NCBI RefSeq assembly: GCF_964204865.1
Contig: NC_135258.1
Location: 5,881,001-5,945,000, forward strand
Direction of reading: 5' to 3'
From: Styela clava
Taxonomy: Eukaryota; Chordata; Ascidiacea; Stolidobranchia; Styelidae
Length of the DNA stretch: 64,000 bases
Under the pieces are notes generated by a model that ran no database searches, was not told where the DNA came from, and was given only the letters and a program-made list of their open reading frames with translations. Positions 1 through 64,000 of the stretch are shown piece by piece; the stretch's first letter is position 1; the number at the start of each line of letters is the position of its first letter. A program made the translations under genes and the position numbers.

Positions 1-290
1 CAGCCCTGATTTGGAGGCAGCATTTTTTTTTTGTGTAAATGCGTTTTTACCTTGATAATTTGGCGCGCACGAACAAAAAGTTTGTGAACTGCTGCTACAG
101 AATAGAATAATAGACCATACAATAAACTTTCATTTCATGCTACAGTGGCGGATTCAAATCAGTTCATTTATTCCACGAATTAAAATCGCGAAATCACTTT
201 TTGAATGTGCTCTACGTATCATCGATTCGAATGCAAAAATCGAGGCGCAATTGTAATATACTGCAAAGTCATGGAAATTTGAGTTTATCA
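1..290. repeat. Dispersed repeat, copy 1 (family E)
   Basis: Shares GATAATTTGGCGC, GAACAAAAAGTTTG, AAATCGCGAA, ACGTATCATC and AATGCAAAAATCGAGGCG, in order, with 3,893-4,340, and more weakly with 3,540-3,680. The left end lies outside the window. Its class is unknown. Confidence 0.7.
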
Positions 291-553
291 AACAGTTGAA
301 AATATAGAATTTATCATCGCGGTGTTTCTACAGGGTGATCAGACCAACCGTAGACACATGTTTATTGAAATATCTGCAATATAAATGTAAAAGAGAAAAA
401 AAAATATTTCACTGGAAATAGCTGTATAAAGATAAATAATAGAATTCATTGTTATTTTTCGATATAACAACTTGTCGGGACGAAATTTTAAAAGAAACCA
501 TACGTGCATCAAGTTCCAATCAGATCGAGGCGTGTAGTGAAGGCCTGTTTAAA

Positions 554-1235
554 GAATAAGAGGCGCATTGTGGTAAGCGTTAGAAATACGCTTGCCACGC
601 ACCTATGATTACCCTGTGTGGATTCGCAGTTTCGAATCCTGAAGGGCTTGGGTGTGCAGCCTGTAATACAGGAGGGCAAGATGCAAGCAAACTGGGTGAA
701 ATTGAAGGCTTTTGTTTAACATAGACTTTCTAGTAGTTGCAGGCACAAAAAAAATTGATTATTGATCTTATGACATGCGTTGTTCGCTTCTCACAAGCTA
801 ACTGTTAGGGCATTGTAACGTCATAGGCATAGATAATAATTTGAACTCAGGCATAGGCTTTGCAAGGCAAATGGATTGGAATTACTCGCACGTACCAGAT
901 TAAACTAAATCAAAAACTCGTTTCGCAATTTCCCCTGTGGGGCGCATTCGGCCCGCGGGCCACAGGTTGCACACCCTTACCGCAGGGGATAATTATTTGT
1001 GAGAGGATTGCTGGACTCCTCACCGCGGTAGGGTGGTTCACGTAACCACTGGTCGGTTACGGCTTTTTCTACAATCAAGCCCATGCATCTGAATGCAAAT
1101 AATTGCCTAACTAATCCCATACACGACATGAACTGGTAAACGAACGAGAGGTCGTGGTTCGCCATATGATTAAACCGTCTTATCGGTTTTTCTATCCCCG
1201 GAATAAATATGTAAATTCATGCCTTTTCTAAGAAG
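554..1235 (+). repeat. tRNA-derived SINE, split by a MITE
   Basis: The tRNA-like head at about 554-645 (GTAAGCGTTAGAAATACGC, then a B-box-like TTTCGAATCC) is separated from the SINE body at about 985-1,235 (GGTGGTTCACGTAACC, TCGTGGTTCGCCATATG, ATAAATATGTAAAT) by an inserted element. The same body occurs at 56,274-56,620 uninterrupted. Confidence 0.75.
646..980. mobile_element. hAT-like MITE inserted in the SINE
   Basis: Ends are inverted repeats: CTTGGGTGTGCAGCCTGT on the left and the reverse of TAAGGGTGTGCAACCTGT on the right. The right part (AAACTCGTTTCGCAA and a GCCCGCGGGCC palindrome) recurs at 4,977-5,130 and 52,712-53,115. A target duplication is only approximate (6/8). Confidence 0.65.
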
Positions 1236-1731
1236 GCGAAAAAACATTATTGGAATGCGTGTTTCTCGACATTTACTGGACAAATGATTGATCCAATGGC
1301 TACAAAGGACATTAAGGTCAGGAGTTCAGACGTGTCTCAACATAGTGGAGTATAAATTTCTCGTAGTTGTGATTCGATCCCCTATTAATAACAAAAATTC
1401 AGTTCAAAAGCCAGGTTCTTTAATACAAAATCTTTAGCATTAAAGAAATGTATTTCAGTTTAACCTATAAATATCGCAGCGGACCTTCATTATTAATCCA
1501 TACGTCTTTTGAGAGTTTTCTATTGCAGTGGTTCCAAACCTTTCTACCATGGCGGACCGGTACTGTTAAATAAAATATACTCACGGGCCGGCAAAAAATT
1601 GAAATAACTGGAACAGAAAATAATAAGACATATTTGCGTAATTTAATGCAATGTCAGTCCCTCAATATGATTTTAGATAAAAAAAAGCACATTTAAAAAC
1701 ATTTTAGGTTGGCTCATTACCGGGTACACGA

Positions 1732-2945
1732 TAGAGATGTACCGATACCACTTTTGTCGCCGATACCGATCCGATACCACCTAAAACGCCGATACCGATA
1801 CTACTAAAATTCCGATACCGATACTATATAATTATTACTTAATTAAGTGTGCTGTGTAGGGCAGAAGGGTTAAAACAATGGTCTTTGAGCGTTGTTCATA
1901 GTACACATTATTTCAGATCGAAAAAAGGGATATATCACATAATATGAAATTGATCTTTGGTATCCAGACGCTGATTGAGATGCATTGTACAGTGACGCTA
2001 GTAATCTCGGTTCAATTAGAAAACTCATAAGCCGGGATGTCCAATTCGAAGTTAATGTTAATATCGCAACCTTCGAATATCGTTATTCGTGTTTAAAAGA
2101 ATATCGAATATTGCCCACACATTCTAACGCCGCCGTCCTACGTTCAAATTAAAAGAGTTTACAAATATTTTATTTTGTGGTTGATCATAATCGTCGCCAC
2201 AATAAATCAAAGCCAACATGAAAGAATATCAATCAGCACCGACAAAAAGAAGGCCTACCTATAACTGTCGAGCATGTTTTTTTACTTCACTATTTTATAA
2301 TATTTTACAATCGCTATCATATATTTTGAGACAGTCTAGGGCTCTAGTCAGTCATGTCAATATATCTATAAAGAAATTGTGTAGTTAAAACAAAATCGAA
2401 ATTAATACCTGCGTAGAGGAATAGTTGTGTCGGAATTTAGTTTATCGATGTCGACGGACTAAATGACACTCGTACTTGACGACTAACAGTCAGAATTTAT
2501 AGCCGTGCCCAAAGAGCACGTGGCGTTAACAAGAACTCCAATTCCACTGTATATGATTTAAAACTGGGCGCCTCGTTGCTTTTTGTTATGTGATGTGTTG
2601 ATATATTTTTTCATAATTACTATGTAATATTAAGAATGTCAATATAAAAATGTGACAGCGAAAACAGCCAAATTAGTTGAGCTACTTTGGCTGATAAATA
2701 TCTAAAAACAGGTGAATCATATTCCCTCGCGGGGATGGGGACATGTATGGCTCATAGCTCACGATCTCTTTGGACAAAAAATAAATTTAAAAGTAGTATT
2801 TAAACTTATCTTTTAAAACATTCTGGACCATATCAAAAAAGTTAATATATCGGAAATATCGGCCTTAATTCAACCGATACCGATACATGGCCGACACCGA
2901 AAAAATGGCCGATATTGCCGATCCCGATACATCAGTACATCTCTA
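1732..2945. mobile_element. 1.2-kb non-autonomous hAT-like element
   Basis: Terminal inverted repeats TAGAGATGTACCGATAC and TAGAGATGTACTGATGT. Flanks GTACACGA / GTACACAT look like a decayed 8-bp duplication. Both ends contain tandem CCGATACCGAT-type subterminal repeats. No transposase reading frame is present inside. Confidence 0.8.
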
Positions 2946-3892
2946 GTACACATACCATGTTCAGGTTGTGCGCCATCTTGGTACACATACTTCGGATGCT
3001 CCACACAATAACATGAAAATAATTCAGTACAATTTGGAGTGAGACAAATATAGTGTAAAAATGTATAACTACTTGCACGTAGACAAAGGCTATCATACAA
3101 GCAGAAGAAAAATATATTTTTTTTCATTTCAATCAGAGAAATTGGATTCAATTGGATTGATGAATGAGAACGAGGATGTCAAGCTAACAGCAAATAATGA
3201 TTAAATAGCTTGCATCAAGGCTTGAACAGTCATCAATATTCCTGTTTATGTACCCTAGTAGTTTCAAGTATTGAAATAGCATAGGCTGGTGCGGTTCCCG
3301 TCTGTCAACAAAAATTGAACGCTTATAAATGAAGGTTTGTTTCGCTCAGTACACGAAAATATATCATAATGTATTATAAAACGTGATTATGATTAATAAA
3401 AGCGTACATTGACGGGAAAAACCTAAAAATTGCAAACACACAACGCCTTCCCTCATCTGGTGCATGATTAACTGGCTCTGTTTTTTCATCATTTAATTTA
3501 TAATCAATTAATTGTCGCGAAAGAATAAAAGATTCCACGAAATGATTTATTTTTATGATACAGCGTACAGGCGGCTTCAATTATGTTTCATTTATTTGAT
3601 AAATTAATATCGCGAATTCACTTCATGACAAACATCGATTAACGCTCAGAATGCTATGGCGTAATCTATTAATTCAGCATATCTGACAATAGAGATAGAC
3701 ACTATTTGCTGCAATTTCGTGAGCTGCAGTTTATTTATATGCTGAACCGAGCTGAGCGAACATGAATAATTTTTCAACTTCAAAGAAAAATCCGGGAAAG
3801 ATAAGAAAGAAGAGTTGACATTTTGCCTTCATTCCCTAGGCGCGTGTTTACAAACTTGAAAGGCATTAAGTACACAGTAACGTTCACAAAAT

Positions 3893-4340
3893 TGAGTTTT
3901 ATTTAAAAGCAGCATTTTTTTCGGGTAACTGCGCCGTGAGTATTTTCCCTGATAATTTGGCGCCGCAGGAACAAAAAGTTTGGGAACCGCTGTACTGTGG
4001 CGTATCTACGTAAAGTGGCGCCCATGACAAAATTTGAATATGCGCCCCCTCTGATTGTTGACGGGCAATTTTTAAGAACTATCGTTGAATTGAGATACTT
4101 TTACGTTATTATTTAGGAAAAATAAGAGTTTCAATTATTTCCAATTTGTAATTAATGGCGCGAGCCATATAGCTGCCACGCCCTAGATACGCCACTGCCG
4201 CTGTACTACAGTATTCTGGGCAGCTTCAGTTCAGATCAATTTATTTCACAAATTAAAATCGCGAATTAACTTTTTGAATGTCCTATACGTATCATCAATT
4301 TAAATGCAAAAATCGAGGCGTAATCTTTTTAATTTAGCAT
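3893..4340. repeat. Family E repeat copy, interrupted by a MITE
   Basis: Same motif order as 1-290, cut between GGGAACCGCTGTA and CCGCTGTAC by the 203-bp element at 3,995-4,197. A third, weaker copy lies at 3,540-3,680. Confidence 0.7.
3995..4197. mobile_element. 203-bp hAT-like MITE with perfect 8-bp duplication
   Basis: Ends CTGTGGCGTATCTACG and the reverse of CAGTGGCGTATCTAGG. It is flanked on both sides by CCGCTGTA (3987-3994 and 4198-4205). Confidence 0.88.
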
Positions 4341-4514
4341 AGTTTATATTTATGTCTTAGCGCGGCAATGTTCGCTTACAAATATTCTTTCCGTACTGTT
4401 TCCACATTCAGTTGAAAGTTCGAGACGTTTTGAGCGAACTTTAGTATTAAAACGTTCTTTAAAATCTAGATGAGGCGGTAAGCAGTTATTATTGACAGTT
4501 TTTACTTTTCATTT

Positions 4515-4627
4515 GGTGCTCCCGAACTATTCTTACCAAGATGGCGCACAACCTGAACATAGTATGTGTACCAGGCTAGGGTTGTTCAGGTTGTGTGTCA
4601 TCTTGGAACGAATACTTTCGGAGCGCC
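4515..4627. mobile_element. Palindromic MITE (family A) next to the FAAH start
   Basis: About 45-bp arms (ACCAAGATGGCGCACAACCT and its imperfect reverse complement) around a short centre with ATAGTATGTGTACCAG. Flanks TTTCATTT / TTTCGTTT agree at 7 of 8. It ends 43 bp before the FAAH ATG, so it must lie in the promoter or 5' UTR. Confidence 0.88.
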
Positions 4628-4670
4628 TTTCGTTTAGCCTGTTCCATTGAAATATATAGATTATTTTACC

Positions 4671-4874
4671 ATGAAACTGTCCGAATTGACGGTGACTGCG
4701 GAAGATGCCACAGACGTGGGAAAGAAATGCTTGCTAACATTTGCAGCAATCGGAGCGGCTTACTACCTCTGGTATCGAAACAAATGCAGTCAGCTTCGAT
4801 TGAAAGCCATTGATAAAAAAAGAGCCGAACAAGAATATATCAAACAGAAGTTGAACACTCTACAAAGAGAGCTA
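4671..4874 (+). CDS. FAAH: FAAH exon 1 (start codon, membrane anchor)
   Basis: Starts at ATG 4671 (MKLSELTVTAEDA). A TTG-initiated reading frame could begin at 4647 but ATG is the sensible start. It encodes the hydrophobic anchor, then a basic, probably helical stretch (KKRAEQEYIKQKLNTLQREL). The chosen donor after CTA keeps phase 0 into exon 2 and gives the spacing seen in vertebrate FAAH. A hAT-like repeat begins 100 bp further on, at 4977, so an open frame past there is repeat sequence. Confidence 0.8.
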
Positions 4875-7800
4875 GTGGGTGTTAATGTTTCGTTCGAAAT
4901 TTTACCATCAGATCTTCCACTTTCACAACAAATCTTTGAGCAAGAAGCTATTATTACTTGCGTAGTCACTATACGCCAGGGGTGTGCAACCTGCGGGCCA
5001 AATGCGGCCTACGGGGAAAACTTGTGCGGCCCGCGGAGAAGGGCCAATTTCGAATGGTGTGCGGACCGCGAAACGAGTTTTTAATTTAATCGAGTATGTG
5101 CGAGTAATTCCCATACAATAATGATTGTAAATTATTTTCAATCAAAAACATCCTCGACGTGTTATAAGTACTTCAAGTCGGTGCTGCTTTAAATCCTATC
5201 ATGTCGGCAATAATTAATTGCCACAATGAGCTGTCTTCGATTACGATAATGAATAAAACATAAAATTTACTAATGTTTGTGTGCACGACATTCGATATTA
5301 TATAAACAATAAAAACGATATTCGAAGGTAGCGATATTCGAATATTAAATTCAAATCGAATATTCCTGGCTGTAGTAGGTGCGTACTAGTTTTATGATTT
5401 GTATGGTCGGCGCATATGCGAATTTTCATAAATTCACCGTTTTTTAGGGGATGTTATATATATGCAAGATTGGCTAATATGTGAGGATATACGGTATATC
5501 TATTTCTGCATAACTATCAATAGTTCCTGATCAGCAAAAACTCTTTGTCATTTCAGAACGAAGAACAAGTAGAAGAAATCTTGAAACTGAACGGACCGGA
5601 ATTATTGGAAAAATTACAAAGCAGAGAAATAGAACCGACAGATGCTCTGAATGCTTATATCTACAAGGTATCGCATTTTTAAAATCAATCAAACCGTTTA
5701 TGACGTCACATGTAGTTTTGCTCCGGAGATGAACAAAGCTTCCGCCCAAGTAAACTCGCTTTAAAACATACACTTAGTCGCGCGATAGTCACCAATGTTT
5801 CAACTTTCAATAAGGAAAATTCCATCAAATGGTGAACTATGGTATCTTATCCGGCCAGGTGCTAGCAGTATGTTCTCCGCATTTTAGGGAGAGTGTTCAC
5901 CGCGCATTTTCATCCATCAAATCTGGTGAACGGATTATTGATAGCAAGTCAGGAAATAGCAAAATGGTGTTGAACAAAGGCGCATGAATTTATGTCTCAT
6001 AGCAAAATTGCATGACTACGCCTATGGATAGAGCGAAATAACCGACCAGAGCTGAGGAACTAACAGCGGCATTATAAGCAACCAATCTGTTACACATAAT
6101 AATAGTACCCCACGGGTATCAACAGTGCGATATCTAGAGTATTTCTGTTACTTGGCATCGTTAGAAATCTTGTGTACATAACAATTCCCCATGAGATTCC
6201 AATCCACGCATCAGCGTTGCGATATCTATATTATAGTTAATGCATGGCTTACTGTTGAGTACGGATTAAACCTTAATTTGACACATAGAGAAATTTTATT
6301 GGCAGTAGGCAAAACCAAGATATAAATTGTGTTTTATTATGTGCCATATTTTTCATATACAAAGGTTAATTTCGTGATGAAAGGCCTCAATTTTGTCAAT
6401 TTTTATATATGATGAAAATATTCTGTGAAAAAGCTAACATGAGGTTCAAAAAATCTATATTATGTCCATGGCTTGGCACGGGCGATCCATAACACATATA
6501 TATTGCTGGCATTTCCACATTTTTACTACATGCATTTCAATACAGGCTTGCAAAGTGACGGGAGATATTAACTGCATAACAGAAGTGCTTAAAGACTGCG
6601 AGGAAGTCGCTCGAGAAGTTTCAACAAAAAATCCGAAGGATCTGCCTTTGTACGGGATTCCAGTCAGTTTGAAAGAATGTATGAAAACCAAGGTTTGTGA
6701 TTGAGATATGACTGCACAGGGGGTCCGCAACGATATGAAAGAGTCTGACCGATCTTCAATGATTAATTTCAATCAAAAAACATTACATCTTTTTGGTTGA
6801 GCGTTGCGAACGAATATTCATTTCTGTCAGAAAAGGCAATTAAAATTTTATTGCCTTTTGCAACGACCTACATGTTTGAGGAACTATCTTCAGTTCTTAC
6901 TAATATGATGACAAATTACAGGCCGAGACTTGCAGTAGAGTCGAATCTACGAGTTTGGTTGCCACAAATTGCTTCGAGAATCGATGAATTGGACGGTTAA
7001 ACACAACCTGATCCATCACATTAATGTCGTTTACTAAGATTTCGATTGCGTTTCAAATGTCGTCTCAATATTTCCACTCTTCATACTTGGTGTGGATATA
7101 TATAGTAAAATGAAGGATGAACGGTTTAAAAGATATAAAAGTTCAATAAAATTATCACGGAATATATCAGTTATAAACACCACGATCCATGATAAAAATA
7201 ACACAAGTTAAAGTTCGATACTGGTTCGAAAATCATCAGCAAACAAAAAATATAATATTTTTGAGAAATCAACACTTCCAGTTGTTGCGTGTGCGAAGCC
7301 TCGTTCAGCGCGGGGCTAGTCACTTCACATAAACTACGATTGGATGAACTGGATGTCAGACAAAAACATCAATGTTTCTCGGTGTCCAATTTTTTTTATA
7401 TAATGACGTCATACGAAGCTTTTACCCCGAACAAGACTGGATAAAAGCAGCCCTCGCTATCTAACAATATCTCAAAGAATCTTATCACAGACTTACTTCG
7501 CTGTCGTATTCTAAGGCAGGGCTACTCAACTGGCGGACCGCGGTCCAAATCCGGACCTTTCGAGTATTTGATTCGGACCGCACATCATTCTTTATTTTGG
7601 ATCATTAGCCTCACTTTTGAAGTTTTATTTTATAAAAATGACTTTTATAGCTTTGAATATATATGAAAAGAACCATAACACCATAATAAACAATCTTGAT
7701 TAGCTAATATCCATTAGCCGGTCAAGGAAGTGCGCCTTCAAGGATGCCGAAATCTAATTTCTGAAAACACCGGACCCAAATAATTTTGGAGTTTTGTATA

Positions 7801-10800
7801 CGAACCTTCGGTGAAAATAGTTGAGTAGCCCTGATCTAAGGTTACAAAAGCGCGTTTTCCTTTATCCGTCAGTTTTTCAATAAAATGGTGTTGCAAAAGG
7901 CGTAACCATTTATGTCACGACGCAAATGCCGCAAAATTGCATTTGAAAAATTATTTTTTTCGGGCCCCCCGACTACGCTTATGTTCGGCATTGCCACCCC
8001 AATTAATTAAACCCTGGGTTTTATCTACGATGCCACGACAGCCGGGTTCAATGTTTTAACTTAATAAGCCACTGCGCCACCGAAAACTATAGCTAAAAAA
8101 GATCCATAGAGCTTTGTAACTCTTTAGTGAAAAGATCCTACACTTGTACGGCATTTGTTTTCATTTCTTTCTATGTATTACACAGGGAACTCCAAGCTGC
8201 GTAGGTCTGGCAATGTACCTCGATCAAATACCAACCGAGGATCTGGTTCTGGCAAAAGTATTGAAGCAATGTGGGGCGGTACCGTTTGTGAAAACGAATA
8301 CTGTGCAAATCATGCTCAGGTAGGTTTAGTTTGTATAAAATTCACGCAAGATTACCATTCTGGCTTACCATTAAGACGTTGTAGCATAGGCCTTCATTTT
8401 AATTGCTTTTTTTGCGGCATTTGCAGTGAGGCATAAATTCCAAAAGTATATGTACCAATATGGAGGTAACTAACTTTGTTCGCCTACTTTACATCAAGTT
8501 GTGTAAAGGGACTGAAACCTATGGACAGGGGGTAGATTCACTTGGCTAATACAGACAGTCCCGAACTCGTAATAGAACTAAAATAGGGAAATTAGAACTA
8601 AAAAGAGGAAAATAAAATTATGGCCTAACCCTAACCTGGTAAACACACTGCGTGATAACCTAAATTCGTACGTCTTTTTTAATAACATTTTACTCTTTTT
8701 TTGAACGATTTACTGAGTACTCGACGTTACCTGGCTTGCTATCAATAATCCTTTGTTCCAATGAACCAACCGCGATAGATGGAAAGGCGCGCCCATATAG
8801 CTTGGATAACTTCGACAGCGAAATAAGTCAGGAGAGAGATTCTTTAGGATATTGTTAGACATCAGTGCCTGCTTTTATGTAGCCTTGTTCAAAACAAAAT
8901 GCACGAGTAAGTGTTGTGTTACGTCATAATACTAAATTTTGGTCTGATTACGGTTTTGCGTCAGTGGCCTAGTGATTAAAAGCAAGGTGGCTAGCCTTGT
9001 ATGTTGTATAATTCAGGTTGAGAATGCCTGGTACTACCGTGTTTCCTTTAGGGTCCTATTTCAATTTTCTTTCGAAACATAACACTAGGGCTTATTTTGA
9101 TGGATGTCTTTTATTTTCATTCATCACAAACAAAATTACAAAGTAGTGAATCACGAAATTTTCAAATATACAAAATATGAATCGTGGCGTGATCTTCACG
9201 TTACCTCAGGTCATTGAACCTTTTTCTTCGTTCACACGTTTTAGATTATTCACCTAAAGTTTCTTGCTATCGAATAGGTCAATTAAAAGTTGCGCTATCA
9301 ACTTGGTCTTATTTTAATGGGAAGTATTATATTAAAATCATTTTCAAAACACGGTATTTGTCTATTTTGAAATAGTTTTAAATTCTGGAATCCTGATATG
9401 CAATAATTGTTAATTCCGTTAATTAACGTATATTTGAACCTATTCACTAGGCCGGAAAATCGCGGTATCATGTAAAATTAATCCCGTGTCACTTCGTAAT
9501 TTGTGTTTTAAATTGCCAAATTTGCTGCCATTAGCCGGTATATTCGTTTGAAAACGACCAGTCAATCCTGCCTTATTACTGAACTACCGGTAATTTCTAA
9601 TGAATAACCAACATTGAACAGCATATTGAACCAATTTCTAAGACACTGTTTCGATATCGGTAGCTGCTTGTACATTACCGAAAGGCGTAATTGATAATTT
9701 TAAAAATATTGACCTTCCGAAATTCGTTGGTTACTTGAAGGAAGGAATGCGTGATTGGAACATTTTTTAATACAAAATGTCTAATTGCCAACTTTTTAAA
9801 TCGTATATACTATAACGTACACATTATTACGTTACTTAGAACCTCATTTAACTAATTTCTAATGAATAATCAACTCCACCATTCTTTCTACACAGCATTG
9901 AATTGAGCAACCCCATTTTACAGCGAGGCCACAAACCCTCTGTACAAAAGTGTCTTTTTGTCCTGAAGTTGTCCATTTGCGTTGTGCTGGTAGTTCGGCA
10001 CACATCGTTAGCTATCAGTGGATGTCCTTATTCGGAGCGCAAAAGCTTAGTATGAAAATCGTCTTGTTGGGTTTCCCATTCACGTTAGTTACTCGCAATA
10101 GGGATTACTAGATTGGAACATTATTAGACGAGATTTTTAATTGCGGTTTTCTTTTGCAAAACTATAATTATATACACACATTGTGAGCCATCAGGGGCCA
10201 AAAATTTTGCCCACCTAGACTGGCGGGCCATGTAAGTGTGACGTAAAAAGTTAAATTTCATGAACAATATTTACAGTGTTATAAAAGCAAAAGTGAAACA
10301 CAATAAGACTAGTGTCAAAACTAAATTTGATCGCAAACTCAACAAATTCTTCGAGCAATTTTTTAGCTAAAACATCAAAATATGTTCTTAGTTTGGTTGT
10401 GGCAGCATCAGGCGGGCCGTGGTTTGGCCATGTCAGTAAAGTAACACAATATTGAACCAGTTTCTAAGACCCCGGTCTTTTAGATATTAGTGGCTGCCTG
10501 TACGAGAACAAAAGGCGTGAATGGTAGTTTTAAAAAATGGGCTTTCCGCGATCCGTTGGTTACTTTGGGGTAAGGAATGCGTGATTGGAACATTTTCAGA
10601 CAAAATGTATAATCGCGGACTTTTTTGAATATATAACGTACACATTATTAGCTATATAGTACCCGGAAGGGTGCCCCCGTAGTGTGTGTACCAGGGGTAT
10701 CCAGGCCGGATAGCAACTGTCATAATGGCGACTTCATAATAGCGACGTAATCAAGCGAGCGACTGTCAAAACAGCCACTGTCATAATGGCGACCGCATTA

Positions 10801-13800
10801 AAACAGCGACTGTTATGATAGCGTTAGGCTTAGTCCAAATAAAATGTTTTTTTAAAGTCGTATTTGGTTTCAATCTTTCACTACGCAGTGTGCGTGCGTG
10901 CATACGTGTGTAGCGAGGTCCCTAACCCTAACACGAGTTAAGCCGCTAATATAATAGTCGCTGTTTTAATGCGGTCGCCATTATGACAGTCACTGTTTTG
11001 ACAGTCGCTCACTTGATTACGTCGCTATTATGAAGTCGCCATCATGACAGTCGCTATCCTGACACTCGCTATTTGGAACCCGAGCCGTGCCAGGTTAGGC
11101 CATAATTTTATTCCGATTTTCCTTATTTTAGTTCTATCATGAATTCGGGGACTGTCTGTGTTTGACAAGTGAATGTACGTACCCTCTGCCCACAGGTTTC
11201 AGTCCCTTTACGGCTTTACGCAACTCGATGTAAAATAGGCAAACAAAATTAGTTACCTCCATATCAGTTACACACACTTCTGAAGTACCCTTGAAAGTAC
11301 AATTAACTAATTTCTAATGAATAATAAATAACACCATCATTTTTTCCACGCAGCATTGAATCGAGCAACCCGATTTACGGCGAAACTTCAAACCCATTGA
11401 ATCACGAATTCTCTCCGGCGGGTTCATCATCTGGTGAAGGTGCAATTGTTGGAGCCGGTGCCTCTGTTCTAGGATTTGGATCGGACATTGCCGGCAGTAT
11501 CCGAGTTCCGGCTCATTTTTGTGGAATTTGTGGATTCAAACCTACAAAGTATCGTATAAGTTCGTCAGGAATGATTTGTAAGTATATGACCCAAGGTTTA
11601 TTTACTTAACGAATTAATTTTCAGTCTATTTTGTGAGACATAACGCGTCACCAAAATTCTGTGCGGTTACTATGACTCATAGGTTTTCAATGGACATTCG
11701 TTGGTAAAGATTCTTTTAACATCTACTAGTTCATGCAGTTCCCAACCGGGGGCCCATGGCCTCCTAAGGGGACCACAGAGCAGTTGGATGGGGCCATAAT
11801 GCTCGGCGCAAAACTGATTTTACTTTTCCCTTTACAAGAAAACATCCAGTTTTTCCTAGCTCATTGCTTGATTAGGATATTTCAAAGGGTATTTTCACTT
11901 TGTTGAGCATGAATTGTTTGAACATAATGGGCAAATTTGAAATACACCAATCCTAATAACACTCTAAACACCACGGGAATGATAAACAGGCGGGCCATGA
12001 GTACCTAGAGCCTTCGGTAGGGGGGCACAGGCTATAAGAGGTTGAATCAGTGCACTAGTTAATTAGTTTTATGCGCTCCTCCGCCATTAATTTACCAGTT
12101 CATGTTTTTTTCTGGCCTTATTAACTTCACTAGATTAGATTGTTTGAAGCTCACAATGTAAAACCATAATTCTATATGGTTTCTTCGCGCTTTGTAAATT
12201 ATTAGAGTTTTCTTGCATATAATTCTCATATTACAAGTCCAGCCCATTTAATGGGGCATAACGCGCCACCATGATTCTGGTTGCAAAGACTCTTGACTTT
12301 TTAGTGGTCGATTGTTGCAGTGTTGGACAAATTACGGCCCGCGGGCCAGATCCGGCCAACCGAAGTGTTTTATCCAGCCCATTTGTGCCTGTAGAAATTA
12401 CGGCAATAGTCGGCTAAAATATGGAACGTAATTCCCGACGTATTATGTGCCCCTGAATATATTGTGCCGTTTGGTCGATATCTGTTTGTTGTACAATAAC
12501 TATTACGCTAGTTATTTGTAAATGAACTGTTTTTATTCATAGTCTCATGTTGAGTTTTCAGCATCCGACTCAGTAACCAAGTCTATTATCTGTAACTGGT
12601 TCACTCAGAAATGTAAATGCCCATCCCTGCGCTACAGCCTCTTCTAACATATAACTAAGACACCCATCTGGAGCATTTCAATATTTCACTATTTATACCC
12701 GACCTGAATTAAACCGCCACATCGACTCGACATTCTCCTGTGATAAAGTTTTCACCAAGCCTAGATTAGAGAACTAAAGAGAGTATTTCTTTTGGTCATG
12801 CGATTTCTTTGTTTTATAGGCTTCCCACTCACGAATAAATACAAATTTTCTAGACCTCCTGAAGTATGTGCACCAAGATGGCGCACAACCTTAACTCAGG
12901 TCGTGTACCAGTTTAGGGTTCAGGTTGTGCGACATCTTGGTGCGCATACTTCAGGAGTACCAAAGTTCTTTCTATTGTTTTCAGGGTCGTTGATGGGACA
13001 GAACGCTGTTGCATCAACGCTCGGACCTATGGCACGTGATGTTGACACAATTGTCATGGCAATGCGAGCCTTGTTGTGCGACACAATGTTTCAATTGGAT
13101 AAGAATGTTCCTCCGATCAAGTTCAATGAGGAGGTAGTGCAATGAGAATATTTGCATCTCATCCAACATATTCGATTTTTTGTCGCCAGTTTAGAATTTC
13201 TCAAAATTTATCCAACCAAAAGAAAATTTATAAGAGAGTTTGACCATTTTAATAGCATATTAATTATATATAAATTTCAATTCACTATACTTATGCTATT
13301 TCATTATTATATTTAGGGAGACGATTAGCGATAAGACAGTCGAGTAATATTTACTTCTATGTCTCTTTTGAGCATGTGGTCAATTTAGATTAGAATTTTA
13401 CATATTCTGATAAATCATTTCACAGTGTATCTTTTTTTATGTAACTTTTTCACATCTTTTTATACGATTTATTTATGCGCATTCGCTCCGAACAAGGCTC
13501 TTCACCCGCAGCAATTGTTGGGCGAGTAGCTAGGTACTTTATTACTTATCGATCTCGATCGGTAAGTATGTTGATAGGTATTTGTCTGTTTGTCTGTCTG
13601 TTAGACACTTTCGTATGTTACGCGATATCTCACGAAAGCGGGGTTGCTCCAAATTTTGTATGTGCATTCAACATATCTCAGACCAGAAGGCTATTGATTT
13701 TGGACGAATTATGCCATATAATTAGCGAGTTGATGATTAATTAGTGATGGGACACGCGGTGTCGCTATTGAGACAGAGCGGAGGAATCGAAACCGCAGTT

Positions 13801-16800
13801 TCTGTTTTGGGGGATCCCCTAACCTTCTTCGCTGCGAACGGAAGATAAGTCGGCGGTCTCCGATCGTCATCTAGTTTCGGGGTTCAGCATTGCAATCTAT
13901 TTCACCCTGAATGAAGGGGTGGGGATGGGATCAATTCTCAAAATGGTACGTTTTCTTATACTACATTTCACGCAAGTTCAACGCTCTGTTTATGTCCAGT
14001 TTACGCATTTTAAAATATGATTATCCACCACGTAATACATTTAATCTAACCCAGCTTTGTATCTTTGCGCGATAAGATTTTTGAGAAAAATAACACAAAC
14101 GCGATTGCCAGTTCTAAGATATTCAACTTACTATGATCTATCCGCCAGCTATTACATATAATTCAATCCAGCTCTACAATTCTAAAACCCCGCTGAGAAT
14201 TGGTTACTACATGGACGATGGCTACATGAAACCGGTACCAGCATGTCAGCGAGCTGTTAGGATGACAAAGGAAGCATTGCAAAGTGCTGGCCATACTTTG
14301 GTACCGTTTGAAATACCAGATATTGAAGAACTGATGGAAATGACTACTAGAGGTAGGTGAAGTAATCACGTAACATTACTTCTTATTAGGTACGAAGTGG
14401 AACGTTTTGTTATCATGTCGTTGTTGTTCTTGTTAGTCATCACTTTTTCATTAACTAATGGGCCAATTGCTTTGAAATTTTCAGTGGTCTTCTCTGGGCC
14501 ACCCCCTGTCTAGCAGCCATCTACAAGCAAGAGTTTTTTTAATGAGTCTTAACCGATGTAAAACGTCGAAGATAAATAAAGCACACCGGTGTATAGCAAA
14601 ACGATGTAATTTGCCGACGTTTCAGGCATGATATGGAAAGCACACTATCGTAAAACAAGAAAAAATATTACGGCGTGGAAATCTAAAAAGAGGGATTATA
14701 TGATAATAGATCTAAGTGAATAAGCGCAAGTTAAAACAAATATGGGGACTACCTAAACAATGACTCATGGCAGTTGGGAACAAGGTAGATTCTTTATCTT
14801 CAATGGAATTATTCTCTTTGTTAATATGGTATTATTCGAGATATAGTATTTTCCTGTAGTGGGTACACCGGTTGTGCTTTATTTATCTTCGAAATTTATC
14901 TCAGACATGGAAATCATGCGCTACTACGACGTATATATATATATTATTTTTAAATTGTAAAATTCACTATTGGCTTCAGCTTTTTATGTCGACGGGGGAC
15001 GCGGCAATATCGAACGAACAAAATATGATATTGTCGACAAACGTCTCCTTCCGTCATGGCGAAGATGGAGCATGCCTTCGATAGTTATGAAATTATATTC
15101 AATGTACCTGGACTTATTCGAGGTGAAATTTAGGTTTAAATAAGCTTTATTTCTACTTCATTATCAGCATAACGAACTATAAAGTAATAATAATGATTGC
15201 GATTACTGAACTCCTTACCGTTGTAGAGTGGTCCACAAAGCCGCTGGTCGGTTAGGGCTTCCTCCACCATCAACTCCTTGCATATGAAACAAATAACTGG
15301 CTAACTAGTCCCATACCCCACAAGGACTGGAACTGGACGAGAGGCCGTAGTTCGCCATATGATTGAGCAATTTTACGATTCCCTTTGCCTGGGATAAATA
15401 TCTATTCGGCATTTTTCTGTCCTCCAAGATAAATTTTAAAATCCTAAGTGTGAAACGTATTGAACGCTAGGACGGCTTAATCATATGGCGAACCATGGCC
15501 TCTCTTCCAGTTACCAGTCCATGTCGAGTATGGAATTAGTTTGCGAGTTTCTTGATTTCAGATGCATTGAACCCACGAACCCACGCAGGGTAATCAGAGG
15601 TGGGGTGGCGAGCGTATTCCTAACGCTTAGCACCATGCGCCACAGGTTTCGTTCATTTCTCAGATTCTTCGTCTTGATTTTTTCTGTGTTTTGTTTTATT
15701 TTTGTGAAAAATTTGAAATAAAATCTATCAACTGTTACAGTCTTCTCGAATGGCCAAAGACCTGTTAGCTTATGGAGGAGGCGACAAATCGGCGCATAAT
15801 CTTTGGAAACTGACAGCTTGGATAGAAGGGTATAAAATGAAATTCTGGACTGAATGGAGAGAAAAGTACAAACTTGATGCTTTGATCTGCCCTGTCCATC
15901 CTCTTGTCGCTTGTCCTAAAGGAATGGTAACAAACATGACAGGTTGGTAAGAAGTTGTTTCTATTTCAGTATTTTTTTTTTTTCAATGTTGCCCTAGTAT
16001 TTAATATGGCGCTGCAGAAGTGTGTACCAATATGGATATAACAAATTTTGTTCGCCTATTTTACATCAAGTTGTGTAAAGGGACAGAAACAAACGGGCAT
16101 ATTCACTTGGCTAACAAAGACAGTCCCCGAACTCGTAATAGAACTAAAGAGAAAATTGGAAGAAAATTTTCCCCCAACCCTAACCTGGTACACATACTAC
16201 GGCAGTACCTTTCTTTCACCCAATGCTGCCCTATTATTCATTATACAGTAAAAACTCTAGCCACTTCTTAAGAAATGCGTTATATCCGAAAAATCCAATT
16301 TACGAAAATTCAGTATATATGTAGAAATATTGCTTCGACTAACGTAAGATTTTTACACAAAGAAGGCTGAAAACTTGAAAAGCGCGTGTAGTGATATTTG
16401 CCTTTTTTATATTAATTTAATGCAGTGCATGAAGTCGTAAATATTCATCCCGTTATTATTTACAATAATTCTTCAAAAGTAGAAGAGTTCATACAAGAAA
16501 CTCAGTAGTCTGATAGTTGTATATGCCTGTCGAAAAAGGTTTTCAAATTGTATTTTTTTGCAACAACCAGGTAAAAAGTTTCTGCACAAATAACGTTTTC
16601 TACATTTACCAATAGTTTAATAATCTTTCGTTAAAGTAATATTTTTCATATTTATCAATTGTATAGAGCTTAGGTGATACACTTCCCTGATCCTGCAGCG
16701 AACGAACGTGTATTACAAGTGTCGTTTGCTTCATTTGCCAAAAGCATGTAGAGTATGATAGGATTTACATATTCGACCAGGGGAGAGTAAAGCCGATAAG

Positions 16801-18883
16801 ACGGCTTATTCATATGGCGAACCACGACCTCTCGTCCAGTTACCAGTTCATGTCGGATATGAAATTAGTTAGACATTTATTTGTCTCATTCGATGAATCT
16901 ACCAAAAGCATGTAGTTCATGTAATGGAGTATTTGGCCAATTAGAAACATTCCGGGTAGAAAGGCAAAACTAACCGTATATCAATAGAAGGTCGACCACC
17001 ATTTTTTGTGTGATTCTAACCTGCGAACCCACATGGTAACTAGTGATTACGATTGTGGGCTTATATTTATGCAGTCGCAAAATTATTTCGATTTATTTGA
17101 AGTTTTGATTGAGACTTCAGACTTGGGTATGTTTGCAAAAACGAAAAACATGAACATCAAATAGACTTATTCTATATCACTACATAAATAATACACCCTG
17201 GTCCTATTATGTAAGTTTATATCTTATAGCGAATATGAGCTACTCAACTGCCTTTACCGTTACCAACTGTCCTGCTGGTGTTGTCCCCGTGACAAAGGTC
17301 AATCAGAAAGACATAGAGGAATTGAAGATACACAAGGGGCATTATGATGACCAATGGGATCGACATTGCGTGAAGGTTTAATAGTTAATATTACTTACAT
17401 ATATGTTTGTTTTCTTTGTGAGATTTGTGATTATAGTGATTAAATCTCGGGAATCGGCAAAATTTGATAGGCGTCAGAAATTTGCTTGCCACCGCACCAC
17501 TGATTACCTTGCATGGGTTCGCAGGATAGATCCCATGACAGATAAATATGAGCGGTAGGATTGCTAGATTCCTCCCCATCTTAGGGTGGTTTACGTAGCC
17601 GCTGTTCGGTTGTGGCTTTCTCCATCAAGTCTGGTAACTGGCTATCTGAATGGCGTATCTGAAATAAATAATTGGCTAACTATTCCCTTACCCGACATGG
17701 ACTCGTAAAAGAGCAAAAGACTGTCGTTTGCCATACGATTAGGTCAAATATTGGCTTTCCTCCCTCATAGAATAAATATAAAAATTTTATCCTACCCTAC
17801 CTACAAAATTAAAAGCAACCACAAGCTCCCCTATTGTCATGCAGGCATATCGAAGAGTGGGCAACGCCACTTTTATCTATAGAGAGTGCTTCGATTCAAA
17901 ATGTTAAGAACCGGCTCTTTCTTGTATCGGACTCACTAACAACAGGTTCCAATATTTTGAAAATTCATGCCGAACTTTTCACTCCTAACTGTACATCATA
18001 TGGCGCTCTGGAAGTGTGTGTACCAATAAGGAGGTAACTAATTTTGTTCGCTTACTTTACATCAAGTTGTGTGAAGGGGCGGAAACCCGTGGGCAGGGGG
18101 AATATTTACTTGGCTAACACAGACAGTCCCCGAACTCGCAATAGTACTAAAACAAGGAAAACCGGAATAAAGTTATGGTCTAAGCCTAACCTGGTACACA
18201 TACTACGAGAGTACCCATCATATTTGTTACATTTAAGTTACATTAACATGACTCGTTTTAAATAAATCTAATACATAACTTTGGAAGCGCAAAATATATA
18301 TAACTCCAATCGTTCAGGTCATGGGTTCGCTTATTATCACAATATTCCATCAACTCCTGGATCCCACAACCGGGTATAAAGTTTATGCAGCCACTCGCTA
18401 CAAGCTGGGCTCTGGACGTTGGCTAATGAGATCATAGACGTTTAGGGGACCTCCTGAAGTATGCGCACCAAGATGATGCACAACCTGAACTCAGGTCGTG
18501 TACCAGGTTAGGGTTCAGGTTGTGCGACATCTTAGTGCGCATACTTCAGGAGTACCCGTTTAGGGGTATATGAGGGAAAAGGTACTCAACATTTCTAAGA
18601 CATCGCGCTTATTTTGCGTTCATTTAATTAACACGTTGATTTGTTGTACACGGCTCGCGAACCAAGTCGTCACGATATTGCTACATCCAAGCTTACTTTT
18701 CTCAAAACACATCACTTGGGAGATCAAACTTCTCTATGATCACAAATTTTCTGTATTTCGAATTTCCAGGCTTGTATGGGAAGCATCAACATGCCAGTGG
18801 GAGTGCAATGCGTTTCAGAACCTTGGCAAGAAGAAGTCTGTCTCAGATTGATGAGAGAAGTAGAGACACTGCTCCCGATGTAG
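4671..18883 (+). CDS. FAAH: Fatty-acid amide hydrolase, 11-exon gene
   Basis: Amidase-signature serine hydrolase that in animals hydrolyses fatty-acid amides such as anandamide at ER-type membranes. I joined exons 4671-4874, 5557-5667, 6546-6692, 8186-8319, 11354-11577, 12985-13133, 14172-14352, 14980-15122, 15741-15942, 17230-17375 and 18770-18883. All acceptors are AG and donors GT, phases agree, and the sum is 1755 nt (584 aa plus TAG); human FAAH has 579 aa. An N-terminal hydrophobic segment (LLTFAAIGAAYYLWY, about residues 21-35) matches the family's single membrane anchor. Catalytic Lys lies in GIPVSLKE (exon 3); the two catalytic serines lie in AGSSSGE and DIAGSIR (exon 5). Family landmarks CGAVPFVKTN, LGPMARDV, AGHTLVPF and PAGVVPVTKV occur in order. 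Least certain: the exon 1 donor (GTGGGT at 4875, with GTTAAT at 4881 as alternative). The oxyanion-loop glycine equivalent to Gly239 is Ala, allowed by the amidase signature. No AATAAA was seen just downstream. Confidence 0.92.
4977..5135. mobile_element. hAT-like MITE fragment in FAAH intron 1
   Basis: Left end CAGGGGTGTGCAACCTGCGG, then GTGCGGCCCGCGG and CGAAACGAGTTTTTAATTTA as in the elements at 646-980 (inverted) and 52,712-53,115. The right end was not found. Confidence 0.6.
5557..5667 (+). CDS. FAAH: FAAH exon 2
   Basis: Preceded by a pyrimidine-rich acceptor ending TTTCAG and followed by GTATCG; 111 nt, phase 0 to 0. It encodes NEEQVEEIL through LLEKLQSREIEPTDALNAY. This corresponds to the family segment QLVQKLHSRELAPEAV, the helical cap before the amidase core. 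Confidence 0.9.
6546..6692 (+). CDS. FAAH: FAAH exon 3 (catalytic lysine)
   Basis: 147 nt, phase 0 to 0, acceptor TACAG, donor GTTTGT. It contains NCITEVLKDCEE (matching NCVTSYLADCE of human FAAH) and LPLYGIPVSLKECM. The lysine of SLKE is the equivalent of Lys142. Confidence 0.93.
7400..7950. repeat. Dispersed repeat family D, interrupted
   Basis: Shares ATAAAAGCAG, ATCTAACAATAT, AAAATGGT, AAAGGCGTA and GCAAAATTGCAT with 19,500-19,780. Weaker pieces lie at 5,780-6,010, 8,860-8,950 and 37,590-37,690. No coding capacity is visible. Confidence 0.55.
7517..7833. mobile_element. 317-bp hAT-like MITE, FAAH intron 3
   Basis: Ends CAGGGCTACTCAACTGGCG and the reverse of CAGGGCTACTCAACTATTTT. The 8-bp flanks TTCTAAGG / ATCTAAGG agree at 7 of 8. 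It interrupts a dispersed repeat (family D). Confidence 0.88.
8186..8319 (+). CDS. FAAH: FAAH exon 4
   Basis: 134 nt, acceptor CACAG, donor GTAGGT, phase 0 to 2. It encodes GTPSCVGLAMYL and VLKQCGAVPFVKTNTVQ, matching the human stretch VLKLQGAVPFVHTNVPQ. The true frame is not the longest open frame here, because the longest one starts upstream of the acceptor. Confidence 0.9.
8443..8665 (+). mobile_element. Family B MITE (diverged), FAAH intron 4
   Basis: Contains the family B core in order: GTACCAATATGGAGGTAACT, TTTGTTCGCCTACTTTACAT, CAAGTTGTGTAAAGGGACT, CCCGAACTCGTAATAGAACT and ATTATGGCCTAACCC. The ends have decayed. Confidence 0.7.
9590..9942 (+). pseudogene. Decayed duplicate of FAAH intron 4 end plus exon 5 start
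   Basis: Bases 9891-9942 repeat the exon 5 acceptor and its first about 45 bases: CACAG followed by CATTGAATTGAGCAACCCC, against CAG/CATTGAATCGAGCAACCCG at 11351. An extra T (ATTTTAC against ATTTAC) breaks the frame and no further exon 5 homology follows. The upstream intron sequence, including the motif TAACTAATTTCTAATGAAT, is duplicated too (see 10445-10668 and 11300-11350). This is a partial tandem duplication, likely non-functional, though it could act as a decoy acceptor. Confidence 0.8.
10060..10165 (+). repeat. Third, partial copy of the intron 4 duplicated block
   Basis: Contains GGTTTCCCATTCACGTTAG, TTACTCG, GATTGGAACATT and an ACACATT motif in the same order as 9735-9825 and 10555-10650. 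This suggests that intron 4 grew by more than one tandem duplication. More diverged than the other two copies. Confidence 0.5.
10445..10668 (+). repeat. Second copy of the duplicated intron 4 block
   Basis: Matches 9615-9850 over most of its length, with shared ATTGAACCA, TTTCTAAGAC, AATGCGTGATTGGAACATTT and TAACGTACACATTATTA. It then continues after a MITE insertion (about 10,669-11,294) into the real exon 5 acceptor at 11,350. Confidence 0.75.
10669..11294 (-). mobile_element. Family B MITE split by a foldback element
   Basis: The left stub, 10,676-10,695 (CCCGTAGTGTGTGTACCAGG), and the long right part from 11,087 (CCAGGTTAGGCCATAATTTT through TTAGTTACCTCCATATC to ACACACTTCTGAAGTACC) form one family B copy in reverse orientation. 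It lies inside the second copy of the intron 4 duplication. Confidence 0.8.
10696..11086. mobile_element. Foldback element with about 120-bp arms of GCGAC repeats
   Basis: Arms at about 10,712-10,840 and 10,935-11,065 are inverted copies built from the alternating motif TGTCATAATGGCGACT / TAGCGACGTAATCAAG. Flanks GTACCAGG (10688-10695) and GTGCCAGG (11087-11094) agree at 7 of 8. The centre is about 95 bp and includes CCCTAACCCTAAC and GTGTGCGTGCGTGC. No coding capacity. Confidence 0.85.
11354..11577 (+). CDS. FAAH: FAAH exon 5 (amidase signature, both catalytic serines)
   Basis: 224 nt. Codon Ser is split across the exon 4/5 junction (AG + C). Encodes IESSNPIYGETSNP, then AGSSSGEGAIVGAG, GFGSDIAGSIRVP and FCGICGFKPTKYR. 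This contains the complete amidase signature; the serines match Ser217 and Ser241 of mammalian FAAH. Donor GTAAGT is consensus. Confidence 0.95.
11733..12053. mobile_element. hAT-like MITE, FAAH intron 5
   Basis: Left end CAGTTCCCAACCGGGGGCC, right end GGTTGAATCAGTGC. Flanks ACTAGTTC / ACTAGTTA. The ends match less well than in other elements here. Confidence 0.5.
12318..12629. mobile_element. Probable hAT-like MITE, FAAH intron 5
   Basis: Left end CAGTGTTGGACAAATTACGG with a GCCCGCGGGCC palindrome; right end GTAAATGCCCATCCCTG, an imperfect inverse. No target duplication seen. Confidence 0.5.
12852..12961. mobile_element. Palindromic MITE (family A), FAAH intron 5
   Basis: Arms AGACCTCCTGAAGTATGTGC and CACATCTTGG-type inverse ending TTCAGGAGTACC. 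Flanks AATTTTCT / AAAGTTCT agree at 6 of 8. It stops 23 bp before exon 6, so it overlaps the acceptor's branch-point region. Confidence 0.8.
12985..13133 (+). CDS. FAAH: FAAH exon 6
   Basis: 149 nt, acceptor TTTTCAG, phase 1 to 0. Encodes SLMGQNAVASTLGPMARDV and MRALLCDTMFQLDKNVPP, matching VGPMARDVESLALCLRALLCEDMFRLDPTVPP of the human enzyme in position and order. A palindromic MITE ends 23 bp before this acceptor's exon. Confidence 0.93.
13541..13878 (+). mobile_element. Family C MITE (ACTTATCGAT ends), FAAH intron 6
   Basis: Starts ATTACTTATCGATC and carries GATAGGTATTTGTCTGT, CAGACCAGAAGGCTATTGAT, TTAATTAGTGATGGGACAC and GGTGTCGCTAT. It ends near GATAAGTCGGCGGTCTCCGA. The same layout occurs at 19,223, 20,490 and (reversed) 48,630. 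Confidence 0.8.
14172..14352 (+). CDS. FAAH: FAAH exon 7
   Basis: 181 nt, acceptor ATCCAG, donor GTAGGT, phase 0 to 1. It encodes PLRIGYYMDDGYMKPVPAC and LQSAGHTLVPFEIPDIEE, corresponding to LRVGYYETDNYTMPSPA and LEAAGHTLVPF. Confidence 0.93.
14980..15122 (+). CDS. FAAH: FAAH exon 8
   Basis: 143 nt, acceptor CTTCAG, donor GTGAAA, phase 1 to 0. The spliced frame reads AFYVDGGRGNIERTKYDIVD then LLPSWRRWSMPSIVMKLY. It aligns with the family region FSDGGHTFLQNFKGDFVDP and the following membrane-binding helices. The longest open frame in this stretch is a different one, so this exon is easy to miss. Confidence 0.85.
15200..15425 (+). repeat. SINE body fragment, FAAH intron 8
   Basis: Carries GCCGCTGGTCGGTTAGGGCT, ACTGGACGAGAGGCCGTAG and TTCGCCATATGATTGAGC. 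The tRNA-like head is missing. Confidence 0.7.
15478..15650 (-). repeat. SINE fragment, reverse, FAAH intron 8
   Basis: Has CATATGGCGAACCATGG, then skips to the tRNA-like head (CCCACGCAGGGTAATCAGAG, GGCGAGCGTATTCCTAACGC). It is thus internally deleted. Together with 15,200-15,425 it makes a head-to-head SINE pair. Confidence 0.7.
15741..15942 (+). CDS. FAAH: FAAH exon 9
   Basis: 202 nt, acceptor GTTACAG, donor GTTGGT, phase 0 to 1. Encodes SSRMAKDLLAYGGGDKSAHN, LWKLTAWIEGYKMKFWTEW and LDALICPVHPLVA. These match the human segments SRSAGKLWELQHEIEVYRK and LDVVLTPMLAPA. Confidence 0.93.
16008..16209 (+). mobile_element. Family B MITE, FAAH intron 9
   Basis: From GGCGCTGCAGAAGTGTGTAC to ACACATACTACGGCAGTACC with the standard family B interior. 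The flanks show no clear duplication. Confidence 0.8.
16770..16875 (-). repeat. SINE 3' fragment, FAAH intron 9
   Basis: Contains GATAGGATTTACATATTCG, AAGACGGCTTATTCATATGG and CGACCTCTCGTCCAGTTACC, matching 56,274-56,370. Confidence 0.65.
17230..17375 (+). CDS. FAAH: FAAH exon 10
   Basis: 146 nt, acceptor TTATAG, donor GTTTAA, phase 1 to 0. Encodes SYSTAFTVTNCPAGVVPVT and HKGHYDDQWDRHCVK. A diverged copy of this exon lies on the minus strand at 54,171-54,280. Confidence 0.93.
17460..17790 (+). repeat. SINE copy, FAAH intron 10
   Basis: Has the tRNA-like head remnant (CTTGCCACCGCACCACTGAT, TGGGTTCGCAGGATAGATCC), then GGTAGGATTGCTAGATTCC, TTTACGTAGCCGCTG and GTCGTTTGCCATACG. The B box is mutated. 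Confidence 0.7.
18002..18215 (+). mobile_element. Family B MITE with perfect 8-bp duplication, FAAH intron 10
   Basis: 214 bp, GGCGCTCTGGAAGTGTGTGT to GGTACACATACTACGAGAGT + ACC. It is flanked by CATCATAT on both sides (17994-18001, 18216-18223). This copy defines the family ends best. Confidence 0.9.
18447..18556. mobile_element. Palindromic MITE (family A) with perfect 8-bp duplication
   Basis: GGACCTCCTGAAGTATGCGC to GCATACTTCAGGAGTACC with a hairpin-forming interior. It is flanked by CGTTTAGG on both sides. It lies about 210 bp before the last FAAH exon. Confidence 0.92.
18770..18883 (+). CDS. FAAH: FAAH exon 11 (terminal)
   Basis: 114 nt, acceptor TTTCCAG. Encodes ACMGSINMPVGVQCVSEPW and EEVCLRLMREVETLLPM, then TAG. 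It matches the family C-terminus VGLPVAVQCVALPWQEE and LRFMREVERLM. About 40 bp downstream are A-rich and AATAAT-like stretches, but no canonical poly(A) signal is obvious. Confidence 0.92.
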   Translation, partial: ACMGSINMPVGVQCVSEPWQEEVCLRLMREVETLLPM

Positions 18884-19222
18884 ACAGCACTTCCATCGAA
18901 AAAAAAAAAGGAATTATTTTTCAATAATATTGTTTATGTTATTACAATCATGTAGGCTAATATAGGATTTCGGGTCACAGATAGTTTTCACGTGTTGGGA
19001 TTGATATGTCGCCGTCATTGGGTGTCGTGGTGTGGGATTGTAAAGTACACGGAAACAGTATAGAAGAGAATTTATAGTGGGTGAAACTCGAGTAAAACAG
19101 GAGGGGCTTTTGCCTCGTTAACTTTTACAGTGCTTTTAGTGCGATTAGAGACTCTGAACCATGAGCCAACCCCAAATTTTTGAGGAAAGTCAAATTTCTT
19201 TTGTATAATAGCATAATACGAC

Positions 19223-19515
19223 ACTCATTACTTATCGATCTTATGATCGGTAAGTATGTTGATAGGTATTTGTCTGTCTGTTTGTTTGTCTGTTAGATGG
19301 ACGCGATATCTCAAGAAGGCGAGGTTGAAACTGCTCCTGCATGTGCATTCATCATATCTCGGACCAGAAGCCTATTGATTTTGAATGAATAAGTCGTATA
19401 ATAAGCGAGGTTTTAATTAATTAGTGATGGGACACGTGGTGTCACTATAGAGTCATGATTTGAAACCGCAGTTTCGATCGATAAGTATTCGCTCTCCGAC
19501 CAATATTCTCGTTTG
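19223..19515 (+). mobile_element. Family C MITE
   Basis: ATTACTTATCGATC start, TATTTGTCTGTCTGTTTG microsatellite-like part, ATTAGTGATGGGACACG, and end GATCGATAAGTATTCGCTC. Confidence 0.8.
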
Positions 19516-19780
19516 TTCTTTTTCTCCAAACAAAGCCAGATAAAAGTAGGCACTGATATCTAGCAATATTCGCACTACAGACGTAATTCGCCGTCGAAGT
19601 TATGCGCGGCGCGCATTTTACCCTATCTCGTTTGGTTCACTTGGTGAATGAATTATTAATAGCAAGCGAGGGGACTTTCGTTTCAGTATATCGTTCCAGA
19701 ATAGAGCAAAATGGTTTTTGAAAAGGCGTATGAATTTATGTTTCACTGCGAATACCGAAAAATTGCATTAAAAAAAATGG
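19516..19780. repeat. Family D dispersed repeat
   Basis: Contains GCCAGATAAAAGTAGGCAC, GTGAATGAATTATTAATAGC, AAAGGCGTATGAATTTATG and ACCGAAAAATTGCATT. It is similar to 5,780-6,010 and 7,400-7,950. Confidence 0.6.
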
Positions 19781-20083
19781 CTGATCATTGTTGATTGACA
19801 ATTGATCTCTTAAAAAAACACTGATTTAGGGTTTGTTTAATAGTTTCCATTGACTTTGGCACGATGGAAATAAATACCTGGATGTGAACACGAATCTTTG
19901 TTCACGCAACACTTTGCTTTGAGAAAACTGGCATCAAAATTTACTTGTCGGAGTTTTAATGATTGGCTAGGACGAAAGAAATTCGTATCTTAAACCAGCC
20001 TGCTTCCATTGCTGAAACACTAAATGTAGGCCAATATATCAGCGTGTGGTTTATGTTTGAATCTCGCGAAAGAAAAACACAAA

Positions 20084-20388
20084 ATACCGTGTTTCCCCGA
20101 AGATAAGACCTAGCCTGAATTTTAAAAAATATTTTAATATTAGCCCACCCTAACAATGCGACCTGGTCGATGGCGCAAATTTTTTTTTGAGTAAAAACGT
20201 GTTATTTATAGGTTAATGAGTATCAGTTTTCATATATTTTGTGTATTTGAAAATCTCGTAATTCTCTACTTTGTAATTCCTTTTTTGATAAAGGAAAATA
20301 AGAAACATCCCTCCAAAATAAGCCTTAGTGTTATTTTTCGAAATAGATTGAAATAATACCCTGTCTTGTTTTTGTTGAAATACGGTAT
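20084..20388. mobile_element. MITE with ATACCGTGTTTCC-type ends
   Basis: Left ATACCGTGTTTCCCCGAAG followed by ATAAGACCTAG; right end is the inverse of ATACCGTATTTCAACA. Similar half-ends occur at 9,035-9,110 and 62,080-62,115. Confidence 0.65.
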
Positions 20389-20489
20389 GAGAGATATAAT
20401 GGTGGTTTAAGCCAGTATTTCCCAACTCATTTTCTTGGGCCGCTTATTTTTCAACAAAAACTTAAAAGCTACTAATTTTATTTTCTAGT

Positions 20490-20750
20490 AATTACTTATC
20501 GATTTTAATCGGTAAGAGATTGAACGAAAACAAGATTGAATCTGCTCTGGATTTTTCATGTGCATTCATCATATCGCGGACCAGAAGCCTATTGATTCTG
20601 GGCGAATTATGTCGTGGATTTTGCGAGTTATTAATTAATTAGTGATGGAACACAAGGTGTCACTATGGAGTAAGAGCGCTTTTTGGGGATTCCCCTAACT
20701 TTTGATCGATAAGTCCTCGGTCTCTGACCGATATTCTCGTTTTAATTGTT
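20490..20750 (+). mobile_element. Family C MITE
   Basis: ATTACTTATCGATTTTAATC start, GACCAGAAGCCTATTGATTC, TTAATTAGTGATGGAACAC, end GATCGATAAGTCCTCGGTC. The TTTGTCTG segment of other copies is deleted here. Confidence 0.75.
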
Positions 20751-22139
20751 TATTATAAATTGGTATTATAGTGTTGTTCTATAGTAACTGTATACGTAGC
20801 ACCTTATCACTTTGGGGTAATAAATATTATTTAAATATGATTGTTTTATATTAGTCATTAAAATTGCGGCCCTATAAGTTCGATATATTGTTTGAAAAGG
20901 CGCCCACATGGGTGAAAACACAATGATTTTTGCCCTCGTCACAGTGGTAACCTTTTCGCTGTTTTGCGCGATGCTTTTACCACTGGAAGGGTAAGCGAGA
21001 GCCGCATTCTCTTCTATTACTTTTCCCGCTGAGCTCTGGTGGTCCTTAATTCTTTGTGCACATGTGAACTATTCTTTTGTGGCCCAACTGGATTTCCTAA
21101 TGGGGTGAAAAAACGTTGCACACCCCTATCCCAACATATCGTTATATATCATAGCGAACATAGCTACTTCTTTCAACAATAACTTTCAATCTAAACTTGT
21201 ACGTTCTAACCTTCTTGAGGTTTTGCTTGCTCTCCCGATTCTATAATCAGTTTCATTCATTATTTATCAATTATTTTATCGTCTATTCTCCTGATTATGG
21301 AGTCGAAATAAACTTGCACCGGTAGCCTGCTTAAACAAGGTCTTGTTAGAGCGAAGTGCGTGAATAAGCGTCATACATTGACCTCAATGCTTCCCCAAAA
21401 ATCCAATACAGAGAATATAAATTGACAAATCAAAGATAGAAGTCTTTAATAAAACGAAAGAACTGATAAAAGAAATAAAAATAATTGGCAGTGAATTAAA
21501 GTGTGATTGAATAGGATTCTAGATATTTCCCAGATAAAGCAAAAATGACTCAGCCATATGGCACACAGCACATTTTCTTGTCTGGTTACAAGTGCAAATC
21601 AAAATTTGTTTAGAACATGATCGTCTACAAATTCTATTCCAAGAAAATAGATTGGTTTTCAACTTTTTCCCTTATAAAGGAGGGAAATTAAGACGATTAG
21701 GTAATATAGTGAACTATAGTGAGTTATAAATCCACGTTGGCATAAAAATCAGGAATACAGAAAACTTTGGATTTGGATAATATAAAGCACAAATTCTTAA
21801 ACCAGTGGGCCACAAACAGATTGCTAAATTTAGTTTTATTTATGTCACCATACTTAAATTTTAATTGTAGTGACAACAAACGATCATACTGTTTTTGTTA
21901 CTGAATGGTAATTTTTATCCTAATTAATAAAGTGAAAGCATCTATTGTTGAGGACATAGTTTTCTGCTTTTATTGTAGTTTTTCCATTGCATGAAAAAGT
22001 TAATAGGCCAAAGAATTTTTATGCAACGAAAATAGGCCAACGAAAGAAAAAAAGATTGAGAACCACTGGCATCAAGGAAGTCGTAATTATGTGATACCAC
22101 AGTTTCTTAACCCTGGTTGGTCCCCATCAATCCCTAAGC
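20751..22139. other. Intergenic, no gene seen
   Basis: AT-rich sequence with hAT-like half-ends (ACCAGTGGGCCACAAACAG near 21,797 and GAGAACCACTGG near 22,062) but no gene-like frame. Confidence 0.5.
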
Positions 22140-22548
22140 CAGGGTGGTCCAAACCCAGGCCCGCGTCACATTCGGAGAGTAATCAATAAATCGCATTTCG
22201 TGTTGTTTCGTCATCAAATTAATCAAAAAAACCTTTTGACATACCGTTACATCACTTATGTCACTGAATTGACCAGTGTTATGGCTAGCTGAGGCAAATA
22301 GCGAATTGAATGATGTGCTTGGCAGTCTAAATTATAAGCTGGCTTTCTATCTTTCTGGTTGGGAATATATGCTAATCGAATGCAGATTCTATTAGTCTGG
22401 AATGGCTATGCCTGATAACTATGTGTTTGCACAATAAAAGTGTTCGTTTTGTATTGCACTGTTTACCTATTCTTGGCACTATAGTGGTCCGCGAACAATG
22501 AAAAAATAAATTTGTGGCCCGCGGAGCCGACAACCTTGGAACACCCTG
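22140..22548. mobile_element. 409-bp hAT-like MITE with perfect 8-bp duplication
   Basis: Ends CAGGGTGGTCCAAACCCAGG and the inverse of CAGGGTGTTCCAAGGTTG. Flanked by CCCTAAGC on both sides (22132-22139, 22549-22556). Confidence 0.92.
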
Positions 22549-22742
22549 CCCTAAGCTATTCGAAGTGGATCGCAAAGTATTTCCAAATGTTACATATAGT
22601 TTTCAAATAGTTCAGGCATTATTCTTACGTAACAATTAGAATTATGCATCATTATGAGGCTTGAATATGATAATATCCAATATGCAAGATCAAGTTTCGC
22701 ATTAAAAGTAAATTGCATGGGGATGCATTGTTTCTTTTCTCA

Positions 22743-22748
22743 TTTATT
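22743..22748 (-). terminator. Probable poly(A) signal of the large zinc-finger gene
   Basis: AATAAA on the minus strand (TTAATAAATGAG), about 127 nt after the stop codon. This is the nearest canonical hexamer downstream. Confidence 0.5.
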
Positions 22749-22874
22749 AACGACTCATTGTGGTTTGCACAGCAAAAATGGCAATAAAAGTGGGTCGTGA
22801 ACTGAAAAAGTTTCAGAAGCACTGAATTACAGTAAGCTTATATTGTTTTGAAATTGTCTTTAAATTAACGAGAA

Positions 22875-25800
22875 CTACCAAGTAAAATTTTTTGAGGTAA
22901 TTAAACTGTAGGTATGTTCCATTGCTTGAGCGCAGATAAGTGACACACATGACTTTTTCCTACAAACTGGACAAGGTTTTAAAGTGTCAGTAGTTTTGGG
23001 AGATTCCTTGACACTTCCATTGCAAAAAGTTAATTCTTGTGAGCTGTCTGTATCTTGGGCAAACTCATTTACATCTTGGTCAGATTCTGCGTTTTTTGAT
23101 AAATCCAACTGGCCATCTTCTACATCATCAGCAGAATTATAGGAAAGCTTCGGCAATTGAAGAGTCTTTTTACATAAAGCACAAGAACAGTAATCTCTGA
23201 TGATCTTTCCCATCTTTGCTGACTCAACACCCAAATTTGAATCTTGGCTTTCACAAGCACTTGTTTCATCATCGTCTAAATTAGAGTTGCATGTGGATCC
23301 AACCTCTCTTACGTCTTCGACAGCATCCAAATCAACGCTAGCTATATCTGAACTTGAAATAGCTATGTAAAAATCAGCATTGTAACTGCTTAAGTTCTTT
23401 TTAAAAGTTTGTGAACCGGAAGTGTTTTCTGAATTTGAAGAAGAAATTTTGGCGTCCAGATCGACATTGTGAGTAATTGATTTTTCACTTTCATTCCGCA
23501 AACTTTCCATGTTCAAGTTATTTTTGACAGAATCTGGTACTACAGTATTCTGAGTGCTGGAATAAGTCTTGTCAGGGTTTGCCAAAGAATCTATATTATT
23601 ACAAAGCTCCATTTCATGGAACTTGCTATCTGCATCGCCAAAAGATCGTTCAATTACAAATGTGGATTCCCTTCCCAGTTCCAATGACTTGACATTTTTT
23701 GTATCACTAGGTTCTTCCTCCCTGCATGATTCGGCATCTTTGGCACTGGTCTTGTTTTCAGAGCGATTTTTCCTGGTTTTACTTTGTTTTGACCGTTTTT
23801 TGATTTTATGAAAGTGTTTCTCATGCTTTTTTAGTCGTGATTTCTTAGCAAAAGTAAGATTGCAATGTTTACAATTGAAATAAACCTGTTCATTTTCAGG
23901 GTGAACATTCATTGTGTGCTTCCGAAACTTCGAGTAAGTTGAAAAACGTTTCTTGCACTTTTCGCAATGGAATGGTTGCACTTTCGCTAAATGAACCTTT
24001 TCCATATGCTGTTTCAGAATTTTTGTTTTGCGAAACCGCTTTCCACATGCAATACAAATATGTTTTTTACGTTTTTTCTTTCTAATATTAAGTGGAATAG
24101 TCGGTAATTCAGGGGTATCGGATAAGATATGATTGGCTGGCTCACGTTGGTCGGAGTTTAAAATATTGCATACAGAGTCACTGGCCGAATCTTCATTACC
24201 ATCTGTGTTGCTAAAAATCTGGTTTTGACTGGATATATCCGACTCTAACCCGTCATCTGTGTGCAATTGCTCTTTGTTGCATACAATTTCACTGGTTACT
24301 TCTTCATTTTCATCTGCTTCCCTCAAATTCTGGTCTAGACCAGTTATATCTGGTTCTAACTTGTCGACAGTGAATAGTTGTCTTTTAGTAGCAGCATTAC
24401 AATCTTTGTTGCATACTGGTTCACTAGTTACTTCTTCATTTTCATCTGCTTCCCTCAAATTCTGATTTTGACTGGTTCTATCTGACTTTAACCAGTCTAG
24501 GAGCAGTTGCTTTTTGGTAGCAGCATTGCGGTCTTTACGCTGAGGTCGAAAAGCGATAACAGGGCTATTGTCTGAACAATTAAAGTCAGAAGACTCATCT
24601 TGATGTATACAAGGTTCATCATCATTTGGAATATCGTCCTTAGTACAAGAACTTTGAATTTTTCTATTGCCGTGCTCTTTTGTAGCATGGGCCTGTTTGT
24701 GGACTCTTGAATCACGGTCATTGTGAAAATTTGCCGTAATACTGGTTGCCACAGTTTCCCCACCGATGCCATTCTCTACAGCATTGTTTGGTTCTTTTAT
24801 ACAATTCTGTACATTTTTATCATTTATACAGCTATATTTTCCAATTTTACTCAAATGCTTCCTCATATGTTTTTGAAGAATCGGTTGTGAAGAGTATTGA
24901 TTTCCACATATACCACAAGAAATATCCCGAGCACCTTTGCGTTCATTTTTATGAATATAGTTTATATGATTCGTTAAGTCACACTTTCTAGGAAATTTCC
25001 TATCGCATAAACTACAATGTAAGCAGTCACTTATATGTACGTTATTAAAATTCCTTCTGTCACTTTTATGTACATCCTTCAAATGTCTCCTGACGTTACG
25101 ACTGCGAGCGAACATTTTATGACAGATATGGCATTGCTTGTCATTGTTAGGAGTAGTTGTAATGCTGTCTTTGTTTTGGGTATCCTTGATTTCGCTTGAA
25201 TCTTTATGTGTAAGCAATATTTCTTGTTTGTCTGACATTCGAGTTGTTTCAGAATTGGCAATAATATCAGATTTTGGCTTAGATTTATGTACATCATTTA
25301 GATGTCTTCTGACATGACGTTTTTGACTAAATGTTTTATGACAGATATGGCATTGCAAGTCACTGTTAGGAGGAGTAGTAATGCTGTCTTTGTTCTGGGT
25401 ATCCTTGATTTCGCTTGAATCTTTATGTGTAAGCAATATTTCTTGTTTGTCTGACATTCGAGTTGTTTCAGAATTGGCAATAATATCAGATTTTGGCTTA
25501 GATTTATGTACATCATTTAGATGTCTTCTGACATGACGTTTTTGACTAAACGTTTTATGACAGATATGGCATTCCTTATCATTGTCGAAAGAGATTGGAA
25601 CTCTGTCAAAATCTGGATCTTCCTGTTTGTCTGATTTTTGGGTCATTTTGGCATATTCATTCATATCAAATTCATGTACGGTTCTCAAATGTCTTATAAC
25701 ATGAGAATTCCGCGTAAATGTTTTACGACAAATATGACATTGCAAGTCGCTGTCAAGAGTAGTTGTAATCCTGTCTTTGTTTTGTGTATCACGAATTTCA

Positions 25801-28181
25801 CTTGATTCTTCCTGTGTAAGCAATGTTTGTTTGTCTAAATTTGCGTTTGTATCAGATATTGGGTCAGAATTATGTGCATTCCTTAAATGTCTTCTGACAT
25901 GAGATTTTTGAGTAAATGTTTTTTGAATATGACATTGCATGCCGCTGTCAGCAGTGGTAATGCTGTCATCGCTTCGTGTTTTCTGAATATCTTCGCGTGT
26001 AAGCAATATTTCTTGTTTGTCTGACTGCTGAGTTATTTCAGAATTTGCATTTATATCAAATTCATGTATGTCCCTTAAATGTCTTCTGACATGAGATTCC
26101 TGAGTGAAGGTTTTGCTACAAATATGACATTGCAAGTCGCTGTCAGTTGTAGTTGTAGTATTGCTGTCCTTGTTTTGTGTATCACAGATTTCGCTTGATT
26201 CTTTTTGTGTATCCAATGTTTCTTGCTTTTCCGACTCCTGAGTGGTTACAGATTTTGGGTCAGATCTATGTGCATTTCTTAAATGTCTTCTGACCTGACA
26301 CTTTTGACTGAACGTTTTATAGCAAATATGACATTGTTTGTCACTGTCATGGGTAATTTGAAAGCTGCCAATATTTTGTGTTTTCTCGTTTCCACTTAAT
26401 TTTTTCCGTTTCTCTGGCTCTTGAATTATTTTTTCAAATAAATCAAGGGTGGGTTCACCGTCATTATTTTTTGTTTTCTGCTTTTCGCTTGATTGCACAT
26501 CTGAGTCCTGAGTTGTTTCAGCATTTGCACCTGTAGAAGGTTGAGGGAGACCGTCAAAATTGTGCGTTTTCTGGTTCCCAATCAATTTTCTTCGCTTTTC
26601 TGATTTTTGGGTTATCTCGGCATTAGCATTTGTAGAGGGTTCATCGACATTATTTTGTGTTTTCTTGTTTCCGCTTAATTTTTTTCGTTTCTCTGGTTTT
26701 TGAGTTATTTTTTCATTCAAATCAATAGTCGGTTCACCGTCAATAGTTTGTGTTTTCTGCTCTTCATTTGATTTTTTCAGCTTCTCTGGCTCTTGATCTT
26801 GAGTTATTTTAGCATTTGAATCTATAGTAGGTTCCGGAACGTCATCAATATTGTGTGTTACCTGGTTTTCTCTCAATTTTCTTCGCTTTCCTGATTTTTG
26901 TGTTCTGGCAGTTGTCAAACATATAGTAGGCTTGGGAACACTGTCAATGTTTTGTATTTTCTGGTTTTCCACCATTTCGTTCTGCAGGGGTGACTCTTGA
27001 GTAATTTTGGCATTCTTCGTGGGCTCACTGTCGTTATTTTTTGTTGTCTGCTTTTCACTTAATATTTTCCACTTCTCCGACTTATGGGTTATTTTGTCAT
27101 TTAAATCTATAGTAGGTTTTGAAACACTGTCAATATTTTGTGTTTTTTGGTTTTCTATCATTTCTTTCTGCGGACGTGATGGCACTTTGTTTTTACTCTC
27201 CATTTCTTGACTTGAATCCATCGGCACACATATTGTTTTGACATTATCGTTTATATCATGTTCCAAACTAGCTGGTTCTTCATGTGACGAAACACCAAAT
27301 TTGGAGAGGTATTTTTTATGATCTCTCAACTTTTCAAGTTTTACAAAACAATTCCAAAGAGAGGAGATATCTAATATCTTGAATGGGGAAGCTTCTCCAT
27401 TTTGGCTATTCTGGACGAATTCTAATGAGTCATCAGTTGAATTTGGGTGTAATGATGACTCATCAATTTTGGAATTTTTTGATAACAATGACTTGGTGAT
27501 TTTTGAATTTTTCAGAAGGCGATCTACAATTTTAGAAAAAGTTCTTCGCGATTTTGACATGTGTTTTTTAGCGTGATATCTTCTATGCCTCTTTAAATCG
27601 ATAGCTCTAAAAAACCTCATTCCACATTTAAAACATTGACTGCCAGATTCATCCTCACTTGAGGAGCGGAATTCGTATATTATATCGCTAATGTCCAAAT
27701 CATCCATCGGAGGTGGAGAGATAGATTTCTGATTTATTATTTGCGTAACAGAATCTTGTTTTTGCACCTCAACTTCTTCTTTTGCTTTGTCAACCAAAAA
27801 CTGCTCGTACTCTGCTTGCTCCTCAAACAGCTTTTCAAATAATGTTCGCTCATCCATAAATTTTACGGAATCAGTACAGTTATCTGTGTGGGAGGTATCC
27901 AAATCTTTTATATCAAATTGCATATTGAATTTTTCGAAAAAATTGCACCGATAGGGGTTTTCAGTGGTTTCAGAATTCTCAAAGCATAATCTTTTATCAT
28001 CGTTAATTTGCCCGGTTTTCGATTGTTGTAAGAATTCCAATTCAGTTGGCATTAGTGACAAATCACCATTTTTGTGGAATTGCGTAGGATTTCCGTCAAC
28101 ACCTGAAGGACGCTCAGGGCTGCAATGAAGCGCCGTTTGTGCAGGTAACGCACAGTTTCGTTCAATATACTTGTCCAACAT
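22875..28181 (-). CDS. Large C2H2 zinc-finger protein, 1768 aa
   Basis: Single uninterrupted coding exon, probably a nuclear DNA-binding regulator. I count about 13 C2H2 fingers: one near residues 182-204 (CFKCGMRFFRAIDLKRH), a run at about 615-1110 mostly of the type CHICHKTFSQKRHVRRH, and three at about 1370-1460 (CIACGKRFRKTKILKQH onward). Fingers 2-8 are separated by long acidic/polar spacers instead of TGEKP linkers. Residues about 330-600 are degenerate 40-50 aa repeats of the form KSEKRRKL..NQKTQN..D..P. One finger (QCHIQKTFTQKSHVRRH) has lost its second cysteine. A C-terminal Cys cluster reads PCPVCRKKSCVSLIC. The N-terminal region around the first finger is shared with the gene at 31,015-33,156, so the two are paralogues. 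No family assignment or target can be read from the sequence. Confidence 0.88.
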   Translation of the reverse strand: MLDKYIERNCALPAQTALHCSPERPSGVDGNPTQFHKNGDLSLMPTELEFLQQSKTGQINDDKRLCFENSETTENPYRCNFFEKFNMQFDIKDLDTSHTDNCTDSVKFMDERTLFEKLFEEQAEYEQFLVDKAKEEVEVQKQDSVTQIINQKSISPPPMDDLDISDIIYEFRSSSEDESGSQCFKCGMRFFRAIDLKRHRRYHAKKHMSKSRRTFSKIVDRLLKNSKITKSLLSKNSKIDESSLHPNSTDDSLEFVQNSQNGEASPFKILDISSLWNCFVKLEKLRDHKKYLSKFGVSSHEEPASLEHDINDNVKTICVPMDSSQEMESKNKVPSRPQKEMIENQKTQNIDSVSKPTIDLNDKITHKSEKWKILSEKQTTKNNDSEPTKNAKITQESPLQNEMVENQKIQNIDSVPKPTICLTTARTQKSGKRRKLRENQVTHNIDDVPEPTIDSNAKITQDQEPEKLKKSNEEQKTQTIDGEPTIDLNEKITQKPEKRKKLSGNKKTQNNVDEPSTNANAEITQKSEKRRKLIGNQKTHNFDGLPQPSTGANAETTQDSDVQSSEKQKTKNNDGEPTLDLFEKIIQEPEKRKKLSGNEKTQNIGSFQITHDSDKQCHICYKTFSQKCQVRRHLRNAHRSDPKSVTTQESEKQETLDTQKESSEICDTQNKDSNTTTTTDSDLQCHICSKTFTQESHVRRHLRDIHEFDINANSEITQQSDKQEILLTREDIQKTRSDDSITTADSGMQCHIQKTFTQKSHVRRHLRNAHNSDPISDTNANLDKQTLLTQEESSEIRDTQNKDRITTTLDSDLQCHICRKTFTRNSHVIRHLRTVHEFDMNEYAKMTQKSDKQEDPDFDRVPISFDNDKECHICHKTFSQKRHVRRHLNDVHKSKPKSDIIANSETTRMSDKQEILLTHKDSSEIKDTQNKDSITTPPNSDLQCHICHKTFSQKRHVRRHLNDVHKSKPKSDIIANSETTRMSDKQEILLTHKDSSEIKDTQNKDSITTTPNNDKQCHICHKMFARSRNVRRHLKDVHKSDRRNFNNVHISDCLHCSLCDRKFPRKCDLTNHINYIHKNERKGARDISCGICGNQYSSQPILQKHMRKHLSKIGKYSCINDKNVQNCIKEPNNAVENGIGGETVATSITANFHNDRDSRVHKQAHATKEHGNRKIQSSCTKDDIPNDDEPCIHQDESSDFNCSDNSPVIAFRPQRKDRNAATKKQLLLDWLKSDRTSQNQNLREADENEEVTSEPVCNKDCNAATKRQLFTVDKLEPDITGLDQNLREADENEEVTSEIVCNKEQLHTDDGLESDISSQNQIFSNTDGNEDSASDSVCNILNSDQREPANHILSDTPELPTIPLNIRKKKRKKHICIACGKRFRKTKILKQHMEKVHLAKVQPFHCEKCKKRFSTYSKFRKHTMNVHPENEQVYFNCKHCNLTFAKKSRLKKHEKHFHKIKKRSKQSKTRKNRSENKTSAKDAESCREEEPSDTKNVKSLELGRESTFVIERSFGDADSKFHEMELCNNIDSLANPDKTYSSTQNTVVPDSVKNNLNMESLRNESEKSITHNVDLDAKISSSNSENTSGSQTFKKNLSSYNADFYIAISSSDIASVDLDAVEDVREVGSTCNSNLDDDETSACESQDSNLGVESAKMGKIIRDYCSCALCKKTLQLPKLSYNSADDVEDGQLDLSKNAESDQDVNEFAQDTDSSQELTFCNGSVKESPKTTDTLKPCPVCRKKSCVSLICAQAMEHTYSLITSKNFTW
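25136..25574 (-). repeat. 219-bp in-frame tandem duplication inside the large zinc-finger gene
   Basis: Two nearly identical units with a 219-bp (73-codon) period. Each codes for one finger (CHICHKTFSQKRHVRRH) plus its spacer (KSDIIANSETTRMSDKQEI). The two units differ at only a few bases, while neighbouring finger units are clearly more diverged, so this duplication is recent. Confidence 0.9.
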
Positions 28182-28747
28182 ACTGTCATCTACGATCCGT
28201 TATACTTTTTATTCAAGAAGAATTCTTCAAAAAATATTCCCTTCCTTTCAATGTAGTCTTGTTCAGTTGTTGTAGTCATTACAGATGTTTACAGTAGGCT
28301 GAAAGACATCCTGATAGAACTACAAACCTAAATTAATTTATTCTGAAATCTGAGAAAAAAATATTGGATCATGACATAGAAATAACATGAATATGCTGAT
28401 AAAAGATAATAACCTGAACAAATAAAGATTAGGAAATTCGAACTAGCACACGAACTAAGCACAGGATGGAAATTCAGAAAAAAATCAAATAAAACGGCAA
28501 TATTTTAAAAGTGAAGAATATGGGTTGGATGGTTTAGAGACGCTTCGGTCCACGATACCAATTACTTATTTTGCTATTATCAGTGGAAGTGAATTGTCGC
28601 GTTATTGTAAGGTGGGGTATATGCATGTACAACTATATTAAAGTTTATGACACTGCCACTACAAACCTTAAAGCCATCTTCATGCATCAATAGGCATGGG
28701 TTAAAGGTCACTATATTACGGGTATTTTATTTTATTGTTCATTATTT
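28182..28747. other. 5' flank of the large zinc-finger gene, nothing distinct
   Basis: AT-rich. The large minus-strand zinc-finger gene must be transcribed from here or further right. I see no clear TATA box or coding exon. Confidence 0.4.
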
Positions 28748-28861
28748 GGCGCTCCTGAAGTATGCATACCAAGATGGCGGACACTGAAACGTAGTATGTG
28801 TTCCAGGTTAGGCCATAATTTCCGATGTCCGCCATCTTGGTACGCATACTTCAGGAGTACC
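28748..28861. mobile_element. Palindromic MITE (family A) with perfect 8-bp duplication
   Basis: GGCGCTCCTGAAGTATGCAT to CGCATACTTCAGGAGTACC. Flanks CATTATTT on both sides. The inner arm reads GGCGGACA instead of GGCGCACAACC, so this is a subfamily variant. Confidence 0.92.
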
Positions 28862-29225
28862 CATTATTTTTTTATTGCAATTAATGAAAGAGATAAAAAT
28901 TAAAAGTTCCAACGCAAATTAAACAACACCATTCTTTGTTTTTTAACATCCGACATAAAACTCATACGCATCGGACATTGTGTAAAGTAATGAACCAAGA
29001 AAAAGAACATATTTAAATCATCATAATTAAATAATTAAATCAATTTTTATTTTCATTAATAGTCATAATAACTAATAAATATGGTAAATAGCAAGATAAT
29101 TCATTTTCATTAATAAAATTCTTCGCTCTCAGTTATCTGTATCGTAGCTGAAACGTCTGGTACAATAAGTCTTATGCCAGTTAGTTTTCAACCTTTTAGC
29201 AAGTGGATATTATATAGGATGGGAA

Positions 29226-29415
29226 GGGTGTCCATAAAGTCTTGCATAAAAAATTGCAAAGGAAATTTACATACAGTTTTGGCCCTCACAGATGTATTAA
29301 ATGAAGTAAAAATACTTAAACAATTACTGATTGAATTACAACAAACCTGGTTAAGATATATTGAGAACTGACTTCATAACAAAATTGAAATTGTAAAGAG
29401 ACTTTATGGACACCC
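29226..29415. mobile_element. 190-bp mariner-type MITE
   Basis: Perfect 17-bp terminal inverted repeats GGGTGTCCATAAAGTCT, which is a mariner-like end. The interior has a short open frame without recognisable transposase motifs. Confidence 0.8.
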
Positions 29416-29520
29416 GATGTTCCAAAAACTAAGGATACGATAGCCTACTGTCTGTCTAGTGGTGTCTACGATACAGTTAACAGTTACTACAATTCATAAA
29501 TTCAGTCATTGGGAGTTTTA

Positions 29521-29743
29521 GGTACTCCCCAGGTATGTGAACCAAGATGGTGGACACCGGAACGTAGTATGTGTACCAGGTTAGAGTTGGGCCATAATTT
29601 TATACCAATTTTCCTTATTTTAGTTCTATTACAAGTTCGAAGATTAGCCAAGTAACTCTCATAGTCTTTGTACCTGAAATTAAGGCCTAACCTTAACCTG
29701 GTGGTGGTGTCCGCCATCCTGGTTCTCATACTTCAGGAGTACA
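29521..29743. mobile_element. Hybrid family A/B MITE
   Basis: Outer ends are family A (AACCAAGATGGTGGACACC and the inverse ending CTTCAGGAGTAC), with a family B interior (TTCCTTATTTTAGTTCTATT, ACAAGTTCGA). It shows that A and B are variants of one lineage or can recombine. Confidence 0.75.
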
Positions 29744-30639
29744 AAAATTTTGGAATATACAGGTATAGGCTATACCTGGCTATATATGTATTCTCAATCG
29801 TCTCATAGTGGTAAGAAACATAAACAAGTTGACAATTATTAATATTGGACGGGATATATGCACAAGACTATACCGGCATGAAACACATTTTTTCGGCATG
29901 CATATTAAAAAACATCTTGTATACAGTATTAAACACAATATTTTGGCATACACCACTTTTGATAAATATTGAACAGCAAATCTATGCATGCAAATTCATG
30001 TCTTCACACATAATTCAAAAAGTTGTCTGCTAGAAATCATCTCAGTCCTGATGTAACTGCTGCATGTGCAAAGATCAAAACTACACAATAACAACCAATG
30101 ATTATAATGACTTGTGGAAGAAAAGATGATGCAGCAAGTATCTAATTGATGGACGGTTGATCAAATACCTATGGCCCAGTCTTCAATTCATTGAAAAAGG
30201 CTCGCCACCATTGGTTTAGCTTATCAAAGCAAATGTAATCTATTTGGAAATGGCATTAGAATACCTGCAAGGAGGCTAAGCCAACTTTACTAATTTTGAG
30301 TAAAATTTGACAATATTCAAATCAGAATTGATAAAATCTCATAAAGGCAAAACTAGTTATTAAGTAAACTGAAGAGTAGAGAACCATTAATCTTAGTGTT
30401 AATCTTATTAAGTTTAGTAAAACCTAACCTTGGAAAAAAGATAAACATCTCATCACATATTTCCTCTCGGTAAAATATAGTACAATTCTATACAGTATTC
30501 CGTATATAATAATAATAATATGAAAAAATGGATACCATATTGTAAATAACAATAAAAGCTAAATTTTATGAGTAAATAATCTCAAAGGCACCAACATACA
30601 GAAAAATTCAGTACTTTTAGCAGTATAGGATAATATTTA
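29744..30639. other. Intergenic, no gene seen
   Basis: AT-rich, with a small AATAATAATA microsatellite near 30,510. Nothing else identified. Confidence 0.4.
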
Positions 30640-30930
30640 CATATTTATCCTACGAGAGAAGAAAGCCCATAAGGTGGCAAACCACGGCCTCTCGTCCGGT
30701 TACCATTCCATGTCGGGTATGGTATTAGTTTGGCAGTTATTAGTTTTTGGAAGCATGAACTTGGTAGAGAAAGCTGTAACCCACCAGCGGTTATGTTTAC
30801 GAGAACCACCACCCTATGGCGACGAGGAGTCCACCAATCCTTTTGCACATATTTATCCCCGCATCAGATTCGAATGGCGAGCGTAGTCATAACGCTTAGC
30901 ACAATGTGCCACACTGCCTATCCGAATATT
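30640..30930 (-). repeat. SINE, downstream of the 713-aa zinc-finger gene
   Basis: Carries CCACGGCCTCTCGTCCGGTT, AGCTGTAACCCACCAGCGGT, GCGACGAGGAGTCCACCAAT and GCGAGCGTAGTCATAACGC. The B box is replaced by ATCAGATTCGAATGG. It begins 84 bp after the stop codon of the gene. Confidence 0.75.
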
Positions 30931-31014
30931 TAATATAAAATCCAGCAAGGCTGGGCGACGCCCAGATATCAAATCACACCCTTGACTGACTGATCGATTT
31001 CAGAAAAAAAATAT

Positions 31015-33156
31015 TCAGCAGGGATTGTGACATTGAGTGGGCACCTTATTCACTGGACTTGAACACCTCAGATTATTACAACAATAAGAATCTTCGCCTG
31101 TGTGACTCCTCATGTGATCTTTCAATTCATGAAAACGAAACAAATCCCCGCACATTTCGCAAAAGTATATCCAGCATCTGTTTAAATCCAAATGAGTTTG
31201 AAATTCTTTTTCATTCAAAAATTTTTCTGCACATTTCACACATTCAAGGTATAATTTTTCTGTGTATTTTTCAAAATGCTTTTCTAAGTGTTTCATAGAC
31301 GTAAAACTAATGTTGCAGTCAGGACAAATAGGTTTAGAAGAATGAATCATAATTTCGTGTTTCACCAAGCATGGTTTATGCTTGAATATTTTATCACAAA
31401 ATTTGCAGACATATTCATTTCGAGCTCTGTGTAATTGTACAATTTCTCTGCATTGGTGGTTTTCATATTGAGAAATGATAGAGCTGCTGCTTTCGCTAGA
31501 AAATTGATTCGATTCGATAACATGGTTGCCAGATTTTGAGATAGTTGGTGATTCTTTGTGTGTCAAATCAATAAACTCGTTGCCAAGCTGTATATGTGGC
31601 TCTTTACCATAGAGAATGAAATCTTCAATAACATAACTCTCAATCGCCACAGAGCTGCACTCCTTTGCAGCATGGCCTTGAATAACAGTCATAGGTTCCT
31701 CATTGCTGCACCTCTCCACGACATCATTCGTTTTTTTTAGACAATTCCTTTCTTTGTCTTTTATAATAACTTTTTCTTTTCCAATTTTACTCAAATGTTT
31801 TCCCATATGTTTTTCAAGATTCCAACGCGTGGAGTATTCGTTTCCACATACGTAACACAAAAAATCCGAATAAAATTTTTTGTCATTTTTATGAGCACGG
31901 TTCATGTGTCGACTGAAGTCAGACTTTCTGGAAAATCCCTGGTTACAGGTGCTACAAAAAATTTTATGTACCTCCCCTAAATGTCTTTTGACATGTTGTT
32001 TTCGACTCAACGTTAACAATTTATGTACCTCCCTCAAATGTCTTCTGACGTGTTGTTTCTGACTGAATGTTTTATGGCAGATATGACATTGTTTTCCGCT
32101 GTCAGCAGTATTTCGGAAACCACCAATATTTTGTTTTTTCCGGTTTTCTCTTAGTTCTTTCTGAGGAAACAATGGTGCTAGTACTTTTGACCTTTTCGTT
32201 GTTTTGAGATTTGCATTTATACCTAGTTTTGGGTCAGATTTATTTACGTTCCTTAAATGCACGTTCTTGGTTGTTTTTGCTTTTGCATTTGTACCTAGTT
32301 TTGGGTTAGATTTATGTACATTCTTCAAATGTCTTTTGACATGATCTTTTCGAGTAAACATTTTACGGCAAATATAGCATTGCAGGTTCTTGACACAATG
32401 AATTGGGACACCGTCATTATTTTTTGTTTCATGATTTCCACTTAAATTTTTCTGTACAAGTGATGACGCTTGTTTGCTTTCACTTTTCAATTTTTCACCT
32501 GACTTCTCAGACTTTTTTTGATTTGTTATGGCATTTCCATTTATATCATGCTCTGAGATAACAGATTCTTCATGCAATGCAACATTCAAGTTTAAAAAGT
32601 ATTTTTCATAACTTGTTAACTTTTTAATATTCACAAAACAATCTTGTAAGGAGGAGATATCCTCAATCTTATTTCTGCCATTCTTCTTGAATACGGAAGA
32701 TTCTTCATTAGGGCTGTCTTGGAAAATTTCTAATGACTCGTCAGTTTTTTCAAAACTGGTTTGGACCACTGAAGACGATTCAGCAATTATTGAAATTTGT
32801 AGTAACGGCGGCGACTCAACAGTTTTGAAATTTTCAAAATTATTACAATTTTGAGAAAAACTGTCTCGTGAATTTGAATGAGTTTTTTTAGCATGATATC
32901 TTAAATGTCTCTGTAAATCGATGGTTCTAAAAAACTTCATTCTACATTTAAAACATTCGTCGCCAGATTCATCCTCACTTGAGGCTTCATTGCCAGATTC
33001 ATTCTCACTTGAGGGTTGAGACTCAGATAGATCACTGCTTTCCGAATCCTCTACGGGGGATGGGGAATCTGATCTCTGATCTACTACTATTGTAATTAAA
33101 TCTTGATTTCCGACGCCGTCATCTTCTATTGATGGATCAACCAAAAAAGACATCAT
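31015..33156 (-). CDS. C2H2 zinc-finger protein, 713 aa, C-terminus truncated
   Basis: First ATG at 33156; the open frame extends upstream only through a GTG. A TTTTCCAG acceptor-like site lies about 40 nt upstream, so a 5' non-coding exon is likely. An acidic, Ser-rich N-terminus precedes a first finger (CFKCRMKFFRTIDLQRH, about residues 70-90) shared with the 1768-aa neighbour. About eight further fingers follow. One has lost its CxxC half (LSRKQHVKRHLGEVH), one is atypical (CPDCNISFTSMKHLEKH, ending in Y-T-E) and one is C2HC-like (HLDLNRC). From about residue 540 it is collinear with the 294-aa protein at 38,315. That similarity stops right after GEDSY, where the paralogue goes on for four more fingers. 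The last about 18 residues here are encoded by sequence resembling antisense mariner transposase. Confidence 0.85.
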   Translation of the reverse strand: MMSFLVDPSIEDDGVGNQDLITIVVDQRSDSPSPVEDSESSDLSESQPSSENESGNEASSEDESGDECFKCRMKFFRTIDLQRHLRYHAKKTHSNSRDSFSQNCNNFENFKTVESPPLLQISIIAESSSVVQTSFEKTDESLEIFQDSPNEESSVFKKNGRNKIEDISSLQDCFVNIKKLTSYEKYFLNLNVALHEESVISEHDINGNAITNQKKSEKSGEKLKSESKQASSLVQKNLSGNHETKNNDGVPIHCVKNLQCYICRKMFTRKDHVKRHLKNVHKSNPKLGTNAKAKTTKNVHLRNVNKSDPKLGINANLKTTKRSKVLAPLFPQKELRENRKKQNIGGFRNTADSGKQCHICHKTFSQKQHVRRHLREVHKLLTLSRKQHVKRHLGEVHKIFCSTCNQGFSRKSDFSRHMNRAHKNDKKFYSDFLCYVCGNEYSTRWNLEKHMGKHLSKIGKEKVIIKDKERNCLKKTNDVVERCSNEEPMTVIQGHAAKECSSVAIESYVIEDFILYGKEPHIQLGNEFIDLTHKESPTISKSGNHVIESNQFSSESSSSIISQYENHQCREIVQLHRARNEYVCKFCDKIFKHKPCLVKHEIMIHSSKPICPDCNISFTSMKHLEKHFEKYTEKLYLECVKCAEKFLNEKEFQTHLDLNRCWIYFCEMCGDLFRFHELKDHMRSHTGEDSYCCNNLRCSSPVNKVPTQCHNPC
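31023..31079 (+). mobile_element. Mariner/Tc1-type transposase remnant, antisense to the zinc-finger 3' end
   Basis: Plus-strand reading from 31023 gives DIEWAPYSLDLNTSDYY. It resembles the conserved motif around the catalytic aspartate of mariner/Tc1 transposases (EWAPxSPDLxxxDYYLW type). The similarity is about 17 residues and then runs into the zinc-finger coding sequence. No other transposase part was recognised. Short, hence only moderate confidence. Confidence 0.55.
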
Positions 33157-33823
33157 GAGGTGACTATACACACATGATGATTTATATTGAAATCTGGAAA
33201 ACGAAATAACATTTCATTTTAATGAATTACAAAGTTAAACGTAGAAGATCAGAAGATTCTCACTACCACCATCCTTCAATGCGATCAGAGTTATGCACAT
33301 GTTAGCTGGGTTTGAGAGCATGTTGATAATATTTGATAATAAGTAAATAAAATGAGAATAGTGTGTGCTGTGGCAAATAATTTCGTAACAAGCACAAGTT
33401 TGTCTAAAATAATTTTTCATTGTCAGTTAAAAATGGGAATCGATAAGTAACTGTATGAAATAGAGATTTGGCAAAGTTAATTAATCATGAAATTATATTC
33501 AGGGATGTCTAAATCTAATTGAATAGTCAGATTCTAATTTATTGGAATAACCCGACCTTGGAATATTTATTTTAGAGTTCATAAGAATATCGAATATCAC
33601 ACACAAATCCTCACCACAACGCTTTCATAGAACAAAAGCATGAAAACCTGAAATTTCTATACCCCATCACGTTTTTTGGTCGCCTGTTAATTCAAGAATT
33701 ATTGTAAAAGAATTTACTAACATAACAGTGATTTAAAATTTGTACGACCACCCTTATTTCAATCTCACAATAAGCGCTGCAGGTGTGAAGCTCAAAACTA
33801 GGCTACATGTTACCAACCCATAA
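33157..33823. other. 5' flank of the 713-aa zinc-finger gene
   Basis: Minus strand reads TTTTCCAG about 40 nt before the first ATG, a likely acceptor. A tiny upstream frame (ATG TGT GTA TAG) sits between it and the start. Nothing further identified. Confidence 0.4.
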
Positions 33824-34005
33824 TGGTACTCCTTCTGTATGCGAATCAAGATGGCGGACATCGGAACGTAGTATGTGTACCAGATTAGGATTAGCCCATA
33901 ATTTCAGGTACCAATACTACGGGAGTCACTTGGCTAGTCCCCGAACTCGTAATATAACTAAAATAAGGAAAATTGGAATAAAACTATGGCCTAACCCTCA
34001 AATTT
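33824..34005 (+). mobile_element. Hybrid family A/B MITE, rearranged
   Basis: Begins GGTACTCCTTCTGTATGCG with the A arm AATCAAGATGGCGGACATC. It continues with GTAGTATGTGTACCAGATTA and the B part TCCCCGAACTCGTAATATAA to ATGGCCTAACCC. The right end is lost. Confidence 0.65.
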
Positions 34006-34029
34006 TCTCATCAAATGATTAAATCCGTG

Positions 34030-35680
34030 ACTCACAGTCTTCTTTTACATGATAAAAATGGGCTATAATGACTGTCATCGCTGCCCTACAAGGATCTTGT
34101 CAAACGAGATTCTACTGTGACGTTTTTTGCTATAATCTTTTCATTATTAAATCCTGTTAAAGCATCTTCATGATTCATAGAGTTGAAGGTAAATTTTCTA
34201 TGTATTACTGTATAGGCCTATATAATGATAATCTGCAAAAAATAATGAATACTGAATTCAAAGAACTGAATAAAATTCATGAGAAAATAATCTCAAAGGC
34301 ATCAACACACACAGAAATAAGAAGTTCAACACATTTATAAGCAATGATGAATATATAAAAAACTTGTGGCCTAGTAGTTAGCACTTTAGTTTGAACTAAT
34401 TATGTTAGAATTTTTTATAGAAGGACCAAAATTTTTTTGATTCAGCAATTCCCTCACACTTTTATTAGACCTTTTACTTGGTGTAGATCATTGAATCTAA
34501 GTTCTTAAACACAAGTTCATCAGGCTGGCCACTAATAGAGAATCTATTATCAGACTTCAAAGAAATTCAATTTACATAAGGTATGGTGCAGAGAACGAAG
34601 CAAAAATAACGTGATAGTTGCAAGATACAAATCAAGTTCGAAGAGAATTTGAGAATTAAAGTCACACAACATACAATTAATAAAGTCACACAACATACAG
34701 CTTATGCATATAACGGTTCCATTACATTTGAACCCACGTACATTTGAACCCACGACGATTGCACCTGCACACTATTGCACCTATGAAAAATTTTGTTGTT
34801 TTACGGATATTTGAACCCATACTAACCCTAACCCATACTAACCCTAACCCATGGGTTTAGCACCCGCATATACATTGAACGCGCGAATATACACATGGGT
34901 TCAAGTGTACGGTCACCGCATATAACATATGTACAGAAGATTTTTCAAAAACATGAAAATAAATGGAATCAAAAAATTCCGTATAGTGTGTGTGTAGGAA
35001 AAATTGATAAAACAACAAGTATACAGAAGAATACAGGAAATGATCGCGCAAAACAAGTAAGGCAAGTATATGCAGACCCCCAAACTGTGAATTTATAAAA
35101 CTTCTCATTTAGGTCAACCCTACAAAACGTAACATACCATACAGCAAATGATTGCAGAACAGAATTAGTGTGATCAGAGTTATGCGCATACAAGCCAGTT
35201 CCTAGTTTTGTAATTTTTTTCAAGTTTCAAACATGGCTTATATGCGAGGATATATTTTTGTCGTATACTCTACACCAGAAGTGAATATTTCAGAAGACCA
35301 GCAATTCAAGAAGTCTGCTACCAGAAAAAAATACTGTACGGTACTTATGGATAATCCATAAATATCAAAGACTGTTTATGCAAAGACTGAATCCCCACTG
35401 CTTCGAACAAAAAACTGAGCCAGAGCTCCAAGAACAAAGAGCCACAGGTTGCCGACTGCTGATGTAGAGCTTTGTTCGAAATGGAAGGCACAAAAAACTC
35501 ATAAAAATATTCTAACAGTTCATGAAATCAAGAATATAATCAATATCCATTACTGGATATGGTTTAATAATCAATTCGTTTGGACATCGCTGATAAATAA
35601 CTACATAGCATAAGATATGAAAAGTGTGCACTGCGGAGTATGACAGTCGAGAATGACAAAATGATAGGTATCTATCTATA
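34030..35680. other. Intergenic, no gene seen
   Basis: Only short frames without recognisable similarity. Confidence 0.4.
34790..34860. repeat. Short telomere-like tandem repeat
   Basis: CCATACTAACCCTAA is repeated, ending ACCCATGGGTTTAG. Only a few units, internal, so an interstitial low-complexity repeat and not a telomere. Nearby (34,660-34,750) are two other small tandem duplications: AAAGTCACACAACATACA and TACATTTGAACCCACG. Confidence 0.7.
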
Positions 35681-35689
35681 CATTTAAAA

Positions 35690-36095
35690 GAAAATACATG
35701 CGTGGAAAACGTTAAATTCAAGTGATAAGCGACAAATTATTTTACAATAAAAAGAAAACAAGTTATGCCACAACGTGATAGCAGAGTGATGCAGCAGAAT
35801 TCACACTTACTTTTATGATGGGTTGATTGACCTTTGCATTTAAAAAAAAATAAACACATGGAAAGAGTTATTAACTAACTCAGAGATAAAAAGGAATGAT
35901 TTTGCGATAAGAAGGAAAAGCAAGTTATGCTTCAACGTGAAGGGAGAATGATACATCAGAATTTACACTTACTATATGATGGGAATCTTTGGGATTTATA
36001 TTTGGAAAAAAAACATGGAAAGAGTTAATTAACTCACTAGGAATAAGAAGCACATACGTTTGCAATAAAAACAAGATATACTTCAAAATGGAAGT
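35690..36095. repeat. Three tandem units of about 125-135 bp
   Basis: Each unit carries AAGTTATGC (or AAGATATAC), CAACGTGA, CAGAATT(C/T)ACACTTACT, ATGATGGG, ACATGGAAAGAGTTA and TTAACT in the same order. Units are diverged, the third the most. Confidence 0.8.
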
Positions 36096-36214
36096 AGATA
36101 ATTACAAGTAATGATAAAACACAAAAATTAAGTGTTGAATAAATAAAAGTTTGGTAATATCATGTACGAGTGCGAATATATCGTGCACGTAAGAGACATA
36201 ACGTGAACCTTCGG

Positions 36215-36295
36215 GGATCCAGAAGTGTGTGTACGAATATTAAGGTAACTAATTTTGTTCGCCTACTTTACATTAAGTTGTGTAAAGGGAATTTA
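36215..36295 (+). mobile_element. Family B MITE, truncated 5' half
   Basis: AGAAGTGTGTGTACGAATA through TTTGTTCGCCTACTTTACAT to GTGTAAAGGGA, then unrelated sequence. Confidence 0.7.
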
Positions 36296-36599
36296 TATGA
36301 CATTGCTTTGAGCCAAATCCCTTGTAAAAATTAAAATTATTGCGCCTAAGTTATGCAAAATTGCTATTGTTCAAGGTGAGGTTATATAAGGTAAGACTGA
36401 AAAGCTTTTATGATTTGCAAGCCTTTGAGGGGGTTGCGACGTTGGAAAAATTAAATTGGAATACAATATGAATTGGACTATCAAGTATAAATAGATAATA
36501 TATAAACGCAGTAGAAGCAGATTAGCTTATTTAACATTTAAAAAAATCACATTTTTCCAATTTTCAGGTCAAACAGTCAAGCCTGAAAATGGACATAGC

Positions 36600-36833
36600 G
36601 TATTTCCAGGCAAATAAGATGAAGCCTATTCTTAGCACTAAAAAATAGGGTTTTTCCATATAGCCCTCCAATAAGACAGGGCTACTCTCTCTGTTGGTCA
36701 GTTAATAAGCAACTTGCAAAAAATAACCAAATCCCAGAAAAAATATATTAAACATACCTGCCCAATAAGACGGACCCCCCAAAATCAGGCCAAAATTTGG
36801 GTCCAGAAGATCGACTTAATAGCCGGGAAATAC
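36600..36833. mobile_element. MITE with GTATTTCC ends (family F)
   Basis: Left GTATTTCCAGGCAAATAAGA; right GACTTAATAGCCGGGAAATAC is an imperfect inverse. The interior TTTTTCCATATAGCCCTCCA also occurs at 40,065-40,085. Confidence 0.75.
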
Positions 36834-36934
36834 GATAATTAAGGCACTACCTGAAATTATTAAAAAAAAAACTATAGCTTTGGAACCCAGAATAAAAAAT
36901 AGCACCTGGTCCATAATGACAGAAGATCAACATA

Positions 36935-37268
36935 CAGGAAGCCCTCGGGTTACAATGGTCGCACTTACGCTGTTTCGAGGTTACGAACGCGCGTCCATAA
37001 AAATATAAAAGATAATACTGTACTGTAATATCTAAGCCCTTAAACTGGATCATTGTGATCAAGAAAATCAGGGCTTCGGGCTCATTGACTTTCGTCATTA
37101 ACATCGTAAATGACGTGGACAATTTGGAACTATTATGATTATGAACGAATAATCACTAAGCTTCAGTCACGTGGTACACAGTTTCAGTGATACTGTACGC
37201 CATTTTGATTGTTCCGACTTACACCGCGTCTCGAGAACGAAACAATGTCGTCAGTCGAGGACTCCCTG
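36935..37268. mobile_element. Tigger/pogo-like MITE
   Basis: Ends CAGGAAGCCCTCGGGTTACA and the inverse of CAGGGAGTCCTCGACTGACG, both flanked by TA. This fits the TA-target Tc1/mariner/pogo group. Confidence 0.7.
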
Positions 37269-38205
37269 TATCTATTTTATAAGCTACGGTGTGAGCTACT
37301 TCGGTTTTATTGTGGTAACATGGCAATAGCCGGCAGGTACACAAAATAGCTAAAAGGAATACAGTGCAGAATATAACATAATATGTCGCTATAAAACTAC
37401 TCCAAAAGCCAGAAGAAAAAATAATAAATGTCTGTTATGAACAAAAAAGTACCAAGCTTACTGCGAAGCATGAAAATCGGTTTCAAATATTTGATTGCTA
37501 TTTACAATCTTCGTTTCAAATACCACACAGGGTGTAATAAATTGGGTAGGCAATATTGACACAGAAATTTAAAAATTGCAGCTTCTTGCATATCGTTATA
37601 CGCCAGTAGCTGCTTTTTATTTTACAGGACCTTGTTCGAAAGCGAAAGGCGTAAGTAATTGTTGTGTAAAATTGCATAATATGATACTATTATGACTACC
37701 TTAATTAATAGCAGATTTAACAGAAATTGTGGATTGCTCATTTGATAATAATATATGACACGATTGTTACAAAAATAAACCAATGAACATTAGCACTGGG
37801 AATTGAAATTGAATATTGTCAAGAATCATCAATGATGATTCATAATGAGCACAGGATTGTACAGAAACTGTCTGATTTCAGAACTGAAGGTAACTCGTCC
37901 AGAAAAAAATTTCGAATCAGGAAAGTAAGATAATTGATTGCAATTTACAAAAAATTAGTAAGTTCGCTCATGATTTTCCAACACATGATGGGATTTGGCA
38001 GGATAGTGAAATCATTTATTTTAGTCTCCCTCTGGGTCAGATTTCAAGAACACCAGAAATCAGAGTCACAATTTTTTATTCAACTTCTACTCTTTTTTAG
38101 AAAAAATATTTTACGCTTAATTTAAAGTACTTTAATAAGGTTGTAGTCATAGTCAGACTTTCAAGAATGCTTCAATTAAATTTCCATTTCATGGTTACTT
38201 TTCAA
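37269..38205. other. Intergenic with a family D fragment
   Basis: A family D piece at about 37,590-37,690 (CCTTGTTCGAAAGCGAAAGG). No gene seen. Confidence 0.4.
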
Positions 38206-38210
38206 GCATG

Positions 38211-38216
38211 TTTATT
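38211..38216 (-). terminator. Probable poly(A) signal of the 294-aa zinc-finger gene
   Basis: AATAAA on the minus strand (CACAATAAACATG), about 100 nt after the stop codon. Confidence 0.5.
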
Positions 38217-38314
38217 GTGAAAAGCATTGTCTTAGAAATTGTCACATATTAACCATAACTAAAATGAATAGCCATTGCAAACAGTTTCCTGTTCTGCTAT
38301 GTGGCGTTACATAT

Positions 38315-39199
38315 TTATATATGTTGCGAACTTTTATGATTATTGGTAGAGGATTGATATGCATGTTTTTTCCCTTTTTTATGCATTTCGAGCATATGTG
38401 TTGATGAAAAAATGAGCTCACAAATTGAGCAGGTTCGTTTTTCTATATCATGAGATTGAACATGTCTCTTGTACAACCACCTTGTGCAAAACTGTCTGTC
38501 ACAAACTGTACAAATATATCTGGATCTTCCTCGCACATGTTTATTAAAATGTGCTTCCTTGATGAATCTTCTTTTACATAAATCGCACTCAAGTGTGTTC
38601 TCATTATTATGAGTTTGCATATGTTCCAAAACCGATGTCTCAGAACTGAATTCTTTTCCACATGAATTACAATGATAAGAATCTTCGCCTGTGTGACTTC
38701 GCATGTGATCTTTCAATTCATGAAACTGAAACAAATCCCCACAAATTTCGCAAAAGTATATCCAGCATGTGTTTAAATCCAAATGAGTTCGAAAATTTTT
38801 TTCCTTTGAAAAATTCATAGCGCATTTCACACATTCAAGATATAATTTTTCTGTGTATTCTTCAAAATGATTTTCTAAGTGTTTCAATGAAGTAAAATTA
38901 GTTCCGCAATCAGGACATGTAGGTTTACAGAAGTGAATCATAATTTCATGTTTCACAAGGCATGGTTTACCTTTGAAGATTTTTTCACAAAATTGGCAAA
39001 TATATTCATTTCGAGCTTTGTGTAATTTTACGATTTCTTCGGATGAGTGGTTTTCATCTTGAAAACCAGAAAAACTGCTGCTTTCACCAGAAAATTCATT
39101 TGATTCGATAACCTGGTTGCCAGATTCTGAGATGGTTGTCGATTCTTCGTGTGTTAAATCAATTACTGTCTCATCCTGTTGATCTTCCGAAGAACTCAT
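38315..39199 (-). CDS. C2H2 zinc-finger protein, 294 aa
   Basis: Compact paralogue of the C-terminal third of the 713-aa protein: both share IDLTHEES-like acidic sequence, ARNEYICQFCEKIF, LYLECVKCA and HELKDHMRSHTGEDSY. Eight finger-like units: about four good C2H2 fingers, one C2HC-like (HLDLNTC) and three degenerate. It begins at an ATG in the acidic region (MSSSEDQQDETVIDLTHEES) and lacks the N-terminal fingers of its paralogues. It could be a short gene or the 3' exon of a longer one; no convincing upstream coding exon was seen. Confidence 0.8.
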   Translation of the reverse strand: MSSSEDQQDETVIDLTHEESTTISESGNQVIESNEFSGESSSFSGFQDENHSSEEIVKLHKARNEYICQFCEKIFKGKPCLVKHEIMIHFCKPTCPDCGTNFTSLKHLENHFEEYTEKLYLECVKCAMNFSKEKNFRTHLDLNTCWIYFCEICGDLFQFHELKDHMRSHTGEDSYHCNSCGKEFSSETSVLEHMQTHNNENTLECDLCKRRFIKEAHFNKHVRGRSRYICTVCDRQFCTRWLYKRHVQSHDIEKRTCSICELIFSSTHMLEMHKKGKKHAYQSSTNNHKSSQHI

Positions 39200-39346
39200 T
39201 GTCTTATTCCAATAATATTCCCATCAGCAAGTCCAAACAATATTAGCTCCAATATTAGTGTAAATAGAACAATTCTATTATAAAAACACACAAATTAGTG
39301 ATAGAGATGATTTATATTGTATTAGTATACATCATAATTTTGGTAG

Positions 39347-39558
39347 GCCTACTCCTGTAGTGTGTGTACCAGGTTAGGGCTAAGCCATAATTTTATTCAG
39401 ATTTTCTTTTAGGAGTTCAGGACTGTCAGTTTAGCCAAGTAAACATGCCCCTTATCCATGGTTTCAGTCCCTTAACACAACTTAATCCATAATGTAAAGT
39501 AGACGAACAAAACTAGTTACCTCCATATTGGTACAATGGTACACATACTTTGAGTGCT
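39347..39558 (-). mobile_element. Family B MITE upstream of the 294-aa zinc-finger gene
   Basis: Reverse copy: CTCCTGTAGTGTGTGTACCA, AAGCCATAATTTTATTCAG, GTTACCTCCATATTGGTAC, ACACATACTTTGAGTGC. It begins about 150 bp upstream of the ATG. Confidence 0.8.
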
Positions 39559-40005
39559 GCAAAATGATCCATATCCTATTTATTCTAGATATTCTAAATA
39601 TATCTATATTTCCGGTGCACACCACTTCCCATCATTCTATGAGAATGCATATGTTTACAAAGCTCAGATTTTTCAATCAACATTGCTGTTAATAATAGCT
39701 TGTCAGAGGAAGTCTGATTTGTGAAAATGAGATGCAAGAATTCTCAACTGCAAATTAAACTTATCCAAATATAACATATTCAAAAACATGGGAATTCATA
39801 TAGTAGTATTAAAGTGTATGCCAATTATTGAAATAGATCTTTTTCCTAGCATTAGCATTAGTATTTCAAGATATTCCCGACTTTTTTATATACTCGTCAT
39901 GATGATATAACGATGCATGTTAAAATCTTAATGGCATGTTTAATAAATCTCAAAGTTCATATACCATGCTCATTCCGGTCCTTCTGAAAATAAATAGAGG
40001 GGGAC

Positions 40006-40723
40006 ATACCGTTTTTTATCGGCTAATAAGACAAGCCTATTTTCAGCACTAAAAATTAGGTTTTTCCATATAGCCCTCCAACAAGACAGAAAAATTGTGG
40101 GTCAGTTATTGAGCACTATTAAGCGCTCATAATTTTTGCTTAGAACCATGTCATATTTGTTTTAGGTAGAATCATACTCACAGAAAAACATACTACAATG
40201 AACAATATTTTTAACAATAAAGGAGTAATTTTAATCATATTGAACAACCAATTAACTAGAAGGTTGAAATAAGTATAACCTGTGAATATTGTGTGCTGTA
40301 CAGCCATGGGCTAGTGAAAATCTTTGTTTTTCAGTCTGGTGTCTAAATCGTCAAAACTAAAGGGTCATAAATCAATCACTTTATTTGGTGGTATCGCTTT
40401 TTATTTTGAAGTACAGATATCAGGCATGATTAGGAAGGGAGTACTTCATCGTACTGGCCAGGTTTTTAAAAAGAATGAGACAAATAACAGGTGATAGTCA
40501 AAAGTCAATTATATAACTGGTAGACACATTATTATAAAATATATCAATCCAGATAAGTTCACACAAACTATGTTCGAGAAGATTCATTCAAAAAATAAGC
40601 CGACCTCAGAAGGAATAAAATAAGCATAGCTTCCCAAATAAGACGCCCCCCCTCCCCCCCAAAAAAAAAAAAATCAGGTCAAAAAATTGGCTCCAGAAAA
40701 TCGACTTAATAGCCAGGAAATAC
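40006..40723. mobile_element. Long family F element
   Basis: Left ATACCGTTTTTTATCGGC + TAATAAGAC; right CGACTTAATAGCCAGGAAAT. The outer 100 bp at both ends match 36,600-36,833, while the 500-bp centre is extra. Includes a C8 + A13 tract at 40,645-40,672. Confidence 0.7.
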
Positions 40724-40956
40724 TATACATATAGTTATCTACCAGTGGCTGTTTTAGTAGAGGTTTGCTTGGAGTAAAAAAAGATAACATAATACAAAAA
40801 TGATGGTCTGATCCACAATACAATAGGGATGCCAATGTATATGGTATACATAAATTTGATGTTTCCACCAATTTAGGTTTCGAATAATCTGTATAAGCCA
40901 ATTTTATAGCAGAATCATGTAATTATTATCCATAATATAGGTGTAATGGCTTAGTG

Positions 40957-42072
40957 CAGTGGTTCCCTAACATCGGCCCGTGCAATCATTTAATATGGCC
41001 TGCCTAACTTAAGTGAAAAAGTTTTACACTTCAGGTTTTTTTTTTTTTTGCGTTCCAGATACCTGTCAACCGTTATGTCTAGGGCTGTCCAAGCGAACCG
41101 AATATTCGAAATCGAATCGCAAATTATTCGAAGCGTTTTTCGTCCAATTTACGAATCGCTAAAATTTGGTACACAATGCGCCTCACGCCCACCTTTGCAA
41201 CGCGTTTTTCACCGGGCAAGCAAAAACATGTTTCTATCGCTTTCTTTGCTGAAAAAAAGTCTCTCCTATTGTGGTGACATGTAATTATCCATTTCATGCA
41301 GGGTCTCAAATGAAAAGTTATTGGTAACAATGATTTAAAGATGACGTTTTGAGAGAACACAAGGAGAAAATGGAAAATTTTGTGTCAGCAAAAAGGCCAG
41401 TTCTATAAATAGAATTAATTTGTAGCTGTTGAGTCAGTAATCATAGGAACATGGTACAGGACAGAAACACGTTTTAGAGGTTCAACATCTTTTTCCAATA
41501 GAATTTGTAATTTCCTCTAATGGCAATACTTTGTTTCATCCATTTATTACTATGACAAATAATTGCACTCTTGTGAGTTGATGGCTGTTTAAATAACTCT
41601 GGAAACATAGGTATGCAAAATGTTTGCAATAATTTAGATATAACTGCAAATACGTCACCGGAATATTGAAGAGGAAGTTTTTATTGTACATTAGAGACAA
41701 ATATAGTATTGCGCAATAATATTCGATTATTCGGTTCGATTTGAGAAAAATATTCGGTTCGATTCGAATCAAAAAAATATTCGATTTTGGTCAGCCCTAG
41801 TTACGTCATTATCACAGTTTAAGCATGTAACAATTCACACTTAGTAAAGACCTGAGCTCTGGTTATTTTAATGTGGATGTGAATATCTTTGTAATCATTC
41901 GTCGACAACCTTTTGTCGCTCGCGGGCGTTACATTCGTAACAATTCAATTATGTCGTTATTTTAATTATACATACTGCATGGGCCCCTTACAGGCGATCC
42001 CCCTTCCCAGCCCACGAATATCCTTTCACTTCTAATTTTGGCCCCGGTCAATCAACTCGGGGAACCACTGAC
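40957..42072. mobile_element. hAT-like MITE containing a second element
   Basis: Ends CAGTGGTTCCCTAACATCGG and the inverse of CAGTGGTTCCCCGAGTTGAT. It would be about 390 bp without the nested element at 41,080-41,799. Confidence 0.75.
41080..41799. mobile_element. 720-bp hAT-like element nested in the previous one
   Basis: Ends TAGGGCTGTCCAAGCGAACC and the inverse of TAGGGCTGACCAAAATCGAA. Flanks GTTATGTC / GTTACGTC agree at 7 of 8. ATATTCGAA(T) motifs are dense near both ends, which can pair with each other. A fragment of similar sequence lies at 5,290-5,370. Confidence 0.88.
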
Positions 42073-42284
42073 CTTTGGGTTCTAACACAGTTTTCTAATA
42101 AAAAATAAATTGAGTCAGGAAATATGATAAAATCAATGTATAGGCTGAATAACTGGGTCATATTGAAAAATATGGCATCTAAGTTCATAAATGTAAATTA
42201 ATCTCTAAAATGAGACTATAATTATAAGTGATTTATATAAGCTAAAAAGTCAAAAACAGCATAGCCATATTATGTCACCTGGTT

Positions 42285-42385
42285 CACTACGTACATCACG
42301 CTCTCATCTCTAAAATAAACATATCTGAACAGTTCACCACGTACATCACGCTCTCCTCTTTAAAATAATCATATCCGAACCGTAG
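42285..42385. repeat. Two tandem units of about 50 bp
   Basis: GTTCACTACGTACATCACGC and GTTCACCACGTACATCACGC, each followed by TCTCnTCTnTAAAATAA and CATATCnGAAC. Confidence 0.85.
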
Positions 42386-42834
42386 ATACTTAGAAAACAA
42401 TACTTGTAATGAAGCACTATGCTGCTAATATGCCTTTTTCACCATGTTCTGACGTCTTGTTGAAATGACACTCTGTATTGATGCAGAGTATGTTTTAGTA
42501 AGTCCCAGTGAATTTTGATTCCGTAATTTTCAAAATCTTGCATTACCCTTTTCATAATGACCAAAAATAGAATTTCTCCGGAAGCAGTTTATAGTAAGTT
42601 TAACTGGTTTTAATTAAATCTAACTATGGACTGAAAACAAAAATAACGGGAACTGATAAACAATAATACCCAAAATAACGATCAAAATCGGTGAAAAAAA
42701 ACAAGGTCCTCATTTATATAACCCAATAACAAAAGGCAATATTCGATCATAAACATATACCGGTAGTTGAAAAATACAATAGCAAACAAAAATATTTGGA
42801 AAAGTAAGCTCAACTGATAGATGCACACACTATT

Positions 42835-43153
42835 CAGGGTTTCCCAAACTTTCTCGGTCACGACCCGTTCCAATATATTAAGAAATTTCGTGACCACCTG
42901 TTACAAGCCACTTTTCGGGTCTGGGTCTTACGATCAAAGTCGGCATTGTTATGCAAGTGTGCCGCTTCTCTGATCCAATGTATTCTCTAGGATTCGTGAG
43001 ATTTATGTTTTGCGCTAGTTTTAATAATAGTTTTTCTTAAAAAGTCTTAAAAAGTACAATAGATATAGTACTTTGTGTGAAATTGGTACATGATTTTGTA
43101 AATTCATTCCCCCCATCCCTGTGGGGTTGTGACCCCCAGTTTGTGAAGCCCTG
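42835..43153. mobile_element. hAT-like MITE
   Basis: Ends CAGGGTTTCCCAAACTTTCT and the inverse of CAGGGCTTCACAAACTGGGG. Includes GGTCACGACCCG near the left end and GGGTTGTGACCC near the right. Confidence 0.75.
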
Positions 43154-43843
43154 GAATACACCCTGGATGGCACACTTTATTAACAGCTTACAGTCTGTTC
43201 ATTCACAAGTTGCCCTGTTTGTATACAAATATTCTGTAACTAGAGATATCCAGAACATTCAGTATTAACAGAATTCAAAAAATTTGATATTCAGAAAATA
43301 AAATGACAGCATTTACCATATTGGAAAACAAAGATGAAATGAGATATTATCCATACAAAAATAAAACAGAGCTTAGAAAGTTGATACTTTGGTCAGACTA
43401 TTATTTGGCAATTATTGTCATTCAGACCAGGAGTAAATGGAGCTAAAAAGCCAAGTCACGTTCATTTTTTTTTTCAACCAGTAAAAAAAAAGAACACAGA
43501 AAATACAATCAATAAAGTCTATCAGTAATGCAATCCAGGGCTGCAATTATTTTGGATTAATATTGCAGAAAAATATTGATGACAAAATTCATAAGTACAT
43601 CCTGATTCAAATGTTAAATCAGCAAGTACTACACATTATACATCATTTTTAATATCTGTTGAATTCTTAGAATAAAACACACTATATATAGGATAAACCC
43701 CACAAGAATATCATAATTTAAATGTGAAAATAGAGAGTACTACACAATATACATCATTTTAAATATCAGTGGAATCTTTGGAATAGAAATTGGGGTACCT
43801 GAGCTGTTCCCTTGAAAATTTAAATTTAAAATTCTAGAAGCAT
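43154..43843. repeat. 3' flank of the 534-aa gene with a diverged tandem pair
   Basis: AGTACTACACATTATACATC (43,625) and AGTACTACACAATATACATC (43,737) begin two similar about 55-bp units, period about 112 bp. No gene seen. Confidence 0.6.
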
Positions 43844-43849
43844 TTTATT
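43844..43849 (-). terminator. AATAAA almost abutting the stop codon of the 534-aa gene
   Basis: The minus strand reads TGA A AATAAA, so a canonical poly(A) hexamer begins 1 nt after the stop. If used, the 3' UTR would be only about 20-30 nt. A more distal site may be used instead. Confidence 0.45.
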
Positions 43850-43850
43850 T

Positions 43851-45455
43851 TCAATTTTTTGAAGCAGTAGCTGAAATTTTTGCTTTAGAAGATTTATTGT
43901 TAACATGTCCTAAGATATGTTTCTGAGCACAGACTTTGATATGAAAATATTTCCCACAATGACCACATTTGTATGGTTTTTTTCCTGCAAAAGCTTGCTC
44001 ATGTTTTTCTAAAGAAGTTTCGTCTGAAAACTCTTTGTTACAGACTTTGCACAAATAAGATTCTTTGGGTACTTCCTCAGTCTGGCCAAACAGCATCAGT
44101 TCATCACCCACTGCGTCAGTATTCAAACTCGCAGGGTCTGGGTTACAAGGTTGATAGGTGAAATGAATTATTTTGACATCATGTGAGTTCTTATGTAAAA
44201 TGAAGTCTGTTTTACTACTGAAGGTTTCTTTACATATAGAACAAGCTATAGGTTTTGCATGAGTTTTCATATGTCTTTCAAGTAAATCTTTGCTGTAAAA
44301 ATTCCTTTTACAATCAATACAGTGAAATGATGCACCAACTCCGTGCTTTCTTAAAACGTGCCGTCTAAGATCACATGCCCTTGCGGCTCTATAGTCACAC
44401 TGAGAACATGGATGGATTCTGTCTTGGGAATGCATGTACACCATGTGTGCCTTCAGAGATGATTTTTGTGTGAAACGATTTTGGCAAGTACTGCATACAA
44501 ATTCCTTCTTGCCTGTATGTATTCTACTGTGATCTGTTAACAAAGTTTTTGAGCTAAATCGCTTCCCACATTCATCACAGTTATATGGTTTTCCTACAGT
44601 ATGCAATCTAATATGCTGAGACCAGGTACTTTTGAGACGTAATCTATGTCCGCAAATGTAACATGGAAATGGTTTTTCCCCGGTATGAATTCTGATATGT
44701 TCTTCCACAATTTCCTTTGAAAAAAACTTTCTGTCACATGTTTTACATGCATAAACAGACTTTATATCAGTATGTTTGATGTTATGTTCGATAAAAGATT
44801 TCTTCGTCTGGAGAGGAACTTCACATACTTTACAACACAAATCTTTATCCATCAACTTATCCATTAGTGCCACCTGCTGTTCAGGGGTAGTCCCATTCAC
44901 GATCTGCTGGTTTTCAGTCAAGACTGGACTACTGTTTTCTGGAGAAACCGTTTCGCCACCACAGCTTATCGCAGTGTTTGAATGAAGTTGTCCGCTATCT
45001 CTCCTTCCATCTCCATCATCAGGATAATGCAAACTCAGATGAATGTCATACGTTTTCTCTCTGGTAAACATTTCTCCACAAATCACACATATTCGTTTGG
45101 AAATACTTTCATGTTTTTTCCTATGATTTGTTAACTTGTTATTGTTTGCAAAAACATTCCCGCATACTTCACATGAATGTGTTTTTTCAACAGCATGTAC
45201 TCTAATGTGATCCACCCATATTTGACTACTTGAAAATCTCTTCCCACATTGATTACATTCAAATGGTTTTTCACCTGTGTGAGCTCTATTATGTTGAATT
45301 AGTTCAGATTGTCTTGAGAAGGTTCTGTGACAAGCATCACATTCATAAGGTCTGAATAAATTTTCATGTAGCTTCGACACAGGGTCAACAGAAGCACATC
45401 CTAGAATGTTGATAGTGGCGACTTGACGAGGTACAGAACCATCGTAAATCGACAT
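43851..45455 (-). CDS. C2H2 zinc-finger protein, 534 aa, 14 fingers
   Basis: Begins MSIYDGSVPRQVATINILG. An acceptor-like TATATTCAG ends 2 nt before the ATG, so the coding exon probably starts there after a 5' non-coding exon. A trans-spliced leader would look the same. Fingers start near residue 35 (ECDACHRTFSRQSELIQH). Four fingers, a spacer of about 50 residues, then eight contiguous fingers, a second spacer, and two more. TGEKP-type linkers occur after several. The 13th finger is degenerate (LEKHEQAFAGKKP lacks the last His). Probably a nuclear sequence-specific DNA-binding protein. It is not an obvious close paralogue of the three genes to its left. Confidence 0.88.
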   Translation of the reverse strand: MSIYDGSVPRQVATINILGCASVDPVSKLHENLFRPYECDACHRTFSRQSELIQHNRAHTGEKPFECNQCGKRFSSSQIWVDHIRVHAVEKTHSCEVCGNVFANNNKLTNHRKKHESISKRICVICGEMFTREKTYDIHLSLHYPDDGDGRRDSGQLHSNTAISCGGETVSPENSSPVLTENQQIVNGTTPEQQVALMDKLMDKDLCCKVCEVPLQTKKSFIEHNIKHTDIKSVYACKTCDRKFFSKEIVEEHIRIHTGEKPFPCYICGHRLRLKSTWSQHIRLHTVGKPYNCDECGKRFSSKTLLTDHSRIHTGKKEFVCSTCQNRFTQKSSLKAHMVYMHSQDRIHPCSQCDYRAARACDLRRHVLRKHGVGASFHCIDCKRNFYSKDLLERHMKTHAKPIACSICKETFSSKTDFILHKNSHDVKIIHFTYQPCNPDPASLNTDAVGDELMLFGQTEEVPKESYLCKVCNKEFSDETSLEKHEQAFAGKKPYKCGHCGKYFHIKVCAQKHILGHVNNKSSKAKISATASKN

Positions 45456-46281
45456 GACTGAATATACAAAAATTATTCAACTCTGTTCCTATATGTATCA
45501 TAAAATCCTAGTAAAATGCACGGTATTTGAAATTAAAATAACTGTAGTTGATGTAATACTGAAAATCTGATGCTGTAAGCTGCAATCTTTTATTCAGTTT
45601 ACTATGTTTTTTTCATAGTTTTTTTAAACTTCATGTATAATTCAGTGTTTATATAGAACAGAATTTGCTCTGAATACTGTTCAAACTTCGATACTCCCAT
45701 ATATGATCAACTATTTTCTTAGAAAATGTCCATTTTTTGGTGATTTTTAAAGTAAAGAAGATTAGTTTAATAAGGCAGACAATAAACAACCTAATAAAAG
45801 AGAAAGGGTAATAAAGATATGGCATTAATCAACAAATATAGTATCATTAAATTAATTATTAAACAAAATGGTGGCAATCAGGTATGTGAAAAAACAGGAA
45901 ATTGAGTATTGAATACGGCCGCACAACATTTACCATCCTTAATAAAATACTTCGACTACTACCGGTAATTTAACACGACATAATGAACGTAAAATTAGAA
46001 AGTTGATTCTAGGGAAATGTATATTGGAACATTATATTTTGATAGTGAAATATAGAGTATTTCATACATCGATAAATTGATATAAAATCTACAATAAAAT
46101 TTCTCAAAAGTATAAAGGTTTAAAAATTATGTTAAAGACTGATAATATGCAGTCTTCAGTAAAAAGTAGTGAAAATTGCAGTAATAAGGTGAAATTGCGA
46201 TAATAATTCACAAAAATTCAAGATATTTCAACACTTGGAGGGATATCCATAGGAAAAAGTGAACTAGCAAGCATATTAACC
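45456..46281. other. Intergenic between the last two zinc-finger genes
   Basis: AT-rich, no frame or repeat recognised apart from the start of the MITE at 46,282. Confidence 0.4.
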
Positions 46282-46498
46282 GGTACTCCCATAGTGTGTA
46301 TGCAAGGTTAGAGTTAGTTAGGCCATAATTTTATTACGAGTTTCCTCATATTAGTTCTATTATGAGTTCGAGGACTTTCTGTGTTAGCCAAGTGAATACA
46401 CCCCCTGCCATAGATTTCAGTCCCTTTACACAACTTGACGTAAAGTGGGCGAACAAAATTTGTTACCTCCATATTGTTACACACACTTCTGGAGCGCG
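46282..46498 (-). mobile_element. Family B MITE at the 3' end of the 378-aa zinc-finger gene
   Basis: Reverse copy from GGTACTCCCATAGTGTGTAT to ACACACACTTCTGGAGCGCG. It contains the AATAAA listed separately. Confidence 0.82.
46330..46335 (-). terminator. Candidate poly(A) signal supplied by a MITE
   Basis: AATAAA on the minus strand within the MITE at 46,282-46,498, about 200 nt after the stop of the 378-aa zinc-finger gene. It is the first canonical hexamer I found downstream. The same A-rich motif (AATAAAATTATGGCC) is part of the MITE consensus elsewhere in the window. Confidence 0.4.
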
Positions 46499-46535
46499 CA
46501 ATCAACTGCACAGAAATCAGTTTGGACATCAGAAC

Positions 46536-47672
46536 CTAAGTTGTTTCTATGGGACGAGAGTAAGAACTGTCAACCCGATGAGAGTCTAAATGACACTTCA
46601 AAGTTGTGGCGTTGAAAAATTCCTTGTTACAGATTGCACATTTTAAAGATTTATTACCAGAACAAGATTTACTGCCTGAATTTGAGTTTATTTCTGACTC
46701 TGCTGTGCTCCAAACACCATGAATCTTCGTATGAGATCTTAAATGAGAATTTCTAATGAACCTTTTGTCACACATATTACATTGAAAAGGTTTATCACCA
46801 GTATGAATTTTTGTATGATCACGTAAATGTGAGGCTTTCAAAAATCGTTTACCACATTTTAAACATTGAAACGGTTTTTCGTCAACATGTATTTTTGAAT
46901 GATCTTTGAGATGAGAATCATCACAAAAACTTTTCTCACATTTGGGGCAAGTTACAGGTTTTTCTATAGCGTGTATTCTCATATGTTTCCTCAATACCGA
47001 TAACTGTGTAAACTGTTTTAAACAAACCAAGCACATATGTGGTTTTTCACCAGTATGTAGTCGTAAGTGGTTTTTTAATGTACTTGAATGAGCAAAAGCT
47101 CTTCCACAAGTTCCACATATAAATGGTTTTTCTCCTGTATGCACCACCATATGATTTTTTAAGGTAGCAGGATGCGCAAATTTTTTGTCACAATGTTCAC
47201 AAGCATATGGTTTTTCACCAGTATGTACATGAAGATGATGATCAAAACTAAATTTGTCACGAAACTCTTTTCGACATGTTCCACAACTATATTGCTTATC
47301 TCCGGTATGTGCCCTTCGTCGATGCCGCACTCGTTTCACGCTGTCAGAAAACAGTTTTCCACACCACTCACAAGCATATCCACCAGATACATTTCTGGCC
47401 CTTGCTTGATCAATTAATTGTCTCGATATCACATCAGAAGTTGATTTAGAATCACTTTGTGAAATAAATTCTCTTTGATATTGAACTTCAACAATATTGA
47501 CGACCTCTGATTCTTGACCTTTAACCCCATCTAACTTCGAAACCAAATCGTTAGCTGATTTAGAGTTAGTGGCCGTAACATTAAACACGTATTCCTTAAT
47601 CCCATTTTGAAGTTTGATATCAGAATGGGTCCAATTCTGAGAATTGAGCGTCGTTGTTACATCGAGAGACAT
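46536..47672 (-). CDS. C2H2 zinc-finger protein, 378 aa, 9 fingers
   Basis: ATG at 47672 (MSLDVTTTLNSQNWTH); the four codons before it only extend the frame from a GTG. About 100 residues without fingers, then eight contiguous C2H2 fingers from YACEWCGKLFSDS to CDKRFIRNSHLRSH with TGEKP/TGDKP linkers. A last separate finger follows (CAICNKEFFNATTLKCH). All Cys and His ligands are present. This regular array is typical of metazoan transcriptional regulators; the target is unknown. Its 3' end lies 38 bp from a MITE at 46,282-46,498. Confidence 0.9.
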   Translation of the reverse strand: MSLDVTTTLNSQNWTHSDIKLQNGIKEYVFNVTATNSKSANDLVSKLDGVKGQESEVVNIVEVQYQREFISQSDSKSTSDVISRQLIDQARARNVSGGYACEWCGKLFSDSVKRVRHRRRAHTGDKQYSCGTCRKEFRDKFSFDHHLHVHTGEKPYACEHCDKKFAHPATLKNHMVVHTGEKPFICGTCGRAFAHSSTLKNHLRLHTGEKPHMCLVCLKQFTQLSVLRKHMRIHAIEKPVTCPKCEKSFCDDSHLKDHSKIHVDEKPFQCLKCGKRFLKASHLRDHTKIHTGDKPFQCNMCDKRFIRNSHLRSHTKIHGVWSTAESEINSNSGSKSCSGNKSLKCAICNKEFFNATTLKCHLDSHRVDSSYSRPIETT

Positions 47673-48629
47673 TGCAATAACCACATACTATGAATGCCAA
47701 GAACCAGAAATATAATGAGAAAAATTACAACAATTATTAAACATATCAATACACCTCTGAGAATGTGTAGTTTGGTAGGGACAATGGAGTTTTGTCATTT
47801 AAATGACGCTGAAGTCAAGTTTACCATAATAGATGGACCTTAATAAGCTCCTAACTATCTTATTTTTCACATTCATAATTTTGTAATACACGGTATAAAT
47901 ATTAGAATCTATTTCTCTCACTTTACAGCTAATAATTTTTTTAAATTCAATTTGTAATACTAATTAATAAGTTTCAAATTGAATTCGTATATTCAAAAGA
48001 TAAATTTCAAAATTTAGGCTGATGTTTCCGGTAGTGGTACAGTATTGTATGGAGCAAAGGCCTGACTACGGAGCTTACAATATTTCTCTGGACACCGGGC
48101 CATTGTAATTTAAAACCGTCTACGCAGCCCTAGCGCATCATGCTTAGTTTTAGAAACACACCTCAATGATCAACCTATAAGACTCTGCAAATTGTATAAA
48201 AAATTTTCTTGTCTAAAACTACATAACCAATGGTTTAAATTGGATACTTTCGCAAAACTGAAGGGCAAATTAAAAAAAAAATGATTCAGTCGTTTCGCTT
48301 AATTTAAAGTAGAACAAGATGGAGATTACTGTTTATGTAATTATCCGTAATTAATATCCGTAGAAACCCTTTATATTGATTTTTAAAAATATTATAGAAA
48401 CTTTTTTGTTTGTTGCCATGCACACCCCGGCTATATCAGTGCGGTAAACTAAGTTCAAAATTCCTCGTAGCATGCAGTACACTAAACGTGAATAAACATG
48501 GGTCAGGGTTAGCATGTGTAACAAACAATAAAGTGCAAAGAAGTTTATAAGTTCAAGCTGTTATTTCTGCTATTGACATTATCTTAATAATTATAACAGT
48601 AAAATTTTATTTTGACTCCATAATACAGT
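47673..48629. other. 5' flank of the 378-aa gene, no further gene
   Basis: The minus strand has an acceptor-like GGCATTCATAG about 20 nt before the ATG. Nothing else identified. Confidence 0.4.
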
Positions 48630-48915
48630 AACGAGAATATCGGTCAGAGACCGAAGACTTATCGATCGAAAGTTAGGGGATCCCCAAAACAGCGCTCTTA
48701 CGCCATAGCGACACCTTGTGTCCCATCACTAATTAATTAATAACTTGCTAATTATACGACATAATTCATCCAAAATCAATAGGCTTCTGGTCCGACATAT
48801 GATGAATGCACATGCAAAATCTGGAGCAGATTCAATCTCGCTTTCGTGAGATAATAGCGTGCATCTAACAGACAGACATACAGACAAATACCTATTAAGA
48901 TACCCTAATTAAAAT
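48630..48915 (-). mobile_element. Family C MITE, reverse
   Basis: Begins ACGAGAATATCGGTCAGAGA and ACTTATCGATCG, then GGTCCGACATATGATGAATG, CAGACAAATACCTATTAAGA and ends ATTAAAATCGATAATGAG. Confidence 0.8.
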
Positions 48916-49560
48916 CGATAATGAGCTTTAAAGAAACAATAAAAAAATTTCTAAATATGAAATAAGTAAAACCTATTAGCTATTACAGAATCAAGAGAGC
49001 AGAAAATCTTAAAACGTACAGATTTTAGATTAAAGGCAGAAAGTTGTTGTCAAAAGAACTCACTGTGTTAACTCACCAAACAGTATTAGGTTAATTAAAA
49101 CATGCATTTGATAATGGGTGTCATGTTTCCCAGATTAATAGATTGCAGAATTTTAACATACAGACATATCAAAGTATGTATAAAGATTCACATAATAATA
49201 CTATGTTTGCTGATCAAAAAGCTTAATGGGATATTAAAACCCTGAAACCAATTCTCAAGGAAGTCCTGATCCTCTTTTTTGTGCCAAATAAATTCCAATG
49301 ACCAACGGAATTTTCGTATTGAGATTTTAGAATGGAATTATTATATTATGAATACCGGTAAATTTTATTTGTTTCCATGTTTCAGTTTTTTAATTTAAAT
49401 CCCATTCCCCCCAATATACTGATATATATGAATAGTATAATAAATATCCAAACAGAAACAAATTCATACCATTACCATGATGTCATTAATTTAAATTCCA
49501 ATATTATGTCCACAGGAGTTGTGTTTATCCACATGTAATCCAATCAGTTTTATATTAGTT

Positions 49561-50862
49561 ACCGTATTTCCTGACGAATAAGTCGCTTTTCTATACCCAA
49601 ATTTTGGGATTGCAATTTGTGAAAATCATCAATTGTTTATGTCATCGTGATGTCTTATTTAAGCCGTAAACATCTTTTATTTCAGCTTTTATTCTCCCTA
49701 AATCACAAATTTCTTTAGTATATGTTTTGTGCCACGAGGACGACGATAATTACTTTATTGTTCTCAAACAACCATGTCACTTGTGAGATACGAGTTATTA
49801 CATGATCATGTGTGACGAGATGCTAAGATAAATAAAGGAGCGAATACGTGACCCAGATTTTCTTGGTTGAAAAGCGGTATTATAAAAAAATCAAAACAAA
49901 ATGGAAAACATCATTTAGGTTTTATTTTAGGATGGCCCGTGACAGATTTAAGATGATTTTTTAGACATTGCAAAACGCAAGAACATTTTGTGTTCTATAT
50001 CTACAAACGGGATCTGATGCGACTATGATATCTATATGTATGTATAATAAGTATTGTATATCCAATTCATTTTTTGAAATAAATTTACTCTGTGGGATAT
50101 TATCGCTGACTTTTTTTAGGGTGATATCCTAAAATAATGAGTGACAGCATTGCGATGGAGCGGAATAAGTGTTGCAGCAACAGCGATGTTTTTAATTGGA
50201 ATAAATACGAATCAAAACAACAAATAATCGTACATGGATCGTACATGGATACATGTCCATGGATTGCGTTGATATTTTGGAATAGTGATACTATTAATGT
50301 TGTCGCAATCGCAGATTAAGTTGATCACAATTAAATTAATGAGGCAACACGTTTCATTTCGTGGAGATTTCGAGGTGATGAAGATGTATGTTTGATATAA
50401 TATACACTTTATATGTATATTTTTTGTCCTTAAGTGTACTTCCTGAGATTTTATAGCAGATCTTGAGATTTTTATACTGACGATAACAAACTCGCAAGAG
50501 CGCAAAAATATGTATGCAAACTAAAATTATCAGGCGGTTTATCTCACATTATTATGTCCACAGATTGCCAATCGCAGGTTACGTTGAGCACAATTATATT
50601 AAAATTGAAAGGCAGTCTGAAATCCTGTAGTTGTCGTGGATTGAATATTACGCAACATGGAAATATCATTATGGGCTATTTGAACAAATGCGCAAACGGC
50701 GCGACCGCTCAGAAGCCATTGCATGATAATTTTAGATTCCGATTTTGATGTGATTTCACTTCTCGTCTCATTGGGAGATTATATGCAAAAACCCATTTTT
50801 TCGGGTTTAAAAACGAACCTCATCTTATTTATCGGGTGGACTTATTCGCCTGAAAATACGGT
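49561..50862. mobile_element. 1.3-kb element with ACCGTATTT ends
   Basis: Left ACCGTATTTCCTGACGAATA + AGTC, right is the inverse of ACCGTATTTTCAGGCGAATA + AGTC. The interior has no transposase frame. The ends resemble those of family F. Confidence 0.75.
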
Positions 50863-51725
50863 ATACCATTTAGCATAAAAAATGTAACCAGAGAACAAAA
50901 ATTAGACAAAGAATAAAGAAAACACCAAGCTCTTATCTTGGGTTTTCCTATTTACCACCTACGGTATGTCTCATACATCTCCATCTAATGAAAATGATGT
51001 CTGGATGTACAAATTATAAAATTGAATTAGCTTTCACAGGATATTAAGCATACCTACTTGGCGTTGCATAGAAACTTACATATGTACGTCATGATTGACC
51101 TACAGTATGTATTAATCATCAATGTGCTCATATAACAATAATACATTTCTTTCACTTGTTTTTAGTAAATTCAGAAATATAAGATTCCTATCAATTTACA
51201 CTTCTGCACTTGTAAAGAACAATCCACAAAATGGCAAAAAACACAGACAGACAGAAGGCCGCATTATAATTAAACAATTATTTCAATTTATTCACATTGA
51301 CCATTTTGCAATAGGTACCGGTACCGTCCCTTCAGACCTTACGATAACGATACTACCATAGAACCGTACCGGCCATTCGTGACTATATTCAGTTACCGGT
51401 ACCTGCTGACCGGTACGCCTACGGTACCTCAATCAGTGAATGTCTGTTAGTTTTATTTTATGATTCTCTTTTATAAAGTCGGCCTATTTAATATCGATAC
51501 CGTATATATGGTTTATATAATAATAATAATTGCGGAACCACAATGTCAGATGCAAAATTACAAAACAGAAAAACGTTGAGGGTACGGCATCAGATATGCA
51601 AGCCAAAAGCCACGGCGCAAAATAACGCGCGAATCGTTATCAAAGATGAGCGGAGTCAAATTACCGAACTTTAAAAATCCGCAAGAATCCGGATAAAAAT
51701 CCGAGTCGTTCTCCAAAAAAACAAT
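50863..51725. other. Intergenic with GGTACCGGTACC-rich stretch
   Basis: 51,315-51,430 contains many overlapping (C)CGGTACC palindromes, probably a decayed element end. No gene. Confidence 0.4.
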
Positions 51726-52019
51726 TACCGTATTTGCTCGTTTAATAGCCCGGGCGCTTATTTATTTAGACATACTCACTAACCGGGACCTTATTCAAAC
51801 CGGCCCTTATTCAAGCAGGGGCGCTTGTTATTTTTAAAGTAAAATTACACACAAAAATACCGGTAGATAAGATCGATCGTACCAATCCACAAAAAAAACT
51901 TTTACAACGGGCGGGTATTCAAGCACCGGCCCTTATTTATTTTTATGTCCTGTTCACACGGGCGGCTATTCAAACGGGCCCTTAATCAAGACCGGGCGTT
52001 AAAACGAGCATATACGGTA
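51726..52019. mobile_element. 294-bp MITE with TACCGTAT ends and internal GGGC(T)TTATT repeats
   Basis: Ends TACCGTATTTGCTCGTTTAA and the inverse of TACCGTATATGCTCGTTTTA. The interior repeats variants of CCGGCCCTTATTCAA in both orientations. Confidence 0.8.
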
Positions 52020-52711
52020 TTCGAAATTATACCCTGTGATCGAATTGACTATGTCTACTTTAGATATAAATTTGCATCCACTGAAGTCGAATATATACAA
52101 CAAGTATGTACTGATATGAATGGCGTAATTTATCACACTGATAAATTTATTGAAACCTCAGTAGCTATTGCCTATCCAGTATTCTTAGGCCCCTTAATTT
52201 AGAGACAGTGTAAAAAATGACGGAATATCAACAAAACGAACCCACCGAACATATTTTTTAACAAAAGTACATAAAAAAGGAGGCTAATCAAACCATATCC
52301 GAACACCCAGAGATTGATTGATTGCGATTGATCTCGGTGCCTTCGCGGGATGAGGTAGTCTTGCGCGGAAAAAGCTCCCTATTCTCTTTTTTCGTGAGCG
52401 GTAATTCTCGTTTTATACTTTTTCCACAAAATCAATAACGAAAATCATTTTTCCAATCAATCATTCTATTTCGGTTCCCTGAAATAAACAACACACGAAG
52501 TGAACAGTCAAACAAAATTCCGAGATACTTGGGAGGCTAGCATTTAAAATAAAGTTAAAAAGCTTTCAAGTACCACCCACCTGAAAAATATTAATAATAA
52601 AAGCACACAAAACACCGAAAGCTTAGGATATATTGCACCCGAAAGCCTAGGATATATTGCTTGATTATAATACCAGAAGGGTCATATGCACAAGAAATGC
52701 ATACTATAATG

Positions 52712-53115
52712 CAGGAGTGTGCAAACTGCGGCCCGAGGACCAAATGCGAAACGAGTTTTCAGTGTAGGTAACCTGTTACATGCGAGCAATTCCAATTCTT
52801 TTGCGTCGCAAAGCCTATACCAGTACCTGAATGTCACTGTCATATCAGCAAAACTAGCTACCAAAATACATGATGTTATAAACTTTATAATATAAAGCGT
52901 GTTTCTCACTGAAACTGTTCAGAGTCGGTGTGACAATAAATCTGAATAAAAATTTTCTTCAAGGACCTCTAATAATGCCGTAAGATCAATACAAAAAAGA
53001 AACAATTTTTTGTGCGTTCAACTACTAGAAAAGCTATCTCAAATAAAGATGCGGTCGGTGGTTTTACCCAGTTACTTGTATCTGGCCCTTCTATAATAAA
53101 GGTTGCACACCCTCA
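52712..53115. mobile_element. hAT-like MITE
   Basis: Left CAGGAGTGTGCAAACTGCGG, right is the inverse of TGAGGGTGTGCAACC. Flanks CTATAATG / TCATAATG are roughly duplicated. Same family as 646-980. Confidence 0.7.
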
Positions 53116-53269
53116 CTCATAATGTAATAATTGTTTTTCAATTTTTTCATCGACGTAAATTCAGCATACATTGGAAGCAGAGTATTTGATTATTTCATTA
53201 ATCTGAGACTGACTCCTTCCTGCCAAGGACAAGGATGTTGGACAACGACACTCGTAGGGTCATATTTTA

Positions 53270-53396
53270 TGGGCTTTATTGTTGCGATTTGATTGTGTTT
53301 GCAAGATTCGTGCGGAACAATTCAACATACTCTGAGTGGGTTCGAATCCCGTGGGAGATAATTATGCAACAACGGGTAAGCTATACAGGATACGGG
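53270..53396 (+). repeat. SINE head fragment with intact B box
   Basis: GGTTCGAATCC at 53,339-53,349, then CGTGGGAGATAATTATGC, as in other SINE copies. The A-box side is not recognisable. It is cut by the MITE at 53,397. Confidence 0.6.
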
Positions 53397-53881
53397 CAGT
53401 GATGGAATTCAACCGGTTTGCACCGGTTCTATAGAAACGTCTCACGGAATTTTACGAGATCAGCGAACCGGTTAAAAATGTTTGAAGTAAAAACTGCTAA
53501 AATTTCAAAAAAAATTTTTTTCTCTGATGAAGATTTTTTGTGTTTATTTTCATTATAGAATAACAGCATTCTTTTTCTATAGAATATCAACATTCAAGCA
53601 TGCGTTTTCAGTAGATCATACACCTTCAGGTTTTTAAGTTCATTATCAACGAGTATATAATATATACAGCAATATAGACAATCCTCAACATCATCAAAAA
53701 TTTCGATGCTATTTTTGACATAATGATGCTTACTTAACCATTATTTTGGAATGTTAATTGGGAAGTAATTGAAAATAATCAGTTTATTTGCTAAAAAATA
53801 TGACTTTTTGTAACAGAACCGGCTAAAAAATATGTCTTTTGTGATGGAACCGGCTGACAAAATATTTGAATCTCACCACTG
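53397..53881. mobile_element. 485-bp hAT-like MITE with perfect 8-bp duplication
   Basis: Ends CAGTGATGGAATTCAACCGG and the inverse of CAGTGGTGAGATTCAAATAT. Flanked by GATACGGG on both sides. Subterminal AACCGG(T/C) motifs are at both ends. Confidence 0.92.
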
Positions 53882-54170
53882 GATACGGGTATGCGAAATG
53901 TAACAATACACTACTAATACCAGCCTTCACAATGTCATGAACACATGGAAGACGGTCATAACGATGTCATACAAACGTGTTCCCACGAATAAAAATTATA
54001 CAGCGCATTTTCGATGAAACATCAGATGGTCCAGTAGTACAAGCGATTTTTTCGTGTGTGACAAGAAGTTAAATTTTAACAACAAGAACAACGACATAAT
54101 AACAAAACACGATCCATATGTCCATTTCGTGTCCAACAAACACTTATTAAGTTGAGATTAACTATTAAAC

Positions 54171-54280
54171 CTTCACGCAATGTCGATCCCATTGGTCACC
54201 ATAATGGCCTTTGTGCGTCTTCGTTCCTTCAATGTCTCTCTGATTGACCTTTGTAACAGGGACCACACCAACAGGACATT
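54171..54280 (-). pseudogene. Orphan copy of FAAH exon 10
   Basis: On the minus strand this reads CPVGVVPVTKVNQRDIEGTK and KTHKGHYGDQWDRHCVK, followed by GTTTAATAGTTAAT. The last matches the first bases of the intron after FAAH exon 10, so it is a genomic, not a retro-copied, fragment. By eye there are about 15 differences over 108 bases, no indel and no stop. The 5' end breaks off near the Cys codon, before the acceptor. No neighbouring FAAH exon was seen within several kb on either side. Confidence 0.85.
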
Positions 54281-54615
54281 TTTACGATGAAGGCAGGCCG
54301 TAACTCATATTTGCTATTTATTTATCCAACTAGTTGCTTTCCAAGAGATCATAGCTGGAATCGAAGTTATTTTTTTAAAATTGAGTTGGAGTCAAAACTT
54401 TTCTTAACCTGTAGTCCCAGTAAAATCTTGATTCAACCGCAGTCAGACTTGATTCCATCGTCTATCTATATAGTACTGATGCTCACACCAATTGGAAGCA
54501 TGTCGCTTGATAAAAAAAAAAGGTAAGAGACATAGATAGTTTATTTTGAAAACTCCATAACAAACATAAATTAAAAATGGAGAATTCTGGAGAGCAAGCA
54601 AAACCTATAAAAAAG

Positions 54616-54725
54616 GGACCTCCATAAGTATGTACACCAAGATGGCGCACAACCTGAACATAGTATGTGTATCAGGTTAGGGTTCAGGTTGTGCGCCATC
54701 TTGGTGCACATACTTCGGGAGCGCC
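54616..54725. mobile_element. Palindromic MITE (family A) with perfect 8-bp duplication
   Basis: 110 bp, near-perfect hairpin: ACCAAGATGGCGCACAACCT against AGGTTGTGCGCCATCTTGGT. Flanked by TAAAAAAG on both sides. The arms are the best conserved of all copies, so it is probably the youngest. Confidence 0.93.
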
Positions 54726-54989
54726 TAAAAAAGTTTAAAACATGAGAAGTATCTCATGTGCCTGCCCGCCAGCACGCACACACACAAGCCCAATTAAATA
54801 AGGCAACAAAACACACGATAGTATTAAACTTTCGGGCTGTTGTACTTTGAACACTTACGTTTAAATAAACGCTTAAATAGTTGGGATTGTTGAAATTGTT
54901 CAGTACAAATTAAAGAAGACCAAAAGTGAGAAAATTTATTCACCTTGCTATAGTGAAATTTTGTAAGGATAACAAATCAACAAAAATAT

Positions 54990-55600
54990 TTTAATAAAAA
55001 ACTTGATTTAAAACTGGCTGTTTTGTTTAAATTGATAACAAACAAAACCCTACATAAGACAGGCAGATGGGCTTGTTAATTTAAAATTGCAATGGCCGTA
55101 GCCTGTAATATAGCATTACCCTTTCCAAAGAGGGCGTTTTACGTCGTCACCAAAAACAATACCCATAACAAAAGGACGTCGTATTACTTTTATACACAAT
55201 AGCGCTCAACAAGCGATCGGTAAAATGTATTGAAACATTGTTTGTAACACGTCGGTAAATTTAATGCGATGGTGCGGTCTTGTTTACGGTAAAAAAAAAT
55301 TTCAAACAATTCAAAAAGTATGGTGGATCGCATCAAAACACTGCGGGAACTTTACCATTACTTGGTATCTTGCCATCGATATCACACTACAATAACAGTA
55401 AGTTTACCAATTTATTTTGTACGGACGATCGAGTTACGACCCCCTTCTTAGCTATAGTGTATTCAAGCTTTGAAAGCTGAGTCGTGTATTCTGGTTCGTA
55501 CGTAAGTCATTTCATAACGCATAAACAACCATTCTCAGAAAACACAGCGCGGAATAGCGAGCGTAATATCGCTGCTTACTCTTGTGATAATCAAAGGTAG
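54990..55600. repeat. Duplicated non-coding block X, copy 1
   Basis: Matches 58,590-59,160 in order: GCAGATGG, TATAGCATTA, CAATAGCGCTC, GATCGGTAA, TATTGAAACATTG, CAAACAATTCAAAAA, CGATATCACACTACAAT, TTTACCAATTTATTTTG, CGATCGAGTTA, GGAATAGCGAG. Diverged but collinear. Confidence 0.82.
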
Positions 55601-56273
55601 TGGAATATAGTAAGATTCAGTGAAGAAAGGAAGGAAATACAGTGAAGTCCTTTCCAAAATTCAATGGTGTCGCCTATCATGTTCTATTACAATGTAGTAA
55701 TAGAATGTTACAGTTGAGTTTTGCGGAATGTAATTAGCACTTTTGAAATTGAAGTTATACTACATCGCTATACGTTGTAAAAACAATACCCATGACATAA
55801 AAATGTATAGCCTCGTTCCAGAATAATGTCAGTTTAGGGCTTTATAGACTTCATATTTCTCATTTATGTTCCCATATTTACTGTTTTAAAAAATGAAATA
55901 GGGTCGAATAATTGAATTTGGTTAGCTTTAAAAAATTATATCCCTTTAACCTTAAATTACACTAATTTAAAGCAATTGAACAGTTTTTACTCTAATAATG
56001 CCTTTGTTTTAGGAAAAAAATGTTGATATATTATAACTATATATACATACAAATTTATCTAAGCAACAAAGACTGTAATTATTATATATGTACTTTTTAC
56101 TATGCCAGATGTCACTAAAACGAGTTTTTTGATGTCGGGTTTTCTAGTGCTATGACGTTTTTTGCCTGAAGTTAAAATTAAAATGCACCCGTGGTATCAT
56201 AATACATAAGCCCCTCATTGTATGAAAACGGCCCTGATTCGGGTTGATTCGAGTTAATTTTTAAATAAAATTA

Positions 56274-56620
56274 GGATAGGATAGGATTTACATATTTATC
56301 CCGGGGGAGAGGAAAGTCGATAAGACGGCTTATCCATATGGCGAACCACGGCCTCTCGTCCGGTTACCATTCCTAGTCGGGTATGGGATTAGTTTTTTAC
56401 TGTATTGTTTATTTTCGGAAGCATGGACTTGGTGGTGGAGGAAGCCGTAACCGACCAGCGGTTACGTGAACCACCCAACGACGGCGAGGAGTCCAGCAAT
56501 CCTCTCGCACATAACCATCCCTGCATGGGATTCGAACCTGCGAAGCCACGCAGAGTAATTAGAGGTGCGGTGGCGAGCGTATTCCTAACGCTTAGCCCGT
56601 TGAGCCACACCGCCGCGCCA
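56274..56620 (-). repeat. tRNA-derived SINE, near full length
   Basis: On the minus strand: GCGGTGTGGCTCAACGGG (A-box TGGCTCAACGG), a long-variable-arm-like GGAATACGCTCGCCACCGC, and a perfect B box GGTTCGAATCC (56,528-56,538). Then the body, and a 3' end with repeated TCCTA. This is the clearest copy in the window; the head looks like a Ser/Leu-type tRNA. Confidence 0.88.
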
Positions 56621-56924
56621 TTAAAACAAGTATTCACTACATCGCACTGAACTAATTTCAAATATAGTTTATTATTCAGTACATTTGTGCTTGGACATAA
56701 GCAGTCGTCCATTCCGGAAATTGTGGATAATTCATTACAATGCACCACCCTGCGTATGCCAAATAGAATCTTCATTCAATGTAGAGTATATTGCTAACTG
56801 ACTGCCATTGCAACCCCCACACGAAAGCAAATAGGTCATAGAGTATAATAACTTTGAACAGTTAGAGGAGACAATACTTAGTCAGCTATGATTTACAAAA
56901 ATAATATATGAATGTGAAATAATG

Positions 56925-57075
56925 TGTCGCTCGACCAGAAGCGCCGTGCTCGCCGAGAGAAACTGAAGCGACTCCGCGTGCCGCCTCTAACCGCGACGCT
57001 TTGTGTGTAAACGGCTTTATTTGAAACTATGGGGAGCGATCTCGGGCGCATGCTGCGTCGCAAACGCTCTTTAGA
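56925..57075. other. GC-rich island in AT-rich DNA
   Basis: About 150 bp rich in CG dinucleotides (GCCGTGCTCGCCGAGAG, CGCGTGCCGCCTCTAACCGC, GGCGCATGCTGCGTCGC). No frame or repeat family recognised. It could be an element fragment or a promoter-like patch. Confidence 0.5.
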
Positions 57076-57149
57076 TAGCCGCTGATTTAATATATTCTCC
57101 TTATTATATTCGCACTATTCATGCCGTATTTAGGTGGTGAGCGTTCCCC

Positions 57150-57420
57150 CTGTTCCAACTGCTTTTGGATTGTAGTAAGCCCTACGTTTCATGATTTTTC
57201 TCGCAAGGCCAACTTAAAGCGCCTCCCTGATATCTTCGATAATCTTGTTACTTTGGTGTAGTACTAAATTGGCATTAGAGCTGCGCGAAAAGAGTGGAAG
57301 TTGAAGCCAAATTTTCTTATATCTCCCAAGGTATTGTACCAGCCGCGTGTGCAGCTGCACAACGCAACTTTTTGTCATAGTTTCACTGCGGTACAAAGGT
57401 TATTTCAAATAAAATTACAA
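57150..57420. repeat. Duplicated non-coding block Y, copy 1
   Basis: Matches 58,340-58,590: GTTTCAT, CCCTGATATCT, TAGTACTAAATTG, AAAAGAGTGGAA, GCAGCTGC, ACAACGCAA, CATAGTTTCACTGCGGTA. In copy 2, Y adjoins X directly; in copy 1 they are 1.5 kb apart and in reverse order. Confidence 0.75.
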
Positions 57421-58339
57421 CTGGTACTGGTTGCAGATATAGCTCTGATCAAGTTCTGAATATCTCACTACTTAAGCTTATATTTATATATATCGATTAG
57501 GTAATCATCGGTTAGGATAAGTCATAAAATCGAGTCATGAGGTCACAATAAAAAGTAATGAAAAATAACGCCAATGTTGAAAAAAAAAAAAAAATTGTAA
57601 TTATCTAGTCAGGGTTAGGGAAATTTCCAAATCATTCCTAACAATATCCCTAATCCGAATTGGATATTTACTATTTTTATTATAAAACGTGACGGGGTGT
57701 TTTCCTGAAATCTCACATTTTTGCAAAGTTGTAAAAAAGTTAAAAAAATTCAATGGAAAACAAACCCTTACACTGGTTCAGTTTGGAAATCACTGAATCA
57801 TTGCGTATCTGTTTATCAAGAGTCATATACGGAGGGTTAAATATGTTGAATAAATTTGAAAAAATGTATTACTGTATTGGATCCCATGCTTAATGATAGA
57901 AATTTCTATATGTAAGTGTGGCGCTGCTAAGTTCAACCTATTAAGCTCGTTTCTGCTTGTTTTTGACCTGGTTCTGAGCGAAAAAAAGTAATAGGATCTT
58001 AAAGTTGAGTTTTATCGAATGTAATTTGCATTTTTAGAATCGACCACATTTCAAAAAAATTCTAAAAATATTCTTTACAAGTGTGTTGAGACGCTTTAAT
58101 AAGATTAACTACTTAATTGCATTATATAGGTTCCAGGTAAAATATCACTTCTAGACGGAACCGTAATTTTTCGAAACAGACGAATCCGAAGATATGTCGA
58201 GTATTTGCGATGAGTTTGAGTTAGTACTTTTGCTCATCCCCTCAATTGGCGCCGAGATTCGCCTAAACTATTAACCCGGCCCTGATTCGAGCCGACGTAG
58301 GTTGCCATGGACCAACTGCTATTGCAAGCTATTGCTAAG

Positions 58340-58590
58340 CCAGTGACCTATGTTTCATAATTTTTCTTGCCTTGTTTACTTCACCCTGATATCTCGGATA
58401 AAAAATTGAAATCTTGTGACTTAGTGTAGGTACTAAATTGACGATAAAGCTACGCAAAAAGAGTGGAAATCGAAGATTTTTTTTACATTTATAGAGTATT
58501 ATTCCGACAGCGTCTGCAGCTGCGACAACGCAATATTTTGGCATAGTTTCACGGCGGTATTCAATAAAAATACAAACGATCGAAAAATTG
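58340..58590. repeat. Duplicated non-coding block Y, copy 2
   Basis: Partner of 57,150-57,420. A further weak match links 57,995-58,040 to 55,705-55,750 (GTTGAGTTTT, GGAATGTAAT-like), so the duplicated region may be larger. Confidence 0.75.
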
Positions 58591-59160
58591 ATTTAAGACA
58601 AGACCTTGTTTTATAACAAGCTGTTTTTCAGGCAGATGGACCTGTAAATTTAATAATAGCGAAGGCTGTAGTATAGCATTATATTTTTCTGATAAAGCGT
58701 TCTACGTCTTCTTTAAAAACAAAACCTATAACAAATAGACGCCGTGTTATTTTTTACAAACAATAGCGCTCTGCAAACGATCGGTAAGAAGTATTGAAAC
58801 ATTGTTTTTTCACGCTAGTAATTTTTGTCAGATAGTGAGGTCTTGTTTCAAGATAAATAAATTGGAAGCCCAAACAATTCAAAAATTATGATAAATTAGG
58901 GTATTAATCCTGTAAACAAAACATCGTTGTGTATCACATCAAACCATTGCTGGCACTTGGTATCCTTGTATCGATATCACACTACAATCAAAGTAAATTT
59001 ACCAATTTATTTTGCACGAGCGATCGAGTTATGACCTCCTCTTCGATATTCTAGCGTTGGCATATACAGAGTCGTGTATTTAGGTTCCAACGTAAATCTT
59101 TCCATGGCGCATAATGTATTGTCGTTAGAAAATATAGCGGGGAATAGCGAGGCTTTGTAC
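58590..59160. repeat. Duplicated non-coding block X, copy 2
   Basis: Partner of 54,990-55,600. It ends about 640 bp before the kinase start codon. Contains no long frame. Confidence 0.82.
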
Positions 59161-59798
59161 AGAAGGATCCGTTAATTTCAGTTAAAAAAGATTTGCTCAG
59201 TTTGAGCTGGAGAAACACAGGGGTTCACAGCGCAATTAGAGGGGCAACACATAACTATTTATATCAAATTACTACGTTTCATTAAAGTTGTTGTACTTTT
59301 AACAGATTAGTTAGTTCCATGAAAATATGCAAAAGCAAAGACAAAGCTTTTTTTATCAAAATTCTACCATTTTTTTACGAGATGTTTTGTTTTTATTGAG
59401 AAAGACAAGCTTAGAAACCAATGATATACCTAACCAAAAATTAGTAAAAATCATAAGTATCTTTTTCTCTGAAAACAGTTTAGCGCTGATTTTTGACCAA
59501 AAATTATAATTAGGAGTTTTATGTTGTTGCTCAGAATAAGCCATAATCAAGCAGATCTTTTCAAAGGGAGCAAAAAACTTATTGAATCAAGCACGTTGTA
59601 AATATCTGTATCTACAATGCAATATCAATTCCGTATTTTGAAATATTTACCCTCATTTTGACTTCTTAAACTTACTATTCCTTCGATATCGATGTTTCAT
59701 TTTTTTTCCTTTTAGTAGAGGTTTTAGTAGTTTGGTTTCTTTCAACCTGGTTTACACTGACAAATCTGTGAAAAAGATAAATTGAGAAAAATCTGAAA

Positions 59799-59832
59799 AT
59801 GAAGGAAAATAAAGAACCTGAAAATAGTCAAG
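59799..59832 (+). CDS. Kinase exon 1 (short, start codon)
   Basis: Encodes MKENKEPENSQ plus one base, donor GTTGGT. It joins in phase to the acceptor TTTTCAG at 60,049 to continue DLIKLSDSIPLFQN. Inferred from frame and splice sites only. Confidence 0.55.
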
Positions 59833-62800
59833 GTTGGTTTGTATTTTTATTTCTTGATTACAATTTCTTTGTGTAGTTTTGAATTCACAACCTTTCGATC
59901 AGTGTTAGCTGTATCCAGCTACTTGTCTAGTGAGGTTAAGGAGCGGGCAGCATCTGGCAATATTTCAAATCTTCCAAAATTTACCTGGTTCGTCGTTTTA
60001 GCAAAATATTTTAATTCTTGTTATTTTTCTATTTATTCTCACTTTTCAGATTTGATCAAACTCTCCGATTCTATTCCGCTATTTCAGAATAAAAAAATTT
60101 CAAACCATGGTGAAATATATGAAGGAAAAATATCGAGTGCCATTTTTGGAACTCGTCATATTGCAATAAAATATGTTCAATACAATAAACAAAGTGTGGA
60201 AGAGGCAAAAATTCTTCTGTTACTGAACCCTCACACTCATGTAGTCTCTGTGATACATTCAGACGAATACCAACAAGGTCCAATGAAATATATGTACATT
60301 GCAATCGGCAAATGCAACCAAGATAACTTGAGAAATTTTGTGGAAAATAGAAAAAAGGCCGAAACCCCTTTTTATCCTGAACTTGCACTTGACTTTGCAA
60401 AACAGTTATTTGCTGAAATTGAATACATTCATGATAAACATGTGGTGCACAATGATCTCAAGTCTGACAATGTATTTTTATCCCTTGATCAGGAAGTCAT
60501 CAAAATTGGTGATTTTGGTATAAGTGAAGTCATAGAGTCAAAGACTCAAACAGTTTACACCAGGAAAGGCCTCGGTACTGACGGGTACAGACCCCCTGAA
60601 TCGTTTGTGTCTGGATTTCCAACTTCCCAAAAAACTGACATATATTCACTGGCTGTCATTGTTTACTATGTATGGAGTGGCGGTAAACATCCCTTTGGCG
60701 ATGAAAGAGACTTATGGAATCATTTCATGAAAAACCACAAAAACCTGAACCTGGATGGACTTTTAGTTCCAGAAGCAGAAGTCGCAAAAGATTTACTGGA
60801 ATGGATGCTTCAGTTTGTTCCTCGTAAACGTCCAATGATAAACGAGATTCTTTCTCATCAATATATGGCTCCGCCAAATGTAAAAGGTAGGAACGAATTT
60901 ATGGGTTTAATCTTCAACGGTCTGCTCCCCCCAGGTCATTTCGCATTAGCCAATTTCACAAATCGTTTTGTTATCAGCTTTTAGGCCCTGAAGATTCACT
61001 AATGACCCCCTACAAACGTATGCCAAAGTTCCTCTTTGGCTATACAACTACAAAAACTTCTTTAATCGTATATTTTTTATGCGATATAATGCCCAAAAAG
61101 AGTTAAGAATTAATTGTTCCTAATTAATTTTTATTCCAACCTTTTATTCTGTTAATTTGCAACAAAACTTTATCACAACCATTATTATAGCTAAATCTTA
61201 ACTGTTACTAAAAATACGTTACACCAGGGCTTCCCGAACTTTTGAGCTCGCGGCCCCTTTTAATATATTAAAATTTTCGCGGCCCCTATTTACGTTAATA
61301 ATGCTAAACAGTTTAGAATATGCATTTTTGATATCTTATTGACACAGCTAAATCTGAACTTTTAGTAGGCCTACTCAATAAGAAAAACAAGCACATATTT
61401 ACTCAGATTAACGTTACGCAATTTATCAGTTTTATGGGTGCGGATGCTTTTTGCTGCATAGCAAGTCCAGCCGTGGCTCAATGTTCGTTCATGCGGGCCT
61501 AAATGATGAATTACGATGTCTGGTCGTCGACGGCATGATCTTCATTTTCCACTCTTATTGATCAAACTTACCATAAGGCAGAGGTTTGCGTGCCGCCGGT
61601 ATACTGTAGATAAAGATCATTTTCTTCGGTTCAAAAAGCGTTCCGAACTCCCATCCCCTTTGTGATTTTGTATTTGTATATAGCATGCTTTTCTACCATG
61701 GTCCATTAAATGTGATTTCACTGACTGTCGTTTGGTTTTGTTTGTTCGTTTATATGAAAGTCATTGCAAAAACGCTCTTTTATTGAAAGATATCAATCAA
61801 TACGTATTTTCACGGGGAGCAACTAGAGCATATTTTTGGCGGGCGTCACAATACAATGAAGTTCGCGGACCACTGAGTCCTAGTCGATAGCAAGGAATCT
61901 TTTCTACTTTTCAAATGGTTAATAATCTATATGTAGCAGTTATTTTAAATCAAAACGTGCTGTTTATAAGTAAATGAAAATCGGTATTCATGTTTCGTAT
62001 ATTAAAAAATATTGCTATTCTCTACATACCCCAAAATAAGTGGTGTTATTTTTGAAAGAAAGTGTTATTTTCGAAGGAAAATTGAAGACGCTGTCTTATT
62101 TTCGAGTAAACACCGTATGAAGATGTATTCACTCGGAATCGTGAAATTTTGTTTTACACTATTTATTAATTGTATTTCGAATCAAGTGTCTGAAAAAAGT
62201 ACAACAGATATAGTACATTGTGTAAAATTGGTGTTCTCTTTGCGGCCCTTAAAATTCGTTCCGCGGCCCCTAGTTTGGGATTAGACCAATTATAGACCAA
62301 TTAGACCTGCATTAGACCAATAAAAGGAATTAAATTAGATGGGAATCGAAGCTATTTATACACAGCAATTCGCACTTTGTGTCATGGCTGAAACTTTTTC
62401 TCTTCTATCACTACGTCACAATACGATGTGAAAAGCTGAGAGCGTTTTTAAACTTCCAGTACCAAATTTTACCAGCCAAAGTACAGTGTCCCATACGAGC
62501 GTTCCGGCGAAGATACTCTCAAGTTATATGCAGATAGTTCTAATCTGTCAGTAGTAGGGTTTCCTATATTTTCATTCAAACTATTTCAGCATCTTATCTG
62601 ACGATATTGTGATTGCCAAGTGCGCACTAATAAAGTTTGACACCTAACTTGAAGTGAAGATTTATTTAAAAGAAATTTCTTTCTGTTCAGGTTTACTATT
62701 CCGAGATCTGCAGAAAGAATCTCCACCTGGTAGCTCACAATGTCCTCAAACAAGCAGCCATGATGAACTTTTGCTTCCACATTTTGAGAATGGAACTTTC

Positions 62801-63888
62801 AAATCAGATTTGTCAACAAAAATGAAAACTAAAAGGTTTGTATATTCGTGTTGCAGTAATACCTGGTCCTGTTTTGTGACAGTCTTATTAAAATTCTTTT
62901 CCGGAGCATTGTTTGGAGAAAAGATAACCTCAAAATCCAAATTTTATCATCTTCGTAGCAAGCAAAACTCTTGTCCATTTCATGATGTGAACTGGCATTG
63001 GATCAGACATGTTTTGTAGTTGTTGTCTTACAGGTATTGTCGTTGAAAAATATATTTGGAAATTATTAAGATTAATTCTCCCTGAAGAAGTATTGTTATG
63101 AATGGGACAATACTAAATTCTGAACAAGGCTCAAAATAACATAATCTCAAAATCGAAATCTTAATCACACTTATATTAGATGGAGCAAGCTGTTTTAAAT
63201 GTATTATTGTTTGAGATGACAATCAACATGAAGGGACTAATAATAGGTTAATAGAGATGAATTCTGGTTGTGACAATCAAATTTGTATGCCAAATCCAAA
63301 ACGAAGTTTAAAATAACATTAATATTGAAATAAGAACCCTGATCAGGCTTATCTTAGAATGAGCAAGCTGTTTTAAATGTATTTCTGTTCAGCATTATTC
63401 ACTATTATTATCATGCGGGGATTAGAAATAGACGAGTAGAAGTTTAATATTGGCTGTAGCACTCAAATAACTTCTCCCACTAAAGTTAATCCATCACTAT
63501 TTCAGTCATTCTTCACAAGTTGCAACCTCATTAACAAAGCTTGTTAACAACTTCCACTTTGCAAAATATCTTGAAGAAAAAGAAAAGATTAGGAAGGCAG
63601 CTTTAACTTCGAAAGGTGAGATATATTAACTTCATCATTCCTTGCATTTTTTCTCTTTAAAAAATTGAAACACAATAACAAACATTTGTCATTTTATGGG
63701 TATTTGCATCTGATTCAAAGCAAAAAACTCTCTCAGATAGAAATACGCTTCTGCTTGTTCAAACTCTCATGAATTCAGCAAATAAATTGATTTTACGATC
63801 ATAAATGTTCGTTAATCTTTAAAACCCAGTCTGTGTTAAAATTTATTCTGCTATTTTTTCAGTCTGTGAATTGCTACTACTACTTTGA
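59799..63888 (+). CDS. IRE1/RNase L-like Ser/Thr kinase domain protein, spliced
   Basis: Proposed exons 59799-59832, 60050-60886, 62691-62835, 63506-63615 and, least certain, 63863-63888. Phases agree and the total is 1152 nt (383 aa). The start ATG has an in-frame upstream TAA. Kinase landmarks: weak Gly loop (NHGEIYEGK, about 30-38), AIK Lys52, HND 145-147 with DLKSDN following, DFG at 166-168, PPE in place of APE, and YYVWSGGKHPFGD. The last and the spacing of GTDGYRPPE and RKRP are most like IRE1 and RNase L kinases. The HRD arginine is replaced by Asn. After the kinase domain come a Ser/Pro-rich stretch and a helical segment (YLEEKEKIRKAAL). I see no signal peptide, transmembrane segment or KEN nuclease domain. 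An open frame through 59,839-60,049 exists but looks intronic. Confidence 0.72.
60050..60886 (+). CDS. Kinase exon 2 (whole catalytic domain)
   Basis: 837 nt carrying all kinase subdomains from the ATP-binding lysine to the RKRP arginine. Donor AAAG/GTAGGA. Reading on past the donor gives 32 further codons to a stop at 60,984, a possible intron-retained isoform. Confidence 0.85.
61225..62281. mobile_element. hAT-like element in the kinase gene intron 2
   Basis: Left end CAGGGCTTCCCGAACTTTTG then TCGCGGCCCC; right side TTCCGCGGCCCCTAGTTTGG is the partial inverse and then breaks off. It may contain a family F-like half-end at 62,080-62,115. Confidence 0.65.
62691..62835 (+). CDS. Kinase exon 3
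   Basis: Acceptor CTGTTCAG, donor GTTTGT. It encodes LLFRDLQKESPPGSSQCPQ and DELLLPHFENGTFKSD in the phase required by exon 2. A polar, probably disordered tail. Confidence 0.6.
63045..63455. repeat. Two diverged tandem units in kinase intron 3
   Basis: Units of about 180 bp, each with TTCTG, CCAAATC/GGCTC, AAAATAACAT, GAGCAAGCTGTTTTAAATGT and ATT. Both lie between exons 3 and 4. Confidence 0.7.
63506..63615 (+). CDS. Kinase exon 4
   Basis: Acceptor TATTTCAG, donor GTGAGA (near consensus). It encodes SHSSQVATSLTKLVNNFHF then AKYLEEKEKIRKAALTSK, likely helical. It may be followed by a short terminal exon 63863-63888 (VCELLLLL, stop) or by exons beyond the window. Confidence 0.6.
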
Positions 63889-64000
63889 ACCTGCGCTCAT
63901 TTGCATAATTAGATATACGATTTAAAATGCTTTAACACATAAACACCCAATTTGCCTCCCCCTGGTTTTGGGTCCATCGATTTGGGTCCAAATTTTAATT

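Follow-up and report, generated by a model that had tools for sequence, protein, structure and literature searches.

Host–transposase fusion genes carry transposase-derived DNA in the reading frame of a host gene. In Drosophila, tandem duplications are known to yield chimeric genes as well as genes that have recruited non-coding sequence (PMC4503668). There, an intragenic breakpoint joins part of a gene either to part of another gene or to previously non-coding DNA, and a new frame and stop result.

The locus described here, a C2H2 zinc-finger gene (gene C) in a 64-kb window (the whole stretch of Styela clava DNA that was analyzed), shares features with both systems. As in host–transposase fusions, transposase-derived DNA lies within its frame; unlike them, the transposase sequence is antisense and broken, and its domain is not encoded. 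As in the Drosophila cases, a piece of one gene is joined to other sequence, but gene C combines both kinds of join in one gene, and the split between its block and that of its paralogue, gene B, is old (dS of 0.20–0.41, depending on method). By anatomy, then, gene C fits both the chimeric-gene and the recruited-sequence classes, and it may have originated by tandem duplication. The genes and the parts of gene C are as follows.

22875–28199, minus strand: gene A, an open frame of 1774 aa that encodes C2H2 fingers and is related to the earlier part of gene C.
31015–33153, minus strand: gene C, 712 aa.
31591–33153, minus strand: the A-like part of gene C, residues 1–521, from its blastp match to gene A.
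31075–31572, minus strand: the B-like block of gene C, residues 528–693 (498 bp, 84.3% identical to 38666–39163).
31018–31074, minus strand: the tail of gene C, residues 694–712, 19 codons that lie in transposon sequence and read antisense to the former transposase frame.
31015–31017, minus strand: the TGA stop codon of gene C, within the element piece.
38315–39199, minus strand: gene B, the paralogue, 294 aa, which retains four C-terminal fingers absent from gene C.

All three genes have C2H2 matches in Pfam. Gene C is a C2H2 zinc-finger gene by PF00096 (E=9.5e-22; 76.6 bits against a cut-off of 25.2), and zinc-finger families are the only ones that Pfam finds in it. Its protein is a patchwork. 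Residues 3–375 match gene A at 37% identity (E=9e-41) and residues 232–521 at 32% (E=2e-46), both blastp alignments having large gaps; from residue 528 the protein is 76% identical to gene B. The match to A ends at residue 521, seven residues before the match to B starts. On either side of the block common to B and C, the two neighborhoods show no further homology, short repeats excepted. In a search with the gene C protein of the one genome examined (376.6 Mb in 379 contigs), in which 63 of 2326 candidates were scored, the strong matches were B and A, members of the same cluster; the others (E=1.3e-11 or weaker) fell for the most part on the B-like fingers and appear to be generic to fingers of this kind. 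Gene C thus has contiguous parts homologous to two genes in one frame, as a chimeric gene does. Since the A match stops at residue 521, the B match begins at residue 528, and the end is transposon sequence, gene C is, on sequence comparison, a mosaic that starts with sequence of A type, continues with sequence of B type, and ends in a transposon.

The 3′ join can be placed to within a few bases. An earlier note on this DNA had gene C collinear with the 294-aa paralogue up to the residues SHTGEDSY, with the paralogue continuing through four more fingers where gene C has 18 unrelated residues and a stop. Alignment with 38315–39199 bears out the four additional fingers of B, and the tail of gene C (its last 19 codons and stop) is indeed unrelated to B. 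Collinearity holds for 167 of the 712 residues (C 528–694 with B 13–179), the earlier part of the protein matching gene A instead. The DNA homology runs three residues past SHTGEDSY (CCN against HCN), to position 31075, and the tail is therefore 19 residues long (694–712); the 713 aa given for the protein includes the stop. Because the C–B match stops at 31075 with no continuation, the end of gene C, 31015–31074, is not B-like. The plus strand of this tail reads EWAPYSLDLNTSDYY, as had been reported, and belongs to a longer piece of repetitive DNA.

30941–31078 (left edge 30940/30941), plus strand in the sense of the transposase: a 138-bp piece from within an element of a degenerate Tc1/mariner-like family, with sharp edges on both sides.
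31075–31078: bases homologous to both gene and element, ATTA (strict overlap TTA, 31076–31078).
30622–30918: a second interspersed repeat adjoining the element piece, with copies elsewhere in the window and the genome.

The element is present as the earlier note had it, and its extent is greater than was given there. Searched against the genome as DNA, 30800–31200 returned at least 45 matches, with 40 of 461 candidates scored. Apart from gene C itself and B, five matches cover parts of 30941–31078 at 74–81% identity; the remainder represent the adjoining repeat on the left. For the piece itself, the best three copies elsewhere in the genome have E-values of 2.8e-26, 1.9e-21, and 7.4e-21, and over alignments of >65 bp the piece is 70–81% identical to other copies. 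The similarity of the C-terminal tail to this repeat family is far beyond chance. The overlap of 3–4 bp at the join could easily be a chance event.

The edges of the piece emerge from an alignment of 16 copies, in which the window agrees with the majority base at 0.63–0.90 per 20-base bin inside the piece (30940–31079), against 0.35–0.43 to its left and 0.39–0.67 to its right. This alignment omits matches above E=1e-4, four copies that are the same as or near-identical to a copy kept (L009, L010, L016, and L022), and three that are near-identical to each other and have no stand-in (L024, L025, and L027). Three related copies, L003, L004, and L005, align well to each other to the left of the piece and for ~31 bases to its right, and the similarity of L005 to both L003 and L004 passes both edges of the window piece. 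In L009, the piece corresponds to approximately positions 520–658 from the left end of the element, and it is therefore internal. Neither terminal inverted repeats nor a TA target-site duplication is found at this site, as both element ends are lost.

The family itself is numerous and decayed. A genome search with 801 bp of the kin copy L005 gave at least 61 matches, with 40 of 952 candidates scored; identities were 67–83% once the query copy and two short pieces (85 and 88%) are set aside. The ends of the family read GGGGTGACCCCCGAAAAAAACGGAACCC in L009, with a near relative in L026, and the latter suggests a full element of ~0.8–0.9 kb. Inverted arms of 46–192 bp occur in five of seven kin loci tested; there are none around the element in L009 and L014, and they are absent at the gene C site. 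The translation of a kin copy, VDSWFQQDKATAQISNHAFDWKRERFQKRMISRKCDVEWAPYSLNLNTSDFRGSI, finds 48 places in the genome, including the window at 30957–31079 (E=4.0e-10; 61% identity over 42 aa, with one TGA). At none of these 48 places does the open frame surrounding the match exceed 144 aa, and the family therefore looks dead in this assembly. As an aside, the kin copies L015 and L016 (1–3617) and L024, L025, and L027 (1–3626) have equal or near-equal scores and lie at spaced places on contig C16, which suggests segmental duplications.

A transposase origin of the tail, as the earlier note proposed, is supported by the genomic copies, by the protein match to kin copies, and by a match to a transposase of solved structure. 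For the last of these, a profile of ten stop-free pieces, the window's among them, has the Sleeping Beauty transposase as its best relative among solved structures (E=7.8e-5; the next has E=0.29). Pfam returned no family for any of 12 pieces of the tail and its kin, some of them from the same copy, and solved structures searched with single sequences yielded no relative; one match to an antibody chain (E=1.8) was set aside as chance. The proposed transposase hit was absent from Pfam, but the copies elsewhere in the genome and the profile match make up for its absence there. An FQ-D ... EW.P.S.DLN region is also present in the piece and its kin; its DLN motif is typical of the Tc1/mariner superfamily. 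Support for a DDE/D transposase core of Tc1/mariner type in the tail DNA comes from one moderate profile match together with the kin match at E=4e-10, and on the former and the DLN motif region the assignment of this DNA to the superfamily is supported, not proven. Unlike known Tc1/mariner transposons, the site has only a 138-bp internal piece that contains a stop.

The reading preferred here, at a probability of roughly 0.77, is that gene C is a breakpoint mosaic: a 5′ part of A type, a 3′ part shared with B, and an end joined to a dead, antisense, Tc1/mariner-like piece. Its 3′ part would be a partial copy held in common with gene B, and the breakpoint would join this block to an internal piece of a dead element lying antisense to the gene. 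The breakpoint would have removed, or never taken in, the last four fingers of B, with the frame of gene C then running 19 codons into the element and stopping there by chance. Such a breakpoint may be a deletion, or a partial duplication that ended in or beside the element. The order of events could take two forms: gene C may have acquired part of B as a copy, or B may itself be a partial copy of the 3′ half of gene C, which would have lost its end later.

The earlier note had offered a transposon insertion or a deletion junction. The second part of this proposal stands, in the broader form of a breakpoint by deletion or partial duplication, and the first does not, as the site has no element end and the 3′ part of B turned up neither past the piece nor, at the level of DNA similarity, anywhere else in the genome. 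Plain insertion is not supported because the piece is internal and sharp-edged, the last four fingers of B do not resume beyond it, and searching the genome at the DNA level gave no second copy of them. A plain insertion would leave the other half of the gene past the element; the remaining 351 bp of gene B have no second copy within the window, which makes a breakpoint the simplest reading. Genome-wide, a DNA search with gene B found three places, namely B itself, the block in gene C, and one 63-bp match at 81%, and it did not find a second copy of B's last four fingers, although diverged copies can be missed by such a search. The join would have been made by an error of repair or duplication, not by transposition. 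It is a real but ordinary rearrangement scar.

Whether the frame that ends in this way is a working gene bears on a further reading, in which gene C would be a pseudogene undergoing decay, its tail merely marking the point at which the frame happens to end. This would fit the breakpoint but not a working protein, and it is judged unlikely, though it fares best among the alternatives. Gene C does lack the four fingers of B and has a non-homologous end, and a stop after 19 codons would be expected of unrelated sequence. Against decay stand its 712 stop-free codons and the comparison with B, in which dN/dS is below 1 by all four methods: 0.33 by NG86 (dN 0.135, dS 0.410), 0.38 by maximum likelihood (dN 0.134, dS 0.354), 0.43 by YN00 (dN 0.148, dS 0.345), and 0.58 by LWL85 (dN 0.119, dS 0.203). 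C and B differ at five positions where a Cys or His is involved; by reading of the alignment, four of these are not finger ligands and the fifth is beside the first cysteine of the cut-off finger. On this reading, the complete fingers of the B-like block retain their Cys/His ligands. In neutral simulations started from gene C, with substitutions only and no insertions or deletions, the frame remained stop-free in 60 of 500 runs at 0.02 substitutions per site and in 6 of 500 at 0.05, but in none of 500 at 0.1, 0.17, or 0.2, so that neutrality predicts stops at 0.1 or above.

Given its open frame and a dN/dS of 0.33–0.58 relative to B, gene C is likely to be under constraint. These values span both lineages and the time before truncation, and together with the stop-free runs at low divergence they are compatible with a recent truncation followed by neutrality. 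They favor constraint during much of the period after C and B separated, though not specifically after the truncation. The shortened protein is presumably made.

A second alternative is that splicing of the actual transcript takes place upstream of the tail, leaving the 19 codons untranslated. The last 65 bases contain seven GT dinucleotides, but fingers for such a transcript to reach are wanting: the genome DNA search shows no B-like fingers besides those of B itself, and none lie between 28200 and 31014, which renders this explanation doubtful. A single ATTAAA occurs 81 bases past the stop of gene C and says little, since 0.66 would be expected by chance.

Weakest, and improbable, is a scenario in which a Tc1/mariner element inserted directly into the final third of gene C and later deletions left a 138-bp remnant and took the 3′ end of the gene; the element-derived tail and the many copies of the family (48 places at the protein level, the window included) would suit it, but there is neither an element end nor a B-like continuation downstream, and it requires deletions on both sides of an element whose insertion the present sequence does not record.

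If the breakpoint mosaic is accepted, the locus is a clean worked case of reshuffling in a zinc-finger cluster, with three adjacent genes that have parts in common, one join placed to a few bases, and old transposon debris that supplies a new C-terminus and stop. It leaves knowledge of how such genes arise unchanged. A more ambitious proposal is that gene C encodes a functional DNA-binding protein of three sources, with an A-type array, four B-type fingers, and an antisense transposon tail in place of the rest of the B array, selected for altered DNA binding. If this were true, shortening and re-joining of the finger arrays would have changed which DNA gene C binds; the sequence gives it only a slim chance.

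The surroundings of gene C contain other repeats.

29226–29415: a 190-bp element with perfect 17-bp terminal inverted repeats (GGGTGTCCATAAAGTCT).

This element had been described as a nearby MITE of mariner type. The element is there, but its mariner type is not upheld, as no TA flanks it in the sequence and its best match to the loci compared has E=0.07. A link to the junction was rejected, as no connection to the family of the tail was found. Copies of a short repeat family, carrying AAGATGGCGGAC or a close variant of it, occur at 28752–28861, 29521–29742, and 33825–33998 and elsewhere in the window, partly as inverted pairs. Rfam gave no matches at gathering score in the whole window, and a tRNA scan of 28000–34000 gave none. 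Flanking gene C, a 48-bp stretch at 30560–30607 is 85% alike to 34271–34318, and this pair may be either a repeat or the trace of a local duplication. Further along, the open frames at 43851–45476 and 46536–47687 also look C2H2 by eye. Within gene A, 25065–25573 is a tandem repeat of 2.3 copies with a 92% match; its 219-bp unit, a multiple of three, is by eye a finger plus its linker.
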